Shown piece by piece: positions 1-64,000 of a stretch of 64,000 nt of DNA (position 1 is its first letter; each line of letters starts with the position of its first letter). The stretch lies in NCBI GenBank assembly GCA_021295965.1, contig JAGWBI010000009.1, forward strand, positions 1 through 64,000, read 5' to 3'. This stretch comes from Dehalococcoidia bacterium. Its GTDB lineage: Bacteria > Chloroflexota > Dehalococcoidia > Lucifugimonadales > UBA3495. A program made the position numbers and the translations under genes. The notes beneath the pieces are model-generated. The model did not search any database and was not told the origin of the DNA. It saw only the letters and a program-made list of their open reading frames with translations.

Positions 1-687
1 CGGCGGCGAAGAGGCGCCACATCTGGCCGCGGCCCTTGCCGAGGCCGGCGCCACCGTATTTGCCGTAGCGCGACACGGCGCCGCCGCCGAAGCCATCCGC
101 GAGGCCGTTTCCGCCGTGACGGGCCATGACGCCCGTTGCTACGCCGGGAGATGGGACACGCCGGCAGGCGCCGCCGCGGTGCTGGAAGCCTTCGCCGCCG
201 CTCACTCGCGCGCCGACATACTGGTGAACGACACTCGCAGCTTTTTTGCCAAACCTGCTGCGGAGATCGAGTTGGCGGAATGGGACGAACTCCACGCCCG
301 CAACGTCCGCGCCACCTTCATGCTGAGCCAGGCGGTGGGACAACGGATGCTGAGGGAGCAGTACGGCCGGATCGTCAACGTGATCTCAAACCTGGCCGAG
401 CGCGGCAACGTTAATTGTTCAGCGTTCAGCGCGACACAAGCCGCCGTCCTGTCCCTGACCCGGTCGCTGGCGGTGGAGTGGGGCCGCAGCGAGATCCGCG
501 TCAACGCACTTGGGTCCGGCTGGTCAACCGCCGAAGACATCCCCCTGGAAACCCAGCGCGAAGAACTCCTGGTTCGCTACACCCCCATGCGTCGCAAGGG
601 CCACCCCCGCGACCTGGCCGCCATGCTGGTCTATCTCTGCTCGCCGCACTGGTGTATATCGACGGCGGGCTGAACGCGCACCCGTGA
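1..687 (+). pseudogene. Short-chain dehydrogenase (SDR), 5' partial, frameshifted near the C-terminus
   Basis: The reading frame is open from position 2 and continues upstream of the window, so the Rossmann start is missing. What remains matches an SDR: a beta-strand region ending VFAVAR, a degenerate NNAG region (ILVNDTRSF), the IVNVIS strand, and RVNALGSGW after the active site. The catalytic YxxxK reads FSATQAAV, so Tyr is Phe and Lys is Gln. The frame ends at TGA 671-673 after LVYLCSPHW. The expected SDR ending (VYIDGGLNAHP, stop 685-687) sits in the next frame. The segment that normally carries the YITG turn is absent, so about 19-22 nt seem to be missing near 645. With the active site also lost, this is best read as a decayed SDR. 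An assembly error at the indel is the alternative, but it would not explain the lost Tyr and Lys. Confidence 0.7.
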
Positions 688-763
688 TTGGGACGATCCC
701 ATCCGGACGCTCGTCCCCAGCGCCTCAGTCGCGTCTGTTCCCTTGGAGCCGGCGTATCGGACT

Positions 764-1419
764 CTAAAGCGCCGCGACCGTGTTCCGGCGCCAGGTTATG
801 GCGCCACGGCATTTGGCGCAGATCCGGTTGCCGATCATCCGCCGTTGCAAGACCTGGCGGAACCACTGTTGACCGCAGCCGCACTCACCCACCCATTTGG
901 GAACGGATTGCTGCACCCGGTGGCATCTTTCCCCTTTGCAGCCGATTTCACGGGCTTTGGCTTTCCAGACCGCGTCGTGGTTGTGTCGAGGGCCCACGAT
1001 AGCGTGGGCTATTTCGTGGAGAATGGTGTCCTCAATCTCGGCGCGAGAGGCGGCCAGGCAATAGCTCAACGGTAGCGACAGACGCCGGCCCGTGTCGTGG
1101 CCAAGTCGAACCCGAAGGTCCACTGCGGACGCAGTTGGGCGTGGTGGCGATGTTGGTCCAATAGGCAGTTGCCGATGCGCTCCACTTTTTCCAAGGGACA
1201 CTGCACGTTCGGTCGGCGTTCCACCTTGAGAATGGCGGCGTAAGGCACGGTCCACTCGTTTCCATCCTCCCCAACTACGTCCGCGTGTCGAAGGCGGAGG
1301 CACGTGACACTGCCGCTTAACTCTCGCCGACCAGCGCCGCGAAACCTCACGACGCTGCCGACCGGATTGGCCGCCCCGGGGAAATCGGTAGTTATGGGGC
1401 CGTTCTTGCGCTGGGTCAT
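764..1419 (-). pseudogene. SprT-like zinc metalloprotease, interrupted by one frameshift
   Basis: Two frames together give one SprT-like protein. The N-terminal part starts at ATG 1419 with a GGAG 7 nt upstream. It has a small beta-rich segment (VVRFRGAGRRELSG) and a SprT-like core ending WTFGFDLATTRAGVCRYR, then a stop at 1066-1068. The next frame resumes with LSYCLAAS and carries the HExxH zinc site (TILHEIAHAIVG), a third-ligand region (HNHDAVWKAKA) and a C-terminal zinc ribbon with paired cysteines (GECGCG and RICAKCRG). The join lacks the few residues that normally follow CxYR, which fits a deletion of roughly 16-19 nt near 1068-1075. The family is intracellular and includes proteases for DNA-protein crosslinks; the role here is unknown. 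It is either a recent pseudogene or an assembly error. It is transcribed away from the promoter at 1499. Confidence 0.7.
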
Positions 1420-1498
1420 AGGGCACTCCGCCGGCAACAATCATATCGTACGAATTCGGCGGTGGCCCGGAGTTTGGGCGAACTTTTGAAAAGCGTTC

Positions 1499-1526
1499 TT
1501 GCCATTATCTGCTGCGATGCTATAAT
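1499..1526 (+). promoter_or_regulatory. Sigma-70-type promoter for the gene at 1597
   Basis: TTGCCA (1499-1504), a 16-nt spacer and a perfect TATAAT (1521-1526) lie about 70 nt upstream of the ATG at 1597. The site sits between the divergent SprT-like gene and the two-repeat protein, so it can only serve the latter on this strand. Confidence 0.75.
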
Positions 1527-1596
1527 CCGCACAAAAGGAAAGGTGGCAACGCAATTGCTGCCAAATTCAATCCGAATTCCACGGGGAGGCGAGCTC

Positions 1597-2400
1597 ATGG
1601 AAAAGGGAGACACCATTATCAACATCGGGCCGGTGGACGTAGCTCTGTCGTACCGAAAGGAGATCATGCCTGACCAGGGCCTGATGGTCCAGGTCTTTGG
1701 CGACATCGACGGTCACGATACCGAGATTCTTCGGTTCGACTGCTTCGACCAGGATCCCCACTACCACTACGGGCCGGAGAACATGAACATCCGGCTGCAC
1801 ATGGACAAGACCACCGTCGGCACCCCGCTGGGCTGGACGCTGAAGAATATTCGCACCAACCTGCCCGCCATGGTCCGGCGCTCCGGTTACGATGACCTGG
1901 CGATGGCCGTCGAGGCCCAGGGCATCGACGAGAACAAGATGGACGAGGTGGAAGCGTGCGCGCTGGGCAAGTCCCGCGACGAACGCCGCACGGTCACCCA
2001 CTTCCGCGGCGACCACATCTACGAGGCTGGCAACATCCGCTTCGGCGTTGAGTTCCGCTCGAACATCGGCGCCGCCAACGACCGGGGCGTGGCCATCCAC
2101 GTGCTGACCGATCACCTGGGGCAGGAATTCGAGCTGCTGGCTTTCGACTGCTTCGAGATCGCGCCGCACTACCACTATGGCCCCCGGAACCAGGACGTCC
2201 GGATCTATTGGGACACCACCACCAGCGGCAACACGCTGGCCTGGACCCTGGAGCAGTTCAAGTCCGGCAACCTGGCCAGCATGATCGACCGCGCCGGCTA
2301 CCCCACCGTAGCCGCCAACGTGGACAACGACCTGGTGCAGGCCGTCCTCCCCTCGATGGAGGAGAAGGCTTGGGCGTTGGTCGGGACGAACCAGCAGTAA
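1597..2400 (+). CDS. Unknown protein with two tandem PHYHYGP repeats
   Basis: A 267-residue protein starting at ATG 1597, just after a strong GGGGAGG ribosome site. It consists of two related halves, about residues 30-105 and 155-245. Each half has a beta-rich stretch, the motif FDCF-x4-PHYHYGP (residues 48-60 and 183-196), a run ending W(D)TTTxGxxLxWTL, and a short helix with (A)M(V/I)xRxGY. The clustered His/Tyr/Cys residues could bind a metal, but no catalytic motif is recognised. There is no signal peptide or membrane segment, so it is probably cytoplasmic. It is monocistronic, with its own promoter and a palindrome at 2424 acting as a likely end. I recognise it only as a conserved, uncharacterised, internally duplicated protein. 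Confidence 0.85.
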   Translation: MEKGDTIINIGPVDVALSYRKEIMPDQGLMVQVFGDIDGHDTEILRFDCFDQDPHYHYGPENMNIRLHMDKTTVGTPLGWTLKNIRTNLPAMVRRSGYDDLAMAVEAQGIDENKMDEVEACALGKSRDERRTVTHFRGDHIYEAGNIRFGVEFRSNIGAANDRGVAIHVLTDHLGQEFELLAFDCFEIAPHYHYGPRNQDVRIYWDTTTSGNTLAWTLEQFKSGNLASMIDRAGYPTVAANVDNDLVQAVLPSMEEKAWALVGTNQQ

Positions 2401-2423
2401 TCGTTCATCCACGGACCCAAATG

Positions 2424-2451
2424 GTAGGGGCGACGCATGTGTCGCCCCTAC
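2424..2451. repeat. Intergenic palindrome, GTAGGGGCGAC variant
   Basis: Arms GTAGGGGCGAC (2424-2434) and its exact complement (2441-2451) around a 6-nt loop. It lies between two convergent genes, where its RNA hairpin could act as a bidirectional terminator. It is a divergent member of the family seen at 14885, 18697, 30403, 44264, 45748 and 57036. Confidence 0.85.
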
Positions 2452-2475
2452 GCGTTTAACCAACCTCGACTTCGG

Positions 2476-3273
2476 TTACATCATAGTGTAGCCGCCGGAT
2501 ACGCTGAGGGTTTGTCCGGTGATGAAACTGGCTGCGTCTGACGCCAGGAACACCACCGCGTTGGCGATTTCCTGGGCAGTGGCAATTCTACGCAACGGGT
2601 AGGCGCGTTTCACCCGTTCCACGATCTCGTCGGTGAACAGATCGCCCATCCCCTGCGCCCACATACTCTCTGTGCCGGCGATTTCCGACTGTTCCGGGAC
2701 CACCAAGCCGGGGCAGACCATGTTGAACCGGATACCGTAGCGGCCATTTTCGCGGGCCAGCGACTTGCTGAGGGCGATCACCCCGGCTTTGCAGGCGGAA
2801 TAGACCGCCTCTCGATACTCGCCCATTCGTCCGGCATCGCTACTGATGCTGACGATTGCGCCCTGTTGCCTCTCTATCATATGGGGCAGGGTGGCGTGGA
2901 GGCAGTTGATTGCTCCCCAAAGATTTACGTCCACTTCCTTGACGTGCTCGTCGCGCGATTTTTCCATGAACAGCCGGTCGATGGTCCAACCGACGTTGTT
3001 GACGAGCACGTCCACGCTGCCCAGGCGGTCGATGGTTTTGGAGATCATTTGTTGTGTCTTGGCCTGGTCGGTTACGTCGGCGTCAACGACGAAGGCCGAA
3101 GCGCCGGCGCCCAGGGCCTCCACTTCGCCGACCACACGCTTGCCGGCACTATGATTGAGTTCGGCGATGGCGACGTTGCTGCCTTCAGCGGCGAAAGCCA
3201 GCACGATAGCCCGGCCGATGTTGTTGCCACCGCCGGTTACAACGACGTTTTTGCCCTTCAATCCAAGTTCCAA
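2476..3273 (-). CDS. SDR family oxidoreductase, BadH-like
   Basis: A complete 265-residue NAD(P)-dependent SDR. It shows the cofactor glycine motif VVTGGGNNIGRA (about residues 11-22), VDVLVNNVGW, the catalytic Ser in IVSISSDAG, and the intact catalytic pair YSACK. It ends with a normal FITGQTLSVSGGYTMM. The sequence around the active site (SSDAGRMGEYREAVYSACKAGVIAL) resembles 2-hydroxycyclohexanecarboxyl-CoA dehydrogenase (BadH) and related 3-hydroxyacyl oxidoreductases, so a hydroxyacyl-CoA or alicyclic alcohol substrate is plausible but unproven. Its start overlaps the end of the upstream exonuclease gene by 16 nt. It is therefore the last gene of the long minus-strand block that begins at rpmH. 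Confidence 0.88.
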   Translation of the reverse strand: MELGLKGKNVVVTGGGNNIGRAIVLAFAAEGSNVAIAELNHSAGKRVVGEVEALGAGASAFVVDADVTDQAKTQQMISKTIDRLGSVDVLVNNVGWTIDRLFMEKSRDEHVKEVDVNLWGAINCLHATLPHMIERQQGAIVSISSDAGRMGEYREAVYSACKAGVIALSKSLARENGRYGIRFNMVCPGLVVPEQSEIAGTESMWAQGMGDLFTDEIVERVKRAYPLRRIATAQEIANAVVFLASDAASFITGQTLSVSGGYTMM

Positions 3274-3758
3274 TTTTCTTCCTCCAATATGGCTCGGAGG
3301 ACGCGCAGATTTTCTACGTCCTCTCGGTTATACTCGAGCAGCATATCCAGCGCCGCCCGGTTATTTTCCTGGCGGTATTTTTGCCACAGCGCTATTGCGT
3401 CGTGGCCGCCCATATCGGGCAGGTTGCGGGGAATGTTCAGCGCTTTTTCGATGGCCTTGAGGCCGCCCTTGAATCCGGAGCGGCGGGAGGAATGCATCAA
3501 ATCGTGATGCTCAAAGCGACGGCGCAGATCAACGCCGGGCTTCCACGCTAAGAAGGGGAGATCGAAACTGGCTCCATTGAAAGTGTGAATGGTGGTGACG
3601 CCCTCCAGGACGTGGAGGACGGAGTCGACGGTGATTTCGTCGCCAACCAGTTGCCGAACTGACCAGTCGCCGGGGAAATCCACGGCGATGCCGACCACGG
3701 TGGGATAGGAACTACCACCGAGGAACCCGGTGGTTTCGATGTCCAGATAGGCGTCCAA
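3258..3758 (-). CDS. YprB-type ribonuclease H-like (DEDDy) exonuclease domain protein
   Basis: A 166-residue protein made up almost entirely of one RNase H-fold exonuclease domain. The DEDDy residues are visible: Asp and Glu in YLDIETTGF at the N-terminus, Asp in [11 protein letters not shown], and Tyr/Asp in YNREDVENL near the C-terminus. This is the short 'YprB ribonuclease H-like' form, which trims nucleic acid 3' ends using two metal ions. The biological substrate is unknown. It starts 8 nt downstream of purH and overlaps the following SDR by 16 nt, so translation is likely coupled along the operon. Confidence 0.85.
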
Positions 3759-3766
3759 CGGAGTGA

Positions 3767-5305
3767 TCAGTGGCGGAAGTGTCGCACCCCCGTGAACACC
3801 ATGGCGATGCCGGCCTGGTTGGCGGCGGCGATTACTTCTTCATCGCGGATCGAACCGCCAGGTTGAACTATGGCGGTGATGCCGGCTTCAGCAGCCAGAT
3901 CGATGTTGTCCGGGAACGGGAAGAAGGCGTCGGAAGCCAGCACGCAGCCGGCCGATTTCTCCCCTGCCGCCCGCTGCGACAGGTGTACGCTGACCACCCG
4001 GTTGGGCTGGCCTGCGCCCATGCCCATCAAAGTCCGATCCTTCACGAAGGCGATGGCGTTGGATTTGATGTGCTTGACCGCCTTCCACGCGAACGCGAGG
4101 TCGGCCAATTCTGAGGCGGTAGGAGCGCGTTCGGTTGCCGTGGTCCACGCCTGGGGGTCTTCTTCGATGGTGTCCGGGGTTTGAACCAGAACGCCGCCGC
4201 TCAGCGGGCGCACGTCGTAAGTGGCGGTGCCTGGCGCATCCACCGCTGGACCGACCGCCAGGATGCGCAGGTTCCGTTTGCGCTGCAAGATTTCCAGCGC
4301 ATCGTCATCATATGCCGGTGCAACCACCACTTCGTAGAACACGGGATCCATGGCTTCTGCGGCGGCGGCGGTCACGGTCCGGTTGAAGCCGACGATGCCA
4401 CCGAAGGCGGAAACCGGGTCGCCTTCGTAGGCCAGCTGATACGCCTGGGCGACGTCGTCTCGGGAGGCGAGGCCGCAGGGGTTGGCATGCTTGATTACGC
4501 ATACCGACGCGTCGGCGTAATCGCTCACCGTGCGCCAAGCGGCGTCGGCATCCATGAGGTTGTTGAAGGAAAGTTCACGCCCGTGCAATTGTTGGGCGCG
4601 AGCCAGCCCTCCGGCGCCGCCGGCAGCGGGGACGTACAAAGCGCCCCGCTGGTGGGGATTTTCTCCGTAGCGCAGACTTGAGACTCGGGTGAGGCCGATG
4701 GTGACCTGCCCGGGCATTTCCTCTTCGGAAACCGGGTCGGCGGCCAGATACTCGGCCACGGCCGCGTCATAGACCGCCACGTGTTGGAAGGCTTTGGCGG
4801 CCAGGCTGCGTCGCTGTTGCAGATCCAGACCGTCACCCGCCAACGCATCAGCCACCCACCCATAGTCAGCCGGGTCAACCACGACTGCCACCGCGGGGAA
4901 GTTCTTCGCCGCCGCCCGCAGCATGGTCGGGCCGCCGATGTCGATGTTTTCCAGCGCGTCATCCAGCGTAACGCCGGCTTTGCTGATGGTCTCGATGAAT
5001 GGATAGAGGTTCACGACCACCACATCTATGGCGTCAATGCCGTTTCGCTCCAGTTCGGCCATGTGCTCCGAAGAGTCCCGTCTCGCCAGCAGTCCACCAT
5101 GGATGACCGGATGCAGCGTCTTTACCCGTCCCTCCAGGATTTCCGGTGAGCCAGTGACGTCCGAGACCTGCCGCACTGCCACGCCGGCATCGGTCAGGCT
5201 CCGGTGCGTGCCTCCGGTACTGATTAGTTCATAGCCGGTACTCGCCAGTCGCGATCCCAGATCCTCAATACCGGTCTTGTCGAATACGCTCAGTAACGCT
5301 TTCAA
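3767..5305 (-). CDS. purH: Bifunctional AICAR transformylase / IMP cyclohydrolase PurH
   Basis: A 512-residue enzyme that catalyses the last two steps of IMP synthesis: formylation of AICAR with 10-formyl-THF, then ring closure. The N-terminal MGS-like cyclohydrolase domain (about residues 1-190) begins [15 protein letters not shown] and has STGGTHRSL. The C-terminal transformylase domain has [22 protein letters not shown] and AFGGIVGFN. It ends with the family's typical GVRHFRH. The start codon is TTG (5303-5305) with GGAG about 12 nt upstream. It lies in a purF-purM-small protein-purH run, with purM and purF upstream on the same strand. Confidence 0.96.
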
Positions 5306-5343
5306 AATCGCTGGATCTCTCCTTTAGAGTTTGCGCCGGGCCC

Positions 5344-5595
5344 CTAAAAGCCGCCGCCACCGCCGCCGTCAAACCCGCCAGACCCACCGCCATGATCCCC
5401 GGGATGATGGAAGTTGCCCGCGTCGCCGTGGTGGGGCAGGTGTCCGGCATCGATGTTCGAACCGGTGTGGTGGCCGCCGAACCACACGAGTCCCAGCGGG
5501 CCCCAGGCCCACCAGGGTCTCATTCCGGCGGGAACGTCAGCAATGTCAGAGTGTGAGCCGGCCCCGCGGCGACGGAACAGTTTCTTCATACCCAT
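5344..5595 (-). CDS. Small His/Gly-rich protein of unknown function
   Basis: An 83-residue protein that starts at ATG 5595 after a very good GGGAGGA ribosome site. Its N-terminus is basic (KKLFRRRG). A hydrophobic stretch follows (RPWWAWGPLGLVWFGG), too short for a confident transmembrane helix, then a His/Gly/Asp-rich tail with HLPHHGDAGNFHHPGDHG and a final run of Gly ending in Phe. About ten His residues fall in the second half, which suggests metal or acidic-surface binding, but no family is recognised. It is wedged between purM (25 nt upstream) and purH (38 nt downstream), an unusual place for a non-purine gene. The composition and ribosome site support a real gene. Confidence 0.65.
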   Translation of the reverse strand: MGMKKLFRRRGAGSHSDIADVPAGMRPWWAWGPLGLVWFGGHHTGSNIDAGHLPHHGDAGNFHHPGDHGGGSGGFDGGGGGGF

Positions 5596-5620
5596 GATGC
5601 GGTTCCTCCCTGTGGTAGCG

Positions 5621-6652
5621 CTAAATGGCGGTGAGCTTAGTTTGTGAATGGCCTTCGCGTTCCACAATGCAGCCGACTTCCACGGCATCAGGAATACCGG
5701 CCAGCACCGCCCGCGCGCCGGCATCATCGCACACGGCGACCATACCCAGGCCCATGTTGAACACACGATACATCTCAGTGTCGTCGATGTCACCCGCTTT
5801 CTGGATAGCGTTAAATACTGGCGGGACGGGCCATGAACCCACGCGGAACTCGGCGGTGGCGTCATCCGGCAAAGACGCCGGCATCTTGCCGGGCAGCCCG
5901 CCGCCGGTGATGTGACTGAGCGCCTTGACGTGAGTGAGATACGGGGTGAGAAGTGGGTGATATGCCCGGTGGCGGACCATCAACTCGTCGCCCAGGTTGC
6001 GCGTCAAACCGGGCCAGGGGCGGAACAACGCCGCAGGGTCGTCGTCGAGGTTGAATACCTTTCGAACCAACGAAAACCCATTGGTATGCACGCCGCTGGA
6101 TGGTATTCCAATCAGACGATCGCCGGGGATGATATCGCCGGAGCCCAACAGGAGGCTGCGCTCGGCCACCCCGACGACGAAACCGGCCAGGTCGAAGTCA
6201 GTATCAGAGTACACTCCCGGTAGTTGGGCCGTTTCGCCGCCGATGAGCGCGCACCCGGACTCCCGGCAACCCCAAGTGATCCCACGTATCAGCATTTCCA
6301 GCCGGTGCTCGTCAAGGGCGCTAAAGGAAACATAGTCGAGAAAGAACAGGGGACGAGCGCCCTTGGTCAGTATGTCGTTGACGTTGAGCGTGACGAGATC
6401 CTGGCCGACGCCCTCGAAATGGCCCAGCTGAGCGGCGATCTTGAGCTTAGTGCCGACACCGTCGGCGCTGGCCACCAGCACCGGATCGTTGTAGCCGGAT
6501 AGCGCGAACAGCCCGGCGAAGCCGCCGCTGCCGTCCAGGACCTCCGGTCCGTGGGTCATGGCGGCGAAGGCTTTGATGCGATCCTTCAGACCGTCCATGG
6601 CGTCCAGGGAAACGCCGGCGGTTTCGTAGGAGGACGGTTTGGGGTCAGGCAA
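5621..6652 (-). CDS. purM: Phosphoribosylformylglycinamidine cyclo-ligase PurM
   Basis: A 343-residue AIR synthetase that makes aminoimidazole ribonucleotide from FGAM with ATP. Family features include SGYNDPVLVASADGVGTKLKIA, VNDILTKGARPLFFLDY, the GGETAQLPGVY loop, and HITGGGLPGKMP. The frame is open far upstream into purF, but the protein starts sensibly at TTG 6650-6652 (LPDPKPSSYETAGVSLD). AGGAG lies 7-8 nt before it and purF stops 20 nt before it. The length agrees with the family (about 340-350). It is the second purine gene of the block and is cytosolic. Confidence 0.94.
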   Translation of the reverse strand: MPDPKPSSYETAGVSLDAMDGLKDRIKAFAAMTHGPEVLDGSGGFAGLFALSGYNDPVLVASADGVGTKLKIAAQLGHFEGVGQDLVTLNVNDILTKGARPLFFLDYVSFSALDEHRLEMLIRGITWGCRESGCALIGGETAQLPGVYSDTDFDLAGFVVGVAERSLLLGSGDIIPGDRLIGIPSSGVHTNGFSLVRKVFNLDDDPAALFRPWPGLTRNLGDELMVRHRAYHPLLTPYLTHVKALSHITGGGLPGKMPASLPDDATAEFRVGSWPVPPVFNAIQKAGDIDDTEMYRVFNMGLGMVAVCDDAGARAVLAGIPDAVEVGCIVEREGHSQTKLTAI

Positions 6653-6672
6653 GCGTGGCTCTCCTGCCGTCG

Positions 6673-8121
6673 TCAGGGCGTAACCGGTTCCAACGCCTGC
6701 TTGGTCAATTCCAACTGCACCGGGACCGGATAGTTGCCCGTGAAGCAAGCGTCGCAGAACCCGCCCTGCGGGCCTCGCACCAATCCCATCAATCCGCCCA
6801 CACTGAGATAGCCCAACGTATCCGCTCCGGTCACCTCGCGAATTTCGGGAATGGTCTTGTTGGCGGCGATCAACTCCTGGCGCGTCGCCATGTCCACGCC
6901 CAGGTAGCAAGGATGCTTGATAGGAGGGGCGCACACGCGGAGATGGATTTCGGCTGCTCCGGCCCGACGCAACAGTTCCACCACGTGAGGCGTCGTTGTG
7001 CCGCGCACGATGCTGTCATCGACCACCACCAGGCGTTTGCCGCGGAGCACCGCTGGCATGGGATTGAATTTTTGTCGCACACCACGGTCGCGACGCTGCT
7101 GCTCCGGTTCGATGAAGGTGCGCCCGACGTAACGGTTTCGCACCAATCCGTTGGCGAAAGGGATGCCGGATTCTCTGGAATAACCCACGGCCGCGGACGT
7201 GGAGGAATCCGGAATGCCGATCACCAGGTCGGCGTCGGCGGGATGCTCGCGAGCGAGTTGCGCGCCCATATCCTCGCGAACCTGGTGCATCAACCTATCG
7301 TCCATCACACTGTCCGGGCGGGCGAAGTAGATCCACTCGAAAACGCACAGAGCGCGACTACGGCCGGACGCGCCTTCGTAAATCTGGGAGTGAACGCCGT
7401 CCCGATCCATCACCACCACCTCACCGGGTTCCAGTTCGCGCACGAACTCGGCCTGCATATGATCCAAGGCGCAGGTTTCAGAGGCGGCGACCCAACCGTC
7501 CGGCAGCCGGCCCAGGCACAAGGGACGAATCCCCAAGGGGTCGCGGGCAGCGATGACGGCCTCGGGCGTCAACAACGCGAGGGAAAACGCTCCCTGCATG
7601 AGGCGCATACTGTGGAAAATGCGATCAGTCCAAGTGGCGCCGGGCGCATTGACGAGGAGATGGGCTATCGCCTCGCTGTCGGTGCTCGTCTCGAAATGAC
7701 ATCCCCACCGCGTCTCAAGCAGTTCGCGCAACTGCAGCGAGTTGATGATGTTCCCATTGTGGCCCACGGCCAACTGACCGTTAAGTCCGCTAACCAGAAG
7801 CGGCTGCGCGTTGGAGTATCGGCTGGTTCCGGTAGTGGAGTAGCGGGTGTGTCCGATGGCCATTTGCCCGGTCAGTCGGTCAATGTCTCCATCGTTAAAA
7901 GCTTCTGACACCAAGCCCATTCCGGTATGGACCTGTATTTTTCCCGCGTCAACCGTCGCCACACCGGCCGATTCCTGGCCGCGATGCTGCAAGGCAAACA
8001 AGCCCACTGCCGCCAAGGATGCGCTGTGACTTTGTTCCCGGTATATACCGACTATCCCGCACTCCTCGCGCGGGTGGTCGAAGGCATCAGACTGCCGCCC
8101 ATTAACAATGCACCAAGTCAT
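6673..8121 (-). CDS. purF: Amidophosphoribosyltransferase PurF
   Basis: A 482-residue enzyme for the first committed step of purine synthesis, PRPP + glutamine to phosphoribosylamine. The class II glutaminase nucleophile Cys follows a short propeptide (HPREECGIVGIY, Cys about residue 21), which family members remove. Downstream are the glutaminase features ALQHRGQESAG and GHNGN, and the PRPP loop VVVDDSIVRGTT. The C-terminal CDACFTGNYPVP is typical of the iron-sulfur or cysteine-containing PurF group. It starts at ATG 8121, 91 nt after jag, and is the first purine gene in the long operon. Confidence 0.95.
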   Translation of the reverse strand: MTWCIVNGRQSDAFDHPREECGIVGIYREQSHSASLAAVGLFALQHRGQESAGVATVDAGKIQVHTGMGLVSEAFNDGDIDRLTGQMAIGHTRYSTTGTSRYSNAQPLLVSGLNGQLAVGHNGNIINSLQLRELLETRWGCHFETSTDSEAIAHLLVNAPGATWTDRIFHSMRLMQGAFSLALLTPEAVIAARDPLGIRPLCLGRLPDGWVAASETCALDHMQAEFVRELEPGEVVVMDRDGVHSQIYEGASGRSRALCVFEWIYFARPDSVMDDRLMHQVREDMGAQLAREHPADADLVIGIPDSSTSAAVGYSRESGIPFANGLVRNRYVGRTFIEPEQQRRDRGVRQKFNPMPAVLRGKRLVVVDDSIVRGTTTPHVVELLRRAGAAEIHLRVCAPPIKHPCYLGVDMATRQELIAANKTIPEIREVTGADTLGYLSVGGLMGLVRGPQGGFCDACFTGNYPVPVQLELTKQALEPVTP

Positions 8122-8212
8122 AGTCGCATTCTATGTGGCGGCCCTAACCAGGTCAACGGCAAAAGCAGTGATTTGCGGCCTTTGGCGCACGGTGGCCTGG
8201 CACACCAGGCTT

Positions 8213-8968
8213 TCAGTCGCGTTCGGGGATGATCTGGACCTTGCGGCCTTCGCCGTAGCCGACACTTTCGGTGCGGATGCCGTCTCGTTCGCCCAGATAG
8301 AGATGTATCACCCGGCGGTCCGATGGCGTCATGGGCTCCAGAGTGATGCTGCGGCCCGTTTGGGCGACGCGGTTGGCCACCCGATCAGCCATCTCCCGAA
8401 GGGAGTCCTCCCGGCGGCTCCGGTATTGTTCAACATCAAGCGCGACCCGGATGTCCTGATCGAACTGCTGGCGCACGATGCTCTGCACGATAAACTGCAA
8501 CGACTGCAGGGTGTTGCCTCTACGCCCGATGAGCAGCCCGGAATCGGGCCCCTGGATGTCGATGATCGGCCCACCAGCCAGTTCATCGTGTTCAGAACGG
8601 AGGTTAATGTCAACTTCAGCCCCAACGATGTTCAGGATCCGTTCGACCGACTGGATCGCGAGACCTGCCGGTGTATCCGCAGTCGGGCGAGGCAGGGATT
8701 CAGGTGGGGCGCCGCCGACTCCGGGAGCGTCTTCGGGCTCGTCCTCGGCATCATAGGCATCGTAGTCGTGTTCAGCGTCGTCTTCGGGTGAGTCGCCGGC
8801 AAGCCGGGTAACCCGAACCTCAGCCAGTTCTCCGCCAATGCCGAGGAAACCCTGCCGGCCCCTATTTAGTATTTCGACCTCTACCTCGCTGCGGTCGGCG
8901 CCTAGAGCTGCGAGCGCCAGTTCTTCGGCCTCTTCTACGGTTCTCCCGGTTTGCACTATCTGATTCAT
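8213..8968 (-). CDS. jag: Jag/KhpB-type RNA-binding protein (Jag_N, KH, R3H)
   Basis: A 251-residue cytosolic RNA-binding protein. The Jag_N domain (about residues 1-55) begins NQIVQTGRTVEEAEELAL and includes RGRQGFLGIGG. A long acidic linker rich in Asp/Glu/Pro follows (about 58-100). The KH domain has IIDIQGPDSGLLIGRRG, and the R3H domain has RREDSLREMADRVANR with the Arg-x3-His equivalent near RRVIHLYL. The start at ATG 8968 is supported by AGGAG upstream. The first 107 nt lie inside the 3' end of yidC in another frame. Together with yidC, yidD, rnpA and rpmH this is the classic rpmH-jag neighbourhood. Confidence 0.93.
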   Translation of the reverse strand: MNQIVQTGRTVEEAEELALAALGADRSEVEVEILNRGRQGFLGIGGELAEVRVTRLAGDSPEDDAEHDYDAYDAEDEPEDAPGVGGAPPESLPRPTADTPAGLAIQSVERILNIVGAEVDINLRSEHDELAGGPIIDIQGPDSGLLIGRRGNTLQSLQFIVQSIVRQQFDQDIRVALDVEQYRSRREDSLREMADRVANRVAQTGRSITLEPMTPSDRRVIHLYLGERDGIRTESVGYGEGRKVQIIPERD

Positions 8969-9791
8969 CAGGTCTATTCTCCTGCGATTCGGGAGCCGGC
9001 GTCACCGGCGCGACTTCTTCGATGTCGTCGCCACGACGCGGGAACAGCGGGAAAAGCGGCCCCCAACCGGTGATAAAGTACTGGATACTGATGCCGATGA
9101 GATTGGACACCACCCAGTAGAGGGGCAGTCCGCTGGGCCAACCCAGGGAGAATGCCCCCAGGAAAATGGGCATCATCCACAGCATCATCGTTTGACTTGA
9201 TTGCTGGCGCGGATCGGGTGACGGCATCTGGGTCATCTTCTGCTGGACCCAGGTGGTGACCGCTACCAGGATGGGCATCACGATGGGAGACGGATCGGGC
9301 TGGCTCAAGTCCAGCCACAAAAAGCCGTTGTTGACCGGTACGGCCGCATGGATGGGTACGAAAGTGATCCATGAATACAGCTTGTCCGACAGTCTCACCA
9401 GGTCTTCGGGATTGTTGAACAAGGTCAGGATCAGGACGCGGAACAGGCCGATCAAGATGGGCATTTGGACGATCAACGGCCCCAGGCACCCGATCGGGTT
9501 GACCCCGCTTTCCCGATAAAGCCGCATGGTTTCCTGGGAGGTGCGCTGCCGGTCGCCGGCGTAGCGTTGTTGGATCTCGCGCACCCGGGGTTGCAACGCG
9601 GTCATGGCGCGCATCTGGCGCAGTTGGCGCACCGTCAACGGGATGGTGACCACCCGAACCAGCGCTGTGAAGACGATGATAGCCACGCCCATCTGCGAGA
9701 AGCAGATCACGTACAACACCAGCAGGGTGTTGAGCATGGGCCGAATGATTATCTCGTTCCACAGCAGAACGAATATGGAGAGAAATTCCAC
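8862..9791 (-). CDS. yidC: Membrane protein insertase YidC/Oxa1
   Basis: A 309-residue YidC/Oxa1/Alb3 insertase, the short form without the large periplasmic domain of proteobacterial YidC. About five membrane segments are visible: the N-terminal FVLLWNEIIIRPMLNTLL, the ALVRVVTIPL segment, GPLIVQMPILIGLFRVLIL, and two later ones including PIFLGAFSLGWPSGLPLYWVVSNL. The charged cytoplasmic loop LRQMRAMTALQPRVREIQ is typical. The last 35 or so residues form a strongly basic tail (NRRRGRRTGARSSRRRPQRG), as in insertases that contact the ribosome directly. That tail is encoded in the 107-nt overlap with jag. Confidence 0.94.
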   Translation of the reverse strand: MEFLSIFVLLWNEIIIRPMLNTLLVLYVICFSQMGVAIIVFTALVRVVTIPLTVRQLRQMRAMTALQPRVREIQQRYAGDRQRTSQETMRLYRESGVNPIGCLGPLIVQMPILIGLFRVLILTLFNNPEDLVRLSDKLYSWITFVPIHAAVPVNNGFLWLDLSQPDPSPIVMPILVAVTTWVQQKMTQMPSPDPRQQSSQTMMLWMMPIFLGAFSLGWPSGLPLYWVVSNLIGISIQYFITGWGPLFPLFPRRGDDIEEVAPVTPAPESQENRPDESDSANRENRRRGRRTGARSSRRRPQRGRGRNTK

Positions 9792-9897
9792 TGGTTTTGA
9801 CCTATGTTGTCATTGCGCGGTTAGCAGGTTGACCGGGTTTCACGCACTAGAGATCGATTCGTCGGTTTAGAACGTCGGGACCGGGAGGACGGAAGCG

Positions 9898-11142
9898 TCA
9901 GTTACACCTGGTGTTTTCGCTGGTGTCGTAGCACCACATGATATTGATGCCGGACCGCACTTGAATCCGACGGACTTTGCCGTCGTCAGACCCGATGTAC
10001 ACCGAATCGGGCGGATCGGCGATCCCGGCGGACATGTTGCGGGCGATGACCAGAGGCGCTTTGATTTCGGCGTCGCCCACGGTTAGGGACGCGATCTCCT
10101 GCGCCGGGCCGTGGTCCGATACTGAGGCGCGGAGCACCGCCAACTTCCCCTCCACCGTGCCCACCACCAAACCCCGTTCGAGGAGTATTGGGTTGGCAAC
10201 AATGGGCGCGCCCACATCGTAAGCCCAGAGCAGCGTCCCGTTGGCATCGAGGGCATACACCTTTCCGTCCATGGACGGGGCAAAGATGGTGCGCTCGGAA
10301 GCGACCGGGGTGGCCCACCACCAGTTGGCGGCTTGGTGTTGCCAGCGGGGTTGGCCGTCATTGAGGCCCAGGGCGTAAAGCTGGCGGTCGAAAGAACCTA
10401 CGATCAACAAATTGTTGAAGATCAGAGGCCTGGCAACGATGGCGCCGCCGGTTTCAAACCGCCATTTTTCCGCGCCGGTGGTCAGGTCCACCGCGTAAAC
10501 GGTTCCGTTTTGCGACCCGAAGTAGGCCACTCCATTGCGGAGAACCGGGGTGGACCAGATCTCGCCGCTCGGCTCGGTCCGGAAAGGCGACCAGCGCAAT
10601 TCTTCTCCGGTCAGCGCGTTGTAAGCGTAGAGGCCGCCGTCTTCAGAACCCACAGCGACGATACCACCGGCTTCGTCCAACCCCGGACTTCCCACCAATG
10701 GCGTCATTTCTTCGGCCTCGATGTTTGGCTTGCGCCAGACGACTTCCACAGGGCCTCCCGCTGCGGGCGGTTGGAAAGCGTACAGGAAACCGTCAATGCC
10801 GGCGATGTATAGATAACGACCGACTGTGGGAGGGTTGTAGGCTCCGTGGAATCCCCGGTCCGCGCCGAGAGTTGAGATCCAGCGGGTGCTGACGCCATCT
10901 GCACCCAGGTCGTTGAGGGCGTACACCTGGCCTTGCAGCGTCGTCGCATACACCACGTCGTTGGCGGCGGCCACCGAACCCCAACCGCGGGTCGATGCGC
11001 CCAAATCTCGAGCGCATCCGGTGGCGGCCAGACACAAAAGGCCAGCCAACGCCAGAAGCGCCAAAAATCGCAGAAGGGGGGAGATATTGCGATTGCGCGG
11101 GTTGACCGCGGGGTTGCGGGAGGGCGGGAAGATGTATGACAT
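9898..11142 (-). CDS. PQQ-like beta-propeller lipoprotein
   Basis: A protein of about 414 residues, taking ATG 11142 as start (a TTG lies two codons upstream). A basic N-terminus and hydrophobic stretch end in a lipobox (LAATGC, Cys about 43), so it should be a membrane-anchored lipoprotein outside the cytoplasm. The rest is built of repeated propeller blades: VYATTLQGQVYALN, GGLYAYNALTGEELRW, GTVYAVDLTTGAEKWRFETGG, QLYALGLNDGQPRWQ and GKVYALDANGTLLWAYD. This is a BamB/PQQ-repeat architecture, usually an assembly scaffold rather than an enzyme. It sits between yidD and yidC, 9 nt after yidD, suggesting a role linked to membrane or envelope protein assembly. That role is inferred from position only. 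Confidence 0.88.
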   Translation of the reverse strand: MSYIFPPSRNPAVNPRNRNISPLLRFLALLALAGLLCLAATGCARDLGASTRGWGSVAAANDVVYATTLQGQVYALNDLGADGVSTRWISTLGADRGFHGAYNPPTVGRYLYIAGIDGFLYAFQPPAAGGPVEVVWRKPNIEAEEMTPLVGSPGLDEAGGIVAVGSEDGGLYAYNALTGEELRWSPFRTEPSGEIWSTPVLRNGVAYFGSQNGTVYAVDLTTGAEKWRFETGGAIVARPLIFNNLLIVGSFDRQLYALGLNDGQPRWQHQAANWWWATPVASERTIFAPSMDGKVYALDANGTLLWAYDVGAPIVANPILLERGLVVGTVEGKLAVLRASVSDHGPAQEIASLTVGDAEIKAPLVIARNMSAGIADPPDSVYIGSDDGKVRRIQVRSGINIMWCYDTSENTRCN

Positions 11143-11151
11143 GTTCAAAGG

Positions 11152-11361
11152 TCAGGTAACCGGGTCGTATCCCGTGCCGCCCAAGGGCCGGCAGCGCAAG
11201 ATCCGGCGGAACCCGAGCCAACTTCCTCTGACGAATCCGTAGCGGGTTATGGCATCGACCGTGTACTGCGAGCAACTGGGCTGGTAGCGGCACAGTCCCG
11301 GCCAATAAGGGGACAATACCAACTGGTACAGACGGATTGAGCCGATGGCTACACGTCTCAT
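11152..11361 (-). CDS. yidD: Membrane protein insertion efficiency factor YidD
   Basis: A 69-residue YidD. Its signature is clear: RLYQLVLSPYWPGLCRYQPSCSQYTVDAI followed by RYGFVRGSWLGFRRILRCRPLGGTGYDPV, including the conserved three-cysteine pattern. It is a small peripheral inner-membrane protein with an amphipathic N-terminal helix that assists YidC. The chosen ATG 11361 overlaps the rnpA stop by 4 nt (ATGA). Longer frames upstream would only read through rnpA in another frame. Confidence 0.95.
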   Translation of the reverse strand: MRRVAIGSIRLYQLVLSPYWPGLCRYQPSCSQYTVDAITRYGFVRGSWLGFRRILRCRPLGGTGYDPVT

Positions 11362-11735
11362 GCAGTACCGTCCAGGTGGGCAGGTTTCTGAGAAGAGACG
11401 TCGCCAGGTCCGCCCAACGGCGTCCGCCGCATCAGGTTTTGCGTGGCCATTCGCAATCGATTGAAGTCGGCCTCGCCGGCGCCACGTCGGGCGATGAATA
11501 TCGTATCCCATCCTGGAGCCGTATCGGCGTTTCGGACCGCGTCGCGCAGTCGACGCTTGACTTTGTTCCGCACCACTGCTTTGCCGACCCGTTTACCCAC
11601 AACGAAACAATATCGGTTGTGATCGAGATCGTTTGGCAACAGGCGAACCACCAGCAGGCCATTGGCCGCGCTTTGCCCCTGGCGATGGATTTGGGAAATT
11701 CGCTTTTGACTGCCGAGGCGGTGACGTTTCTGCAT
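11358..11735 (-). CDS. rnpA: Ribonuclease P protein component RnpA
   Basis: A 125-residue basic protein that binds RNase P RNA and helps mature tRNA 5' ends. The RnpA core is visible: the conserved start MQKRHRLGSQKRISQIHRQG, YCFVVGKRVGKAVVRNKVKRRLRDAVR (the RNR motif region), and DTIFIARRGAGEADFNRL. The start ATG 11735 was chosen because upstream sequence in this frame overlaps rpmH and is not conserved. rpmH lies 52 nt upstream and yidD overlaps the stop. Confidence 0.95.
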   Translation of the reverse strand: MQKRHRLGSQKRISQIHRQGQSAANGLLVVRLLPNDLDHNRYCFVVGKRVGKAVVRNKVKRRLRDAVRNADTAPGWDTIFIARRGAGEADFNRLRMATQNLMRRTPLGGPGDVSSQKPAHLDGTA

Positions 11736-11787
11736 CGCACACACGTAGCCGTCTATGGCGCCTTGCGAATTGAAACGCGCCAAAGGA

Positions 11788-11925
11788 TTAGACGGCCAGC
11801 CGGTGCCGGCCCTTGAACCGGCGCCGGCGCAGAACCGCGCGACCATCGGAGGTGCGGGAACGAGAGCGAAAGCCATGCACCCGGGCACGGCGGCGCTTTT
11901 TGGGCTGATAAGTGCGTTTCGGCAT
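11788..11925 (-). CDS. rpmH: Large-subunit ribosomal protein bL34
   Basis: A 45-residue ribosomal protein with the full bL34 sequence pattern: [19 protein letters not shown], then [22 protein letters not shown]. It starts at ATG 11925 and is the first gene of the minus-strand block, behind the promoter at 11948. dnaA, often the divergent neighbour, is not present here. Confidence 0.97.
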
Positions 11926-11947
11926 TGTGTAACTCCGATGAAGATTT

Positions 11948-11976
11948 ATGGTACTGCCAAACCCAATGTGCGTCAA
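11948..11976 (-). promoter_or_regulatory. Promoter of the rpmH block
   Basis: On the minus strand TTGACG (11971-11976), a 17-nt spacer and TACCAT (11948-11953) lie just upstream of rpmH, predicting a short leader of 15-20 nt. It probably drives rpmH-rnpA-yidD and perhaps the genes further downstream. Confidence 0.6.
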
Positions 11977-12141
11977 GAAATCTTGATATCCCCGAACCGA
12001 CCAGATCAGGCAAGACGGGGCATTAAAATTCTTGGGTGTCGCGAACCGATCGATTGTTATCAGGAGAACAAACAGAGTAAGGAGATCCAGCAGGGCCTGC
12101 TAATTCGGCGAGCAGTTGGTGCTGAAAATCCGATTTGGCGG

Positions 12142-12170
12142 TTACGCTCAGTGCGACATCAGGTTATAAT
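12142..12170 (+). promoter_or_regulatory. Possible promoter of the small membrane protein at 12214
   Basis: A perfect TATAAT (12165-12170) lies 44 nt before the ATG. The -35 region at 17-nt spacing is poor (TTACGC, 12142-12147). No other feature is seen in the rest of the 11926-12213 gap, and no DnaA boxes were recognised there. Confidence 0.45.
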
Positions 12171-12213
12171 CGCCGCAAAACTATAGAGGCTTTTTCTCAC
12201 AGGTAGGGCGACG

Positions 12214-12597
12214 ATGAAAGAACGCTACGAACAGGAAATCGAGCAACTGCTGGGCGAACTGGAATCTGAAACCGACGTTCCGGACACGCCGCCTGCTAAC
12301 AACACGCCGCCTTTGGACGACCAACCTTCGCCTTTCACACCGCGTCCAAAGCAAAGGACCAGGTTGATTTCCCCGACCAAACTGGCGGTGGTCGGCGCCG
12401 CGGTGGCGTTGATCGGCCTCTTGGTGGCCAAATTCGTTTGGCTGTCGATGGCTGGCATGGCGATCATGGTGGGGGCCGTGGCGTGGATGTTCTTCCAGCG
12501 GATGGGTTCCCAGCGGCAGAAGTACTGGCGCGGCCGGCCGGTGGAGGCTGAGCCGCAGGGAACGTGGCAGCGTTTCCGCCGCTGGCTGTCGAAGTAA
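12214..12597 (+). CDS. Small two-helix membrane protein, unknown
   Basis: A 127-residue protein. It has an acidic N-terminal helix with EIEQLLGELESETD, a Pro-rich linker, two adjacent hydrophobic helices (about residues 53-95: LAVVGAAVALIGLLVAKFVW and MAGMAIMVGAVAWMFF) and a basic C-terminal tail ending WQRFRRWLSK. The topology suggests a hairpin in the membrane with both ends in the cytoplasm. No family function is recognised. It is divergent from rpmH and convergent with the gamma-glutamyltransferase gene, whose stop immediately follows. Confidence 0.8.
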   Translation: MKERYEQEIEQLLGELESETDVPDTPPANNTPPLDDQPSPFTPRPKQRTRLISPTKLAVVGAAVALIGLLVAKFVWLSMAGMAIMVGAVAWMFFQRMGSQRQKYWRGRPVEAEPQGTWQRFRRWLSK

Positions 12598-14199
12598 TCA
12601 CCAACCGACGGCGGCGCCATCCTTGCGGGGCTCGCTGCCGCCGCTCAGCACACCGCTGTCCGGGTCACGGCTGATTATCTGGCCGCCGCCCATGCCACCG
12701 GCTCCGCCCCTCTGGGGGCCGTGCATTACGTTGACGTGGTGGCCGCGGCGGTGCAATCCGGTTACGACATCCTGGTCAACATCGCCCTCGAGCCAGACGC
12801 CGTCACCGGCAATCTGGAAGCGCAGGGCATTCAGCGCGTCCTGGGCGTCCATTCCGAAGTCCACCATGTTGGTGATGACCTGCAGATGACCCTGCGGCTG
12901 CATGAACCCGCCCATGACACCGTAACTGAGCCACAACTCACCGTCCCGTGTGGCCATGGCCGGAATAATGGTGTGGAAGGGACGTTTGCCTCCCGTCAAC
13001 GCGTTGGGGTGTCCCGGCACTGCGCTGAAAAGAGACGCCCGGTTGTGCAGCACGATGCCCGTGCCCGGCGCCACCAGGCCAGACCCGAAATTGGCGAAGA
13101 CGCTGTTGATCAGGGAGCAGGCATTGCCGGCGCCATCGATCACGCTGATATAGACCGTATCGCTCCCCGGCACCATTCTCCCGTAGGGGGCGGAATCCAT
13201 GGCGCGTTCCGGGTCGATCAAAGTGCGTCGCCACCTGGCGTACTCTTTGGAAATCCAACCATCGATAGGCACCTCAGCGCAACGAGGATCGGCCAGGTAC
13301 TCGAAGGCGTCGGCGAACCCCAGCCGCGTCGCCTCGATAAGATGGTGGTAGCGGTCAACGCTCTGCGGCCCCATGCCGGCGACGTCGAAACCCTCTACGA
13401 TGTTCAGCGCTTCCAGCGCAATGATGCCCTGGCCGTTGGGCGGACACTCCCAGCACGTCACGCCCCGATAGTCGGTGCTGATAGGTTCATCCCAATCGGA
13501 ACGATGAGCCGCAAGATCCTGTTCGGACAGCCAGCCGCCCTGTTCCTGCACGAAGTCCGCCATGGCGGCGGCGATTGGGCCGGTGTAGAACGCTTCGCTG
13601 CCTCCTTCGGCCACGGCGCGGAGCGTGCGCGCCAGCGTGGGCAGCCGCATCAGATCGCCTTCCCGGGGGGCCCTCCCGTTGACCAGCATCTCCTGGCCCG
13701 ACGGCAGCGCGGCGAGTTTGTCCTCCTGTTGCTTCCATTGGAAACCGATGATGTCGCTGACGGGGAATCCATTCTCGGCGTAGTCAATCGCGGGCGCCAA
13801 AGCGTCGGCCAGGGTCATGGTTCCTTCACTTTTGAGCAGGACTTCCCAACCGTGGACGGTGCCGGGGACTGAGACTGACAAGGGGCCAAAGGCCGGCATT
13901 CGGCGGTGACCTTTCGCTTGCAGGTCTTCGATGGTGGCGGCCATGGGAGCCCTTCCGCTGCCGTTGAGGGCCAAAACCTCTTTATCCGCTGCTTTCCAGA
14001 TGAGGGCGAACACGTCGCCGCCCACCCCGGTGGACATGGGTTCGACGACGTTGAGCGTAGCCGCAGTCGCCACCGCGGCGTCCACGGCGTTGCCCCCGTC
14101 CATCAGGACGCGCAGGCCGGCCATGGCCGCCAGCGGTTGGCTGGTGGCAACCATGCCATGAGTGGCATGGACGGTGGAACGGCGGGAGTTGAAAAACAT
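12598..14199 (-). CDS. Gamma-glutamyltransferase family protein
   Basis: A 533-residue Ntn-hydrolase of the gamma-glutamyltranspeptidase superfamily. Starting at ATG 14199, it has the conserved N-terminal block ATHGMVATSQPLAAMAGLRVL and GGNAVDAAVATA. It continues with STGVGGDVFALIW and the substrate-pocket region LNGSGRAP. The autocleavage/nucleophile Thr is in GSDTVYISVID, followed by LINSVFANFGSGLVAPGTG, and a later ANMVDFGMDAQDAL-like stretch. The DTVY version of the nucleophile site is closer to YwrD-type and acylase-like members than to classical GGT (TTHxSV). No signal peptide is seen, so a cytoplasmic amide or peptide hydrolase is possible. It converges on the small membrane protein with no gap. 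Confidence 0.87.
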   Translation of the reverse strand: MFFNSRRSTVHATHGMVATSQPLAAMAGLRVLMDGGNAVDAAVATAATLNVVEPMSTGVGGDVFALIWKAADKEVLALNGSGRAPMAATIEDLQAKGHRRMPAFGPLSVSVPGTVHGWEVLLKSEGTMTLADALAPAIDYAENGFPVSDIIGFQWKQQEDKLAALPSGQEMLVNGRAPREGDLMRLPTLARTLRAVAEGGSEAFYTGPIAAAMADFVQEQGGWLSEQDLAAHRSDWDEPISTDYRGVTCWECPPNGQGIIALEALNIVEGFDVAGMGPQSVDRYHHLIEATRLGFADAFEYLADPRCAEVPIDGWISKEYARWRRTLIDPERAMDSAPYGRMVPGSDTVYISVIDGAGNACSLINSVFANFGSGLVAPGTGIVLHNRASLFSAVPGHPNALTGGKRPFHTIIPAMATRDGELWLSYGVMGGFMQPQGHLQVITNMVDFGMDAQDALNALRFQIAGDGVWLEGDVDQDVVTGLHRRGHHVNVMHGPQRGGAGGMGGGQIISRDPDSGVLSGGSEPRKDGAAVGW

Positions 14200-14372
14200 G
14201 GGAACGGCTCCAATGTGGGTCAGTGTATCGGTGAGTTTAGCACGCCGTCCGATTTCGGCGCACCGGGGATCGTTATGGTAAGATGCAACGTCGTAAACCA
14301 ACAACAGCAGCGTCGGCACGGCCCGACGCCGCGCTGAAAATCGCAATACGTCAGCAGCCAGGAGGTTCCTCG

Positions 14373-14846
14373 ATGGCCATCACCGTAGGGCAACCCGCGC
14401 CCGACTTCACCCTCCATGAAACGCCGCAGCAACAGCGGAGCCTGAGCGATTATCGCGGCAAAAACGTCGTCATCGCTTTCTTCCCCGGAGCGTTCACCGG
14501 CGTGTGTACGACTGAAATGTGCGCTTTGCGGGATCGCATCGACCAGTTCAGTTCGATGAACGCCGAGGTGATCGGGATTACCGTTGACCCGCCCTTTGCG
14601 CAGGCAGCGTGGAAAGCGGCCAACAACGTGGAGTACACGTTCCTCAGCGACTACAACCGGGAGGTTGTGAACGCCTACGACGTGGCGTTACCCGGGTTGG
14701 CGGGTATGCAGGGATACGTCGCTGCCAAGCGGGCCGTCACTATCGTGGACGGCGAGGGTGTCGTACGATACCACTGGGTGTCCGATTCCCCCGGCGTGGA
14801 ACCCGACTACGAAGAGGTTCGCTCCGCCGTGGCCGCTCTGGGTTAG
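14373..14846 (+). CDS. Peroxiredoxin, PrxQ/BCP type
   Basis: A 157-residue thiol peroxidase that reduces H2O2 and organic peroxides. The peroxidatic Cys45 lies in AFTGVCTTEMC and a second Cys at position 50 gives the C-x4-C spacing of atypical two-cysteine PrxQ/BCP enzymes. The N-terminal VGQPAPDFTL and the WVSDSPGVEPDYEEV end are typical of the family. The start ATG 14373 follows an AGGAGG at good spacing. It is cytosolic, with electrons probably from thioredoxin. It stands alone between divergent and convergent genes and is followed by a palindrome at 14885 that may end its transcript. Confidence 0.92.
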   Translation: MAITVGQPAPDFTLHETPQQQRSLSDYRGKNVVIAFFPGAFTGVCTTEMCALRDRIDQFSSMNAEVIGITVDPPFAQAAWKAANNVEYTFLSDYNREVVNAYDVALPGLAGMQGYVAAKRAVTIVDGEGVVRYHWVSDSPGVEPDYEEVRSAVAALG

Positions 14847-14884
14847 CGGCGTGCGAAGTTCCGAACGAAGCAGATCATGGTGTC

Positions 14885-14912
14885 GTAGGGGCGAATGATT
14901 ATTCGCCCCTAC
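14885..14912. repeat. 28-bp intergenic palindrome
   Basis: Perfect arms GTAGGGGCGAAT (14885-14896) and complement (14901-14912) with loop GATT. It lies between two convergent genes, 4 nt before the nucleoside hydrolase stop. Confidence 0.92.
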
Positions 14913-14916
14913 GGGG

Positions 14917-15906
14917 TTAAGCGACGGGCCAGGGAAATTCGGTGAGCCGATCTACCACCATCTCCGTGAGCCGTGCGGCGTCCACCCCAAGGCACACGTC
15001 AACGTTGGCGTCCCGGCCGGTCATTCCGTACCAGTCCACCACCGTCTGGCCTCGGGTCAGATCACTTCCCGTATCAATCGCCACCGGCAACCGCTGCATG
15101 GTCATCAATGCGGGATCGATGGCGGCAGCCACGGCGGGCACGTCGTTGTAGCGTACCGCCTCACCCTCCGCCAGCCGGCCCAGGCGACGATACGCTGCCC
15201 TGGTGTACGTGGAAGCCGATACCAGAAGCCGGACTGCAGGCGCAGGGCAATCCCGAAGTCGCCCGAACTGCTCATCCGACAGGCCGCAATGGTCGCAAAC
15301 GTCCAATCCGACTTGCACGATGGGCGCGCCGGAGTCGTACAGAATCGCCGCGGCTTCCGGGTCCTCGTATAGATTGGCCGTCGCCACCGGCGATACGTTG
15401 CCCGGCACCCGTACTGCGCCGCCCATGACAACCACTCCGGCCAGCGCGTCCGCGATCTCAGGGGCAATGCGGAGCGCCAAAGCTACGTTAGTCATTCGAC
15501 CCAGCGCGAGGACCGTAATTTCGCCCGGGGACGCGAGCGCACGACGAGCGATTTCGACCGCCGCCCAATTGTTGTCGACATCGGCCCTGTTCGGGCCGTC
15601 TGAATCGGTTTCGTTGGCGCCACCGAGGGCGTCGTCACCGTGGATGTGGGCCGCCCACCCTTCGTTTGGCGAGCGCAAGATCGGCCTTGTTGCGCCGGGA
15701 TAAACCGGTATGTCAGCCCGTCCGGCCGCGGCAAGGATGCGGAGGGCGTTGGCGGCGCACTGAGGCATGGAGCCGTTTCCGTAGATTGCGGTGAGGGCCT
15801 CGACCTGCAACTCCGGGCTGGCCAATGCAAGCAAGATGGCGGCGCAGTCGTCCACGCCGGGGTCGGTGTCGATTATCACTCGCTTGGGCATTACATCTAC
15901 CGACAT
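14917..15906 (-). CDS. Inosine/uridine-preferring nucleoside hydrolase family protein
   Basis: A 329-residue hydrolase that cleaves the N-glycosidic bond of ribonucleosides. The calcium-binding hallmark is present near the N-terminus ([19 protein letters not shown]). The substrate regions follow: [13 protein letters not shown], the [18 protein letters not shown] loop, and [28 protein letters not shown]. The last contains the conserved N-x-D-PEAA element. ATG 15906 or an in-frame ATG at 15891 could start it; the latter begins directly at [12 protein letters not shown] and may be the real one. A palindromic element lies immediately upstream at 15909. The function is probably nucleoside salvage in the cytosol. 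Confidence 0.92.
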
Positions 15907-15908
15907 CT

Positions 15909-15938
15909 TCTGGATCCCGGCGAAAGCCGGAATGACGG
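15909..15938. repeat. Palindromic element copy (TGGATCCCGGCGAAAGCCGG type)
   Basis: A short palindrome, CCCGGC-GAAA-GCCGG, flanked by CTGGAT and AATGACGGG. It belongs to the same family as the cores at 33879 and 42945. It begins 2 nt upstream of the nucleoside hydrolase start, in the divergent intergenic region. Confidence 0.75.
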
Positions 15939-15991
15939 GTTGGGACTTTGACGGCTGGCATGGGTTGAGGCATTATACCGGTTGCATTGCG

Positions 15992-16010
15992 GACCCGCCT
16001 GAGGCGGGTC
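15992..16010 (+). other. Stem-loop in the leader of the alcohol dehydrogenase gene
   Basis: A perfect 8-bp stem GACCCGCC / GGCGGGTC with a TGA loop, ending about 8 nt before the ribosome site of the gene at 16028. It may affect translation or mark a processing site. No U-tract follows, so it is not a terminator. Confidence 0.45.
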
Positions 16011-16027
16011 ATGACGGAGGGAGATTA

Positions 16028-17122
16028 ATGCCGGTGAACGAAGTTCAGGGGGTCGTGTCCCGGGCCAAAGGAGCGCCCGTAGAGTTGATTCCCATCCTGG
16101 TACCCGACCCGGGCGAAGGCGAAGCATTGGTTCGAGTGCAGGCGTGCGGCGTGTGCCACACCGACCTGCACTACCGCGAGGGCGCCATCAACGACGAGTT
16201 TCCGTTTTTGTTGGGACACGAGGCGGCCGGCATTGTCGAAAAGGTTGGACCCGACGTGACCAACGTGCAACCGGGCGACTTCGTAATCCTGGCCTGGCGC
16301 GCTCCCTGTGGCAACTGCCGTTCCTGCCGGCGAGGTCGGCCCTGGTACTGCTTCGCCAGCCGAAACGCGCAGCAGAAAATGACGCTGACCGACGGGACGC
16401 CGCTGTCGCCGGCCCTTGGGATCGGGGCTTTTTGCGAGCTGACGCTGGTGGACGCGCTGCAAGCCGTCAAGGTGGACCCGGCGGCGAACCCCCAGGCGGC
16501 CGGATTGATCGGCTGCGGCGTGATGGCCGGGTTGGGCGCCGCCATTAACACCGGTGGCGTCAGCCGTGGCGATTCGGTGGCGGTGATCGGTTGCGGTGGC
16601 GTGGGCAACGCAGCGGTCGCGGGGTCGCGGCTGGCTGGCGCCCGCACTATCATCGCCGTGGACATTGACGACCGCAAATTGGAGTGGGCGAAGGGTTTCG
16701 GGGCAACGCATACCGTCAACTCAACACAGACCGATGCGGTTGATGCGATCCGCGGCCTGACCGATGGCAATGGCGTCAACGTTGCGATTGAAGCGGTGGG
16801 CAATCCGGCCACCTACGAGCAGGCTTTCTACGCGCGGGACCTGGCCGGCACGGTGGTATTGGTTGGGGTGCCGGACCCGACGATGAAGATTGAGTTGCCC
16901 CTGATTGAGGTCTTCGGGCGCGGAGGTTCCCTGAAATCCTCCTGGTACGGGGACTGCTTGCCGACCCGGGATTTTCCGATGTTTATTGACCTGTATCTCC
17001 AGGGCCGCTTGGATCTGGACACGTTCGTCAGCGAGCGCATCGGCATCGGCGATGTGGAGGCTGCCTTCGCCAGCATGGAGCGCGGAGAGGTTCTACGGTC
17101 GGTTGTGGTGATGTCGGAGTAG
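16028..17122 (+). CDS. Zinc-dependent alcohol dehydrogenase (MDR family)
   Basis: A 364-residue medium-chain dehydrogenase. The catalytic zinc ligands are Cys43 (CGVCHTD) and His64/Glu65 (LGHEAAG). Four structural zinc cysteines lie at 94, 97, 100 and 108 ([15 protein letters not shown]). The Rossmann motif is [14 protein letters not shown], followed by the VDIDD end that favours NAD. The sequence is closest in style to S-(hydroxymethyl)mycothiol or glutathione-type formaldehyde dehydrogenases, so aldehyde/alcohol oxidation is likely, but the substrate is not fixed by sequence. It has a strong GGAGGG site. The alpha/beta hydrolase gene starts 4 nt after its stop, so the two are probably co-translated. 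Confidence 0.92.
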
Positions 17123-17126
17123 CGCT

Positions 17127-17867
17127 ATGGCAACGTTCGTGCTTATTCACGGAGCCTGGCACGGCGGTTGGTGCTGGTGGAAGACCGCGCCGCTATTGCG
17201 CAAGACCGGACATTTGGTGTTGACGCCGAGCCTGACCGGACTGGGCGACCGGGAGCATCTGGCGCGCCTGATGCCGCCGGCGGTGTTGAATCTGGATTTG
17301 CACATTCGGGACATCACCGAACTGTTAGCCGCCAACGACCTGCGGGACGTCATTTTGGTGGGTCACGCCTACGCCGGCATGGTGATCACCGGAGCGGCTG
17401 AGCTTGCGCCGGAGCGTATTGCGAAGTTGGTTTATATCAATGGCGTCGCGCCGTCAGACGGTGAGGCGATGGTCGATCAACTGGAGGCGGTGCGAGGCCC
17501 GGAATTTGTTGCCAACGTACGCCGGCACATCATTGACGGCGAGCCCTTTTTGCCGGCGCCAACTACCTTCGCGGAAATTGCGCAACGGTGGTCCATCACC
17601 GACCCCGACGACCAGGCGTTCATGCTGCCGCGGTTGTCTCCCCAACCTACCCTGACCTTCTCTCAGCCCGTTAGAACGGGGAACCCAGCGGCGCTATCGC
17701 TAGGGCGAGAATTTGTGCTGTGCAGTGAGTCGGGGTTCGAGCCGGTGGCGGAACGCGCTGCGGCGTCCGGGTGGGGAGTTCACCACATCGACACCGGACA
17801 TGACCCGATGGTTACCGCGTCGGCTGAGCTGGCGGAGATACTGCTCAGCATCGGTGGCAGCCACTGA
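17127..17867 (+). CDS. Alpha/beta-hydrolase fold protein with Ala in place of the nucleophile Ser
   Basis: A 246-residue protein of the salicylate-esterase/hydroxynitrile-lyase-like alpha/beta hydrolase family. It has an oxyanion start (FVLIHGAWHGGWCW), a cap region, and a C-terminal catalytic His in HHIDTGHDPM. The nucleophile elbow, normally GHSYGG, reads GHAYAG (residues 79-84): Ser is Ala81 and the following Gly is Ala. Checked codon by codon, the reading is GGT CAC GCC TAC GCC GGC. A serine esterase mechanism is therefore not possible at this position. The protein may be a lyase or binding protein, or catalytically dead. It is 4 nt downstream of the alcohol dehydrogenase, with which it is presumably expressed. 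Confidence 0.85.
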   Translation: MATFVLIHGAWHGGWCWWKTAPLLRKTGHLVLTPSLTGLGDREHLARLMPPAVLNLDLHIRDITELLAANDLRDVILVGHAYAGMVITGAAELAPERIAKLVYINGVAPSDGEAMVDQLEAVRGPEFVANVRRHIIDGEPFLPAPTTFAEIAQRWSITDPDDQAFMLPRLSPQPTLTFSQPVRTGNPAALSLGREFVLCSESGFEPVAERAAASGWGVHHIDTGHDPMVTASAELAEILLSIGGSH

Positions 17868-17943
17868 GAAACCCGCAATGTGCTAGCATAGCGACGGACC
17901 AGGCAGCGCGGAGCTGCCGTTGAATTGAAAGGAGCAATGGGTT

Positions 17944-18669
17944 ATGGCGATTACTCCGCTGGGTCTTGATATCAGGGCCTGCATTTTTGACGTGTTCGGC
18001 ACCGTGGTAGATTGGCGTTCCAGCATCACCGAGCAGTGCGCCAACATGGGCCGGATCAAGGGCATTGACCGGGACTGGGGCGCATTTGCCGATACCTGGC
18101 GCGGCAAATATCGTCCGTATATGGACAAGGTGCGTAACGGGGAGTTGCCATGGACCAATCTGGACGCGCTGCACCGGATGTCCCTGGACGAGGTGCTGGA
18201 CGAATTTGAAATCAGCGGCCTGAGCGACGAAGAGAAGATGGAGGTTACCTATTTCTGGCATAACCTCCGTCCCTGGGCGGACAGCGTGCCCGGACTTTAC
18301 CGCCTGAAGGATCGGTTTGTCATTGCGCCGATGTCCAACGGCAACATCGCCCTGATGACCAACATGGCGAAGAACGGCGGGATGCCCTGGGACTGCATCC
18401 TGGGCGCCGAAGTGGCCCAACACTACAAGCCCGATCCGGAGAGCTACGGCACGGCGGTCAAGCTGCTGGGTTTGCAGCCGGAGCAAGTGATGATGGTGGC
18501 GGCGCACCAGGGCGACCTGTTGGCCTCGGCCAAGGTGGGGTTGCGCACCGGGTTCGTGCCGCGTCCCCGCGAACATGGGCCGGACCGGACTCCCGATCCA
18601 ACGCCGGATCCGTCTTTCAACGTGGTGGCGGACAGTTTCGTGGATTTGGCGGCCAAGTTGGGGGCGTAA
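17944..18669 (+). CDS. Haloacid dehalogenase, type II (HAD superfamily)
   Basis: A 241-residue HAD hydrolase. Motif I with nucleophile Asp16 is in CIFDVFGTVVDW, motif II in MSNGN, motif III Lys in HYKPDPESY, and motif IV in AAHQGDL. The Arg/Asn pattern and the DVFGTVVDWR start are those of L-2-haloacid dehalogenases, which hydrolyse 2-haloacids with inversion. Related members also act on other small 2-substituted acids. It is cytosolic. GGAG lies 9 nt before the ATG. The gap to the upstream hydrolase is 76 nt, so it may be separately transcribed. Confidence 0.92.
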   Translation: MAITPLGLDIRACIFDVFGTVVDWRSSITEQCANMGRIKGIDRDWGAFADTWRGKYRPYMDKVRNGELPWTNLDALHRMSLDEVLDEFEISGLSDEEKMEVTYFWHNLRPWADSVPGLYRLKDRFVIAPMSNGNIALMTNMAKNGGMPWDCILGAEVAQHYKPDPESYGTAVKLLGLQPEQVMMVAAHQGDLLASAKVGLRTGFVPRPREHGPDRTPDPTPDPSFNVVADSFVDLAAKLGA

Positions 18670-18696
18670 ATCCTAACCTCGCGTTGTCCATAGCAG

Positions 18697-18724
18697 GTGG
18701 GGGCGAATGAATATTCGCCCCTAC
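18697..18724. repeat. 28-bp intergenic palindrome, overlapping a stop codon
   Basis: Arms GTGGGGGCGAAT (one mismatch) and ATTCGCCCCTAC around GAAT. Its last bases provide the TAG stop (18721-18723) of the minus-strand LLM oxidoreductase gene. Confidence 0.88.
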
Positions 18725-19755
18725 GTTTCTAGCGGTTCCAGGCCGCAGGCCGCCGCCACCAGTTCGTAGGAACGGACGCGATCTTCGTAGTGGTAGCAAA
18801 TGGTGACCACGCTGAGATCCGGGGTTTGATAGTCTTCCGCTACCTTTTCGAGGCCTTCCTTCACCTGTTCCGGGTCACCGTCCACGCAATTCCTCAGGTA
18901 CTGCTGGATGAACTGCCATTCGTTGACCAGGTATTTGTAATCGGCCGCGACTTCTGGGGACGGGATGCCCTTGGCGCGACCGGTAACGGAACGGAGCCGT
19001 CCCAGGTTGCGGCTTGACGCGATGCGTTGGGCCTCTACCTCGGTATCGGCGCACAGCACCTGCACACCCACGTTGACGAGGGGCTCCGCCAGGTGTTCCG
19101 ACGGCTCGAAGTTCTGCCGGTAGGATTCGACAATCTGCGGCCCGTCGGCGGCGCCCAGGCCAAAGAAGTGGGCGTAGGCGAAGGGCAGGCCCATTTTGGC
19201 GGCCATAAACGCGGATTCGTAACGGGACCCCAACAGCCATACGTCAGGCTTGGTTTCCGAAATCTCCGGCGCAGCCAACACTTCATGGAAGGGGTGATCG
19301 TCGGGTTGCGTATCGCTCAGATAGTTGATGACGTCCCTGACCTGTTGGGGGAAATGGCGGACGTCCTTGGGCATACTCGGGTAAGCCAACGCCGCCGCCG
19401 TGATCTGGTCGCTGCCGGGAGCGCGACCGATGCCGAGATCGATCCTTCCGGGGTACAGGGAGTCCAGGATGCGGAAGGTTTCAGCCACCTTCAAAGAGCT
19501 GTAATGAGGCAGCATGACGCCACCGGATCCAACTCTGATGCTGGTGGTGTGGGCGGCGATCTGGCCCACCATCACCTCCGGGGCCGTACCCGCGAAGTTG
19601 GGCAGGTTGTGGTGCTCCGCCACCCAATAACGCTGATAGCCGAGGCGCTCGGTGGCTACCGCCAATTGGATGGTCTCATGGAGGGCCACGCCGGCGTTGC
19701 TCCCCTCCCGCATCGGCGACTGGTCAACCACGCTTAGTTGCAATTTTTGGTTCAA
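18721..19755 (-). CDS. LLM class flavin-dependent oxidoreductase (MsnO8-like)
   Basis: A luciferase-like monooxygenase-family protein of about 344 residues. Recognisable blocks are LSVVDQSPMREG, RYWVAEHHNLPNFAGTAPEV, IRVGSGGVMLPHYSSLKVAE, LYPGRIDLGIGRAPGSD, and PDVWLLGSRYESAFMAAKMGLPFAYAHFF. These form the TIM barrel that binds FMN or F420. The SRYES block is typical of the MsnO8 subgroup. The start is uncertain: TTG 19753-19755 sits too close to a GGAGGA site, and a second TTG at 19743 has 12-nt spacing. The last codon and stop are made by the palindrome at 18697. Confidence 0.88.
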   Translation of the reverse strand: MNQKLQLSVVDQSPMREGSNAGVALHETIQLAVATERLGYQRYWVAEHHNLPNFAGTAPEVMVGQIAAHTTSIRVGSGGVMLPHYSSLKVAETFRILDSLYPGRIDLGIGRAPGSDQITAAALAYPSMPKDVRHFPQQVRDVINYLSDTQPDDHPFHEVLAAPEISETKPDVWLLGSRYESAFMAAKMGLPFAYAHFFGLGAADGPQIVESYRQNFEPSEHLAEPLVNVGVQVLCADTEVEAQRIASSRNLGRLRSVTGRAKGIPSPEVAADYKYLVNEWQFIQQYLRNCVDGDPEQVKEGLEKVAEDYQTPDLSVVTICYHYEDRVRSYELVAAACGLEPLET

Positions 19756-19839
19756 TTCCTCCCCCTGCTGGCAAGATCGTCCCGATTTTACACTTTGCCC
19801 CATTTAGCGACGGCATTTAATTTATCATCAGAATCCGAG

Positions 19840-19869
19840 TTGCGGGAACAGGACGGCGGGCATTATCAT
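19840..19869 (+). promoter_or_regulatory. Possible pst promoter
   Basis: TTGCGG (19840-19845), an 18-nt spacer and TATCAT (19864-19869), followed by a short direct repeat TGAAGAA at 19876 and 19897. The repeat spacing of 21 nt would place both copies on the same face of the helix. The consensus match is moderate and the repeat is not a proven Pho box. Confidence 0.35.
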
Positions 19870-19960
19870 ATTTCGTGAAGAAGCATAATTAGCGCATGAA
19901 GAACTCGCGGCGGCGTCCCCAACCATGGGATCCGGATCGTCCAATAACAGGTGAACCGCT

Positions 19961-21292
19961 TTGCTTTTCAATAAATCGATAGGCGCCAAACCGACCGCCC
20001 CGGATGCTCCGACGGTCGGGAAACCGCTTACCGGAAGCGGCAACAAGTACCTACTTGAACGCATTGTCAAGTGGGTACTTTTTCTTTTGGCCGCGGTGTC
20101 AGTTCTGACCACGGTGGGCATCGTGTCGGTGCTGCTTTTCGAGGGCGTGCGCTTTTTCACTGCGGACTTCTACGAAAACAACCCGGTGGAACGGGTGGCC
20201 ACCAGCGGAGCGGAAGGTCTGGCCGGAGTATCCCCGGATCCACTGGCGCCCGGCATCATCCCTGAAATCAGAGTGCGGGCCACCACCGATTCGCTGATAT
20301 ACGTCGATTGGGACAAGCCCACGGTGGGGCAAACGCCTACGGGCTATGAGGTTTCGGTGCTGCCGAGCCTCGAAGCAGATCTGTCAGACTGCCGTAACCT
20401 CGGGCCGGATCGGACGTCCTGCGTAATCGCGGATGCGGCGCCCGGACGTTCACACAAGGTCACGGTCGCTGCTGTTTCGGGAGGAGGCACGGGAGTGGGC
20501 CTTCAAACCGGCTCCTTCAGTGTACCGGAGTCGGTCAAATGGCACCGGTTTCTGACCGACAGCAAGTGGCGAACCCTGTTGGTGCCACGTTCCTACGGCA
20601 TTTGGCCCCTATTGGTGGGCACCACAATGATCGCAGTGCTGGCCATGTTTGTGGCAGTGCCCTTGGGGTTGCTGAGCGCGATTTTCCTTAGCGAATACGC
20701 CCACCCCCGGGTGCGAGCCATCACCAAGCCCATCCTGGAGGTCCTGGCTGGCGTCCCCACCGTGGTTTATGGGTTCTTCGCGCTGTTCTTCATCACGCCG
20801 ATCCTGCGGGGTATCAACGACGATGTGGGTATCTTCAACGCCCTGTCTGCGGCCATAGTGATGGGCGTCATGATCATACCAATGGTTTCCAGCCTCAGCG
20901 AGGACGCCATGCGCGCCGTGCCCATCGCGCTCCGGGAGGGTGCCTACGCCCTGGGCGCCACCAAGGTTGAGGTGGCGATTAAAGTGGTGGTTCCGGCGGC
21001 GCTGTCAGGGATTGTCGCGGCCTGCATCCTGGCGATGTCGCGGGCCATCGGCGAAACGATGATCGTGTTCATCGCTGCCGGCCAGAACGAAAAGCTTACA
21101 TTCAATCCCCTGGATCCGGTGAACACGATGACCGGATTCATGGCAACCACCAATTTCAGCGACAACGCCATACCGGGAACGGCACAATTCCAAGCCCTGT
21201 TCGCGGTGGGCATCACCCTGTTCATCATCACGTTGGTGATGAACCTGGCAAGTCAGTTCGTCGTCGCGAAGTTCCGCGAGGTGTACGAATAA
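19961..21292 (+). CDS. pstC: Phosphate ABC transporter permease PstC with an inserted FN3-like domain
   Basis: A 443-residue permease of the high-affinity phosphate transporter. TM1 is about residues 36-60. The permease core starts near residue 213 (GIWPLLVGTTMIAVLAMF) and contains PILEVLAGVPTVVYGFFALFF and the EAA loop SLREGAYALGATK-type sequence (ALREGAYALGATKVEVA). Between TM1 and TM2, about residues 98-189 form an extra beta-rich segment. It has PEIRVRATTDSLIYVDWDKP, TGYEVSVLP and SHKVTVAAVSGGGTG, the pattern of a fibronectin type III domain, with a Cys pair (144, 154) that could form a disulfide outside the cell. The start is TTG 19961 with AGGTG upstream. pstA overlaps by 1 nt. No pstS is found nearby. 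Confidence 0.92.
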   Translation: MLFNKSIGAKPTAPDAPTVGKPLTGSGNKYLLERIVKWVLFLLAAVSVLTTVGIVSVLLFEGVRFFTADFYENNPVERVATSGAEGLAGVSPDPLAPGIIPEIRVRATTDSLIYVDWDKPTVGQTPTGYEVSVLPSLEADLSDCRNLGPDRTSCVIADAAPGRSHKVTVAAVSGGGTGVGLQTGSFSVPESVKWHRFLTDSKWRTLLVPRSYGIWPLLVGTTMIAVLAMFVAVPLGLLSAIFLSEYAHPRVRAITKPILEVLAGVPTVVYGFFALFFITPILRGINDDVGIFNALSAAIVMGVMIIPMVSSLSEDAMRAVPIALREGAYALGATKVEVAIKVVVPAALSGIVAACILAMSRAIGETMIVFIAAGQNEKLTFNPLDPVNTMTGFMATTNFSDNAIPGTAQFQALFAVGITLFIITLVMNLASQFVVAKFREVYE

Positions 21293-22212
21293 TGGCGACC
21301 GAAACAGAGAACAACTATCGTCACAGACTGGCGAACCGCAAACGCACCGCGTCCATCTTCTACGCCGTGTGCGTGGGGGCGGTAATCCTGGCCCTGGTGA
21401 TGCTGGTGGCGCTCCTGTACAGCGTGATCTCGGAGGCCATCGCCTGGTTCAACCTGGATGGGACCTCCATCATCACGCTGCTGACAGACATTCCATCCAG
21501 CAAGGCGGTCAACTCCGGCCTGTTGCCGGCCATTGTGGGCACGCTCTGGGTGATGGTAATTTGCATTTTCGTATCTTTTACGGTGGGCGTATCGGCGGCA
21601 ATTTATCTGGAGGAGTACTCCAGCGGCAGCCGGTTAGCCGAACTGATCCAGATCAACATTCAAAACCTAGCGGCGGTTCCATCCATCGTTTACGGCATCC
21701 TGGGCCTGTCCATATTCGTGACTTTCTTCGTATGGCTGGCCCCGGGGACCGACGGGAAAAACGTGACCGCCGCCGGTTTGACTTTGGCGCTGCTGATCAT
21801 GCCGGTGGTGATCGTGTCGTCCCAGGAGGCAATTCGCGCAGTGCCATCGTCGATACGGGAAGGCGGCTTTGCCTTAGGCGCAACCAAGTGGCAGGTGGTC
21901 TGGAGGCTCGTGCTACCCCAGGCGATGCCGGGGGTGCTCACCGGGATCATCCTGGCGGTCAGCCGAGCCATGGGCGAAGCGGCGCCGCTGGTCATCATGG
22001 GAGCCTTGTCATTCGTGCCGTTCGCTCCGGCGCATCCGCTGGACCGTTTCACCGTACTGCCCATCCAGATTTACGTCTGGATCTCCAAGCCTCAGGAAGA
22101 GTTTCACCACCTGGCGGCCGCCGGCATCATCGTGTTGTTGGTGATGCTGCTGGGGATGAACGCATTCGCGATCCTGCTCCGAAACCGCCTGCAAAAGAAC
22201 CAACAGGGGTAG
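21292..22212 (+). CDS. pstA: Phosphate ABC transporter permease PstA
   Basis: A 306-residue second permease of the phosphate transporter, with six hydrophobic helices. Typical blocks are SAIYLEEYSSGSR-like AAIYLEEYSSGSRLAELI, NIQNLAAVPSIVYGILGL, and the EAA loop AVPSSIREGGFALGATKWQVVWRLVLPQAMPG, which docks on the ATPase. GAIL-type ILAVSRAMGEAAPLVIMGA follows. The ATG shares a base with the pstC stop (TAATG), so the two permeases are translationally coupled. Length and topology are normal. Confidence 0.95.
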   Translation: MATETENNYRHRLANRKRTASIFYAVCVGAVILALVMLVALLYSVISEAIAWFNLDGTSIITLLTDIPSSKAVNSGLLPAIVGTLWVMVICIFVSFTVGVSAAIYLEEYSSGSRLAELIQINIQNLAAVPSIVYGILGLSIFVTFFVWLAPGTDGKNVTAAGLTLALLIMPVVIVSSQEAIRAVPSSIREGGFALGATKWQVVWRLVLPQAMPGVLTGIILAVSRAMGEAAPLVIMGALSFVPFAPAHPLDRFTVLPIQIYVWISKPQEEFHHLAAAGIIVLLVMLLGMNAFAILLRNRLQKNQQG

Positions 22213-22218
22213 TGTGAT

Positions 22219-23004
22219 ATGGCTGCTGCAACAGTTGCAACCCGGCCGGCGGTCCGCGCCATCGACGTCGGAGTCTATTACGGCTCCAACAAGGTGATCG
22301 AAGGCGTGACCATGGATATCCCGGAGAATGAAATCACCGCCATCATCGGGCCCAGCGGCGCCGGTAAGAGTACACTTTTGCGCTGCATCAACCGCATGAA
22401 CGATTTAATCGAAGTCTTCCGCATGGAAGGCGAGATGTGGTTCGGGGACTTCAACCTGTACGCGCCCGGATCCGACCCGACTCAGATCCGCTACCGGATC
22501 GGGATGGTTTTCCAGCGACCCAACCCGTTCCCCAAGTCCATCTACGACAACATTGCTTTCGGGCCGCGCATCAACGGGTTCCAAGGCAGTATGGACGATA
22601 TCGTGGAGCAGTCTTTGCAGGACGCCGCGCTGTGGGATGAAGTGAAAGACCGGTTGAAGGAATCGGCTCTGTCGCTATCCGGCGGGCAGCAGCAACGGCT
22701 CTGCATCGCCCGGGCCTTGGCGGTGGAACCCAGCGTAATCCTGATGGACGAACCCTGCTCCTCACTGGACCCCATCGCCACCCTTGCCATAGAAGAGCTG
22801 ATGCAGGAACTCAAAAAACGCTACAGCATCATGATAGTCACACACAATATGCAGCAGGCCGGACGCGTTTCGGACAAGACGGCGTTCTTGATGCCCGATG
22901 AGAACCGGGTGGCTCACTTGGTCGAATTCGGTGACACCCGGACGATGTTCACCAACCCCAGCGACGAACGTACGGAAGCGTACATCACCGGCCGGTTCGG
23001 TTAG
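22219..23004 (+). CDS. pstB: Phosphate ABC transporter ATPase PstB
   Basis: A 261-residue ATPase that powers phosphate import. The Walker A motif is [14 protein letters not shown], the Q-loop lies in [17 protein letters not shown], the ABC signature is [16 protein letters not shown], the Walker B is [13 protein letters not shown], and the H-loop His is in [11 protein letters not shown]. The [11 protein letters not shown] block and C-terminal EYITGRFG-like AYITGRFG are diagnostic for PstB. It begins 6 nt after pstA and is followed by phoU in the same transcript. Confidence 0.96.
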
Positions 23005-23053
23005 CCCCGGGAAAGCCGGGCCGGTCCACTGCGAAGACACGGAGGTGTCGCAA

Positions 23054-23734
23054 ATGCTGAGGTCCGACTACGAACGCGACCTGTACAGCCTGCAAGATGA
23101 CCTGGCCGTTATGGGCCAGCGAGTGGACGCGGCGACCCGATCCGCGCTGACCGCGCTGGAGCATCAGGATTTGGGCCTGGCACAAAGGGTCATTGAGGAC
23201 GATGACGAACTCGACAGCCTGCAGGACGCCCTGGAAAGCAAGTGCATTGGCTTGTTGGCGACCCAGCAGCCCACCGCCATCGATTTGCGAATGGTAATGT
23301 CGGCCGTGCATATCGCGGTGGAACTGGAAAGGATGGGAGACTACGCGGAGGGCATCGCCAAGATCTGCCTGCGCATCGGCGACCAACCTCTGTTGAAACC
23401 GTTGATCGACATTCCCAGAATGGCGGATCTCGCCCTCAAGATGCTGAGTGAAAGCCTGCAAGCCTACGTCAACCGGGACGAATGGCTCGCCCGCAAAATC
23501 TGCCGTGACGACGACGCCGTTGATGATTTTTACGACCAGATTTATCGTGAACTGTTGACCTATATGCTGCAAGACCCGCGTAACATCGAACGCGCCACGT
23601 ATCTCCTGTGGGTTGCCCATGACCTGGAGCGTATCGCCGACCGGGCCACCAATATCTCCGAGCGCGTGCTGTGGCTGATCCTGGGGCGCACCGTGGGTAC
23701 CGGTGATTTGAAGAGTGACCGCTCGTTGCGCTAA
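23054..23734 (+). CDS. phoU: Phosphate signalling protein PhoU
   Basis: A 226-residue all-helical protein with two PhoU three-helix repeats. The metal-binding E/D-x3-D patterns are visible as VAVELERMGDYAEGIA (first repeat) and VAHDLERIADRATNISERV (second repeat). It links the PstSCAB transporter to the PhoR/PhoB sensor pair and prevents phosphate over-accumulation. The ATG 23054 follows GGAGGTG at 7-8 nt. It lies 49 nt after pstB and closes the pstCAB-phoU operon. No phoBR genes are in the window. Confidence 0.94.
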   Translation: MLRSDYERDLYSLQDDLAVMGQRVDAATRSALTALEHQDLGLAQRVIEDDDELDSLQDALESKCIGLLATQQPTAIDLRMVMSAVHIAVELERMGDYAEGIAKICLRIGDQPLLKPLIDIPRMADLALKMLSESLQAYVNRDEWLARKICRDDDAVDDFYDQIYRELLTYMLQDPRNIERATYLLWVAHDLERIADRATNISERVLWLILGRTVGTGDLKSDRSLR

Positions 23735-23790
23735 CGCCGGGGCGGCGTCGCGCGCCCATGACGGCGCGAATGATTCGGCGTAAACCGAAA

Positions 23791-23825
23791 ATACTGCCGT
23801 TGACAATTCCCGACCTCGGCAGTAT
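23791..23825 (+). promoter_or_regulatory. Perfect 9-bp inverted repeat over the sulfite reductase promoter (candidate operator)
   Basis: ATACTGCCG (23791-23799) and its exact complement CGGCAGTAT (23817-23825) flank the -35 box and run into the -10 box. The 17-nt spacing between arms (26 nt centre to centre) is close to what a dimeric regulator on two adjacent grooves would need. The regulator is unknown. Confidence 0.55.
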
Positions 23826-23828
23826 AGT
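23800..23828 (+). promoter_or_regulatory. Sigma-70-type promoter of the sulfite reductase operon
   Basis: A perfect TTGACA (23800-23805), a 17-nt spacer and TATAGT (23823-23828). The expected transcription start, about 23835, is within a few bases of the ATG of the cysteine-rich leader frame at 23837, so the leader would be translated from a nearly leaderless transcript. Confidence 0.8.
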
Positions 23829-23836
23829 TTTCGCAA

Positions 23837-23905
23837 ATGCAAAGTAATTGCAAAACGAACTGCGTTTGCTCCTGTTCCTGTCCCCCGAAATCGGGGGCAG
23901 GATGA
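23837..23905 (+). CDS. Cysteine-rich leader peptide
   Basis: A 22-codon frame from ATG 23837 to TGA 23905 with Cys at codons 5, 9, 11, 13 and 15 (NCKTNCVCSCSC). The last four alternate with other residues. Five cysteines in 22 codons is far above any gene in the window. There is no ribosome-binding site because the predicted transcript starts at or just before the ATG. Its role would be to sense charged tRNA-Cys through ribosome stalling. The last cysteine codons overlap the 5' arm of a strong hairpin (23877-23887). The downstream gene makes sulfide, the sulfur donor for cysteine. This is a prediction from sequence; no homologue is recognised. Confidence 0.7.
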   Translation: MQSNCKTNCVCSCSCPPKSGAG

Positions 23906-23980
23906 CCCCGGCCTGACTTTTCAGGTTCGCGCCTGCGCCCACCGATTTCGCCTTGCGGCAACGGTGGGTTTTTGTTTTTT
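23877..23980 (+). promoter_or_regulatory. Transcription attenuator with alternative hairpins
   Basis: Region 1 (23877-23887) pairs with region 2 (23892-23901) in a 10-bp stem with one bulge and an AAAT loop. Region 2 can instead pair with region 3 (23932-23940, CCTGCGCCC): 8 base pairs with one G-G mismatch. That pairing encloses a small CCTGA/TCAGG hairpin (23912-23925) and ties up the first three bases of the terminator's 5' arm. Region 3/4 forms the terminator. Stalling on the Cys codons would cover region 1, free region 2 for 2:3 pairing and allow readthrough. Normal translation to the TGA covers regions 1 and 2, and no translation leaves 1:2 paired. In both of those cases the terminator forms. 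Confidence 0.65.
23938..23980 (+). terminator. Intrinsic terminator in the leader of the sulfite reductase gene
   Basis: A 7-bp GC-rich stem CCCACCG (23938-23944) / CGGTGGG (23962-23968), with a small inner GCC/GGC pairing, is followed directly by TTTTTGTTTTTT (23969-23980). It lies 20 nt before the reductase start and downstream of its only visible promoter, so it must be conditional. Confidence 0.85.
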
Positions 23981-24000
23981 CAGCATCCGAGGAGGACACC

Positions 24001-25836
24001 TTGACCAGCCAAGCGCAACATCCCAGCCTGGAAGATATCCACCAGTCCAGTATGCGGCTGGCGCCCGACGCGCCGGCGATTATCCCGTTCATGGAGGACG
24101 AGATCCAGCGCTTCGACGCTGAGGTTGACCGCTTCCGCACCGGGGAACTGGACAACACCGTGTTCACGCCTTTCCGGCTCCGCCAGGGAGTGTACGGGCA
24201 GCGCCAAGCCGATGTCCAGATGATCCGGGTCAAGCTTCCCGGCGGCATCATCACGGCGGAAATGCTGGACTGTTTTGGCGACATAGCGGAACGCTATGCC
24301 CCGTTGCAAAAGGGGCACATCACCACGCGGGAGAACATCCAGCTGCATCATATCCCGCTGGAACAGACCTCCGAAGTGCTGCGGCTATTGGGCTCGGTGG
24401 GTCTGTCCACGCGCGAGGCGTGCGGGAATACCGTGCGAAACGTGGTGGGACCGCCGACGGCCGGCGTCAGCCGGGAAGAAGTCTTCGATCCGACGCCCTA
24501 CCTCACTGCCTACGTGCGCTTTGGCGTTCGCCATCCGATCACCCAGAGCTTCCCGCGCAAGTTCAAGTCAGCCTTCACCGGCAACGACCAACGCGACGAG
24601 GTGGCGGCCGCGATCCAGGACCTCACCTTTGTTTCCCAATACCAAGAAATTGACGGGGAGCAGCGGAAGGGCTTCAAGGTCTATTGCGGCGGCGGCACTT
24701 CCATCATGCCCCGGTTGGCGAAGCCACTGTACGAATGGGTTTCGGAGGATGACTACCTGCGCGTGGCCCTGGCGGTGTGGACGGTGTTCAACAACGCCGA
24801 TATGCTGCGCAAAAACCGGATGATGGCCCGTCTCAAGGTTTTGATTGACCGCATCGGGCTGGACGAATTCCGCGACATGGTGGACGCTGAACTGGCCAAT
24901 ATCGGGCCAATCGACTTCCGCTCCCTGATGGTTGCGGAGGAAATACAGCGGGAAACTCCGCCGGCACAACCGGCTTCCGCTAACGGCGACGACGGTAATC
25001 CCGAGTACCAGGCGTGGCTCAAGTCCAACGTGGAAGCGCAACGACAGGAAGGCTATCACGTCGTTTATGTCAAAGCAGAGCGTGGCGACTTGAACCCGGC
25101 GCAGTTCTGCGGCCTTGCCGACATCGTCCGCAAATACACCGGCGGGAAGGCCCGGACCAGCCAGGAGCAGAACATCGTCCTGAGGTGGGTTCCCAGCGGA
25201 CACCTGCACGACGTGTGGGACGCTCTAAAAGCGTTGGACCTGGCCGAAGCCGGTCACAGCCACATCACCAACGTGGTTTCCTGCCCCGGCACCGACAGTT
25301 GCAAGCTAGGCATCACCGCCTCCATGGGTTTGGCCAAAGCCCTGCGGGAAGAGATGTCGGACTGGAACGGCCTGGCCGACGACGCCGGAGTGGGCGACAT
25401 CCGTATAAAGATGAGCGGCTGCCCCAACGGGTGCGGTTTGCATCACATCGCCAACATTGGCTTCCACGGGGCTGCGGTGAAGGGCGTGGAAGGCCAGCAG
25501 ATCCCGTCCTACGAGCTGTTCCTGGGCGGCAATTACGGCGATAACCGGGTGGAAGATTCCCGGATCGGAACCCGCGTCCCCAAGGTCAAGGTGCCGGCCA
25601 AGTTGGTCCCCTCGGTTCTGAAAGAAATCGTCAGTTACTACAAGGAAAATCGCACCGGCGACGGGGAACGGTTCAATGACTTCCTGGACCGAGTGGGTTT
25701 GGAGGAATTGACGGGCGTAGCCGCACGGGCGCAGGAAGTGGGCCACGAAGCCGAGGGTGGCGGGGAGATGTATTTCGACTGGGAGCGCACCAACCAGTAC
25801 GTGCTGGAGCGTGGCGAGGGCGAGTGCGCCGTCTAG
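24001..25836 (+). CDS. Ferredoxin-type siroheme sulfite/nitrite reductase
   Basis: A 611-residue assimilatory reductase with two ferredoxin-like half-domains and two siroheme-binding domains. The siroheme-[4Fe-4S] cysteines are Cys428/Cys434 (SCPGTDSCKLG) and Cys474/Cys478 (SGCPNGCGLH). The N-terminal domain has LRQGVYGQRQADVQMIRVKLPGG-type sequence and the substrate/ferredoxin region TTRENIQLHHI and ACGNTVRNVVG. It catalyses six-electron reduction of sulfite to sulfide (or nitrite to ammonia). The family alone does not decide which, but the cysteine leader upstream argues for sulfite. The start is TTG 24001 after GAGGAGG. A TTG further upstream lies inside the terminator and is rejected. hemD follows after 19 nt. 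Confidence 0.92.
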   Translation: MTSQAQHPSLEDIHQSSMRLAPDAPAIIPFMEDEIQRFDAEVDRFRTGELDNTVFTPFRLRQGVYGQRQADVQMIRVKLPGGIITAEMLDCFGDIAERYAPLQKGHITTRENIQLHHIPLEQTSEVLRLLGSVGLSTREACGNTVRNVVGPPTAGVSREEVFDPTPYLTAYVRFGVRHPITQSFPRKFKSAFTGNDQRDEVAAAIQDLTFVSQYQEIDGEQRKGFKVYCGGGTSIMPRLAKPLYEWVSEDDYLRVALAVWTVFNNADMLRKNRMMARLKVLIDRIGLDEFRDMVDAELANIGPIDFRSLMVAEEIQRETPPAQPASANGDDGNPEYQAWLKSNVEAQRQEGYHVVYVKAERGDLNPAQFCGLADIVRKYTGGKARTSQEQNIVLRWVPSGHLHDVWDALKALDLAEAGHSHITNVVSCPGTDSCKLGITASMGLAKALREEMSDWNGLADDAGVGDIRIKMSGCPNGCGLHHIANIGFHGAAVKGVEGQQIPSYELFLGGNYGDNRVEDSRIGTRVPKVKVPAKLVPSVLKEIVSYYKENRTGDGERFNDFLDRVGLEELTGVAARAQEVGHEAEGGGEMYFDWERTNQYVLERGEGECAV

Positions 25837-25855
25837 CGGCGAGGCTCGCAGTATC

Positions 25856-26680
25856 ATGGCCAATGCGGCCCTGAACGGGAGAGTGCTGGCCTTCGTCGAG
25901 GCTCGTATGCCCGACGAGATGGCCGGCCTCATCCGTCGTCATGGTGGAGTGCCTTTGGGCGCTCCGGTATTGCAGGAGCACTACCGAAGCGACAGCCCGG
26001 AAGCTCGTGGGGCTATCGACGATGTCTGCGCAGGACGGGTTGACGCCGCCATTTTCCTGACCGGTGTTGGCGCCAACGCTATGATGGGGATTGCGGAGGC
26101 AATGGGACGATTGGGGGAATTCGAGGACGCGCTGCGCAACATCACCGTCGTGGCGCGCAGTCCAAAGCCGGGGCGGATCCTGCGTCGCCATAAAATCCCG
26201 ATCGCGGTCATGCCCCCGGAACCTTACACTTCTTCGGACTTGACGGCGGCAATGGCCGGGCTGCCGCTGGCAGGCAAGCGAGTCGTGTTCCAACGCTATG
26301 GTGGTCCCGACTCCGAACTGCCCACCTATCTGCGGGAACAAGGCGCCGACTATCAGGAGCTTACGCTGTACGACTGGGGACTGCCCGACGATACCGGTCC
26401 CGTGGTGGACCTGATCGACCGTATGGAAGGGGGCGAGGTTGATGCTCTGGCCTTCACCAGCCGGCCGCAGGTTCCCAACCTGCTGGCAATAGCCGCCGAT
26501 GCCGGCCGCGAAGAAAGCCTCCGCCGCAGCCTGTCAAACGCAGTGGCGGTGGCGTCCGTCGGGCCGGTCTGCACCCGGAAGTTGCTGGAACACAACATCC
26601 GGGTGGACGTGGAACCCGAACACCCGCACATGGGCAACCTGGTGCTGGCCGTGGCGGAATATTTCGGTGGAGCCGGTTAG
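25856..26680 (+). CDS. hemD: Uroporphyrinogen-III synthase family protein
   Basis: A 274-residue HemD-like protein that closes and inverts ring D of hydroxymethylbilane to uroporphyrinogen III, the branch point for siroheme. The two lobes are recognisable. The first has GRVLAFVEARMPDEMAGLIRRHGG, and the linker region is FLTGVGANAMMGIAEAMG. The second lobe has VVFQRYGGPDSELPTYLREQGADY, DALAFTSRPQVPNLL and VASVGPVCTRKLLEHNI. HemD proteins are very divergent, so the call rests on fold-level motifs. Its place 19 nt behind a siroheme enzyme supports cofactor supply. Its end overlaps the convergent cupin gene by 4 nt. Confidence 0.85.
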   Translation: MANAALNGRVLAFVEARMPDEMAGLIRRHGGVPLGAPVLQEHYRSDSPEARGAIDDVCAGRVDAAIFLTGVGANAMMGIAEAMGRLGEFEDALRNITVVARSPKPGRILRRHKIPIAVMPPEPYTSSDLTAAMAGLPLAGKRVVFQRYGGPDSELPTYLREQGADYQELTLYDWGLPDDTGPVVDLIDRMEGGEVDALAFTSRPQVPNLLAIAADAGREESLRRSLSNAVAVASVGPVCTRKLLEHNIRVDVEPEHPHMGNLVLAVAEYFGGAG

Positions 26681-27009
26681 TATTTGAACTCTTCGCGTAC
26701 CGGGCTGAATATGTCCAGCGCGACGGCTTTGGTGTCCCGGCCTTTGGCGTAGTGTTCTACGTCGCCGGGGATGATGTACATATCTCCCGGCTTGAGGACA
26801 CGGACCTCGCCCCCGATGCCCATTTCCAACTCGCCCTCCACAATGATGCCACCCTGTTCGTGAGGGTGGGTGTGCAGCGGCACGGTTGCGCCGGCGTCAA
26901 CCTCCACCAGTGAGAAGAGCATCTGGGCTCCCCAGAAGGTGCGGGTGCGGGCGCCTTCGGCCAGTTCTTTGTAACCCCGGCCTTCAAGTTGCAGGAAGTA
27001 ATCGCTCAT
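26677..27009 (-). CDS. Small single-domain cupin
   Basis: A 110-residue cupin. Motif 1 is visible as PLHTHPHEQGGIIVEGELEMGIGG (two or three His and a Glu, the metal ligands), and motif 2 as LKPGDMYIIPGDVEHYAKG (ending His). Such small cupins bind a metal and act as dioxygenases, isomerases or sensors, and the substrate cannot be read from sequence. The ATG 27009 follows AAGGAG at good distance. It is immediately downstream of radC on the same strand (19 nt gap) and overlaps the hemD stop on the other strand. Confidence 0.88.
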   Translation of the reverse strand: MSDYFLQLEGRGYKELAEGARTRTFWGAQMLFSLVEVDAGATVPLHTHPHEQGGIIVEGELEMGIGGEVRVLKPGDMYIIPGDVEHYAKGRDTKAVALDIFSPVREEFKY

Positions 27010-27028
27010 TGCAGGGTCTCCTTTTTGG

Positions 27029-27916
27029 TCAGGTGGGGTCAAATCCCAATCCTTTTTGTTTCAAACTGACGAACTGGCCGCCATGTCCGATGATGATATG
27101 GTCCAGCAGTTCAATGTCCATCAATTTGCCGGCGGCGGCCAGATGGACCGTAACGGCTATGTCCTCCGGGCTGGGAGTAGGGTCGCCGGAAGGGTGATTG
27201 TGGACCACGATGATCGACGGCGCGTTTTCCCGGACCGCTGGGCGGAGGACCTCGGCGGTGCGGACGGAACTGTTGTTGACGGTCCCAATATAGATGTTAC
27301 GTCGGGCAATCACCCGGTTTTTGTTGTTCAGGAGCAGGACATCCAGATTTTCCTGGGTCAACGTCTCCATCTCCGCTGACACCAAGTTGGCGGCGTCTTG
27401 CGGACAGGAAATCTCCGCCCGCTCCTCGGGGGCCAACGACGCAATGCGTCGTCCCAACTCCAGCGCTGCCATGATCTCGCAAGTCTTGGCATCGCTCAAC
27501 CCGCGCTGGTCGCAAAGTTCAGCGTATCCGGCGCGGGCGAAACCTGCCAACCCGTCGAATTCCGCCAGGATGCGCGTAGCGACGTTGATGGCGTTTTCGC
27601 CGGCAATCCCCGTTCGCAGCAAGATGGCGACCAACTCGGCATTGTTCAGGTAACGAGGCCCGTGTGCGCGTAGCCGTTCGCGGGGTCGCTCGCCGATGGG
27701 CAGCTCACGGATGGTGGGTTGGTACGAAACCGCTGCCTTCGAACCGGGTTTTGGTCGCATATCCGCGCTGGAAACCGGGCAGGTATCGTTGGACGGCTCG
27801 GTTTGCTCTGGCGAGTTGTCAGCGGTGGCTGGGGTTCCGCTGATAATTTGGTCCAGTTCGGCGCGAAAAGCCTCCAGGGCTTCTAATTCGGCTGGTGACC
27901 CGGCGATAACCATCAT
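27029..27916 (-). CDS. radC: RadC-family JAMM/MPN protein
   Basis: A 295-residue RadC-like protein. The helix-hairpin-helix-like N-terminal part has IRELPIGERPRERLRAHGPRYLNNAELVAILLRTG. The C-terminal MPN domain carries the full JAMM metal motif VVHNHPSGDPTPSPED, with the upstream Glu in the expected strand. RadC was named for DNA repair, but its biochemical role remains unclear. The usual family start is near SYQPTIRELP. Here about 60 extra low-complexity residues precede it (rich in Pro, Ser, Thr and acidic residues), so the true start may be the internal ATG at 27760. Confidence 0.92.
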   Translation of the reverse strand: MMVIAGSPAELEALEAFRAELDQIISGTPATADNSPEQTEPSNDTCPVSSADMRPKPGSKAAVSYQPTIRELPIGERPRERLRAHGPRYLNNAELVAILLRTGIAGENAINVATRILAEFDGLAGFARAGYAELCDQRGLSDAKTCEIMAALELGRRIASLAPEERAEISCPQDAANLVSAEMETLTQENLDVLLLNNKNRVIARRNIYIGTVNNSSVRTAEVLRPAVRENAPSIIVVHNHPSGDPTPSPEDIAVTVHLAAAGKLMDIELLDHIIIGHGGQFVSLKQKGLGFDPT

Positions 27917-28030
27917 TCACTCCGACCTCAAAATGGCGTCGCCGATCAGTGTAAAACGACCACGGACAGTCTCGCTACGGCCTCCTGTCAGCAAATCTGA
28001 CGGCAAGTGTGCGCTACGGGTCAAAAGGAC

Positions 28031-29209
28031 TCATCGCATAGACTTATGGACTCCGTACGCAGCCTTCGACCCAACGGAGAACATATTGGACACGGTGAAT
28101 AGCCGCCGACGGTGCGGCAAAAATTCGTCCGCACCAAGTTCCTCTACGGCGGCCAAAGTTCGTTGCAGGCCGGTCCGCATTGTCTGGTAACTCGATGCAT
28201 CGGCCAGTTCCAACGCGCCGCAGGTTATAACCGGGCCGATGAGACAGCTGAGCATGACCCGCCGGTAATCGCGCCAACAGTCGTCGAATGAGTAGTCTTC
28301 TACGCCCGACACACGGAGGGCGCGGTGATACTCCTCCAATGTGTCGCGTTCGATCTCGCGGCGAACCTGCGGAGAAACGCTGGTGGAAAGGAAATATGTT
28401 ACGTCGCGCAGGCCGCTGTGCATTCCGCAATTCTGCCAGTCGATAGCCGTTGCGCTCCCACCGTCACCGTCTTCCAGGAACAAATTGGCCGATCTGAAAT
28501 CTCCGTGGGTGAACGTGCGGGGGCCGGTTGCCATGTCGTCCATGTGGTCGGCGATGCGCATGCCGTATGATTCGGCCAAGCGTTTTTGCTCATCGGAGAA
28601 GCAATCGCCGAAACGGCTCAGTACGCGAGGGAGGTAAGCGAGATAGCCAAGTTGCACCAACCTTCGCAGCTGTTTCAGGTAGTCAGGAAAGGGCGCCAAG
28701 TGGGGTTCGTGGACATTATTCCAGTATCGCGCGTGAAGGTGGGCTGCTGCACGGATGGCCGTTTGTGCTTCGGTTGGCGTTGCGCTGTTGCTCAGCGGCG
28801 CCTGATGGGTGAGGCTCATATCTTCAAGCACCAATGCGAAGCGGTGGGTGCGGTTGGCAAAGTTTCCCCAGTATAACGTCGGCGACCTCAACGGAGAGAG
28901 TGGTGCGACGTGGCGATAGTAGTCGTACTCGCGCCGATACAACCTGAAGCGGCGGCCCATGCGAAAGGTTTTCGGATCGGAACTGTGCATCTTGAGGATC
29001 ATCGTCGTTGGACAGAGAGGGTGATTATCTCGCCATTCCAGGAGGCAGCGGCGAACTTCTGAGAACAGTCCAGGTTCGGTCGCTATATTTTCGACTTCAA
29101 CGGATTCCAGAGCGGGCGATTCGCCGCCTCTCCCCATGCACAATGCCCGGCGGAGCCATCCAGTCGTGACCTCGCTCACATCGCTGGGTATTCCGGGGTC
29201 AGTTGCCAT
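28031..29209 (-). CDS. Phosphotransferase of the aminoglycoside/ecdysteroid-kinase-like family (copy 1)
   Basis: A 392-residue protein with an APH/choline-kinase fold. The catalytic loop is FTHGDFRSANLFLED with Asp and Asn, and the metal-binding Asp is in AIDWQNCG. It also has a nucleotide-binding N-lobe (TTMILKMHSSD) and the conserved YYRHVAPLSPLRSPTLYWGNF block seen in ecdysteroid 22-kinase-like (CHK) proteins. It should phosphorylate a small alcohol or amine; the substrate is unknown. It is followed upstream on the same strand by a clear paralogue (29255), separated by 45 nt. Confidence 0.88.
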   Translation of the reverse strand: MATDPGIPSDVSEVTTGWLRRALCMGRGGESPALESVEVENIATEPGLFSEVRRCLLEWRDNHPLCPTTMILKMHSSDPKTFRMGRRFRLYRREYDYYRHVAPLSPLRSPTLYWGNFANRTHRFALVLEDMSLTHQAPLSNSATPTEAQTAIRAAAHLHARYWNNVHEPHLAPFPDYLKQLRRLVQLGYLAYLPRVLSRFGDCFSDEQKRLAESYGMRIADHMDDMATGPRTFTHGDFRSANLFLEDGDGGSATAIDWQNCGMHSGLRDVTYFLSTSVSPQVRREIERDTLEEYHRALRVSGVEDYSFDDCWRDYRRVMLSCLIGPVITCGALELADASSYQTMRTGLQRTLAAVEELGADEFLPHRRRLFTVSNMFSVGSKAAYGVHKSMR

Positions 29210-29254
29210 TGTGCTGCTGACTACCGTCCGAGCGTTCTCCCGAACTTAAGGGTC

Positions 29255-30361
29255 CTACGACCGAGTTGGCAAAAATTCCTTGGCGTTCAAGTCACCAATG
29301 GCGGTGAGGGTTCGTTGTAGAAATACATCGGCCAATTGACGGCTGCGGTCGCTGGTGAAATCCAGCTGGCCGCCGGCGATGATGGGGGTACGGAAGCAGC
29401 CGAGCATGTTCTGACGATAACTGCGCCAACATTCTTCGAGGGTAAAATCGTGTACCCCCGAGGCGTGGACAATGCCGTGGTACTCCGTCAGGACGTCGCG
29501 CTCGATCTGCCGACGCACCGCGGTGGAGACGCTGGACGACATAAAATAGGCGACATCAGAAAGACCGCTAGCAATACCGCTGACCTGCCAGTCCACCGCC
29601 GCGAACTCCCCACTTCCGCGTCCGAAGAACATATTATCGAGCCTGAAGTCACCATGAGTGAAGGTCATGGGACCGGCGGCGACCGCTGTAAGATACCCAA
29701 CCATGCTCGATCCAAATTCCTCCGCCAACCGACGCAACGAGTCCGGGAACAGGTAGCCGAAGCGTTCCAACACTGTGGGCAGGCTGGATTGGTACACGGC
29801 CTGGACCAACGAATGGCGTTCCGGGGTGGAGGAACTATGGAAACCTGACACTGGCGGTTGGTCCACCCGGTTCCAATAGCGCCCGTGCATTTCTGCTACG
29901 GCGCGAACCGCGGTTCGCGCCTGGGTCGCGCTGGCGCCTTCGATCTGGTCCGCGGTGGTCAAAGAGCGCAAGTCCTCCAGCAACAGGACGAAACGGTGGC
30001 TCGCGTCGTCAAAATTCCCGTAAAAAAGTTGGGGCGAACGCAACGGGATCTCTGGCGCAAGCGTAGTGTAGAAGGCGTACTCACGCTGGTACAGCCGGAG
30101 CGTCCGGGCGATCTCCACAGTCTCACGATGGGGACTGGATAACTTGACAATCACAGACTGCGGACCGTGGGGTTCAGGGCCGCGATACGTCAGATTGCAA
30201 CGGAAAATCCTCCCGACCAATCCGACGCCGGCGCCGATCTCTTCCAGCGCAACGTCCTGAATGGCTGGAAGGTTGGGGTTGCCTCCAGATTTGAATGCCT
30301 GTTGCAGCCAGGAGGCCGTGATAGCGCCTGGGTTTTCCGGGATGGTTGGTGACGTGGCCAT
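29255..30361 (-). CDS. Phosphotransferase of the aminoglycoside/ecdysteroid-kinase-like family (copy 2)
   Basis: A 368-residue paralogue of the neighbouring kinase, collinear over its length. The catalytic loop is FTHGDFRLDNMFFGR and the metal site AVDWQVSG. The N-lobe has PQSVIVKLSSP, and YAFYTTLAPEIPLRSPQLFYGNF matches the equivalent block of copy 1. Both also share the later YFMSSSVS-type segment (YFLSTSVS in copy 1), which marks a tandem duplication rather than convergence. Cytosolic, function unknown. A palindrome lies 42 nt upstream of its start. Confidence 0.88.
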   Translation of the reverse strand: MATSPTIPENPGAITASWLQQAFKSGGNPNLPAIQDVALEEIGAGVGLVGRIFRCNLTYRGPEPHGPQSVIVKLSSPHRETVEIARTLRLYQREYAFYTTLAPEIPLRSPQLFYGNFDDASHRFVLLLEDLRSLTTADQIEGASATQARTAVRAVAEMHGRYWNRVDQPPVSGFHSSSTPERHSLVQAVYQSSLPTVLERFGYLFPDSLRRLAEEFGSSMVGYLTAVAAGPMTFTHGDFRLDNMFFGRGSGEFAAVDWQVSGIASGLSDVAYFMSSSVSTAVRRQIERDVLTEYHGIVHASGVHDFTLEECWRSYRQNMLGCFRTPIIAGGQLDFTSDRSRQLADVFLQRTLTAIGDLNAKEFLPTRS

Positions 30362-30402
30362 GCCAGTTTCTCTCCGCTGAAAGGTTTCTTTCCCGAATCA
30401 GA

Positions 30403-30430
30403 GTAGGGGCGAATAATCATTCGCCCCTAC
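30403..30430. repeat. 28-bp intergenic palindrome
   Basis: Perfect arms GTAGGGGCGAAT / ATTCGCCCCTAC with loop AATC, in the 101-nt gap between the TPP enzyme gene and the kinase gene (both minus strand). Confidence 0.92.
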
Positions 30431-30462
30431 AAACAGCGTACGCGATATGCTGGTAATCCGGA

Positions 30463-32109
30463 TTAGTCAAACCGGAACTTGGAGAAGGTACCTTCTTCCT
30501 TGGTGATGAACTCCAGTAGGGCCGGACGACCGTTAGCGTTGGCCTCCATGGCGCGCTGCATGGCGGGCTTGATTTCGTCCGGGGTGTGGATCTGTTCCGC
30601 GTAGGCTCCCAGCGCGACGGCGACCTGGTAGAAATCGCCGCTGAGGTCTTTGAGTCCGTAGCGTTCCACTGCAGTGGGGATGCGGCTGTCGGGGTAGATT
30701 GCCATGGTCGAGTTGTTCATCACCACCGTAGTGATGGGGATGTTCGCGCGTACGGCGGTTTCAACGTCTAGTCCGACCATGCCGAAGGCGGCGTCGCCCA
30801 TGAAATTGATGACCATTTTTTCCGGGGCCGCCATCTTCGCTCCCATGGCGAGGCCCAGGCTGTAACCGAGCTGGGTTGACTTGCCCCAGCCGATGAAGCT
30901 GCGCGGCGCCCGGGCTTCCCAGAAGGGCGACACCTGCTCGCGGGGACTGCCCGATTCGTGGGTGACAATAGTATTGTCGAGGTCCACGGTGTGCATGATG
31001 TCCCAGACCACGCGGTAGGGGTTCAGGGGAACCTCGTCGCTGGTGAGGCGGGGCAGCCATTCGGCCATCCAAGCATCCCGACTGGCGGTGATTTCGTCAG
31101 CGAGGGCCTGGTTAGGGGCGCGTTGTTGGATGCCCTGGGCCTTGAGCTCGTCGATGAACTGACGCAAAGCCAGCTTGGCATCGCCCAGAATGGGATAGTC
31201 GGTACGGTAGTCCTTATTGACGTCGCCGTCGCCGTTGGTCAGGTGGATGAGGGTCTTGCCAGCCGGTATGGGCACGGTGAAACCGCTCTTGGTGAAGCTG
31301 ACGCCGACGCCGAAAACCACGTCGGCGTTGGTGAGGAACCGATGTACAGGTCCGGTTTGGCTGGAACCGCCCACGCCGAGGGAGAGGGGGTGATTTTCAG
31401 GGAATGCGCTCTTTCCCTCGAGGGTGGTCATCACGGGGATCTGGAGGAATTCGGCCAACTCCAGGAGTTCGTCGGTCGCCTCGGCGTACATTACGCCCTG
31501 GCCGGCATGGATCACCGGACGCTGGGCCGAGATCAGAGCCCGAGCGCCACGGGTGATCGCCGCGGGGTCGGCGGCGAAGCGCATTTTCGCCGGCGGGATG
31601 TAATCGAAGTCCTCTTCGCTGATCTGGTCGGACACCAGGTCGGAGGGGATTTCCAGCAGGACGGGTCCGGGTTTTCCGGAACGTAGCTTGGTGAAAGCCT
31701 GGCGGAACAGCTCAGGAACCCGGTCGGCGAAATTCACATGGCCGGCCCACTTGGTGATGGGCGCGTAGGCCTGAACGGGATGGAAGTTGGGTTCGACGCC
31801 CAGACGGTTGCGAGCGACGCCAGCGGGAAGCACCAGGATCGGCACCGAGTCGGCGTAGGCCTGGGCCACTCCGCCGAAGGAGTTTTCCGCCCCCGGGCCG
31901 TTCTGGGCCAGGAAGATGCCGATTTTGTTGCCGTTGCTGACGCGGGAAAAACCGTCGGCCATGTGGACGCCGGTTCGTTCCTGGCGGCAGACGACGGGAC
32001 GGATCCCGGCGATGGCCGCCGCTTCGATTAGCGGGTTGGAAGGCATGACGGCGATCCAGTCCACGCCTTCCATTTTCAATACGTTGGCTACTGCGGTAAC
32101 TCCGTCCAC
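30463..32109 (-). CDS. Thiamine pyrophosphate-dependent enzyme (acetolactate synthase-like)
   Basis: A 548-residue TPP enzyme with the three-domain plan of the acetolactate synthase/benzoylformate decarboxylase family. The N-terminal PYR domain has the activating Glu in RQERTGVHMADGFSR. The central domain has VIHAGQGVMYAEATDELLELAE. The C-terminal PP domain has NFMGDAAFGMVGLDVETAVRANIPITTVVMNN, a GDG-N motif with GDA. Lack of clear FAD-binding and regulatory features makes acetolactate synthase itself unlikely; decarboxylase or lyase chemistry on a 2-oxo acid is more probable. The start is GTG 32109. It is followed by an alpha/beta hydrolase upstream in the same direction (47-nt gap). Confidence 0.9.
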   Translation of the reverse strand: MDGVTAVANVLKMEGVDWIAVMPSNPLIEAAAIAGIRPVVCRQERTGVHMADGFSRVSNGNKIGIFLAQNGPGAENSFGGVAQAYADSVPILVLPAGVARNRLGVEPNFHPVQAYAPITKWAGHVNFADRVPELFRQAFTKLRSGKPGPVLLEIPSDLVSDQISEEDFDYIPPAKMRFAADPAAITRGARALISAQRPVIHAGQGVMYAEATDELLELAEFLQIPVMTTLEGKSAFPENHPLSLGVGGSSQTGPVHRFLTNADVVFGVGVSFTKSGFTVPIPAGKTLIHLTNGDGDVNKDYRTDYPILGDAKLALRQFIDELKAQGIQQRAPNQALADEITASRDAWMAEWLPRLTSDEVPLNPYRVVWDIMHTVDLDNTIVTHESGSPREQVSPFWEARAPRSFIGWGKSTQLGYSLGLAMGAKMAAPEKMVINFMGDAAFGMVGLDVETAVRANIPITTVVMNNSTMAIYPDSRIPTAVERYGLKDLSGDFYQVAVALGAYAEQIHTPDEIKPAMQRAMEANANGRPALLEFITKEEGTFSKFRFD

Positions 32110-32156
32110 GGTTGGTTTCCTCCAGGGTCGGTGGGCAATTGGTTTAGTGTCGATGT

Positions 32157-32870
32157 TCAGCCGATCTCGGTCAGAAAAGCGTCGATGGCGGCGTTCACTT
32201 CGGCCGGCTTTTCCACCATCGGGAAATGGCCGGCGTCTTTCATCTTGATCAGTTTGGAGCCGGGTACCGCTCGATGGATTTCTTCCTCGTAGTCCCCGGT
32301 AGCTAACGGATCATCGACGCCCTGGATCAGCAACAGTGGGGCCGAAAGGGTGTGGATGCGGTCCCGCACGTCGAAACGGTCAATCGCCACCAGATCACGG
32401 TACTGTGCTACAGGTCCCACGTCGCGGTGTCGTTGCAGCAGTTTCGCCCGCAGTTCCGGTTCGATGAAGTGCATAGCACCGTCCATTGCGCCCAACCACT
32501 TTTCATAGGTTTCGGCATTCGCGGCGGCGTCCAGCCGGAACTGCAAATCGCCGGGCCGGCGCTGCTTGGGGCGCATGGCAATCGTCATCAGCGCCAGACC
32601 TTTCACTTCGTCCGGGTAGTCCAGCGCGTATTGCAGCGCGATGCAGGCTCCCAGGGTGAACCCGCTGAGGATCAAGTCGTGGTCGAGGCCCTGGGCGTGA
32701 AGCCAACCCCTGAGCCAGTCGGTGTAGCGTTCGACGCTGCTACACGGCGCACCGTCGAGATGTCCGGGCAGATGCGGAGCCAAACTACCGGGGTAGTGGG
32801 ACAGCTGATGGACGTAGGAATCGGCGCAGCCGCCGGCGCCGGGGCCATGAATGAATACCATTTGCGTCAT
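32157..32870 (-). CDS. Alpha/beta-hydrolase fold protein with Thr at the nucleophile position
   Basis: A 237-residue alpha/beta hydrolase. The oxyanion-hole start is FIHGPGAGG, and the late acid and His are in LLLIQGVDDPLATGD and KMKDAGHFPMVEKP. The nucleophile elbow, usually G-x-S-x-G, reads SGFTLGA, so residue 72 is Thr rather than Ser. Thr at this position is rare. It may support slow esterase activity or a non-hydrolytic role. The gene is 47 nt upstream of the TPP enzyme gene and likely in one transcript, so it may act on the same pathway. Confidence 0.85.
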   Translation of the reverse strand: MTQMVFIHGPGAGGCADSYVHQLSHYPGSLAPHLPGHLDGAPCSSVERYTDWLRGWLHAQGLDHDLILSGFTLGACIALQYALDYPDEVKGLALMTIAMRPKQRRPGDLQFRLDAAANAETYEKWLGAMDGAMHFIEPELRAKLLQRHRDVGPVAQYRDLVAIDRFDVRDRIHTLSAPLLLIQGVDDPLATGDYEEEIHRAVPGSKLIKMKDAGHFPMVEKPAEVNAAIDAFLTEIG

Positions 32871-32959
32871 AGGAACCTACGTGCAGGGCCTGCCGGCGAG
32901 GCCGAATGCGGGCATTCTAGGCGGCGCTGTCAGCATGGTCAAGGAAAAACATGCCATGT

Positions 32960-33385
32960 TCAGCTGCCAGCCCAACCCGTTGCCCGCTCCGGCGTGATCC
33001 TGATGACGGGATTACCGTCAACTGGCATCCGCCGGTACTGCGGATACTTGGAACGGAGCAATGCTATTGCCCGGTCAGTCGTCTCCGCGACTTCAATCAA
33101 TTCGGCGCGCCCATGCACCAGCAAATACCAGAGCTGGGACCAGTCCTCGTCATAATGGTCAATTACCAGCGAAACCTGTGGGTTCTCGAGTATGTTGCGG
33201 ACTCGGCGCAGGCCCGTCAGGCTGCTGCGCTTTGGTTTAGCGTCGAGAACGGAATAAAGGTATTCGCCATCGTAGGCAAAACAGACCGGGATTACATGGG
33301 GCCGGCCCGAGGCATCCGCCGTTGCCAGGTGGCCCACCGGAGCGTTGGACAAACGAGAGGTTTGTTCGGGGGTCAGATCGAGCAT
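32960..33385 (-). CDS. PPOX-class F420-dependent oxidoreductase
   Basis: A 141-residue split-barrel flavin/deazaflavin protein. It shows the FDOR/PPOX pattern: SNAPVGHLATADASGRPHVIPVCFAYDGEYLYSVLD with KPKR, then NILENPQVSLVIDHYDEDWSQLWYLLVHGRA. The 'PPOX class probable F420-dependent enzyme' type (TIGR03668-like) is the closest match by motif. It would use F420 or FMN as a dimer in the cytosol; the substrate is unknown. Its ATG shares one base with the nnr stop (TAATG), so it is translationally coupled to nnr. Confidence 0.88.
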   Translation of the reverse strand: MLDLTPEQTSRLSNAPVGHLATADASGRPHVIPVCFAYDGEYLYSVLDAKPKRSSLTGLRRVRNILENPQVSLVIDHYDEDWSQLWYLLVHGRAELIEVAETTDRAIALLRSKYPQYRRMPVDGNPVIRITPERATGWAGS

Positions 33386-35016
33386 TACACCTCCGATTCC
33401 CGCAGGCTTGCCATTATCGGTGGGATCAGGTCCAACAGGTCGCTGGCCACGACGCCAGCGTCGCCGTGGCGATGGCGGGCCCGTTCCGCTGCCGTGCCGT
33501 GCAGAAAGCCGCCCAACCTCGCTGCATCGTAGGGGGCAACCCCTTGCGCGAGCAGGCCGCCGATGATGCCCGTGAGTACGTCGCCGGTGCCGCCGGCGGC
33601 CAACGCCGGGTTGGCGAAGGGCAGCACGGAACGCCGGCCGTCGGGCGAGGCCACCACGCTGTGCGCGCCTTTCAGAAGCACGGTTTGCCGCCATCTTGCC
33701 GACCAATGGGTGGCGTTGTCGATCCGATCCGCTTGTACCTGTCCGGTTGGTTGGCCGGTGAGGGTCGCCATTTCGCCGGGATGGGGGGTCAGCACCACCG
33801 GGGCGCAAAGGCGGTCGGCCCAATGAGCGCAACGGGACAGGTTATTTAACCCGTCGGCGTCAATAACTGTGGGCGGCGCTGGATTCCCGCTTTCGCGGGA
33901 ATGACGGGATGAAGGCGGGGAATAACGGGATGCAGGCGGGGAATGACGGGTAAGCAGCAAGCCCTCGGCGAAAGCAGTTGTTCCGGCCGACCAGCCCAAA
34001 CCGCAACCGACAGCCAACGCGGAATAGCCGCCGATACGGTCAAGTATGACGTCCGTTGCCGAAACGTCGATCCGACCGTCGGCGTCTTCGGGCAAGGGAA
34101 GGTGAATTGTTTCGGTGAGTTTGGAAGCGGCGATACGATAAACGGATTCCGGGGTGGCGAGCGTCACCAACCCTGCGCCCACCCGATGCGCTCCCTGGGC
34201 CGCCAGGTAGGCCGCGCCGACGAAGTGGCGGGATCCGGCCACCAACAAAAGGTGGCCGAAAGTTCCCTTGTGGGAGATCAGCGGACGCGGTGGCAGGAGG
34301 GTTCGGGCCGACGCCGAAGTCATCCATTCAGTGGATAACCCGGCGTTGGCCGCGAGGGACGGGGGAAGTCCGATGTCCACCAGGATCACGCGGCCGGCGT
34401 ATTCGGCGCCGGGGAAGTTGGCGATGCCATATTTTGGGAAACACAATGCCAGTGTCTCGTCGGCACGAACGGTGTTCGCGTCCGCCGCACCGTTGTCCGG
34501 ATTTACCCCGGTGGGCAAGTCCACGGCGATAACAGGCATGGCAGGACGGACGAGTTTCACCTGGTTGACCAGGGCGGCGATGTCCGCGACCGGTCCCTCG
34601 AGCGGGCGATAGCGACCGGCTCCCAATATGGCATCAACGACCACGTCGCACCGATCCAACAGTCGGCCCAGCTTTTGCAGCGCGACGTCTTCGGCTGCGT
34701 CTTCGACTGTAACGCCGAAGGCTTGGGCGCTGGTCATTTTGGGATCAGCGGAAGGCCGGCCCCGGGCAATGTAGCAATATACCTCGGAGCCCCAGCGGCG
34801 CAGGTGGCGGGCGATCACGAGGCCATCGGCGCCGTTGTTACCCGGGCCGATGAGCAACAGCACGCGCCGACCGGCGGCTCCGCCGATTCGCTTTCGGACG
34901 AGGCGGGCGCAAGCCAAACCGGCGTTCTCCATCAAGGTATCGGTGCTGACGCCGGCGGCCTCCGATGCGGCTTCCAAAGCCTGCATTTCGGCCACGGTTA
35001 CTACGTTGACCGTCAT
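33385..35016 (-). CDS. nnr: Bifunctional NAD(P)H-hydrate epimerase / ADP-dependent dehydratase
   Basis: A 543-residue repair enzyme that recovers damaged NADHX/NADPHX. The N-terminal epimerase (YjeF_N, about residues 1-215) begins VVTVAEMQALEAASEAAGV and has GPGNNGADGLVIARHL. The C-terminal kinase-like dehydratase has GHLLLVAGSRHFVGAAYLAAQGAHRVGAG, VLTPHPGEMATLTG, TVLLKGAHSVVASP and the GGTGDVLTGIIGGLLAQG loop. Before VIDADGLN, a stretch of about 25 residues (LTRHSPPASRYSPPSS, then RHSRESGNPAPP) is absent from the family. It is encoded by a palindromic element plus tandem repeats at 33879-33955. The gene sits between acpS and the PPOX gene. Confidence 0.93.
   Translation of the reverse strand: MTVNVVTVAEMQALEAASEAAGVSTDTLMENAGLACARLVRKRIGGAAGRRVLLLIGPGNNGADGLVIARHLRRWGSEVYCYIARGRPSADPKMTSAQAFGVTVEDAAEDVALQKLGRLLDRCDVVVDAILGAGRYRPLEGPVADIAALVNQVKLVRPAMPVIAVDLPTGVNPDNGAADANTVRADETLALCFPKYGIANFPGAEYAGRVILVDIGLPPSLAANAGLSTEWMTSASARTLLPPRPLISHKGTFGHLLLVAGSRHFVGAAYLAAQGAHRVGAGLVTLATPESVYRIAASKLTETIHLPLPEDADGRIDVSATDVILDRIGGYSALAVGCGLGWSAGTTAFAEGLLLTRHSPPASRYSPPSSRHSRESGNPAPPTVIDADGLNNLSRCAHWADRLCAPVVLTPHPGEMATLTGQPTGQVQADRIDNATHWSARWRQTVLLKGAHSVVASPDGRRSVLPFANPALAAGGTGDVLTGIIGGLLAQGVAPYDAARLGGFLHGTAAERARHRHGDAGVVASDLLDLIPPIMASLRESEV
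33879..33955. repeat. Palindromic element with about 21-bp tandem repeats, inserted in frame in nnr
   Basis: The core CTGGATTCCCGC-TTTC-GCGGGAAT (33879-33902) is followed by three related units of about 21 bp, each GGCGGGGAATGACGGGAT-like, from about 33894 to 33955. Translated on the minus strand it gives repeated RHSPPAS/RYSPPSS/RHSRESG units. The reading frame of nnr stays open through it. Confidence 0.8.
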
Positions 35017-35022
35017 GGGCGA

Positions 35023-35457
35023 CTAACCGGCGTGGGGCGCGACGGCGTCACCCCACAACGTTGCTGCGGTGACTTGGAGGGATTCCGAGGTGTCGGGGCG
35101 CATCGCCACCGCCACGACCATGGCGAAACCGCGGGAGTGGGACAGGCTGATGGCGATTTCGGTCACGCCCAGCCGCTCGGCGCGACGCTTGGCGCGTCCG
35201 TGCAGTCGGGGGCTGGGCGCGCCACTGGGGGCTCGAACCACTTCGATGTCGCGCCAACCGACGCCTCGAAAGCCGGTACCCAGGGATTTCATTACGGCTT
35301 CTTTCGCCGCAAATCGAGCCGCCAGATTGGGAGCGCGTCCGCGACAATACGCAATTTCCGCGGGAGTGAACACCCGGCGCAGGAAACGTTCTCCGTAGCG
35401 GTCCAGAACCCCGGATACCCGGTCAATCTCGACGAAGTCAACTCCGGTGCTGAGCAT
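35023..35457 (-). CDS. acpS: Holo-[acyl-carrier-protein] synthase AcpS
   Basis: A 144-residue 4'-phosphopantetheinyl transferase that activates ACP for fatty acid synthesis. The Mg-binding Asp is in STGVDFVEIDRV, and the second motif RFAAKEAVMKSLGTG has Glu and Lys. ISLSHSRGFAMVVAVA near the end is typical. It has about 20 extra residues at the C-terminus compared with short AcpS. nnr starts 6 nt after its stop; acpS-nnr pairing is common in bacteria. The start is ATG 35457. Confidence 0.94.
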   Translation of the reverse strand: MLSTGVDFVEIDRVSGVLDRYGERFLRRVFTPAEIAYCRGRAPNLAARFAAKEAVMKSLGTGFRGVGWRDIEVVRAPSGAPSPRLHGRAKRRAERLGVTEIAISLSHSRGFAMVVAVAMRPDTSESLQVTAATLWGDAVAPHAG

Positions 35458-35478
35458 ACAGAACCGCCGGCGGATCCA

Positions 35479-36357
35479 TCACGCTCCGTCGTGACCCATG
35501 ATGTTCAAATTGCGGAGGATATGGGATACCGAGTAGGCCCGATTCAAGACGTAGAAATGGATGCCGGGAACACCGTTGGCCCATAGATCTTCAGCCTGCA
35601 TCGTGGCGTATTCGATGCCAATTTCCCGGACAGCCCGGTTGTCGTCAGCGTGGCGCTCCAGCCGTGCGTCAAGCTCGGGAGGGATTGACGCGCCGCAGAG
35701 GGAGGTGAATCGCCGAATCTGGGGAGTGCTGAGAATGGGCAGCACACCCGGGATGATGGGTACAGTGATGCCGGCGGCTTGAGCGCGGTCAACCAGGTCG
35801 TAGAAATAGGCGTTGTCGTAGAACAACTGGGTAATCAGGAACTCGGCGCCCAGGTCCTGCTTCATCCGGGCGTAGGAGATGTCGGTATCCAGGTCCGGCG
35901 ATTCGGTGTGACCTTCCGGGTAACAGGCCCCGGCGATCCCGAAGTCAAAGTTGCTGCGGATATGCTGGATCAAATCCGTAGCGTGGGCAAATTCGGCGTC
36001 CCCAGGAGCGGACGCAACGCTGTCCTGTGGTCGATCTCCTCGTAGCGCGATGACGTTTTCGATGCCGGCGGCGTCAAGCCGCTGGAGCACCTGATGCACG
36101 TCGGAACGGCTCTGGGCCACGCAGGTGAGGTGGGCCATGACCATCAGGTCGGTCTCACGCCGCAAACGCATGGTGATCTCTTCGGTGAAGGCGCGCGTGC
36201 CCCCGCCGGCTCCGTAGGTTACGGAAACGAAATCCGGAGCATGGGCGCGAAGGCGGTTCACGACGTCGATCACGCCGGGCACTCCGCCAGCTTCCCGGGG
36301 AGGGAAAAACTCGAAGGAAATGGTGCGACGATCGGATATGATGTCCTTGATTTTCAA
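35479..36357 (-). CDS. metF: Methylenetetrahydrofolate reductase MetF
   Basis: A 292-residue FAD enzyme that reduces 5,10-methylene-THF to 5-methyl-THF for methionine synthesis. Family features are ISFEFFPPREAGG (with the catalytic Glu), FVSVTYGAGGGTR, HLTCVAQSRSDVHQVLQRLDAAGIENVIALRGDRP (FAD contact), and EFLITQLFYDNAYFYDLVDRA. The start is TTG 36357 with a weak CAGGA site. It lies 21 nt from the acpS start on the same strand, so it may share the transcript. Confidence 0.95.
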   Translation of the reverse strand: MKIKDIISDRRTISFEFFPPREAGGVPGVIDVVNRLRAHAPDFVSVTYGAGGGTRAFTEEITMRLRRETDLMVMAHLTCVAQSRSDVHQVLQRLDAAGIENVIALRGDRPQDSVASAPGDAEFAHATDLIQHIRSNFDFGIAGACYPEGHTESPDLDTDISYARMKQDLGAEFLITQLFYDNAYFYDLVDRAQAAGITVPIIPGVLPILSTPQIRRFTSLCGASIPPELDARLERHADDNRAVREIGIEYATMQAEDLWANGVPGIHFYVLNRAYSVSHILRNLNIMGHDGA

Positions 36358-36428
36358 ACTGTCAGTCCTGCCAGTTGGTTGAGAAGGCCCGAATGCCCGC
36401 AGTTCCCGATACTACCAGGGCGGTGCGG

Positions 36429-37208
36429 TCAAAAGCTCGGTTGGCGCTTCTCTTTGAATGCCGTGATACCGGCTCGAGGATGAGGAGACGTGGCGAAAAG
36501 GTGGGTGAAGGTGGCGCCTTCCAGCGCGATGCCATCCCGCAAAGGCAAGTCCAGGCTGCTGAGAGCCAAAGACTTCATCAGGCTCAATCCCACCCGGCTT
36601 TTGTTTCGAATTCCGGCGAGCAGGGATTCCAGTTCTTCCTCCAGTTCCTCGACCGGAGCAGCGCGTAACGCCAGCCCCCAATCCACCGCTTCGGCGCCGG
36701 ACAGCCAGCGGCCGGTGGTCAGCAGTTCCATGGCTCGAGGCAGGCCCACCCGGCGCGGGAGCCTTTGAGTTGACCCCCCTCCTGGTATCAGACCGAAATT
36801 GGCGTGTTGGTCACCGATCCGGGCGTCTTCGGCTACGACGGCCATATCACAAGCCATCATCATCTCCAGGCCTCCGGCCAGAGCGTAACCATGCACCACG
36901 GCGATAGTCGGAATGGGCATCGCTTCCAACGCGCACAATGCGCCGTTCAAGTCACGAACGTAGTCGGGCAAAAGTGACAGATCGTCAAAAACCCGGTCGA
37001 AATACAGAAGATCGGCGCCGGCGCAGAAACCCCGGCCCTCGCCTCTGACCACCAACGCTTTGATGGTATCGTCCGCGCCTGCCACGGCCACGGCGTCGGA
37101 AAACTCTGACAACAATTCGGGATTTAGGGCGTTAAGGGCGTCCGGCCGGTTGAGGCGGATCGTCGCCACGCGGTCTCCCATAGACAGAGTAATGTTGCTA
37201 TACTCCAT
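36429..37208 (-). CDS. Enoyl-CoA hydratase/isomerase family protein
   Basis: A 259-residue crotonase-fold protein. The CoA-binding and oxyanion segments are VVRGEGRGFCAGADLLYF and AVVHGYALAGGLEMMMACDMAVVAE, and RIGDQHANFGLIPGGGSTQRLPRRVG follows. By alignment to rat mitochondrial enoyl-CoA hydratase, Glu164 is kept (AMELLTTG), but the Glu144 position is His (DQHANF). A full two-Glu hydratase mechanism is therefore doubtful, and isomerase, hydrolase or one-acid chemistry is possible. The start ATG 37208 has AGGAG just upstream; a GTG two codons earlier is less likely. Confidence 0.9.
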   Translation of the reverse strand: MEYSNITLSMGDRVATIRLNRPDALNALNPELLSEFSDAVAVAGADDTIKALVVRGEGRGFCAGADLLYFDRVFDDLSLLPDYVRDLNGALCALEAMPIPTIAVVHGYALAGGLEMMMACDMAVVAEDARIGDQHANFGLIPGGGSTQRLPRRVGLPRAMELLTTGRWLSGAEAVDWGLALRAAPVEELEEELESLLAGIRNKSRVGLSLMKSLALSSLDLPLRDGIALEGATFTHLFATSPHPRAGITAFKEKRQPSF

Positions 37209-37282
37209 TCGCACTCCTACGTTGACGGCGCCACTCGCCGAGTACGGCTACATACTATACCAGACCTGTTATCCAACCCTTG

Positions 37283-37564
37283 ATGAATCGGCCGTTGAAA
37301 TCCCGGGTGGCACTGCGTGTTCAACCAAACGCGTCTCGATCCGAAGTGAGCGGTTGGCGCGGCGACACCCTCCGCATACGGGTAACGGCCCTACCGGTTG
37401 ATGACCGCGCCAACTTTGCCGTCGCCGACACTCTGGCTCAGGCGGTGGGTGTCAGGCGAAGCGCGGTATCGATAGTTCTGGGTCGCGGTTCCCGGAACAA
37501 AGTTGCGGAGGTCACCGGATTGGACGACGCGGAGTTGCGACGCCGCCTTCAGCATCCGGGTTGA
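37283..37564 (+). CDS. YggU-family protein (DUF167)
   Basis: A 93-residue protein with the DUF167 fold. Its signature is RVALRVQPNASRSEVSGWRGDTLRIRVTALPVDDRANFAVADTLAQAVGV, then SIVLGRGSRNKVAEVTGLD. The family is widespread and uncharacterised, often near YggT or pyrroline reductase genes. It stands alone here, divergent from the enoyl-CoA hydratase gene. The ATG at 37283 follows a TTG that would only add one residue. Confidence 0.9.
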   Translation: MNRPLKSRVALRVQPNASRSEVSGWRGDTLRIRVTALPVDDRANFAVADTLAQAVGVRRSAVSIVLGRGSRNKVAEVTGLDDAELRRRLQHPG

Positions 37565-37631
37565 ATCCGAAGAGTCCGCTCCGACACATTAACGAAATCC
37601 GAAAAGAAATGCCACCAATCGGAGCTTCTCC

Positions 37632-38111
37632 ATGCAAGAAAGTTTTCGAAATTTCAGTTGGATCTTACCGGGAGCGCTGGCGGGGGCCATGGGCCCTACG
37701 GAGCGGCGCCACCTGATCTACTTTGAACGGAACGACATTATGGCCATCGTTCGGATGGAGGAGCAGACCATTTCAGCTGAGCCTTGGGGGTTTGAAGAAC
37801 TGTACGAGCCGGTGCCGGATTTCGAGGCGCCGACGTTGGAGCAGATCGACGGCATCGTGAATTTCGTGGAACAGCAGGTTGAGACATGGGAGCGGCCCAC
37901 GGTGGTTACGTGCGCGGCCGGTATCGGGCGGACGGGCACCATTCTGGCGTCCTATCTGGTCAACACCGGTTGGGATGCTGACGAAGCCATCGCTTATATC
38001 CGGCAGTTGCGCCCCGGGTCGATCCAAACGGCGAAACAGGAAGATGCGATACGGGAGTACGCCGCCTTTGTGAAGGATCGCAACGACAATATGCCGCGCC
38101 GTTACCGGTAA
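37632..38111 (+). CDS. Dual-specificity/tyrosine phosphatase family protein
   Basis: A 159-residue CX5R phosphatase. The P-loop is TCAAGIGRTG, with Cys94 as nucleophile and Arg100. The general acid is probably Asp63 in EPVPDFEAPT. The His that usually precedes the nucleophile is Thr93, a conservative variation known in some family members. The length matches small archaeal/bacterial DSP-like enzymes that act on phosphotyrosine or phospholipid. It is cytosolic. It lies 67 nt after the DUF167 gene and is followed by a hairpin at 38126. Confidence 0.88.
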   Translation: MQESFRNFSWILPGALAGAMGPTERRHLIYFERNDIMAIVRMEEQTISAEPWGFEELYEPVPDFEAPTLEQIDGIVNFVEQQVETWERPTVVTCAAGIGRTGTILASYLVNTGWDADEAIAYIRQLRPGSIQTAKQEDAIREYAAFVKDRNDNMPRRYR

Positions 38112-38125
38112 CCGAAGAATCGGTA

Positions 38126-38154
38126 CGGGGCCCGACGCCTGGCATCGGACCCCG
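38126..38154. terminator. Hairpin between convergent genes
   Basis: Arms CGGGGCCCGACG (38126 on) and ATCGGACCCCG pair with C/A mismatches on the plus strand but with G-U wobbles on the minus strand, so the RNA hairpin is stronger for the minus-strand zinc-ribbon transcript. No long U-tract follows. A smaller ACCG/CGGT hairpin is next to it. Confidence 0.45.
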
Positions 38155-38180
38155 CGTTTGGAGGCGTGGATCCCGCGAGA

Positions 38181-38417
38181 TTATGCAACGAGCAATTCCT
38201 CCGAATGCGGCGCCGGAGTAATACCTGCGCCCACGCCGATGACGGCCGCCAGGCGATCGGCGGCAATCTCCCGGCTGCACTGGATGCACTGGAGATACGT
38301 ACCATAAATGTCCTTGACCCGGCGCACGTCGCCGCGGCAGTGCGGGCAAGCCCCCATGTGCATCTGCCGCCGCCGCGCGCCGAACACAGACCGTTCGCTG
38401 TTTACCTTCCTTTCCAT
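38181..38417 (-). CDS. Small zinc-ribbon protein (copy A)
   Basis: A 78-residue protein with one zinc ribbon: ACPHCRGDVRRVKDIYGTYLQCIQCSREI, i.e. C-x2-C-x17-C-x2-C. It has a basic N-terminus and a short hydrophobic to acidic tail (HSEELLVA). The start ATG 38417 follows AGGAGACAGGATC. It is clearly related to the protein at 38613 (CPRCGGDVCRMRDTFGVYHQCAQCGREI). Such single-ribbon proteins can bind DNA, RNA or a partner protein; nothing more can be said of the role. Confidence 0.8.
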   Translation of the reverse strand: MERKVNSERSVFGARRRQMHMGACPHCRGDVRRVKDIYGTYLQCIQCSREIAADRLAAVIGVGAGITPAPHSEELLVA

Positions 38418-38554
38418 GATCCTGTCTCCTCTGCCGGAAGTGATCTCGTCAAATATCGCGTCGGTTGGGCGTCGCTAATCGTCTCGATATGTTTGCCGTG
38501 GATTTGGATCGCGGTTTGTCGCGGTCGGATTTGGGTGAAGGGCTTAAATTTCAA

Positions 38555-38580
38555 CGGCCTCGGAGCCAGGTCCGAGGCCG
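38555..38580 (-). terminator. Perfect 10-bp hairpin downstream of zinc-ribbon copy B
   Basis: CGGCCTCGGA / TCCGAGGCCG with a 6-nt loop (38555-38580). In the minus-strand RNA it is followed by TTGAAATTT, a weak U-rich run. It lies 33 nt downstream of the stop of the gene at 38613. The rest of the 38418-38612 gap shows nothing else. Confidence 0.6.
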
Positions 38581-38612
38581 TCGCCTGCGGTTCCTTGTGC
38601 TCGGTTTGTTGG

Positions 38613-38831
38613 TCAGACCATCAACTTTTCGCGGTCGTGGGTCGGATTAGGCGTGACGGCCATGGCCGCCATCGTGGTGGCTGGCGTCGCGCTAGGAGCT
38701 ACTCGCCGGATTTCGCGTCCGCACTGGGCGCACTGGTGGTACACTCCGAAGGTATCCCGCATGCGACAGACGTCGCCGCCGCAGCGCGGACATGCTTTGA
38801 GTTTCAACGACTTGCGGGTTACGGTTTGCAT
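38613..38831 (-). CDS. Small zinc-ribbon protein (copy B)
   Basis: A 72-residue protein starting at ATG 38831 behind an AGGATG site. The zinc ribbon is ACPRCGGDVCRMRDTFGVYHQCAQCGREI, followed by a Thr/Ala/Met-rich stretch and a charged C-terminus (HDREKLMV). The last residues resemble those of copy A (EELLVA). The two genes lie 195 nt apart in the same direction and are paralogues. A short transcript with its own terminator is likely, so expression of the two copies may differ. Confidence 0.8.
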   Translation of the reverse strand: MQTVTRKSLKLKACPRCGGDVCRMRDTFGVYHQCAQCGREIRRVAPSATPATTMAAMAVTPNPTHDREKLMV

Positions 38832-38968
38832 ATTTTCATCCTGTTGACGGCTCTGGCCGGATCTTGTTTGCATTTTACAGCCATCACATTACCGAAGCAT
38901 TACGGTAAACCAGTGAACAGCGTTGAAATTAGCATATCAGGTTACGTTTTTCGTAACAAGGGGGTTTT

Positions 38969-39457
38969 ATGGCCAATTTCGGGGAACCGTTGGAAATTCC
39001 GTCCGAGATTCTGCTGGCGGTGTACCTTGAAGCGCGAGCAGCGTTCCCGGCCGAGTGTTGCGGGTGGCTCACGGGCCCGGCTCATGGCGGTGGCGTTGAC
39101 GCCGTCCGACCTGCGGCGAACGATCAGGGCAGCGGCGCGCATCCCACCGCGGCGGAACGAACTGCCGAGACGGCCTACGTATTCAATTCAACCGACCTGC
39201 TGGAATTAAACGGGAGCCTCGATTCCGATACCCCGGCCCGCATCATTTACCATTCGCACCCCAACGGGCGGGCATACCTTTCGGATACCGACCGTACGGT
39301 AGCCACGAGCCCGTGGGGAGATGGCCCGGCCTACCCGGTGCAGCAACTGGTGGTGGGCATAAATGGGGATCGAGTGATCGAAGCCGCCCTGTTCGACTGG
39401 GACGAAGACGCCGTCGGGTTCGTGGAAATGGCTCGTTTCGCCGGCGCGGACATCTAG
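38969..39457 (+). CDS. JAMM/MPN-domain metallopeptidase (M67-like)
   Basis: A 162-residue single-domain JAMM protein. The metal site is complete: Glu29 in AFPAECCGWLTG, then His95 and His97 in YHSHPNGRAYLSDTDR, with Ser105 and Asp108 (H-x-H-x7-S-x2-D). Small bacterial members remove or process ubiquitin-like sulfur carriers (ThiS/MoaD type), which fits an organism with active sulfur assimilation. No carrier gene is adjacent. It ends in a 4-nt overlap with the convergent calcium exchanger gene. Confidence 0.9.
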   Translation: MANFGEPLEIPSEILLAVYLEARAAFPAECCGWLTGPAHGGGVDAVRPAANDQGSGAHPTAAERTAETAYVFNSTDLLELNGSLDSDTPARIIYHSHPNGRAYLSDTDRTVATSPWGDGPAYPVQQLVVGINGDRVIEAALFDWDEDAVGFVEMARFAGADI

Positions 39458-40470
39458 TGCGAGGGCGCTCCCAGCAGCGCCACCCAAACCGATCCCGTTA
39501 CGGTGGCCACCAGCATCAGGGATAACCCGCTCAGTATTAAGGGTTGAGGCATGCGGTTGCGTCCCCAGAGCAGCAATCCTCCCCAGATGATCAACCCAAT
39601 CGCGATGACCCCGGCGATGTAATGCTCGGTCGCCGCGCTGTTGACCACGACGCCCTTGCGGTAGAAGAAATCAGCGTAGGCCAGGATGGTTATGTTGAAA
39701 ACGCAGCTGCCGTACACCCCGGCGAACCCGAGATCGGCTGCTCCCAGGCGCGCCGCCGCGAACGTCGCTGAGATTTCCGGCATGCTGGTGACCAGGGCCA
39801 CCGCCAAAATGCCCAGGACACCCGAGGATACTCCCGTGATGTGAGCAATCCGGTCCACGCTCTGGGCCAGCAGCACCCCGGAAATGATGACCCCTATGGA
39901 TACCAGGATGAACATTAACCAGGCACGCCGGAGCGTGATGCCATTGGATTCTTCGCTTTCTTCTCCATCAGCGGACGGCCGGCGGTTGTACACGATCCAC
40001 ATGCCGAGCAGGTAAACCACCAGGACGATTATGGATGACAGGCCAACCTGCCACACGCTCACGTCGCTCTTGAAGACCGCGAAAAGAACCGCCATACCAG
40101 TGAGCAACGCCGCCAGGACGATGAGATAGCCCTGTTCCGGAGCGACGCGCTGCACGAACCGCTTGCCCCCAAAAAGCAACGCGACGACCCCCAGGATCAA
40201 CATGTTAAACATGTTGGACCCGAGCACGTCCCCCAGGGCCAACTGCGGGTTATCGATGCGGACAGCGGTGATGTTGTTGGACACCTCCGGCAGTGAAGTC
40301 GCCAGAGCGACCAGGATGCTGCCGACAAACATCCGGCCCAAACCAGTGAGCGAAGCGAGGGCATCGCCGTACTTGGCGAGATAGGTGCCCAGAAACACCA
40401 CTGCCACAGCGCTGGCCAAAAAGACGACGACGGCGAAGGCAAAGCCGACGCCGGACAGAACGTTTAGCAC
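39454..40470 (-). CDS. Sodium/calcium exchanger family protein (CaxA/YrbG-like)
   Basis: A 338-residue membrane antiporter with about ten helices. The two inverted alpha repeats carry the signature LVALATSLPEVSNNITAVRIDNPQLALGDVLGSNMFN and the second ILAVALVTSMPEISATFAAARLGAADLGFAGVYGSCVFN. The acidic residues that bind Ca2+/Na+ are in TSLPE and TSMPE. A short hydrophilic loop rich in Glu/Ser (PSADGEESEESNG) separates the halves. The start is GTG 40470, 15 nt after leuB, so it may be transcribed with leuB. It exports Ca2+ across the inner membrane. Confidence 0.92.
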   Translation of the reverse strand: MLNVLSGVGFAFAVVVFLASAVAVVFLGTYLAKYGDALASLTGLGRMFVGSILVALATSLPEVSNNITAVRIDNPQLALGDVLGSNMFNMLILGVVALLFGGKRFVQRVAPEQGYLIVLAALLTGMAVLFAVFKSDVSVWQVGLSSIIVLVVYLLGMWIVYNRRPSADGEESEESNGITLRRAWLMFILVSIGVIISGVLLAQSVDRIAHITGVSSGVLGILAVALVTSMPEISATFAAARLGAADLGFAGVYGSCVFNITILAYADFFYRKGVVVNSAATEHYIAGVIAIGLIIWGGLLLWGRNRMPQPLILSGLSLMLVATVTGSVWVALLGAPSH

Positions 40471-40485
40471 GGGGTTGGAACCGCC

Positions 40486-41577
40486 CTAACCGATGGCGTT
40501 GGCGATCAGGTCGCCCATTTGGACCGTGCCGGTCCTGTTATCAGCCTCGGTAGCGATATCGGCGGTGCGGTAACCCGATTCCAACACCGTTTGTACGGCG
40601 CGCTCGATGGCCGCAGCCTCCTCGGTCAGTCCCAGAGAGTAACGGAGCATCATGGCCGCGCTGAGGACCGAGCCGCAGGGATTGGCGATGCCCTGTCCGG
40701 CGATGTCGGGGGCGGTGCCGTGGATGGGTTCGTAGAACCCCGGGGTTCGGGCTCCCGCCTGGGGGACACCGGACAGGCTGGCCGATGGCAGCAGCCCCAT
40801 GGACGCCGCGAGGATCGCCGCCTCGTCGGTGAGGATGTCGCCGAAGGTATTTTCGGCAACGATCACATCGTAGGATGCGGGTCGCAGCACGATCTGCATG
40901 GCGCAGGCGTCCACGAGGGCGTGCTCCAACTCTACGTCCGGGTATTCGGCCGCCAGCCTGGTGGCGGTGGCGCGCCAGAGCCGGGAGGTTTCCAGCACGT
41001 TGGCCTTGTCCACCGACGTAAGTTTGCTCCGTCGCCCGCGAGCCAGTTCAAAACCCACACGAAGCACCCGCTCAATCTCCGATTCGGAGTAGCGCATGGT
41101 GTCCACGCCGACGATGCCCTGGGGCGTTTCGGTGCGACCTTTGGGTTGGGCGTAGTACAGGCCGCCGGTAAGTTCCCGGACCACCACCATATCGACGCCT
41201 TCCAATACGTGGGGTTTCAATACGCTGGAACCGGTGAGTTCGGGATAGACCTTGACCGGTCGGATGTTGGCGAAGACGTTGAGGTGGGCGCGGAGGGCGA
41301 GCAGGCCGTCTTCCGGGCGCGTGGGGGCGGAGGGGTCGTCCCACTTGGGGCCACCCACGGCGCCGAACAGCACCGCGTCTGCAGAGGTCGCGAGGTCACG
41401 GACGCTATCCGTCAGCGGAACCCCGTGCCGGTCAATGGAAATGCCTCCCACATCGCCATATTCAAGGCTGAAATTGTGGCCGAAGGCGCGACCAACGGCT
41501 GTCAGCGCTTTGACGCCTTCTGCGGTAACCTCTGGACCGATGCCGTCCCCGCCTAGTACGGCGATGTTAAAATCCAT
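40486..41577 (-). CDS. leuB: 3-isopropylmalate dehydrogenase LeuB
   Basis: A 363-residue NAD-dependent dehydrogenase for leucine synthesis, oxidatively decarboxylating 3-isopropylmalate. Motifs are AVLGGDGIGPEVTAEGVKAL, LFGAVGGPKWDD, the substrate-binding RELTGGLYYAQPKGR, and the metal/NAD region IVAENTFGDILTDEAAILAASMGLLPSASL. GFYEPIHGTAPDIAGQGIANPCG is the NAD-binding loop typical of LeuB over isocitrate dehydrogenase. It has its own promoter at 41661 and a leader of about 75 nt. No other leu gene is in the window. Confidence 0.96.
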   Translation of the reverse strand: MDFNIAVLGGDGIGPEVTAEGVKALTAVGRAFGHNFSLEYGDVGGISIDRHGVPLTDSVRDLATSADAVLFGAVGGPKWDDPSAPTRPEDGLLALRAHLNVFANIRPVKVYPELTGSSVLKPHVLEGVDMVVVRELTGGLYYAQPKGRTETPQGIVGVDTMRYSESEIERVLRVGFELARGRRSKLTSVDKANVLETSRLWRATATRLAAEYPDVELEHALVDACAMQIVLRPASYDVIVAENTFGDILTDEAAILAASMGLLPSASLSGVPQAGARTPGFYEPIHGTAPDIAGQGIANPCGSVLSAAMMLRYSLGLTEEAAAIERAVQTVLESGYRTADIATEADNRTGTVQMGDLIANAIG

Positions 41578-41660
41578 GCTGTGAGAAACTCCATTTCTTG
41601 TGAACGTGGCCCGAGGCCGGCGCCAATTATCGGGATACGGCCGGCGGTGGAGCGGCGGGT

Positions 41661-41689
41661 AGTATAGCCGATGGGCCGGGCGGTATCAA
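41661..41689 (-). promoter_or_regulatory. Promoter of leuB
   Basis: Minus-strand TTGATA (41684-41689), a 17-nt spacer and TATACT (41661-41666). The expected transcript starts near 41654. No leucine-rich leader frame or terminator is seen between it and leuB. Confidence 0.7.
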
Positions 41690-41704
41690 ACGGGCCGCGC
41701 GGAA

Positions 41705-42595
41705 TTATTCAGCGGCGAACCCTGAGCCCATTGGTCCGTTATTCAGAACCTGCCGCCAAAATGCCACGGGCATCAGGTCGCGATTTCGCGTCCGGATCGC
41801 CCGTTGGCAGTAGTCAATTACCAGGTCGTCGATGATCGCCATCAGGTTCCGAACCGGCGTGATGGTTGCGCCGCTGTCCAGGTATTCCTGGACGGCCGCG
41901 TCCCGGGCCTTGGCTTCATTGAGCATGGTCATCAGCTGCATTCGGTTCGTTCCCTCCGGCCAGGTTTCCGGGTGATGGAGGGTCATTCCGCAAACGCCGG
42001 CGGCCAGGTCCAACAGCGCCAAACGTTCCGGGATACGTTCGCTGGCGTTTTGCGCTACTTCCTCGCGGGTTGGCGAGGGAGCGACGGAGTAGATGAGCAG
42101 TCCATAGCTGATGTGACGCACCAGGTCATCATGGAGGGATTGGAAGGACGTTATGATCTCGTCATACACGAGCCGAGCAGTGGACGAGGTCTCCACCTGG
42201 AGTCGGGCCCCTTCGGGAACCGGAAAAGGCGGCTCCAGGACGGCCCCGGTGAGGTTGTGCATTGGAGGGACTAGCTTGGCGGCAAGATCGACGAACTCAG
42301 ACGGCACGACAACCCGGTCCGTCACCCGGTTGATTTCCCGGGCCACCTCCGGAGGGAAGTTGACGTCTCCCAAAAGGCGGTCCAGGTGCTCGATTTTTCG
42401 CTCGGGTGGCTGCATCCCGCAAATGTCCGCGACGGCGACGGCGATGGTGCGCACGATAAAGGGGTCGCCAATCATCGGGCCGATGGTGGCCATGAAATCG
42501 ACAAGCGCGTCAGGAGCGTCGGCGTAGGTCACGCTCCCGTAAGCCTGGAGTACGTTATTTCGCGTGGGCCCACGCAATGGCCGAGTTGGTATCAT
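41705..42595 (-). CDS. Hypothetical protein
   Basis: A 296-residue protein, mostly helical, with no signal peptide, membrane segment or motif that I can identify. Recognisable stretches are MIGDPFIVRTIAVAVADICG, VVVPSEFVDLAAKLVPPMHNL, ARLVYDEIITSFQSLHDDLVRHI and LMAIIDDLVIDYCQRAIRTRNRD. Codon use looks coding: third positions are GC-rich like its neighbours. It is upstream of the leuB promoter in the same direction, about 130 nt from leuB. The 300 nt beyond its start hold no recognised gene. Confidence 0.65.
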   Translation of the reverse strand: MIPTRPLRGPTRNNVLQAYGSVTYADAPDALVDFMATIGPMIGDPFIVRTIAVAVADICGMQPPERKIEHLDRLLGDVNFPPEVAREINRVTDRVVVPSEFVDLAAKLVPPMHNLTGAVLEPPFPVPEGARLQVETSSTARLVYDEIITSFQSLHDDLVRHISYGLLIYSVAPSPTREEVAQNASERIPERLALLDLAAGVCGMTLHHPETWPEGTNRMQLMTMLNEAKARDAAVQEYLDSGATITPVRNLMAIIDDLVIDYCQRAIRTRNRDLMPVAFWRQVLNNGPMGSGFAAE

Positions 42596-42889
42596 GGCGG
42601 CAGCTACAGCGGGTGTTGGGGCTCAAACTGAACCAGAGGGAAGGAATGGCGATAGGTTATTCTACGCCATCTGCCCCACGCCGGCATTTGCGGTTTTCGC
42701 GGCCTTCGCAAACGTTCGCCTGGTCCATTTGCCAAGTGAACGCCGCAGTGTCGCTACGACGTCAACACGTTCACCGGCAGCTTGAGAGAATCCCGAACGC
42801 CGGTGTTGGTATCGGTTTCCCGGTTATTTCATTCGGCGGAATCACTTTCCGAATGCGATAAGAAAGCCGGGGACGAATGTGAAAAACGT
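42596..42889. other. Intergenic region without a supported gene
   Basis: Short frames here are not conserved in pattern and have no ribosome sites. An imperfect CATTCGG/CCGAATG palindrome near 42830-42860 is the only structure seen before the MITE. Confidence 0.5.
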
Positions 42890-42899
42890 GCGCCGACCT

Positions 42900-43014
42900 C
42901 AGGGCCTTTCCAAAGTCACGAATAGCGGTCTTCCGCCCCAAACCGTCATTCCCGCGAAAGCGGGAATCCAGAAGGCCGTCGCCGGAATGACGGATTAACT
43001 TTGGAAAGGCCCTG
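42900..43014. mobile_element. MITE, 115 bp, with 17-bp terminal inverted repeats and 9-bp target duplication
   Basis: The ends are CAGGGCCTTTCCAAAGT (42900-42916) and its exact complement (42998-43014). The flanks CGCCGACCT (42891-42899 and 43015-43023) are identical 9-bp direct repeats, the mark of a transposition event. Inside is a CGTCATTCCCGCGAAAGC-type palindrome (about 42945-42972) of the same family as the elements at 15909 and 33879. It has no coding capacity, so it must have been moved by a transposase elsewhere. It lies 10 bp upstream of the -35 box for the DUF1501 gene. Confidence 0.85.
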
Positions 43015-43032
43015 CGCCGACCTGCGTTCGCG

Positions 43033-43061
43033 TTGACACATCGGGGCGCAAACTTTACACT
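43033..43061 (+). promoter_or_regulatory. Promoter of the DUF1501/DUF1800 pair
   Basis: A perfect TTGACA (43033-43038), a 17-nt spacer and TACACT (43056-43061), 64 nt before the DUF1501 start and just outside the MITE. Confidence 0.7.
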
Positions 43062-43124
43062 GCGAGCATCAGCCAAATTTGTGCTGGCGCATTCTGATGC
43101 GCCAAGAAAGGAGGCCCTTTCGCG

Positions 43125-44255
43125 ATGACAACCACCAACAACAGTCGGAATCTGGTCATCATTCAGCTGACCGGCGCCAACGATCCGCTGAACACCGTGA
43201 TTCCGTACACCGACGGCCATTACTACGACTTCCGGCCCAACGTGGGCATTCCCACCGACCAGGTTATTCCCATAGACGGCCGTTTCGCCTTCAACCCCAA
43301 CATGGCGCCCATCAAGGCGTTGTGGGATGAGGGCAAGGTCGCCGTCGTCAACGGTATCGGCTACAACAACCCCACTCGCTCCCATTTCCGCAGCATGGAC
43401 ATCTGGCACACCTGCGAGCCGGAAAAAGTTGCTACTGAGGGTTGGCTGGGCCGGGTCATCCGCGACCTCGACCCCAACGGACAGAACGTGATCACCGGCG
43501 TGAACTTCGGCCGTGGTCTCCCCCGTTCCATGGGAGCGCCCGGCGTTCCGGTGGCCTCCGTCGGGAACCTGGAAACCTACGGCCTCTTCCCTGACGTTGA
43601 GGAAGAGCGAGTCCGCGGGCTGTGCCTCGAAGCCTTCGGTTCGATGTACGGGGGCGTTCTCCAGGATGCGGTGATGGACTACCTGGGGCAGACCGGTCGT
43701 GATGCCCTCAAAGGCGCCGACATTCTGCGGACCGCCCCGGACCAGTATTCCTCATCGGTGGAGTACGCTGAAAACCCCATTGCCCAGTCGCTGAAGAACG
43801 TGGCGCAGGTGATGACCGCCGATCTGGGTACCCGCATCTACTACACCCAGCACGGCAGCTTCGACACCCACGGCGACGAGGTCAAGGTGCACGGCGGCCT
43901 GTGGACCCAGGTATCCGGCGCCGTCAGCGACTTCATGGCCGACCTGGAAGAGCACGGCAAGTCCGACGATGCCATCGTGCTGGTCTGGACGGAATTCGGC
44001 CGCCGCATCAAAGACAACGGCTCCGGCACCGACCACGGTTCGGGCGGGACCGCGTTCATCATCGGCAACCAGGTCAACGGCGGCTTCTACGGCGAATACC
44101 CTTCGCTGGCAGAGCGTGACCACTTGGACGGCGACCTGCACTGGAACAACGACTTCCGGTCCACCTACTCGACAATCGCTGACAAGTGGCTGGGTCTGGA
44201 TCCGGTGAATATCGTCAACGGGCGGTTCGAGCAGTGGGATTTCATCCGCAACTAG
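43125..44255 (+). CDS. DUF1501 domain-containing protein
   Basis: A 376-residue protein of the DUF1501 family, which has an alkaline-phosphatase/sulfatase-like fold. Visible blocks are LVIIQLTGANDPLNTVIPYTDGHYYDFRP, VNGIGYNNPTRSHFRSMDIWHT, YTQHGSFDTHGDEVKVHGG, and IVLVWTEFGRRIKDNGSGTDHGSGGTAFIIG. The usual Tat signal of planctomycete members is missing: the protein begins directly with MTTTNNSRNLVIIQL, so it may be cytoplasmic. The family is typically paired with DUF1800, as here (44329). A strong AGGAGG precedes the ATG. The function is unknown; a metal-dependent hydrolase is likely by fold. Confidence 0.92.
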   Translation: MTTTNNSRNLVIIQLTGANDPLNTVIPYTDGHYYDFRPNVGIPTDQVIPIDGRFAFNPNMAPIKALWDEGKVAVVNGIGYNNPTRSHFRSMDIWHTCEPEKVATEGWLGRVIRDLDPNGQNVITGVNFGRGLPRSMGAPGVPVASVGNLETYGLFPDVEEERVRGLCLEAFGSMYGGVLQDAVMDYLGQTGRDALKGADILRTAPDQYSSSVEYAENPIAQSLKNVAQVMTADLGTRIYYTQHGSFDTHGDEVKVHGGLWTQVSGAVSDFMADLEEHGKSDDAIVLVWTEFGRRIKDNGSGTDHGSGGTAFIIGNQVNGGFYGEYPSLAERDHLDGDLHWNNDFRSTYSTIADKWLGLDPVNIVNGRFEQWDFIRN

Positions 44256-44263
44256 CCCGCCAT

Positions 44264-44291
44264 GTAGGAGCGAATAATCATTCGCCCCTAC
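44264..44291. repeat. 28-bp intergenic palindrome
   Basis: GTAGGAGCGAAT (one mismatch) and ATTCGCCCCTAC with loop AATC, in the 73-nt gap between the DUF1501 and DUF1800 genes, so it lies inside a probable operon rather than at its end. Confidence 0.88.
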
Positions 44292-44328
44292 AATAAAACG
44301 CTATTACCGAAAACTTACGGAGGCAATT

Positions 44329-45732
44329 ATGAGCAATGCCGACATTGCCTTGATGGCTCACCTGATGCGCCGGGCCGGTTTCGGCGCCAACCGCGACGAA
44401 CTGGAGCGGCTGGTGGAACAAGTCTATGAGAATGTGGTCGAGGACCTGTTGAACCCGGGCAACGCCAATGTCATTCCCGATGACGTTATCCGCCGGTACC
44501 ACTCCGAAATGGCCGAAATGCGTGAACTCAACAGCGCCGGCGCCTATTGGATGTACCGGATGGTAACCACCCAGAACCAGTTGGAAGAGAAACTGGCGCT
44601 GTTCTGGCACGGCCTTTTTGCGACGGGTTACTCCAAGTTGAACCAGGCCAACGCCCTGGTCAACCAGATAACCACGTTCCGCCGCCACTCCCTGGGCTCC
44701 TTCCGCACCATGCTGGTCGAACTGTCCAAGGACCCGGCCATGATTATCTGGCTGGACAACCACGACAACCATAAGGGCAACATCAACGAGAACTACGGGC
44801 GCGAGTTGCTTGAACTGTTCTCCATGGGCGTAGGCAACTACACCGAGGATGACATCAAGGAATGCGCCCGGGCCTTCACCGGCTGGACGCTGGGCAACGC
44901 AGAGTACATGTCCACCCGGGCCAGCCGCGACTCCATTTGGCCCTACAGCCGGATCAACTGGCACTTCAACTACCGCGACTATGACCACGACGATGGCGAA
45001 AAGACTTTCCTGGGTCACACCGGGAACTTCAACGGTGATGACATCATCGACATTATCGTGCAGCAGGAGGCGACGGCCCGTTTCGTCTGCACCCGCCTGT
45101 TCCAGTACTTCGCCGCTGACGAGGTGGACGAAGGCGGCGAGGCCGTAATCGGCGACATGATGGAGTCCTTCGTGTCCTCCGATTGCGAAATCCGTTCAGT
45201 GCTGCGGACCCTTTTCAACTCCGACTATTTCAAGTCGGAAGACGCCCGGTTTGCCCGGGTCAAGGGGCCGGTAGAACTGGTGGTGGGCGCAGTCCGAATG
45301 GCCGGCACCTACCAGGAACCGACCTTCGGCGCTGATCAACTGGCCCGCCAAACCATGTACATGGGCCAGGGCATCTTCCAGCCGCCCAGCGTGGAAGGCT
45401 GGCACGAGGGCGCCGAGTGGATCGACAGCGGCGCATTGGTGGAACGGGTCAACTTCGTGGGCAAGGAACTGGGCGACCCGGCCAACCCCGGTGTCAAGGC
45501 CATCATCGACCGGATTGCCCGTGACGCCGACGCGCCACTGTCGCCGGAGCAACAGGTGGCCGCCTGCGTGGACCTGATTGGCCCACTGGAAATTTCCGAA
45601 GCCACCAGCACGTCCCTGCACGCTTTCGCGAACCAGCAGGGCGAAGCCGACCTCCGCGACGGTTCCCGCACCGAAGCCGACGAGCAGCGCATCGCCAACT
45701 TGCTCAGGTTGTTGACTGCGACCCGCGAATAA
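44329..45732 (+). CDS. DUF1800 domain-containing protein
   Basis: A 467-residue DUF1800 protein. Its typical segments are MAHLMRRAGFGANRDELERLV, KLALFWHGLFATGYSKL, MIIWLDNHDNHKGNINENYGRELLELFSMGVGNYTEDDIKECARAFTGW, and GHTGNFNGDDIIDII. The ENYGREL(L/M)ELF-(T/S)-MG core is the hallmark. No signal peptide is present. DUF1501 and DUF1800 proteins are nearly always neighbours; their joint reaction is unknown. ATG 44329 has GGAGG at good spacing. A palindrome follows the stop at 45748. Confidence 0.93.
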   Translation: MSNADIALMAHLMRRAGFGANRDELERLVEQVYENVVEDLLNPGNANVIPDDVIRRYHSEMAEMRELNSAGAYWMYRMVTTQNQLEEKLALFWHGLFATGYSKLNQANALVNQITTFRRHSLGSFRTMLVELSKDPAMIIWLDNHDNHKGNINENYGRELLELFSMGVGNYTEDDIKECARAFTGWTLGNAEYMSTRASRDSIWPYSRINWHFNYRDYDHDDGEKTFLGHTGNFNGDDIIDIIVQQEATARFVCTRLFQYFAADEVDEGGEAVIGDMMESFVSSDCEIRSVLRTLFNSDYFKSEDARFARVKGPVELVVGAVRMAGTYQEPTFGADQLARQTMYMGQGIFQPPSVEGWHEGAEWIDSGALVERVNFVGKELGDPANPGVKAIIDRIARDADAPLSPEQQVAACVDLIGPLEISEATSTSLHAFANQQGEADLRDGSRTEADEQRIANLLRLLTATRE

Positions 45733-45747
45733 ATCGAACAGCGATTT

Positions 45748-45775
45748 GTAGGGGCGAATGATTATTCGCCCCTAC
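45748..45775. repeat. 28-bp intergenic palindrome
   Basis: Perfect GTAGGGGCGAAT / ATTCGCCCCTAC with loop GATT, between the DUF1800 stop (45732) and the small membrane protein start (45800). Confidence 0.92.
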
Positions 45776-45799
45776 GACGAAGCGTGGAGAGCTTGCGAT

Positions 45800-46027
45800 A
45801 TGAAGCCGATATTGATCGGATCTGTGGCGGCTATCTTAGGCGCAGTTGTGGGGTTTTACTTAGGATTTGAAATTGGAAAAGCGATGACCGTTGAACAGGG
45901 ATTGGCAGGTGGTATCGAGGCCATAATCAATGGCCTAAAAGGAGGCATCATCGGTAGTGCTGCTTTGAGCGTTATCCTGGGCATCATTGCCTATCATGTT
46001 TCTAGTAATCCGAACCAGTTTCAGTAA
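45800..46027 (+). CDS. Small two-helix membrane protein
   Basis: A 75-residue protein starting at ATG 45800. It has two Gly/Ala-rich helices, MKPILIGSVAAILGAVVGFYLGFEIG and GGIIGSAALSVILGIIAYHV, separated by a short polar loop (KAMTVEQGLAGG). The many small residues resemble glycine-zipper packing. No family is recognised. Its base composition is lower in GC than its neighbours. A GGAGAG lies about 11 nt before the start. It may be an orphan membrane peptide; function unknown. Confidence 0.6.
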   Translation: MKPILIGSVAAILGAVVGFYLGFEIGKAMTVEQGLAGGIEAIINGLKGGIIGSAALSVILGIIAYHVSSNPNQFQ

Positions 46028-46061
46028 CAGTCCGTGAACGGACCTGACGCAGGAGTTCCTG

Positions 46062-47080
46062 ATGACTACCGTAACCGCAGTGAGCGCCGCCCCGTTGGAA
46101 TACGTCAAGACCATCGGCATCACCACCAACCAGAGCGGGCGGGGTTTCATCAACCCTTACGATTGCGCCTTCACTTGGTCCTCAACCACGCCGACGCCGC
46201 CCGCACCGCCCTGATCCGCATCGGCGTGCTGAATTGGGATGAGGAATATCTCGGGGAGTTCAGCAAGGGTACCGGACGCGGTGAAGGCCAGTGGATGCTG
46301 CCCATTGGCATGACCATCAGCGCCGATCAGCGCATCTACGTCACCGACGAACATCTGCACCGCGTAACCGCGTTCGACACCCAGGGAGAGTTCATCCGGC
46401 TTTGGGGCGAGAAAGGCGACGGAGCCGGGCAACTTAACGGGCCGGCCGGCGTCTCCGTGGCTCCCAACGGCGACGTGTACGTGGCGGAGCAGTATAACCA
46501 TCGGGTGCAGGTATTCACCTCAGACGGAGAACCCGTAACCAGCTGGGGCGAACTCGGCGACGGGCCGGGGCAGTTCAATATGCCTTGGGGCGTCGGCACG
46601 GACGCTGCGGGAAATGTGTACGTCGCCGACTGGCGTAACGACCGGGTTCAGAAGTTCACCGCCGACGGCCACCATCTCGCTACATTCGGTTCCGCCGGCA
46701 CCGGCGACGGGCAGTTCAGCCGCCCCTCGGCGGTTTGTGTCGACTCCGGCGGGTATATCTATGTGTCCGACTGGGGCAATGAACGGGTCCAACTGCTGGA
46801 TCCCGAAGGGAATTTCGTCCAGTCGCTACGTGGACAGGCTACCCTGTCCAAATGGGCCCAGGACTTCATGAACGTGAATCCGGACGAATACAACACTCGT
46901 CAGATGGCGAACCTGACCCCCGACCTGCCCGATCATCTTGACACCCCGTATCTCGTCTCGGCTCAATCCGAGCCGTACTTCTGGGGCCCGGTGTCGGTGC
47001 GGTTGGATCCGGAGGAGCGGTTGTTCGTGGTCGAGGCCAATCGCCACCGCATCCAGGTTTACCAGCGGCGGAAGGACTGA
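46062..47080 (+). pseudogene. NHL-repeat beta-propeller protein, frameshifted
   Basis: ATG 46062, after CAGGAG, starts APLEYVKTIGITTNQSGRGFINPYDCAF, then the frame ends at 46214. The next frame continues from VLNHADAARTALIRIGVLNWDEEYLGEF through a normal NHL propeller to the stop at 47080. NHL units are clear: GQWMLPIGMTISADQRIYVTDEHLHRVTAFD, GAGQLNGPAGVSVAPNGDVYVAEQYNHRVQVF, GPGQFNMPWGVGTDAAGNVYVADWRNDRVQKF, and GDGQFSRPSAVCVDSGGYIYVSDWGNERVQLL. The join lacks about six residues, fitting a deletion of 19-22 nt near 46170. It sits 8 nt before glcD and would be cotranscribed. It is either a recent pseudogene or an assembly error. Confidence 0.75.
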
Positions 47081-47087
47081 TCGGACG

Positions 47088-48521
47088 TTGTCGCAAGCTG
47101 ACCTGCTAGTGCAAATCCGGGCCGTCGTCGGCGACGATTATGTAATCGATCACCGGGAAGACCTGCTGGTCTATGAGTACGATGGTTCCGTTGACCGCTC
47201 GATGCCTCGGGCGGTCGTTTTGCCGGCCAATACTGACGAAGTCAGCAGGGTAATGACGCTGGCATATGAGGCGGGCGTTACGGTGGTCGGGAGAGGGAGC
47301 GGCACGGGGCTTAGTGGCGGCGCCATTACGCCGCCGGAAGGGCTGCAGATTGCCTTCCCGCGCATGAACCGCATCATTGACGTGGATACGGTGAACCGCA
47401 CGGCGCTGGTGGAGCCGGGCGTCATCAACCTTGATTTGGACAACCACGTGCGGCAATTCGGGATGCGTTATGCTCCGGACCCGTCCAGCCAGCGGGCGTG
47501 CAGCCTGGGCGGGAACATTGCAGAGAACGCTGGGGGGCCGCACTGCCTGGCCTACGGCGCCACCACCAACCACGTGATCGGCATGGAGGTGGTATTGGAG
47601 GATGGGGAAGTAGTTCACCTGGGCAGCACGGCACGGGAGGCGGCGGGCTACGATCTGCGCGGCGCGTTCGTCGGCTCGGAAGGCACTTTTGGAATCGCGA
47701 CAAAGATACTGGTGCGACTGCTGCCACTACCCGAAACAGTGCGTACCTTCCTGGGAATTTTCTCCGACATCGATTCTGCCTGCACCGCCGTATCCGCCGT
47801 GATCGGTCACGGCATCGTTCCGGCAGCGTTGGAGATGATCGATGCCCTGAGCATCAAAGCGGTGCAAAACGTCACCGACGCCGGCTATCCCAACGATGCC
47901 GGAGCGGTGCTGCTCATCGAACTGGAGGGCCTCAATGAAGAGGTGGATGAGTTGAGCGGTGAGGTGGAAGCGGCGCTGTGGGATACCGGGGCCGCTGACG
48001 TCCGCGTGGCGGAGGACGACGCCGAGCGGGAGCGCCTGTGGGTGGGACGCAAGACGGCCTTTGGCGCGTTTGGCACCATCGCGCCCAACTACTATCTGGT
48101 GGACGGAGTTGTGCCGCGGACGCGCTTGACCCAGATGTTGCGCAAAGTCAGCGAGGTCAGCGAACGTTACGGGATAACCATCGCCAACGTGTTCCATGCC
48201 GGCGACGGAAACCTGCATCCGTGTATGTTATTCGACGCCCGCGAACCGGGAGTTATGGAGAACGCGATGGCCGCCGCCGCTGAGTTGATGGAGGAGTGCG
48301 CCCTGCTGGGCGGCACGCTGAGCGGTGAACACGGCATCGGGTTGGAAAAGAAGGAATTCATGCCCCTGGTGTACACCGATGCTGACATGGCGGCCATGCA
48401 GAGGGTTCGAGAGGCCTTCGCGCCGCAGAACCGGCTGAACCCCGGCAAGATTTTCCCCGACGGGAGTTACTGGCGTCCGGCGGCCCACCCCGCGGCGCAC
48501 ACCGCTGGGATGTATGCGTAG
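47088..48521 (+). CDS. glcD: Glycolate oxidase FAD subunit GlcD
   Basis: A 477-residue FAD-linked oxidase (VAO/PCMH fold), the catalytic subunit that oxidises glycolate (or D-lactate) to glyoxylate. The FAD domain has PRAVVLPANTDEVSRVMTLA, VVGRGSGTGLSGGAITPP and CSLGGNIAENAGGPHCLAYG. The C-terminal cap has NVFHAGDGNLHPCMLF and LSGEHGIGLEKKEFM. The start is TTG 47088, 8 nt after the NHL gene stop; frames further upstream run through the NHL gene. It is followed by glcE and glcF, so the complex is encoded in order, although glcE is damaged here. Confidence 0.94.
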   Translation: MSQADLLVQIRAVVGDDYVIDHREDLLVYEYDGSVDRSMPRAVVLPANTDEVSRVMTLAYEAGVTVVGRGSGTGLSGGAITPPEGLQIAFPRMNRIIDVDTVNRTALVEPGVINLDLDNHVRQFGMRYAPDPSSQRACSLGGNIAENAGGPHCLAYGATTNHVIGMEVVLEDGEVVHLGSTAREAAGYDLRGAFVGSEGTFGIATKILVRLLPLPETVRTFLGIFSDIDSACTAVSAVIGHGIVPAALEMIDALSIKAVQNVTDAGYPNDAGAVLLIELEGLNEEVDELSGEVEAALWDTGAADVRVAEDDAERERLWVGRKTAFGAFGTIAPNYYLVDGVVPRTRLTQMLRKVSEVSERYGITIANVFHAGDGNLHPCMLFDAREPGVMENAMAAAAELMEECALLGGTLSGEHGIGLEKKEFMPLVYTDADMAAMQRVREAFAPQNRLNPGKIFPDGSYWRPAAHPAAHTAGMYA

Positions 48522-48566
48522 GCGCTGCGCTGTGGCTGGCCCCGTGTACGTCGTGGCCCGAACGTT

Positions 48567-49894
48567 ATGACATCATCAACCTCTGCTGTGTCGCGGTTGC
48601 GCGACATCGTGGGCCGTGAAGCGGCGGTAGATCCCGCGCACTTGCCGTCTTACGCAATAGATTCCTATTTGCCGATAGCCGCCGTGCAACCCGCCGATGC
48701 TGACGGTGTGTCCGAGGTGTTGACGTGGGCGCATCGGTTTGGAGTGGCGGTGTTTCCGTCTGGTGGTCGGACGTTTACTCAACTGGGCAATCCACCGACT
48801 CGACCCGGGATCGCCCTGGATCTGACGCAATTGAACCGGGTGGTGGATTTCCAGCCGGCGGACCTTACGGTCAGCGTAGAGGCCGGCGTGACCATCGCCC
48901 AATTGGATGCGGCGCTGGCGCAGGATGGAAAACACGTTCCGATCAGCGCGCCGCAGGCTGGCCGCGCCACGGTGGGCGGGACGCTGGCGACGGGCGTCAG
49001 CGGTCCGTTGCGGGCCGCCTACGGGCTACCTCGGGACTGGCTGATCGGCATCAACGTTGTCGGTGCGGACGGCACGCCCACCAAGGCTGGAGGCAAGGTA
49101 GTCAAAAATGTCACCGGATATGACCTCAATCGGCTGTACACCGGTTCGCTGGGCACGTTGGCGGTCATAACCGAGGCGACTTTCAAGTTGGCGCCGGCTC
49201 CGGTTGATTGGGCGGTTGTGGTCGCGTCATTTCGCCACGCGCCAGTCAGGACTTGCAGTCCCAATATTACGCTCCCCTTGGGCTGCAGTTGCTCACCGGT
49301 GAAGCGGCTTCTCACCTGTCCCCGACCTTGATTGCGGATGGGGCCGGGGTGATTGGCGTAGCGGTGGTTGGAGGAAGACCTGCGTCGGTGAAAAGGAGAG
49401 TTGACGATACCACCGCACTCTGGGAAGATGTCGCCGCTGAAATCATGATCGTGAGCGGGAAGGATGCAGTCAAGCTGGTCGAAAACCTGACGGATTTGCC
49501 CGCCGACCCCGTTTCTGCGGCGACGATGTGCGTTCGGGTCAATGCGCCGCCTTCGGCTTTAGACGAGGTGCTGGCCTTCTCCGGCTCGGGGTTGGTGGGA
49601 GACGCGCCGCCGGCCGTCGTGGCTGACGTGGGCTTTGGCGGGGGGAGGCTGTTGTGGTGGGATGATTTTGGGAACGCTGACCCGGTTCAGACCGCAAAAG
49701 AGTTACGCGAAATTCAGTCCACTGCTGCGTCGCTGGGTGGTGATGCCGTCCTCGAACGTTGTCCTACTCCGGTCAAGCAATATATCGACGCGTGGGGGTC
49801 CCAGCGGTCGGGGATGAATATAATGCGGCGCATCAAGCAGCAGTTTGACCCTGAAAATGTGCTGAACCCTGGCCGTTTCATCGGGGGATTGTGA
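48567..49894 (+). pseudogene. glcE: Glycolate oxidase subunit GlcE, frameshifted
   Basis: GlcE is the FAD-binding partner of GlcD. The first frame has SRLRDIVGREAAVDPAHLPSYAIDSYLP, FPSGGRTFTQLGNPP, LTVSVEAGVTIAQLD and ATVGGTLATGVSGPLRAAYGLPRDWLIG. It ends at 49331 after an out-of-frame run. The correct C-terminal part (ASQDLQSQYYAPLGLQLLTGEAASH through QFDPENVLNPGRFIGGL) is in another frame, entered around 49225-49245 just after VVVASFR. The join lacks a few residues, consistent with a deletion of about 16-19 nt. With glcD and glcF intact, loss of GlcE would disable the enzyme complex, so an assembly error is a serious alternative. Confidence 0.78.
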
Positions 49895-51291
49895 TGATTG
49901 AGCGCCCGGGCCAACAAACGGAGCCCCCCTTCCACGCCGGTGGCGGAATGGACGCGGGACATGGTTTCCCATATGGAGTGCCCTTCGAGGGGACTCTAAA
50001 TGACGGCCCCGGGTTTGAGGGAGCCGACGCTCCGGCTGAGGCCGATCTATATCGCTGCGTGCACTGCGGCCTTTGCCTCAGCGCTTGCCCGACCTACGTG
50101 GAGACGCGGTTGGAAACCGAATCGCCTCGCGGCCGGATCGCCCTGATGAAAGCGGTCCATGAGGGTCGGACGGGCATCAGCGACCGTTTGGTGTCTCACT
50201 GGGAGTTGTGTCTGCAATGTCGGGCCTGCGAGGCGGTTTGTCCCTCCGGCGTACCCTACGGGCGGTTGATGGAACACACGAGGGCGCAGGTTCAGGAAAA
50301 CGGCCTGGAAAGCCCCGAATTGAGCCGGCTGTCGCGCCTTTTCCTGCGGGCGGCGCTGCCCCACAACCGGAGGCTGCGGGTCGCCGGCCACTTGATGCGT
50401 CTGTACCAGCGTTCAGGGATGCAGGGGCTGGTGAGGCGGTCGGGCCTGCTCCGTTTTTTGCCCGGTGGCCTGGCTGCTATGGAGGCACAGATGCCGGTAA
50501 TGGGTGGGCGGTTTTTCAGCCCGCGTCAACGGGTGTTTCCCGCCCGAGGCGAGCGGCGCGTAACCGTCGGCCTGCTTGCGGGATGCGTGATGCCGCTGAT
50601 GCAGGGAGAAGCGATGCGGGCGGCCGTGCGGGTGCTGCAACGCAACGGCTGCGACGTGGCGCTACCTCCATCGCAAGGTTGCTGCGGGGCGCTCAACCTC
50701 CACGCCGGGGACCTCGAGCTGGGCCGCCGAATGGCCCGGCGTAACATTGACGCGTTTCGCCAGGCGCGAGTTGACGTTGTTGTGACGGCTTCTGCGGGTT
50801 GTGGTTCATCCATGAAAGAATACGGCGATCTGCTTCGTGACGACCCGGATTACGCCGACGCTGCCCGCGAGTTTGCGGAAAACACCAAAGACATCACCGA
50901 GTTTCTGGCCGGCCTGCCCTTGGAGCCGCCGAACGCTGAGCTGCCGTGGCGAGTGACTATGCAGGACCCTTGCCACCTGGCCCATGCGCAGCGCATCACC
51001 GATGCGCCGCGGCAAGTGCTCCGCAGTATCCCGGGGTTGCAGCTAACTGAAATGGCGGAGTCGTCGCTGTGCTGCGGGTCAGCGGGGTTTTATTCGTTGA
51101 TACAACCGGATATGTCCCAGCGGTTGCAGCGGCGCAAGGTTGGCAATGCGCTTGACACCGGAGCCGAGATCATCGCTTCCGCGAATCCCGGCTGCATCGC
51201 CCAGTTGGAGCAGGGTTTGGGCAACGCTGGGGCCGACGTGCGGGCGCGTCATGTAGTGGAGATCCTGGACGCGGCGTATCAACGGGAGTAG
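49894..51291 (+). CDS. glcF: Glycolate oxidase iron-sulfur subunit GlcF
   Basis: A 465-residue electron-transfer subunit with two [4Fe-4S] clusters: CVHCGLCLSACPTYV and CLQCRACEAVCPSGVPYG. It also has two CCG domains with cysteine pairs (SQGCCGALNLHAGDLELGRRMA and SSLCCGSAGFYSL). It passes electrons from GlcD to the membrane quinone pool. An N-terminal extension of about 45 residues rich in Gly/Pro precedes the first cluster. The start ATG 49894 overlaps the glcE stop by one base (a GTG is in frame just before). A terminator-like hairpin follows at 51344. Confidence 0.94.
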   Translation: MIERPGQQTEPPFHAGGGMDAGHGFPYGVPFEGTLNDGPGFEGADAPAEADLYRCVHCGLCLSACPTYVETRLETESPRGRIALMKAVHEGRTGISDRLVSHWELCLQCRACEAVCPSGVPYGRLMEHTRAQVQENGLESPELSRLSRLFLRAALPHNRRLRVAGHLMRLYQRSGMQGLVRRSGLLRFLPGGLAAMEAQMPVMGGRFFSPRQRVFPARGERRVTVGLLAGCVMPLMQGEAMRAAVRVLQRNGCDVALPPSQGCCGALNLHAGDLELGRRMARRNIDAFRQARVDVVVTASAGCGSSMKEYGDLLRDDPDYADAAREFAENTKDITEFLAGLPLEPPNAELPWRVTMQDPCHLAHAQRITDAPRQVLRSIPGLQLTEMAESSLCCGSAGFYSLIQPDMSQRLQRRKVGNALDTGAEIIASANPGCIAQLEQGLGNAGADVRARHVVEILDAAYQRE

Positions 51292-51343
51292 GGCAAACTC
51301 GAGCAGCGTTTTGGGGGTCCGGGTTTCAACCGAACTGACGAAA

Positions 51344-51366
51344 AAGGGGCGCGACCTGCGCCCCTT
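51344..51366. terminator. Hairpin between glcF and the convergent aminotransferase
   Basis: AAGGGGCGC / GCGCCCCTT with loop GACCT (51344-51366). It lies between the two convergent stops and has A/T-rich edges on both sides, so it can end both transcripts. Confidence 0.65.
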
Positions 51367-51396
51367 CTCCGTTTATCCGGGTCGCTGCAGTGTGTT

Positions 51397-52608
51397 TCAG
51401 TCTTTGTCGCTGTGGGCGGCGAAGCTCCGTTGCGCGGCGGCCACGCTGCCACCGTAGGCGACTTCGTAGCCCATGTCGCCGAGGATGACTTCCAGGGCAG
51501 ACAGGACGGACAGGACGCTGCGTTCGCGGGCGCCTTCGCCCATCATGCCGATGCGCCAGACCTTGCCGCGGAACTCGCCGAGGCCGCCGCTGACCTCGAT
51601 ATCGAACTCGTTGAGCAGGCGGGAGCGTACCACCGCCTCGTCGATGCCTTCGGGCGCGTTAACCACCGTAATGGGGTTGAGCTGATAATCTGGGTCGGTA
51701 GCGAGATCCAGTCCCATTGCGGTGAGTCCGGCGCGGAGGCCGGCGGCGACCTTGGCGTGGCGGTCGTGGCGGCCCGCGATGCCTTCCTCCATCATCATAC
51801 GCAGCGATTCGCGCATGGCGTAGATCATGGTAATGGGGCTGGTGTGGTGATAGACACGCTGGGTTTCGTTCCAGTACTCCGCTACGCCCTGGAGGTTGAA
51901 GTAGAAGCTCTCCACGGTAGTGTCGCGTTTGTCGATCACGTTCATGGCACGTTCGCCGAAGCTGATGGGCGCGAGGCCCGGAGGCGCGCCGAGGCATTTT
52001 TGGCTGGCGCTGTAGCAAACGTCGATATCCCAGTCGTCCACCTGGACGTCGTGACTCCCCAGGGATGTGACGGCATCAGCCACCACCAACGCGCCGTGTC
52101 GGTGTGCCAGGTCGATGGCATCCTGTAAAGGTGTGATGGCGCCGGTGGAAGTTTCGGCGTGGACCAACCCGACCATTTTCGTGCCGGGGTTGGCGTTCAG
52201 CGCATCCTCCAGGGCGTTCAGGTCGGCGGGTCTGCCCCAGGGAGAGTCGACCATGATCGTGTCCGCGCCGCAGCGTTGGGCGATGTCCGCGAGACGAACT
52301 CCGAAATACCCGTTGCGACACACGATGGCGGTGTCGCCCCGCTCCAACACGTTGACGCAAGCGGTTTCCATTGCTCCCGTTCCGGTGGCGGATATGGGCA
52401 TGGTCACCCGGTTGCCGGTGTGGAACACCTGGCGCAACATCTCGCACACCTCGTCCATCACCTGGAAGAAGACGGGATCGAGATGGCCCACCACCGGCTG
52501 GGTCATCGCACGCAGCACGCGGGGATGCACGGTGCAGGGTCCCGCCCCCAGCAACAGGCGGTTCGGCGCTTCAAATTCGTCTCGGTATGATTCGATCACG
52601 ATGTTCAC
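51397..52608 (-). CDS. Alanine-glyoxylate / serine-glyoxylate aminotransferase family protein
   Basis: A 403-residue class V PLP aminotransferase. The N-terminal RLLLGAGPCTVHPRVLRAMTQPVVGHLDP, the GTGAMETACVNVL block and the Schiff-base Lys in CYSASQKCLGAPPGL are all typical. The Asp binding the PLP nitrogen is in ALVVADAVTSLGS. The enzyme would convert glyoxylate plus alanine or serine to glycine. Its place opposite glcDEF links the two, since the Glc enzyme makes glyoxylate. The start is GTG 52608 or a second GTG 9 nt downstream. Confidence 0.93.
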   Translation of the reverse strand: MNIVIESYRDEFEAPNRLLLGAGPCTVHPRVLRAMTQPVVGHLDPVFFQVMDEVCEMLRQVFHTGNRVTMPISATGTGAMETACVNVLERGDTAIVCRNGYFGVRLADIAQRCGADTIMVDSPWGRPADLNALEDALNANPGTKMVGLVHAETSTGAITPLQDAIDLAHRHGALVVADAVTSLGSHDVQVDDWDIDVCYSASQKCLGAPPGLAPISFGERAMNVIDKRDTTVESFYFNLQGVAEYWNETQRVYHHTSPITMIYAMRESLRMMMEEGIAGRHDRHAKVAAGLRAGLTAMGLDLATDPDYQLNPITVVNAPEGIDEAVVRSRLLNEFDIEVSGGLGEFRGKVWRIGMMGEGARERSVLSVLSALEVILGDMGYEVAYGGSVAAAQRSFAAHSDKD

Positions 52609-52647
52609 CCTTGCAATTGCTTGGCCTGCTTTCAGTCGTCCGGGCGG

Positions 52648-53445
52648 TTACACCACCGCCGATGCGCCGCCGTCGATGTTGATGGCCACTCCAGTCAGGT
52701 AGCTGGCCCGATCAGAGGCCAGGAAGGCGATCACGTCCCCGGCTTCTTCGCCTTCACCGACCCGGCCCAGCGGAACGCTCCGCCCGGCGGCCAGCTGCTC
52801 GTAAAAGTCGTTCAGGTCCAGATCCGGCTCGTTGCCAATGCGGGAGTCGTAGCGGCGTTGGTGCTGGCCGCTCTTGATCAGGCCGATGCACACGGTGTTG
52901 ACCAGGATGTTGTCGGCGGCCAGGTCCTTGGACAGGCCCTTGGTGATGGCGATGCCGGCGGCGCGGGAGATGGACGTGGGCATGGAATTGGCGCCAGGGG
53001 TACGCCCGCCCAGATTGGTGACGTTGATGATTCGCCCGCCGCCGACCTTGCGCATTTCGGGAATGGAGGCTCTGATCAATCTTACAGCGCCCCAGACCTT
53101 GAGCTCGAAGTCGAACTCCCAATCGTCGTCGCTCACGTCCTCGAAGCCTTTGGCCATAGAGGTGCCGGCGTTGTTCACCAGGATGTCAACACGCCCGTAT
53201 CGCTCCACTGCGGTGTTGACCACGTGGGCCGCCGTGCCCTTGTCGGAGACGTCAGCGGATATGGGGAGGACCTCGCCCTCGGTGGCGGTACGGATTTCAG
53301 CTGCCGCCGCGTCCAATACATCCTGCCGGCGCGCCACGATGATGACGTTGGCTCCCTCACCGGCCATGCGCAAGGCGGCGGCTTTGCCGATGCCGTCGCT
53401 GCCTCCGGTTACAATCGCTACCTTGCCGTCCAGTCCCAACTCCAT
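52648..53445 (-). CDS. SDR family protein without the canonical YxxxK
   Basis: A 265-residue SDR. The cofactor motif VAIVTGGSDGIGKAAALRMAGEG and NNAG (DILVNNAGTSM) are intact, and the end is normal (YLTGVAINIDGG). The active-site segment reads NVTNLGGRTPGANSMPTSISRAAGIAITK: the catalytic Tyr position aligns with Thr, the Lys with Arg, and the strand Ser is Asn. It resembles the BacC-like or FabG-like subfamily with an altered site, so substrate handling may differ or be lost. ATG 53445 follows AGGAGG. The gene is 39 nt from the aminotransferase on the same strand. Confidence 0.87.
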   Translation of the reverse strand: MELGLDGKVAIVTGGSDGIGKAAALRMAGEGANVIIVARRQDVLDAAAAEIRTATEGEVLPISADVSDKGTAAHVVNTAVERYGRVDILVNNAGTSMAKGFEDVSDDDWEFDFELKVWGAVRLIRASIPEMRKVGGGRIINVTNLGGRTPGANSMPTSISRAAGIAITKGLSKDLAADNILVNTVCIGLIKSGQHQRRYDSRIGNEPDLDLNDFYEQLAAGRSVPLGRVGEGEEAGDVIAFLASDRASYLTGVAINIDGGASAVV

Positions 53446-53546
53446 CGTAAGCCTCCTTGCAGGCGCCGACCCGAAAACCGTAAATGTTGCGGGCCACAAA
53501 TTATGTCCATAGCCGCACGCGATTATAGCATAGACGCGACGATTCC

Positions 53547-54317
53547 TTACTGATACGGACCTCCCGACAAGCCCCAGGAGCCATCGTCGTTGCAGTCGTC
53601 GAGCATGTCTTTCAACGCTGAAATTTCAGCCTGAGTAACGGTCAACTGCCACCGGGCTTTCACGTCAACCCAATCGGCGGCGTAGCGGCACCAACCCGCG
53701 CGATTGTCGGGACGCCAGGCGTCGGGCGGCTTCTTGCCCTTGGACCGATTGACCGAGGCGCTGGTAACCTGGAGGCTGGGCGGGTTGGCGAGGTCGTTGG
53801 CGTATTCGCGCTTGCGGTCGGCTTCCCAACGCCACCCGCCGGATGCGTGGGCGTGCCCCAGCGGCACATGGTGGTCGATGTCAACGTCCGACGCATCGGT
53901 GAAGACCTCACCGCTCCAGGGGCCGAGCCACTCGCCGGCGGTTACCCGACATCCCTTATCGGTTGCAAAGGACACGGGGGATCGGCTTTCCTCGATCAAT
54001 ACCTCAGCACGCGCGTCCTGGCAATCCTGGTCGGCGTCAACCCAGTGCCTCCAATCCTTTCGGTTGTATTCGACATCACTGCCGCGTTCGGCCACAACCA
54101 ATTGGTCAAGGGTCGTGAGCACGGACTGGACATCAGCCGGCACAGTTGGCGCCGGCTGGGTTGGTTCGATTTGCGTGGTATCGATTACGTTGCGAGTAGC
54201 CAATCCGCCTGCGACTTCGCGCGCTGTTTCGAGCGTGTCGCCAACTCGAGGATGACAAGCCGCCATGGCAATGGCGGCGACCAGCGCCGCCATTGCCATC
54301 ACAACCCGGAGCCGCAA
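53547..54317 (-). CDS. Secreted or lipoprotein HNH endonuclease-family protein (DUF1524-like)
   Basis: A 256-residue protein. A short N-terminus and hydrophobic helix lead to a lipobox (AMAAC, Cys21 from TTG 54317). A Thr/Pro-rich linker follows, then the nuclease domain with EYNRKDWRHWVDADQDCQDARAEVL, the HNH-type core VDIDHHVPLGHAHASGG, NDLANPPSLQVTSASVNRSKG and WCRYAADWVDVKARWQL. The DHHVPLG His and the NRSKG Asn/Lys are the expected catalytic residues. Such exported nucleases degrade extracellular DNA or serve in competition or uptake. It directly follows trpB (5 nt), in the position where trpA is usually found. Confidence 0.85.
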   Translation of the reverse strand: MRLRVVMAMAALVAAIAMAACHPRVGDTLETAREVAGGLATRNVIDTTQIEPTQPAPTVPADVQSVLTTLDQLVVAERGSDVEYNRKDWRHWVDADQDCQDARAEVLIEESRSPVSFATDKGCRVTAGEWLGPWSGEVFTDASDVDIDHHVPLGHAHASGGWRWEADRKREYANDLANPPSLQVTSASVNRSKGKKPPDAWRPDNRAGWCRYAADWVDVKARWQLTVTQAEISALKDMLDDCNDDGSWGLSGGPYQ

Positions 54318-54322
54318 CGCTG

Positions 54323-55549
54323 CTAAACTCCGATACCTTCTCGCTCGGCGATGGATGGCACGTCCTTGTCGCCCCGACCGCTGAGACAGACGAGGATGAT
54401 GCGGTCGGACGGCATATCGGCGGCCATCCGGCTGACGTGGTAGATGGCGTGAGCCGATTCGAGCGCGGGGATGATGCCCTCGGTTCGGCAAAGGAGGCGG
54501 AATCCTTCCAAAGCCTCATCGTCAGTTACGGCCAGGTACTCGGCGCGGCCCGTGGCCTTTAGCCAACTGTGCTCCGGCCCAACGCCGGGGTAGTCGAGGC
54601 CGGCCGAGATGCTGTGAGCTTCCTGGATTTGACCGTGCTCGTCCTGCAACAAGTACGACATGGAGCCGTGCAAGACGCCGGGACGGCCGGCGGACAGGGT
54701 TGCCGAGTGGCGTCCCGTTTCCACCCCCTCGCCGGCGGCCTCCACTCCCACTAACTTCACGTCGGCGTCGCCGATGAATTCGTAGAAAGTGCCAATGGCG
54801 TTGCTGCCGCCGCCCACGCAGGCGGACACCACGTCGGGCAGGCGTCCTTCGATGTCCAGGATTTGCTGGCGGGCTTCCCGGCCGATGACCGACTGGAAGT
54901 CGCGGACCAGCATGGGATACGGGTGTGGCCCGACCACGCTGCCGATGAGGTAGTGGGTGGTCTCCACGTTGGTCACCCAGTCCCGGATCGCTTCGTTGAT
55001 GGCGTCTTTGAGCGTCCGGGTACCCGATTCGACGGCGATGACTTCCGCTCCCAGGAGGCGCATCCGGTAAACGTTGAGGGCCTGGCGCACCGTGTCCTCC
55101 ACGCCCATATAAACGATGCACTGCAGCCCCAGCATGGCGCAGACGGTAGCGGTGGCGACGCCGTGCTGGCCGGCGCCGGTTTCGGCGATGATGCGCTGCT
55201 TGCCCATCCGCTGCGCCAGCAGGCACTGGCCGAGGGCGTTGTTGATTTTGTGAGCGCCGGTATGGGCCAGATCCTCCCGCTTCAGGTAGATGCGCGCGCC
55301 TTTTCCTTGGTCAAGGGCTCGTATGTGCCGGGTCAGGTTCTCGGCATAGTACAGAGCCGTCGGCCGCCCCGCGTAGTTTCGCATCAGGTGATCCAGTTGC
55401 TCGGCGAAACCCGGGTCGTCCTGCACGGCGCGGTATGCGTCCTCCAATTCGGTGAGGGCGGCCATTACCGTTTCGGGGACGAACTTGCCGCCGAAATCGC
55501 CGAAGCGACCCCGCTCGTCGGGGAGGTTAGTCTGGGTGGTCACTACCAT
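54323..55549 (-). CDS. trpB: Tryptophan synthase beta chain TrpB
   Basis: A 408-residue PLP enzyme that makes tryptophan from indole and serine. The PLP Lys is in [13 protein letters not shown]. It has [32 protein letters not shown] (phosphate site), and ending SGRGDKDV. This is the standard TrpB1 type that normally works with TrpA. The start is near GTG/ATG 55549. trpF is 5 nt upstream. No trpA follows: the next gene is an HNH nuclease. Confidence 0.96.
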
Positions 55550-55554
55550 TTACA

Positions 55555-56205
55555 TCATCCTTTCCGGGGGTCAATTTCCGAGCCGGGCGGATGCGACGAA
55601 ACGCCGGATTTTGTCCCCACACCACTGGAAACGTCCACACCCCACGGCTTTACCACGGATATGGCTTCGCTCACGTTGTCCGGCGTCAGACCACCCGCCA
55701 GCATGAAGCTACGGCCCGAGGATGCCAGCTGCGCCGCGATGCTCCAGTCGAAGGATTCTCCGGTGCCGCCATGCAGTCCGGCGACCTGACTGTCCAACGT
55801 CACCGTGCATCCAACGGCGGCATAGGTGTCGATAAGGTTCCCCATCTCGGCGATAGGGGCGTCGTTTTTGACGTGCAGCACTTTGATCACGCGGGCATGG
55901 TCTCCCACCGCGCGGCAGTACTCGACCGATTCTTCTCCGCACAGTTGGACAACATCCAGGCCGGCGACGGCGATGGTGTCCAACACCTCCGCCAGCGGTT
56001 GATCGCCGAACAGACCTACGGAACTAGGAGCTTCCGGGCCAATGGCGCTCAACCGGTCGATGATCAAGCGGGCAGCTGACGGTTCAATCCGGCGTCGCCG
56101 GCCGGGTACGAAAACGATGCCGATGTAATCGGCCCCCGCTTCAGCAGCGACCAGCGCGTTTTCGCTGTGGCGGACACCACAGATTTTGATGGTGGTACGA
56201 GACAC
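55555..56205 (-). CDS. trpF: Phosphoribosylanthranilate isomerase TrpF
   Basis: A 216-residue TIM-barrel isomerase. The N-terminal IKICGVRHSENALVAAEAGADYIGIVF (catalytic Cys) and DVVQLCGEESVEYC match the family. The catalytic Asp is in TVTLDSQVAGLHGGTGESFDWSIA, and MLAGGLTPDNVSEAI and VDVSSGVGTKSGVSSHP form the phosphate site. The start is GTG 56205, 4 nt after the trpC stop. Confidence 0.95.
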   Translation of the reverse strand: MSRTTIKICGVRHSENALVAAEAGADYIGIVFVPGRRRRIEPSAARLIIDRLSAIGPEAPSSVGLFGDQPLAEVLDTIAVAGLDVVQLCGEESVEYCRAVGDHARVIKVLHVKNDAPIAEMGNLIDTYAAVGCTVTLDSQVAGLHGGTGESFDWSIAAQLASSGRSFMLAGGLTPDNVSEAISVVKPWGVDVSSGVGTKSGVSSHPPGSEIDPRKG

Positions 56206-56209
56206 GGGG

Positions 56210-57013
56210 CTAACTTGCCAAAAGCGCCGGCACGCCGGTCAGGGAGCGCACCTTGGCCGCCGTGTCTTCGGCGGTGACCAACGCTTCGCCGACCAGCACG
56301 GCATTGACGCCCAGGGGTTCGAGGCGCGCTAGATCCTCGGGTGTGCTGATGCCGCTCTCGCTGACGATGATTTTGCCGGCCGGTATGAGCGGGGCCAGCG
56401 ATTCGGTAGTCGCCAGGTCGGTGACGAAAGTGTGAAGATCGCGGTTATTGATGCCGATGATCTCGGCGCCGGCATCGACCGCCGTCGCAATCTCTTCGGC
56501 GTCGTGGGTTTCCACCAGTGGCGTCATGCCCAGGGTCCGTCCCAGATCAATGAGTTCGGCCAATTGGGACGACGACAGGATGTCCACGATGAGGAGGTAG
56601 GTGTCGGCGCCGATAGCACGAGCTTCGTAGATCTGGTAGGGATCGAACAGAAAGTCTTTGCGCAGCACGGGGGCATCGCCCGACGCGCCACTCTCCTTGA
56701 CCGCCGTTAGATGGGCCGGCTCACCCAGAAAGTGGCTGTCGGTTATGACCGAGATTGCGGCCGCTCCATTGCTGTGGTAAGTGGCGGCAAGTTCGGTCGG
56801 CTGAAAATCCGCGCGCAGCAGCCCTTTGGACGGCGAGGCCTTTTTGACCTCGGCGATCAGGCTGATACCTTCTCCGCCCAAGGCCCGGGCAAAGTCCAAT
56901 GCCGGGGGCCGGTCGGCAATGATGCCTTGTAAAGCTGACAACGGCGTGGCGACCGCGGACGCGGCCAGTTCGTCCCGCTTTTTAGCAACGATTTGGTCCA
57001 GAATGCTTGCCAT
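56210..57013 (-). CDS. trpC: Indole-3-glycerol phosphate synthase TrpC
   Basis: A 267-residue TIM-barrel enzyme closing the indole ring. Typical segments are LIAEVKKASPSKGLLRADF (catalytic Lys), AAAISVITDSHFLGE, LRKDFLFDPYQIYEARAIGADTYLLIV, EIIGINNRDLHTFVTDL and IVSESGIS. The start is ATG 57013. The gap to trpD contains the palindrome at 57036; trpF follows directly. Confidence 0.95.
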   Translation of the reverse strand: MASILDQIVAKKRDELAASAVATPLSALQGIIADRPPALDFARALGGEGISLIAEVKKASPSKGLLRADFQPTELAATYHSNGAAAISVITDSHFLGEPAHLTAVKESGASGDAPVLRKDFLFDPYQIYEARAIGADTYLLIVDILSSSQLAELIDLGRTLGMTPLVETHDAEEIATAVDAGAEIIGINNRDLHTFVTDLATTESLAPLIPAGKIIVSESGISTPEDLARLEPLGVNAVLVGEALVTAEDTAAKVRSLTGVPALLAS

Positions 57014-57035
57014 TGGGTGTCTCCCAATCTGCGGT

Positions 57036-57063
57036 GTAGGGGCGAATAGTTATTCGCCCCTAC
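57036..57063. repeat. 28-bp intergenic palindrome inside the trp operon
   Basis: Perfect GTAGGGGCGAAT / ATTCGCCCCTAC with loop AGTT, between trpD (stop 57070) and trpC (start 57013), so it lies within a probable operon. Confidence 0.92.
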
Positions 57064-57069
57064 ACATGG

Positions 57070-58089
57070 TTAATCAGGCGATAATTCTCGGGTCAGCGCC
57101 ACCAGCCCGTTCAGCTTTTCTGCCGCCCGCCCGTCGGCAATGGACGCAGCGGCCATCTCGATGCCTTCCGGCAGGGTATTCGCCACGTCGCCGGCCACCA
57201 GCGCCGCGCCGCTGTTGAGCACCACGGCGTCGCGGATCGGTCCAGTGGCGCCGGCCAGGACGCTGTGCATGGTGGCGGCGTTGGCCGCCGGGTCCCCGCC
57301 GCGCAGGTCATCCGGCGTGGCGTGAGGCAGACCCAACCGGCGGGGTTGAACCAGATACGGTCGGATCTCTCCGTCCAGCACTTCCCAACCGGGAGTGTCG
57401 CTGCCCAGGGACAGCTCGTCCATACCGTCGTCGCTGTGGACTATTATGGCGTGGTGAGTGCCGAACAAGCGCAGCGCTTCGGCCATCTTTGCGCCCACTT
57501 CGGGGTAGCCCACGCCGATGAGCTGGCAGGACACTCCGGCGGGGTTGGTCATCGGACCGAGCACGTTGAAAACGGTGCGGATGCCGATTTCCCGGCGCAC
57601 CGGCGCGGCGTACCGCATGGCCGGGTGGAATGCCGGCGCGAACATAAACCCGATGCCGATTTCCCGCAGGCAGTGTTCGACCTCTTCCGGCGGCAGCTCG
57701 ATGCGGACTCCCAGGGCCTCAAGTACATCGGCGCTACCGCAGTCTCCTGAGGCGGCCCGGTTGCCGTGCTTGGCGACGGTGAGGCCGGCGCCGGCCACTA
57801 CGAACGCGGCGGCGGTAGAGATATTGAAGGTACCCTTGCGGTCGCCGCCGGTGCCGCAGGTGTCGATTGCCGTGCCGTCCACGTTGACCCGCAGGGATTT
57901 TTCCCGCATCACGGTGGCGAATCCGGCGATTTCCTCCGGTGTTTCGCCCTTCAACGACAACGCGGTCAGATATGCCCCCAACTGGGCAGGGGTGGCTTCG
58001 CCTTCCATCACCTCGCGCATCACTTCAATGGCGTCGGCCATGGAGAGGGATTGGCCGGATATTGCCGCTGATATGGCTTCACGAATCAT
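57070..58089 (-). CDS. trpD: Anthranilate phosphoribosyltransferase TrpD
   Basis: A 339-residue transferase joining anthranilate to PRPP. The phosphate/PRPP loop is TCGTGGDRKGTFNISTAAAFVVA, followed by VAKHGNRAASGDCGSADVLEALG and NVLGPMTNPAGVSCQLIGV. It is the first gene of a trpDCFB run. trpE and trpG are not in the window. No tryptophan leader or terminator was found in its 80-nt upstream region. Confidence 0.95.
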   Translation of the reverse strand: MIREAISAAISGQSLSMADAIEVMREVMEGEATPAQLGAYLTALSLKGETPEEIAGFATVMREKSLRVNVDGTAIDTCGTGGDRKGTFNISTAAAFVVAGAGLTVAKHGNRAASGDCGSADVLEALGVRIELPPEEVEHCLREIGIGFMFAPAFHPAMRYAAPVRREIGIRTVFNVLGPMTNPAGVSCQLIGVGYPEVGAKMAEALRLFGTHHAIIVHSDDGMDELSLGSDTPGWEVLDGEIRPYLVQPRRLGLPHATPDDLRGGDPAANAATMHSVLAGATGPIRDAVVLNSGAALVAGDVANTLPEGIEMAAASIADGRAAEKLNGLVALTRELSPD

Positions 58090-58169
58090 CGGGCACCGTG
58101 ATGGGGTAAAATATCGCTGACAATGATAGCACGCTTGGCGTTCGACTTGACGCGTAGGTCCAATGATTT

Positions 58170-59033
58170 ATGGCTGCCGACGTCAACATTGCCGGCGAAC
58201 TCGACACCGTAGGATTGGCCGTAGCTCAAGCGGCGCAGCGTGGGGCCGCTCCGGCGACAGTCATCTTGTTCGGTTCTCGAGCCCGGGGCGACCACCGCGC
58301 CAACTCCGACGTTGACTTGCTAATCGTCTGTGATGGCAGTTCAATCACGGCTGAAGCCGGCGCCCGGCAGGCCATTCGGGAATACTTCACGGCCCATCCT
58401 CCCAACCGCAACGTTGACATCATTGCCATGAGCCGGGAACGGTTCAACTACTGCCGCCGCGCCCGCAATCACGTGGCAGGGCAGGCGATCCAGGATGGAG
58501 TAGTGATGAACGGCGAAAAAATGGATGATATCTCCAATAACGACGACGGTTATGTTGCGGATTGGCCTGATGTTAAAGAAAGGCTGATAGCTACTTATCG
58601 CAATCTGCGCGCCTTTGAAACGCTTATCTCGGAGCTTCCCGACGACAACGAAACGTACGCGTTCCACGCGCAGCAAGCCGTAGAAAACGCTATCAAAGCC
58701 TGGGTTTCCGCCGCCGGCCTCAGTTATCGGTTAACGCACGACCTTGACGAAGTGGCGGCTATCATCCTCAACGACCCGGGGCAGGCCCGTTCTCTGGCCG
58801 GGCATCAGCTGCAAATCCTGATGGATTACATTACTACTGAAGACCCGGCTAATCCGGTTCGCAAGATAAATTGGTTGACCCGTTACGCTGTCGAATATCG
58901 CTACGGGGGTACGAATCACCGGATGGACGGTACGGAGCGCGGCCGATTCCACAGGGAAATCGTCCTGGCCATCCAGACCATGACCAACCACGTGTACACT
59001 ATTACTGGAACCGGGCCGTCCGACTTGCAGTGA
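58170..59033 (+). CDS. Fused MNT-HEPN protein (toxin-antitoxin-like)
   Basis: A 287-residue fusion. The N-terminal part (about residues 1-115) is a minimal nucleotidyltransferase: ILFGSRARGDHRANSDVDLLIV with Gly35-Ser36, Asp47 and Asp49, and the third acid Asp83 in NVDIIAM. The C-terminal part (about 130-287) is a HEPN domain, with AFHAQQAVENAIKAW and the RLTHDL motif (Arg187, His190). In the best-known systems these are two genes: HEPN is an RNase toxin and MNT adds AMP to it as antidote. Here both lie in one chain. It is divergent from trpD and may have its own promoter, which I did not identify. Confidence 0.87.
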   Translation: MAADVNIAGELDTVGLAVAQAAQRGAAPATVILFGSRARGDHRANSDVDLLIVCDGSSITAEAGARQAIREYFTAHPPNRNVDIIAMSRERFNYCRRARNHVAGQAIQDGVVMNGEKMDDISNNDDGYVADWPDVKERLIATYRNLRAFETLISELPDDNETYAFHAQQAVENAIKAWVSAAGLSYRLTHDLDEVAAIILNDPGQARSLAGHQLQILMDYITTEDPANPVRKINWLTRYAVEYRYGGTNHRMDGTERGRFHREIVLAIQTMTNHVYTITGTGPSDLQ

Positions 59034-59078
59034 TCGCCTGGGCAGAGTTACGAACCGGCTATAAATCGCAGGTACATA

Positions 59079-59879
59079 ATGCGCATCGACGTTCACACCC
59101 ACGTTTGGCCCGACCGTATCGCCGATGCGGTGGCCGAAAATATGGAAGCGGACTTGGGCTTTACGCCGATTGCCGCCAATACGGTGAGCGGTATCAAGGC
59201 GCACATGGCGGCGGCCGGCGTGGACAAGTCCGTCGTGCTGGGGGTGGCGGCGCGGGCCGACCAGGTGCGCCGGGCGAATGATTGGCTCATCTCCATCGCG
59301 GACGATACGCTGGTTCCTTTTGGCGCGGTGCAGCCCGACCTGGCGGACAAGGGCGGCGAGATCCGCTACCTGCGGGAGCATGGGGTCAAGGGCATCAAGA
59401 TGCACCCGGTCATCAACGGTTTCTATCCCGACGACCCCCAATGGTTTCCGGTCTATGAGGAACTGGGCGACGACATGACCCTGGCGATTCACGCTGGGCG
59501 TCTGCCGCACCAGGGTTCGGACGCGCCGCTGTACGCTGCTCCGGAGCGGATTGCCAACGTTGTCCGGCAGTTCCCCAAACTCAAGGTGATTGCCCTACAC
59601 CTGGGCGGGTTCTATATGCTGGACGAGGCGGAGCGCGCGCTGATGGGTCATGAAAACGTGCTCGTGGACACCACCTGGCCGCCGTCGATCCGAGAACTGA
59701 CCGCCGACGCACTGACCGCGATAATCGGCAAACATGGGGCGCACAAGGTCTGTTTCGGCACCGATTACCCTTTGGTCGATATGGGCGCCGAGTCGGAATA
59801 CCTGGCGTCCTTGCCCCTGTCTTCGGAGCAGGTTGAGGCGATTCTGGGGGAAAACGCGCGGCGGTTTATTGGACTGTAA
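59079..59879 (+). CDS. Amidohydrolase family protein (ACMSD-like)
   Basis: A 266-residue TIM-barrel amidohydrolase. The metal-binding HxH is RIDVHTHVW (His6, His8). A later metal His is in GIKMHPVINGF, another in VIALHLGGFYM, and the Asp is in CFGTDYPL. This is the amidohydrolase 2 group (ACMSD/decarboxylase-like), so it may be a decarboxylase or hydrolase of a small carboxylated compound; the substrate is unknown. The gene is 45 nt after the MNT-HEPN gene. A palindromic repeat follows its stop. Confidence 0.9.
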   Translation: MRIDVHTHVWPDRIADAVAENMEADLGFTPIAANTVSGIKAHMAAAGVDKSVVLGVAARADQVRRANDWLISIADDTLVPFGAVQPDLADKGGEIRYLREHGVKGIKMHPVINGFYPDDPQWFPVYEELGDDMTLAIHAGRLPHQGSDAPLYAAPERIANVVRQFPKLKVIALHLGGFYMLDEAERALMGHENVLVDTTWPPSIRELTADALTAIIGKHGAHKVCFGTDYPLVDMGAESEYLASLPLSSEQVEAILGENARRFIGL

Positions 59880-59884
59880 AGCAT

Positions 59885-59945
59885 CCTTCGACAGGCCCAG
59901 GATGAGCGGGAGGGATGTATTCGCTCATGGTGAGCTTGTCGAACC
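59885..59945. repeat. Long imperfect palindrome invading the S9 peptidase 3' end
   Basis: Arms of about 24 nt (59885-59908 and 59922-59945), with about 17 of 24 positions complementary, resemble the widely seen TTCGACAAGCTCA-type repeat. The second arm encodes the C-terminal tail and TGA stop of the minus-strand S9 peptidase. Confidence 0.75.
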
Positions 59946-62009
59946 ATCGCCCATCCCAAAGGCGCTGAGCACGAAGGCGTACTCCTCCGCGATCTCCCGG
60001 ATGCGCTCGAACCGTCCCGACGCGCCGGCGTGGCCGGAGTCCATATGGATCTTGAGGAGCAGCGGATTGTCGTTGGTCCGCAACGAGCGGAGCTTTGCCA
60101 CCCACTTGGCCGGCTCCCAGTAGGTTACGCGGGGGTCGCTGATTCCGCCGGTGACGAACATGGGCGGATAGTCTTGCGCCCGAACGTTATCGTAGGGGGA
60201 ATAGGTCCGCATATAGTGGTAATATTCAGCGTCGTTGGGATTGCCCCACTCGTTGTACTCCATGGTCGTCAGAGGCAGGGTGTCATCCAGCATGGTGTTG
60301 AGGACGTCCACAAAAGGCACGTGGGCCACCACGCAGCCAAACAGGTCGGGGCGCTCATTGACCACCGCGCCCATGAGCATCCCGCCAGCGCTGCCCCCGA
60401 CGGCGGCGATGCGGCCGGCGGAGCTGTAGCCTTCGGCGATGAGATGCTCGGCGCAGTCAATGTAGTCATTGAAGGTGTTGCGCTTGTTCAGGAGTTTGCC
60501 GTTTTCATACCAGTCCCAACCCATTTCCATGCCGCCGCGAATGTGAGCGATGGCGTAAATGAAACCCCGGTTGACCAGGCTCAGCGCCGAGATGCTGAAA
60601 TTGGCCTCCATGGTCAATCCGTAACTGCCGTAGCCATAGAGATACAGCGGCGCCGTGCCGTCGATGGCGGTTCCTGACTGCATCAAAAGGCTTATCGGAA
60701 CCGGCGTGCCGTCGCGTGCCGTGGCCCAGACGCGCCGGGTTTCGTAGTGCTCCCCGTCGTAACCCGACGGAATCTCCTGTTGCTTACGTAGCATCCGCTC
60801 CCGGGTGTCCATGTTGTAGTCGTACACGGCGGCGGGGGTTTTCATGGAAGTGAAGCCGAACCGCAAGGAATTGGTATCGAATTCTCGTCCGCCCCGGGGC
60901 GACATGGCGAAGTCGTCTTCTTCCACTCCTGAGATGTAGTGGACGTCTTCATCACCCAGCCTCATCACCATCACCTGCGGTAATCCGTCGTGGCGGCAAG
61001 CCACGACCAGATGCTCACGGTAGGCGTCGATACCCAACAGCGGCCGTCCCGGTTCGTGAGCCATGAATTCGGTCCAGTTGTTCCAACCGGAAGCGGTAAC
61101 GGGGGCGGTGGACAGCATGAAATCCTTGGCATTGTTGCCGTTGTGCCGGATGAAGAACCGGTCGCCGTGGTCAACCACGTCGTACTCGAAATCCGTGTGG
61201 CGCGGTTCGATCAGAGACGGAACCCCGTTGGGATCGTCGGCATCCAGGAAGCGCCACTCCGCCATATTGTTGCCGCCGGCTACGATGTAAATGAATCGCC
61301 CGCTATTGGATTTGCCGGCGCCGACGAAAAAACGTGGGTCCTCTTCGTGATAGACCAGTTCATCGTCGGCCGGGTCGTTCCCCAGGGTGTGCCGGTAAAT
61401 GCTCACCGGGCGGTGATGCTCGTCCAGCACCGAGTAATAGAGCGTGTCCGCCGCCGGCGGATTGCCCCACTCCAAACTGTAGTAGGTATTCGGGATGGTG
61501 TCGGGCAGGGTCTCGCCGGTTTCCAGGTCGAGCACGTGAATGGTGAATTGCTCCGAGCCGTCGAAGTCCACGCCGTAGGCGACCAATCGGTGGTCAGGGC
61601 TGTTTTCAAACGCCCCTACCCGGGTGTAGTCGTGGCCTTCTGCAAGTTGGTTCACGTCCAGCAACACCGTTTCCGGGCCATCTTCGCTACCCTGCTTTCG
61701 GCAGTAGATTGGATACTGGCCGCCCTCCTCGTAGCGGACGTAGTAGTAGAAATCGCCCTCCTTCTCCGGGACAGTGTTGTCGTCCTCTTTGATACGCCCG
61801 CGAATTTCGTCGTAGATGGCCTCTTGCAGCGGCTTCAACGGCTCCAGAAACGCATCGGTGTGGGCGTTTTCGGCCTGGAGATATTCCATGGTGGCCGGGT
61901 CATTCTGATCACGCAGCCAATGCCAGTGATCTACCCAAGTCACCCCGTGCATCGCCAACACATGGGGGCGCCGGGGGGCGCTGGGGGGGATGGCAGCAGC
62001 GTCAGGCAT
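59925..62009 (-). CDS. S9 family prolyl oligopeptidase (oligopeptidase B type)
   Basis: A 694-residue serine peptidase. An N-terminal seven-bladed propeller (about residues 60-400) gates a C-terminal alpha/beta hydrolase domain. The catalytic triad is Ser540 in GGSAGGMLMGAV, Asp625 in GGISDPRVTYWEP and His660 in HMDSGHAGASGRFER. Typical N-terminal segments (WLRDQNDPATMEYLQAEN, GDFYYYVRYEEGGQYP) point to the PtrB/oligopeptidase B branch, which cleaves after basic residues. There is no signal peptide, so it is cytosolic. The last few residues (GDGSTSSP) and stop come from a repeat. Confidence 0.94.
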   Translation of the reverse strand: MPDAAAIPPSAPRRPHVLAMHGVTWVDHWHWLRDQNDPATMEYLQAENAHTDAFLEPLKPLQEAIYDEIRGRIKEDDNTVPEKEGDFYYYVRYEEGGQYPIYCRKQGSEDGPETVLLDVNQLAEGHDYTRVGAFENSPDHRLVAYGVDFDGSEQFTIHVLDLETGETLPDTIPNTYYSLEWGNPPAADTLYYSVLDEHHRPVSIYRHTLGNDPADDELVYHEEDPRFFVGAGKSNSGRFIYIVAGGNNMAEWRFLDADDPNGVPSLIEPRHTDFEYDVVDHGDRFFIRHNGNNAKDFMLSTAPVTASGWNNWTEFMAHEPGRPLLGIDAYREHLVVACRHDGLPQVMVMRLGDEDVHYISGVEEDDFAMSPRGGREFDTNSLRFGFTSMKTPAAVYDYNMDTRERMLRKQQEIPSGYDGEHYETRRVWATARDGTPVPISLLMQSGTAIDGTAPLYLYGYGSYGLTMEANFSISALSLVNRGFIYAIAHIRGGMEMGWDWYENGKLLNKRNTFNDYIDCAEHLIAEGYSSAGRIAAVGGSAGGMLMGAVVNERPDLFGCVVAHVPFVDVLNTMLDDTLPLTTMEYNEWGNPNDAEYYHYMRTYSPYDNVRAQDYPPMFVTGGISDPRVTYWEPAKWVAKLRSLRTNDNPLLLKIHMDSGHAGASGRFERIREIAEEYAFVLSAFGMGDGSTSSP

Positions 62010-62054
62010 CGTGAATTGGGATGAGACTGGAGGGATTTCAGGGCACCTATGGGG

Positions 62055-62528
62055 TCAGGCTACCACAGGTTCCGCCTTGATTGATTCTGTGGTGGCCGAT
62101 ATAGCGTCCATCTCATCGATGAGGTAGCGTCGGCAGGCGCCTGGGCGCAATTTCCCGATAAGGGACCCCAACCATCCCCCGTACTCAGCTTCAATCGTTA
62201 CGTAGGTGTGGCCCAAATCGTCAGAGGTGTATCCCTCGTCGCCGTCGCTGCATTCACGTACGCGATAGGAAAACCCCACCCAGAAACCCGGCCCCGACGT
62301 CCGATGCGACAGCGTTTCACCCGTCTGCACCACCGTTATCAGGCTGGTAAAGCGGTCGCGACCGATCTGGAACTCGATGCGATGCCCCGGTTCTGGTAGG
62401 GGGCCATCGGGCAATTCGGCACGACGGTAGCGTTTTCCGTGCAGCTTTCGCGCCGGAAAATCGACCACCGCCGCCCAAGTCTCTTGCGGCGGGCAGGACA
62501 GGATTTTGGAATATTCAAAGACCATCAT
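62055..62528 (-). CDS. SRPBCC-fold protein
   Basis: A 157-residue START/Bet v1-like protein. The hydrophobic pocket pattern starts FEYSKILSCPPQETWAAVVDFPARKLHG and continues with HRIEFQIGRDRFTSLITVVQTGETLSHRT and TYVTIEAEYGGWLGSLIGKL. The family binds hydrophobic ligands or acts in polyketide processing; the role here is unknown. ATG 62528 (or 62525) lacks a ribosome site and has a CATAAT hexamer 7 nt upstream, so it may be leaderless. It is divergent from the CoA-transferase gene. Confidence 0.85.
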   Translation of the reverse strand: MMVFEYSKILSCPPQETWAAVVDFPARKLHGKRYRRAELPDGPLPEPGHRIEFQIGRDRFTSLITVVQTGETLSHRTSGPGFWVGFSYRVRECSDGDEGYTSDDLGHTYVTIEAEYGGWLGSLIGKLRPGACRRYLIDEMDAISATTESIKAEPVVA

Positions 62529-62626
62529 GCTCGTATTATGGACCGTGACCAACATGATTCGCCAAGTTGACCATGGGCAGAATTTGTGCAATTGTATCGC
62601 ACACGGTGGAATCGGACGGCACGATT

Positions 62627-63892
62627 ATGACTATGCCCGACGGGGCGTTGGCTGGCCTCAGAGTACTCGACTTCACGCACTACGTCTCGGGGCCCTACTG
62701 CACCAAGCTGCTGGCCGACTTCGGCGCCGACGTTATCAAGGTGGAGCGACCGCCGGATGGCGACGGGACCCGACGGATCGGGCCGTTTCCCGACGATGAA
62801 CCCAATCCCGAAAAAAGCGCGCTTTTCCTGCATCTCAACACCAACAAGCGCAGTGTTGTCATCGATCTTAAGCAGGGTGATGCCCGCGACATGGTGAGCA
62901 GGCTCGTGTTGTGGGCCGAAGTTGTCGTGGAAAACTTCCGCCCGGGAGTGGCGGACCGGCTCGGCATCGGTTTCGACCAGGTCCACGCCATGAACCCGGA
63001 GCTTATCTACACCAGTATCTCCAACTTCGGACAAACCGGTCCATACCGGGACTATCGCGGGTCGGAGATCGTTTTCTACGGGATGGGCGGCGAAATGCAT
63101 TCCACCGGATTGGCGGACCGCGAGCCACTCAAGTTGGGCGGCAACGTGGGCCTGTACCAAGCGGGAGCGGTGGCAGCCGTCGCCACCTTGGGCGCCGTTC
63201 TGGCCGGTTCGTTTTCGCCAGAAGGCGGCGAAGGTCCGCCTCCGGGTCAGCACATCGACGTTTCGATTCTGGAGACACAACTTGGCTCGGTGGACCGTCG
63301 GCAGAGCGCGCTGCTGGCCCATCAATATACGGGCGAACTGAGCCGACGGCCCGCTTCGGGCGGTTCCGGCGGGTATCCCAACGCCGTGTATCCGTGCAGC
63401 GATGGCTATCTGCAAATCAACGGAAGCCGAATGTATTTTCCCCGCGCCGTCGCGTTGCTGGGCAATCCGCCGGAGTTGGCCGAGCCACGTTGGCGGAACC
63501 CGGCCTCCCAGGGCGACCCGGCCATGCAGGACGAGTTCGAATCGGAGCACTTTCTGCCTTGGATCCTGGACCGTACCCGGGCAGAGGCTTGGCAAGCCGC
63601 TCAGGAAAATCGCGTGTTGTCCGGCCCGATCAATACGATGGCGGACCTGGACGTTGATCCTTCCTTCAACTCCCGGGGCGTTTTCGTCGAAAAGGACCAC
63701 CCGGCAGCTGGCGCACTGCGTTACCCCGGCCGGCCTTTCATGATGACAAAGTCCCCTTGGCAACTCCGGCAAACTGCGCCGTTATTGGGCCAGCATACCG
63801 CTGAAGTTTTGCTCGAAACGGGGTACACCGAGGCTGAAATCTCAGAGCTCGCCACAGCCGGCACTATTCAGTTGCGCGAATCGGATAAGTAG
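62627..63892 (+). CDS. Class III CoA-transferase (CaiB/BaiF family)
   Basis: A 421-residue formyl-CoA/carnitine-CoA-type transferase. Typical blocks are [71 protein letters not shown] and [19 protein letters not shown], ending [24 protein letters not shown] and [12 protein letters not shown]. The family moves CoA between carboxylic acids through an aspartyl-CoA intermediate. The donor and acceptor are unknown. ATG 62627 has no clear ribosome site. Another member starts 1 nt after its stop. Confidence 0.93.
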
Positions 63893-63893
63893 G

Positions 63894-64000
63894 ATGGCTC
63901 GCCTGCCGTTGGAAGGCCTGCGGGTCCTGGAGATTACGGTGGTTTGGGCCGGCCCTTACTGCGGTTCTTTTCTGGCCGATCTTGGCGCGGAGGTAATCCG
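63894..64000 (+). CDS. Class III CoA-transferase (CaiB/BaiF family), 3' partial
   Basis: The first 35 codons of a second CoA-transferase, cut by the window end. It starts at ATG 63894, one base after the previous stop, behind [27 protein letters not shown] then [11 protein letters not shown] matches the family's N-terminus and parallels the upstream gene. The tandem pair suggests a heteromeric enzyme or two steps of one pathway. Confidence 0.9.

Follow-up and report, generated by a model that had tools for sequence, protein, structure and literature searches.

How is the siroheme reductase gene of a Dehalococcoidia bacterium (phylum Chloroflexota) controlled? The question is raised by contig JAGWBI010000009.1, whose first 64,000 nucleotides, read on the forward strand, are referred to here as the window, and in which the reductase gene is preceded by a promoter, a short cysteine-rich reading frame and a series of RNA arms with alternative partners. 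The original prediction read this region as a cysteine-responsive attenuator placed before a sulfite reductase, an interpretation which our analysis supports as largely right: the leader is very probably a ribosome-mediated transcription attenuator that senses cysteinyl-tRNA.

The leader and its target gene

A sequence check confirmed all the leader elements that had been proposed, namely a near-consensus promoter, a 22-codon frame with five Cys codons, the 1:2, 2:3 and 3:4 pairings and a T-rich tract, each at its predicted place within 23800-23980. The elements and the genes that follow them are:

23800..23828, + strand: sigma-70-type promoter, TTGACA-17-TATAGT
23837..23905 including the TGA, + strand: leader ORF MQSNCKTNCVCSCSCPPKSGAG, 22 codons, predicted to be leaderless
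23877..23887, + strand: arm 1, the 5' arm of the 1:2 hairpin, which holds the last Cys codon (23879-23881)
23892..23901, + strand: arm 2, partner of arm 1 or of arm 3
23912..23925, + strand: minor CCTG...CAGG hairpin separating arms 2 and 3, incompletely conserved in the genus
23932..23940, + strand: arm 3, the candidate antiterminator partner of arm 2, overlapping the 5' arm of the terminator
23938..23968, + strand: predicted intrinsic terminator hairpin 3:4, with arms at 23938-23944 and 23962-23968
23969..23980, + strand: T-rich tract of the terminator, TTTTTGTTTTTT, read from the sequence
23989..23996, + strand: reductase Shine-Dalgarno-like sequence GAGGAGGA, clear of the terminator stems
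24001..25836, + strand: NirA/SirA-type siroheme reductase, 611 aa, TTG start, from family and PDB comparison
25790..26680, + strand: uroporphyrinogen-III synthase HemD (siroheme precursor), with the start codon at 25790 assumed

The promoter, with a -35 element TTGACA (23800-23805), a 17-nt spacer and a -10 element TATAGT (23823-23828), carries 11 of the 12 consensus letters and ranks first among six promoter-like sites in 18700-28000, where shuffled sequences gave a mean of 2.8 sites. The leader ATG at 23837 lies 8 nt past the -10 element and has no ribosome-binding site; enterobacterial trp, his and ilv leaders possess one of their own. Cysteine occupies codons 5, 9, 11, 13 and 15 (5/22) and the frame ends with TGA at 23903-23905. 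Hairpin 1:2 (23877-23901) has a predicted energy of -18.6 kcal/mol, the 2:3 duplex (8 pairs plus one mismatch) -18.4 and the terminator (23938-23968) -15.8, and the fold of the RNA from 23835 to 23985 has a z score of -3.0, with one of 200 shuffled sequences as stable. The terminator ends at 23980, 20 nt before the reductase TTG at 24001; a generic terminator scan did not list it, because the scan accepts loops of 3-8 nt only and the outer stem here encloses 17 nt.

Cysteine-rich frames of this size are rare in the window: of the 396 frames that begin with ATG and span 12-30 codons, both strands included, 2 have at least five Cys codons, the other one beginning near 24749, within the reductase coordinates. 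We defined a strict test which asks for a promoter score of at least 9/12, 6-11 nt from the promoter to an ATG or GTG, a peptide of 8-35 aa and at least two Cys residues. Applied to both window strands, it returned exactly one match, the leader at 23837, which rules out a chance Cys frame. A Cys T-box or another known Rfam RNA was also ruled out, as no Rfam covariance model reached its gathering score anywhere in the window, and a search of 23700-24100 that accepted E values up to 1 gave no match either. Immediately 5' of the leader, on the same strand, lie phosphate uptake genes (19961-23734), of which phoU, ending at 23734, was identified by family search and pstC, pstA and pstB were recognised by eye only.

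The target protein contains NIR_SIR domains scoring well above the Pfam cut-off, and its best NCBIfam match, NirA, reaches 222.6 bits, below the curated equivalog cut-off of 523. Its nearest PDB entry is M. tuberculosis NirA, 1zj8, which we take to be a sulfite reductase. The Cys of the EACG motif and the second Lys of PRKFK match 1zj8; Gly and Asn stand there in chain 3b0l, a nitrite reductase, and these positions presumably separate sulfite from nitrite reductase activity. On these aligned active-site letters a nitrite reductase was rejected as the target, and the enzyme is probably a sulfite reductase, as had been proposed. HemD, which scores above the Pfam cut-off and below the NCBIfam equivalog cut-offs, likely shares an operon with the reductase, whose end its assumed start overlaps.

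As to the source of sulfite, ATP sulfurylase was found in all 13 genus genomes searched (G000-G012), as was AprA above its cut-off. PAPS reductase (PF01507) was found in one of the 13 (G004), at 28.6 bits compared with 163-179 bits in other families. Sulfite in the genus may therefore come from Sat/Apr or from sulfonates. Sat and AprA without a strong PF01507 match make for an unusual sulfate-to-sulfite route for assimilation.

Conservation and pairing of the leader RNA

We searched 99 genomes including that of the window, 87 of which gave a reductase match, in some cases to distant homologs only. The 50 genomes of the same family yielded 45 upstream regions, the other five (G009, G022, G023, G036, G047) having no usable 5' region or a distant homolog only; the G023 leader was seen later, in locus L269. 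A Cys-rich leader followed by a terminator was present in 44 of the 45 regions (the G015 terminator was placed by hand), and the 45th is cut by a contig end. The strict test was passed by 42 of the 45, and the leaders of G024 and G034, complete but without a good promoter match, failed it. Among the 44 leaders the -35/-10 spacer is 17 nt in 40 and 18 nt in 4, the start codon follows the -10 element after 8 nt in 35 leaders and after 6-9 nt in all, and each leader contains three to six Cys codons. Between the -10 element and the start codon none of the 44 carries a Shine-Dalgarno-like word (GGAG, GAGG or AGGA), and three carry one within the upstream 20 nt, while AGGAG or GGAGG lies within 40 nt of the start of the reductase match in 40 of the 44 loci.

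Conservation in relatives, which the original prediction had named as its check, holds for both the Cys codons and the stems. Codons 5, 11, 13 and 15 encode Cys in all 13 genus leaders, both TGC and TGT occurring at codon 13; codon 9 is Cys in eight, and codons 4, 7, 8, 10 and 12 vary. Codon 20 (GGG), part of arm 2, is invariant in the genus. Codon 6 (23852-23854, AAA, Lys) is likewise invariant in 13/13, encodes no Cys and lies outside the stems, and the attenuator model gives no account of it. The genus frame extends through arm 2 and most other family members stop (ACATAG) in the 1:2 loop, the distance from the last Cys codon to the stop being 12 nt in 20 of the 31 family members outside the window's genus. 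Judging from the sequences, both stop positions would put a terminating ribosome over arm 2.

Covariation, another check that had been proposed, was found for two of the three helices. In the genus alignment (A1, n = 13) 91.5% of the cells of stems 1:2 and 3:4 are paired, and the stems vary little. The family alignment (A2, n = 44) is more informative for 1:2 and 3:4: 87.9% of cells are paired, against 82.1% in shuffles and 28.6-52.6% in slides, there are 47 cells with double-sided changes against 13.7 in shuffles (8 pairs against 4.8), and the covariation score of 0.240 exceeds those of shuffles (0.164) and of slides (0.034-0.107); on one measure, the count of further pair types, the alignment (19) does not surpass shuffles (20.7). 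Stems 1:2 and 3:4 thus covary.

For the 2:3 helix, which excludes both 1:2 and 3:4 by arm overlap, the picture depends on the distance compared. It is paired in 88.9% of cells in the genus alignment, with no covariation; a structure that adds the small middle hairpin, itself paired in 51.9% of cells, reaches 77.5% there, below shuffled alignments (80.5%). In the family alignment 2:3 is paired in 80.9% of cells (77.7% in shuffles, 37-59% in slides), and a score of 0.131 against 0.109 in shuffles, seven double-sided cells against 4.5 and two pairs against 2.9 make for weak covariation. Across the order, arms 2 and 3 fit each other: in 30 of 34 groups the cognate duplex is better than non-cognate ones (permutation p < 1e-4, 65 loci), 12/15 inside the family and 18/19 outside it. 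The groups are 33 genera plus the second copy of G055 as a group of its own, and G051, G059, G076, G075b and G069b, with a weak leader or none, are omitted. Within the family the cognate advantage is -1.07 kcal/mol against -0.87 and -0.88 for reversed-arm controls, and in other families -3.2 against -0.6 and -0.2, so that the advantage is almost entirely a matter of composition inside the family and only in small part outside it. When loci were shuffled singly, with the stall in genus g4 placed at the second-last Cys codon, 2:3 reached p <= 0.05 for 5 of the 44 loci in the family and 10 of the 26 elsewhere (15/70). The assignment of an antiterminator to this leader is therefore backed by arm overlap and by co-fit across groups, a co-fit that is weak inside the family.

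Second copies and spread in the order

Leaders of the same kind stand before other sulfur genes. In a scan of sulfur-gene loci, a Cys leader unit preceded CysK in 10 of 12 genus loci, including one in the window's own genome (locus L168 near 117,700-119,700 of contig C41; leader at 119511-119617, minus strand). This second copy encodes the peptide MLSIQLPRDLCACPST behind TTGACA-18-TACACT, has an arm 2:arm 3 duplex of -21.5 plus a terminator, and lies between an Rrf2-type gene that ends just 5' and genes for a ThiF-family protein and a PALP-family CysK, in that order. In G007 (L176) the CysK leader looks decayed, with one Cys left by eye, and in G003 (L179) none is visible in the 260 nt shown; the reductase leader is intact in both.

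A covariance model, R2, was built on 45 leaders (35 of reductase and 10 of CysK, that of the window genome included). These are also the rows of alignment A3, drawn from 54 prepared leaders, nine from genus g4 being left out as an extra codon shifts their 1:2 hairpin. RNAalifold run on A3 picked only one 5-pair helix, corresponding to 2:3, and the model was therefore rebuilt with the named 1:2 and 3:4 structure. In a search of 50 genomes, both of the matches that R2 made at E <= 0.1 to the window's own genome were leaders it had been trained on, and in other genera it gave 14 second copies outside the training set (E 9.9e-15 to 5e-6), each before an ORF like the L168 CysK (visible in 13) or a ThiF-like protein (visible in 10), with 12 of the 14 passing the strict test. 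Four weak matches that were fetched (E 0.004 to 0.04) had no leader and were rejected; six others (E 0.01 to 0.08) lay outside the fetched set. Outside the family R2 is insensitive, finding a clear reductase leader in one other family of the order only (G058).

The strict test reached further. In other families of the order it was passed by 19 of 37 reductase loci fetched from 33 genomes, and failed by 18; MRLPDDLFHLCPCPP and MSINYSFNCCCSL are examples of the peptides found there. Locus L101 (G053) has its strict match some 0.6 kb ahead of the reductase match, which suggests that a further gene or a long leader fills the gap, and has CysH and ATP sulfurylase downstream of the reductase. CysH itself has a leader in G050, of another family (MIVKKLSIRQACACCTCTGG..., with a 9-bp match between arms 2 and 3), and one in G051 that passes a looser test only. 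This looser test, with a promoter score of 8, is too lax, because three of its matches (L123, L135, L183) follow no sulfur-gene logic. Outside the order, 33 loci with reductase homologs, among them six distant homologs of less than 40% identity and one locus (G133) cut on its 5' side, contained one clear leader (G103) and a doubtful 42-residue frame in G125.

Over 1,964,726 bases, both strands counted, the strict test made 115 matches, and they lie only before the reductase, ThiF-CysK or CysH, in a background of loci chosen around these sulfur genes, some of them overlapping and L032-L053 omitted as duplicates. Twenty-seven of the 115, with peptides beyond the reductase tally, comprise 23 rows for ThiF-CysK (22 distinct), one for CysH and three further reductase loci. 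The reductase leader and the second copy together point to a small cysteine regulon, most likely run by leaderless, ribosome-mediated transcription attenuation. We consider it reasonably probable that such a regulon spans the order, if not every member of it, in uncultured Dehalococcoidia/SAR202-type Chloroflexota, and that this attenuation would control the sulfide-making operon (sulfite reductase-HemD), the sulfur-fixing one (ThiF-like-CysK) and, in some other families, CysH, with ribosome loading on the nascent 5' end setting the timing of the switch.

Proposed mechanism, alternatives and known systems

The leader has the attributes by which trp-type attenuators are recognised: a short frame rich in codons for the end product, cysteine; a predicted intrinsic terminator between this frame and the first structural gene; and control codons which, in our footprint model, are placed so that a stall would mask arm 1 and free arm 2. 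From the promoter geometry, transcription would start at the leader ATG or 1-2 nt before it, and the nascent RNA would take up a ribosome directly at its bare 5' end. When charged tRNA-Cys is scarce the ribosome would stall on Cys codons 11-15, masking arm 1 with a footprint that ends just short of arm 2, which would then be free to pair with arm 3, block the terminator and allow the sulfite reductase-HemD operon to be made. With ample cysteine the ribosome would reach the stop codon and mask arm 2, leaving arm 3 free for the 3:4 terminator, and the transcript would end near 23980. All of these steps, from the start of the transcript through translation and stalling to termination, are predictions from sequence, and so is the role of cysteine as the signal.

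The footprint model, in which the ribosome covers 14 nt beginning with the P-site codon, gives 12.0 expected 2:3 pairs in the window for a stall at the last Cys codon and 1.8 for a ribosome at the stop. Stalled exceeds stopped pairing in 69 of 70 loci, a result which is partly built in, because the footprint at the stop removes arm 2. At equilibrium the folded full leader keeps the terminator even when stalled in 63 of the 70 loci. In 28 of the 70, pairing of arm 3 with the leader is no lower in the ribosome-free state than in the stalled one, and the window falls just short of this (11.9 against 12.0). For the half-made RNA of the window, folding favours 2:3 over 1:2 (-24.2 against -18.6). 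The switch therefore needs a kinetic folding order, and the model requires that 1:2, or 2:3, form first during transcription; such a co-transcriptional order is the usual assumption for attenuators of this type.

An alternative possibility is translational attenuation in the mycobacterial style, in which the Cys frame would gate access to the reductase start and the hairpins would merely shape the RNA. A leaderless Cys-rich frame before sulfur genes is what has been described in mycobacteria (PMC9031893, PMC4633059), and to this extent the arrangement fits. However, a GC-rich hairpin with a T-tract is found in all 44 complete family leaders, the spacing between the end of the terminator and the beginning of the protein match ranges over 29-106 nt in 43 loci, and the Shine-Dalgarno-like sequence of the window lies outside the stems, all of which make this explanation quite improbable.

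Slightly less credible still is an arrest peptide, in which the nascent chain, through C-P-P or a Cys reacting with a redox or sulfur signal, rather than uncharged tRNA-Cys would stall the ribosome. Proline commonly follows the last Cys (CPP, CPL), and the invariant Lys of codon 6 in the genus has no RNA reason. Nevertheless, the Pro codons double as hairpin arm 1, most genus-g4 leaders lack Pro-Pro (CTCICYIG, for example), and outside the Cys residues the peptides vary in length and sequence. Least probable of the three is that the hairpin terminates the phoU operon, close as its end at 23734 is, and that the Cys frame is incidental or encodes a small metal- or thiol-binding protein, given the strong promoter between phoU and the hairpin and the recurrence of the unit before ThiF-CysK, where the upstream gene is of Rrf2 type, and before CysH of another family.

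Attenuation by a cysteine-sensing leader is a kind of system already known. Cys leader peptides were described upstream of the cys operons in Mycobacterium and Propionibacterium acnes and of cbs in Bifidobacterium longum by Seliverstov et al. 2005 (PMC1262725), whose passages on Mycobacterium report leaders without conserved terminator hairpins. Shell et al. 2015 (PMC4633059) described leaderless Cys-rich ORFs and proposed them as the first cysteine-directed attenuation in bacteria. Leaderless polycysteine ORFs are further attributed to Canestrari et al. 2020, as cited in PMC9031893, PMC9094748 and PMC13236596, and the genes behind those of M. smegmatis are described as translationally controlled (PMC13236596, PMC9031893). 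Thus the leaderless start, which the original prediction took to be unusual for an attenuator, has a precedent in mycobacterial ORFs described as leaderless (PMC9031893, PMC4633059). As described in these sources, the mycobacterial ORFs are reported to be cysteine-responsive and share with our leader a short Cys-rich frame at or adjoining the transcript 5' end (here predicted from the promoter) before sulfur genes, with Cys codons clustered near the frame end. They differ from it in their translational control without a conserved terminator and in phylum; here a terminator and an antiterminator are predicted. The leader resembles the mycobacterial ORFs at the sensing step, and we do not file it as one of them.

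The original prediction knew of no cysteine-rich upstream frame with this full terminator design in a Chloroflexota-like genome. Attenuation by Cys codons with a terminator was already predicted for the uORFC-8-2 motif before cysS in Rhodobacterales (PMC8632094), where a short frame with tandem Cys codons, a first stem that holds them, a terminator and a U-run are described and ribosome-mediated transcription attenuation is likewise proposed. There the target is cysteinyl-tRNA synthetase in Alphaproteobacteria, and the frame is not called leaderless in the passages describing it, whereas here the target is a siroheme reductase. Among 30 cysS-family loci that we fetched there was no strict match and one looser match (L135). 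With attenuators of the enterobacterial trp, his and ilv type and with that of ilvB1 of M. tuberculosis (PMC13236596), which sense other amino acids, the leader shares a control-codon peptide and alternative antiterminator and terminator structures. As for Chloroflexi, open-licence literature on leader peptides or attenuation in this group yielded no cysteine case, and that on cysteine attenuators no Chloroflexi case. As far as these searches show, the combination of a leaderless start, a Cys sensor, a terminator switch and a two-operon regulon in Chloroflexota is new.

The device joins a leaderless cysteine-sensing frame, as in mycobacteria, with a classical switchable terminator, two features that stand apart in the literature compared. 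If our reading is true, leaderless starts are compatible with attenuators that depend on tight ribosome-polymerase coupling, and serve them across a bacterial order known mostly from metagenome assemblies. The leader also lends support to naming the NirA-like enzyme a sulfite reductase, and offers a handle, from sequence only, on the regulation of sulfur assimilation in these bacteria.
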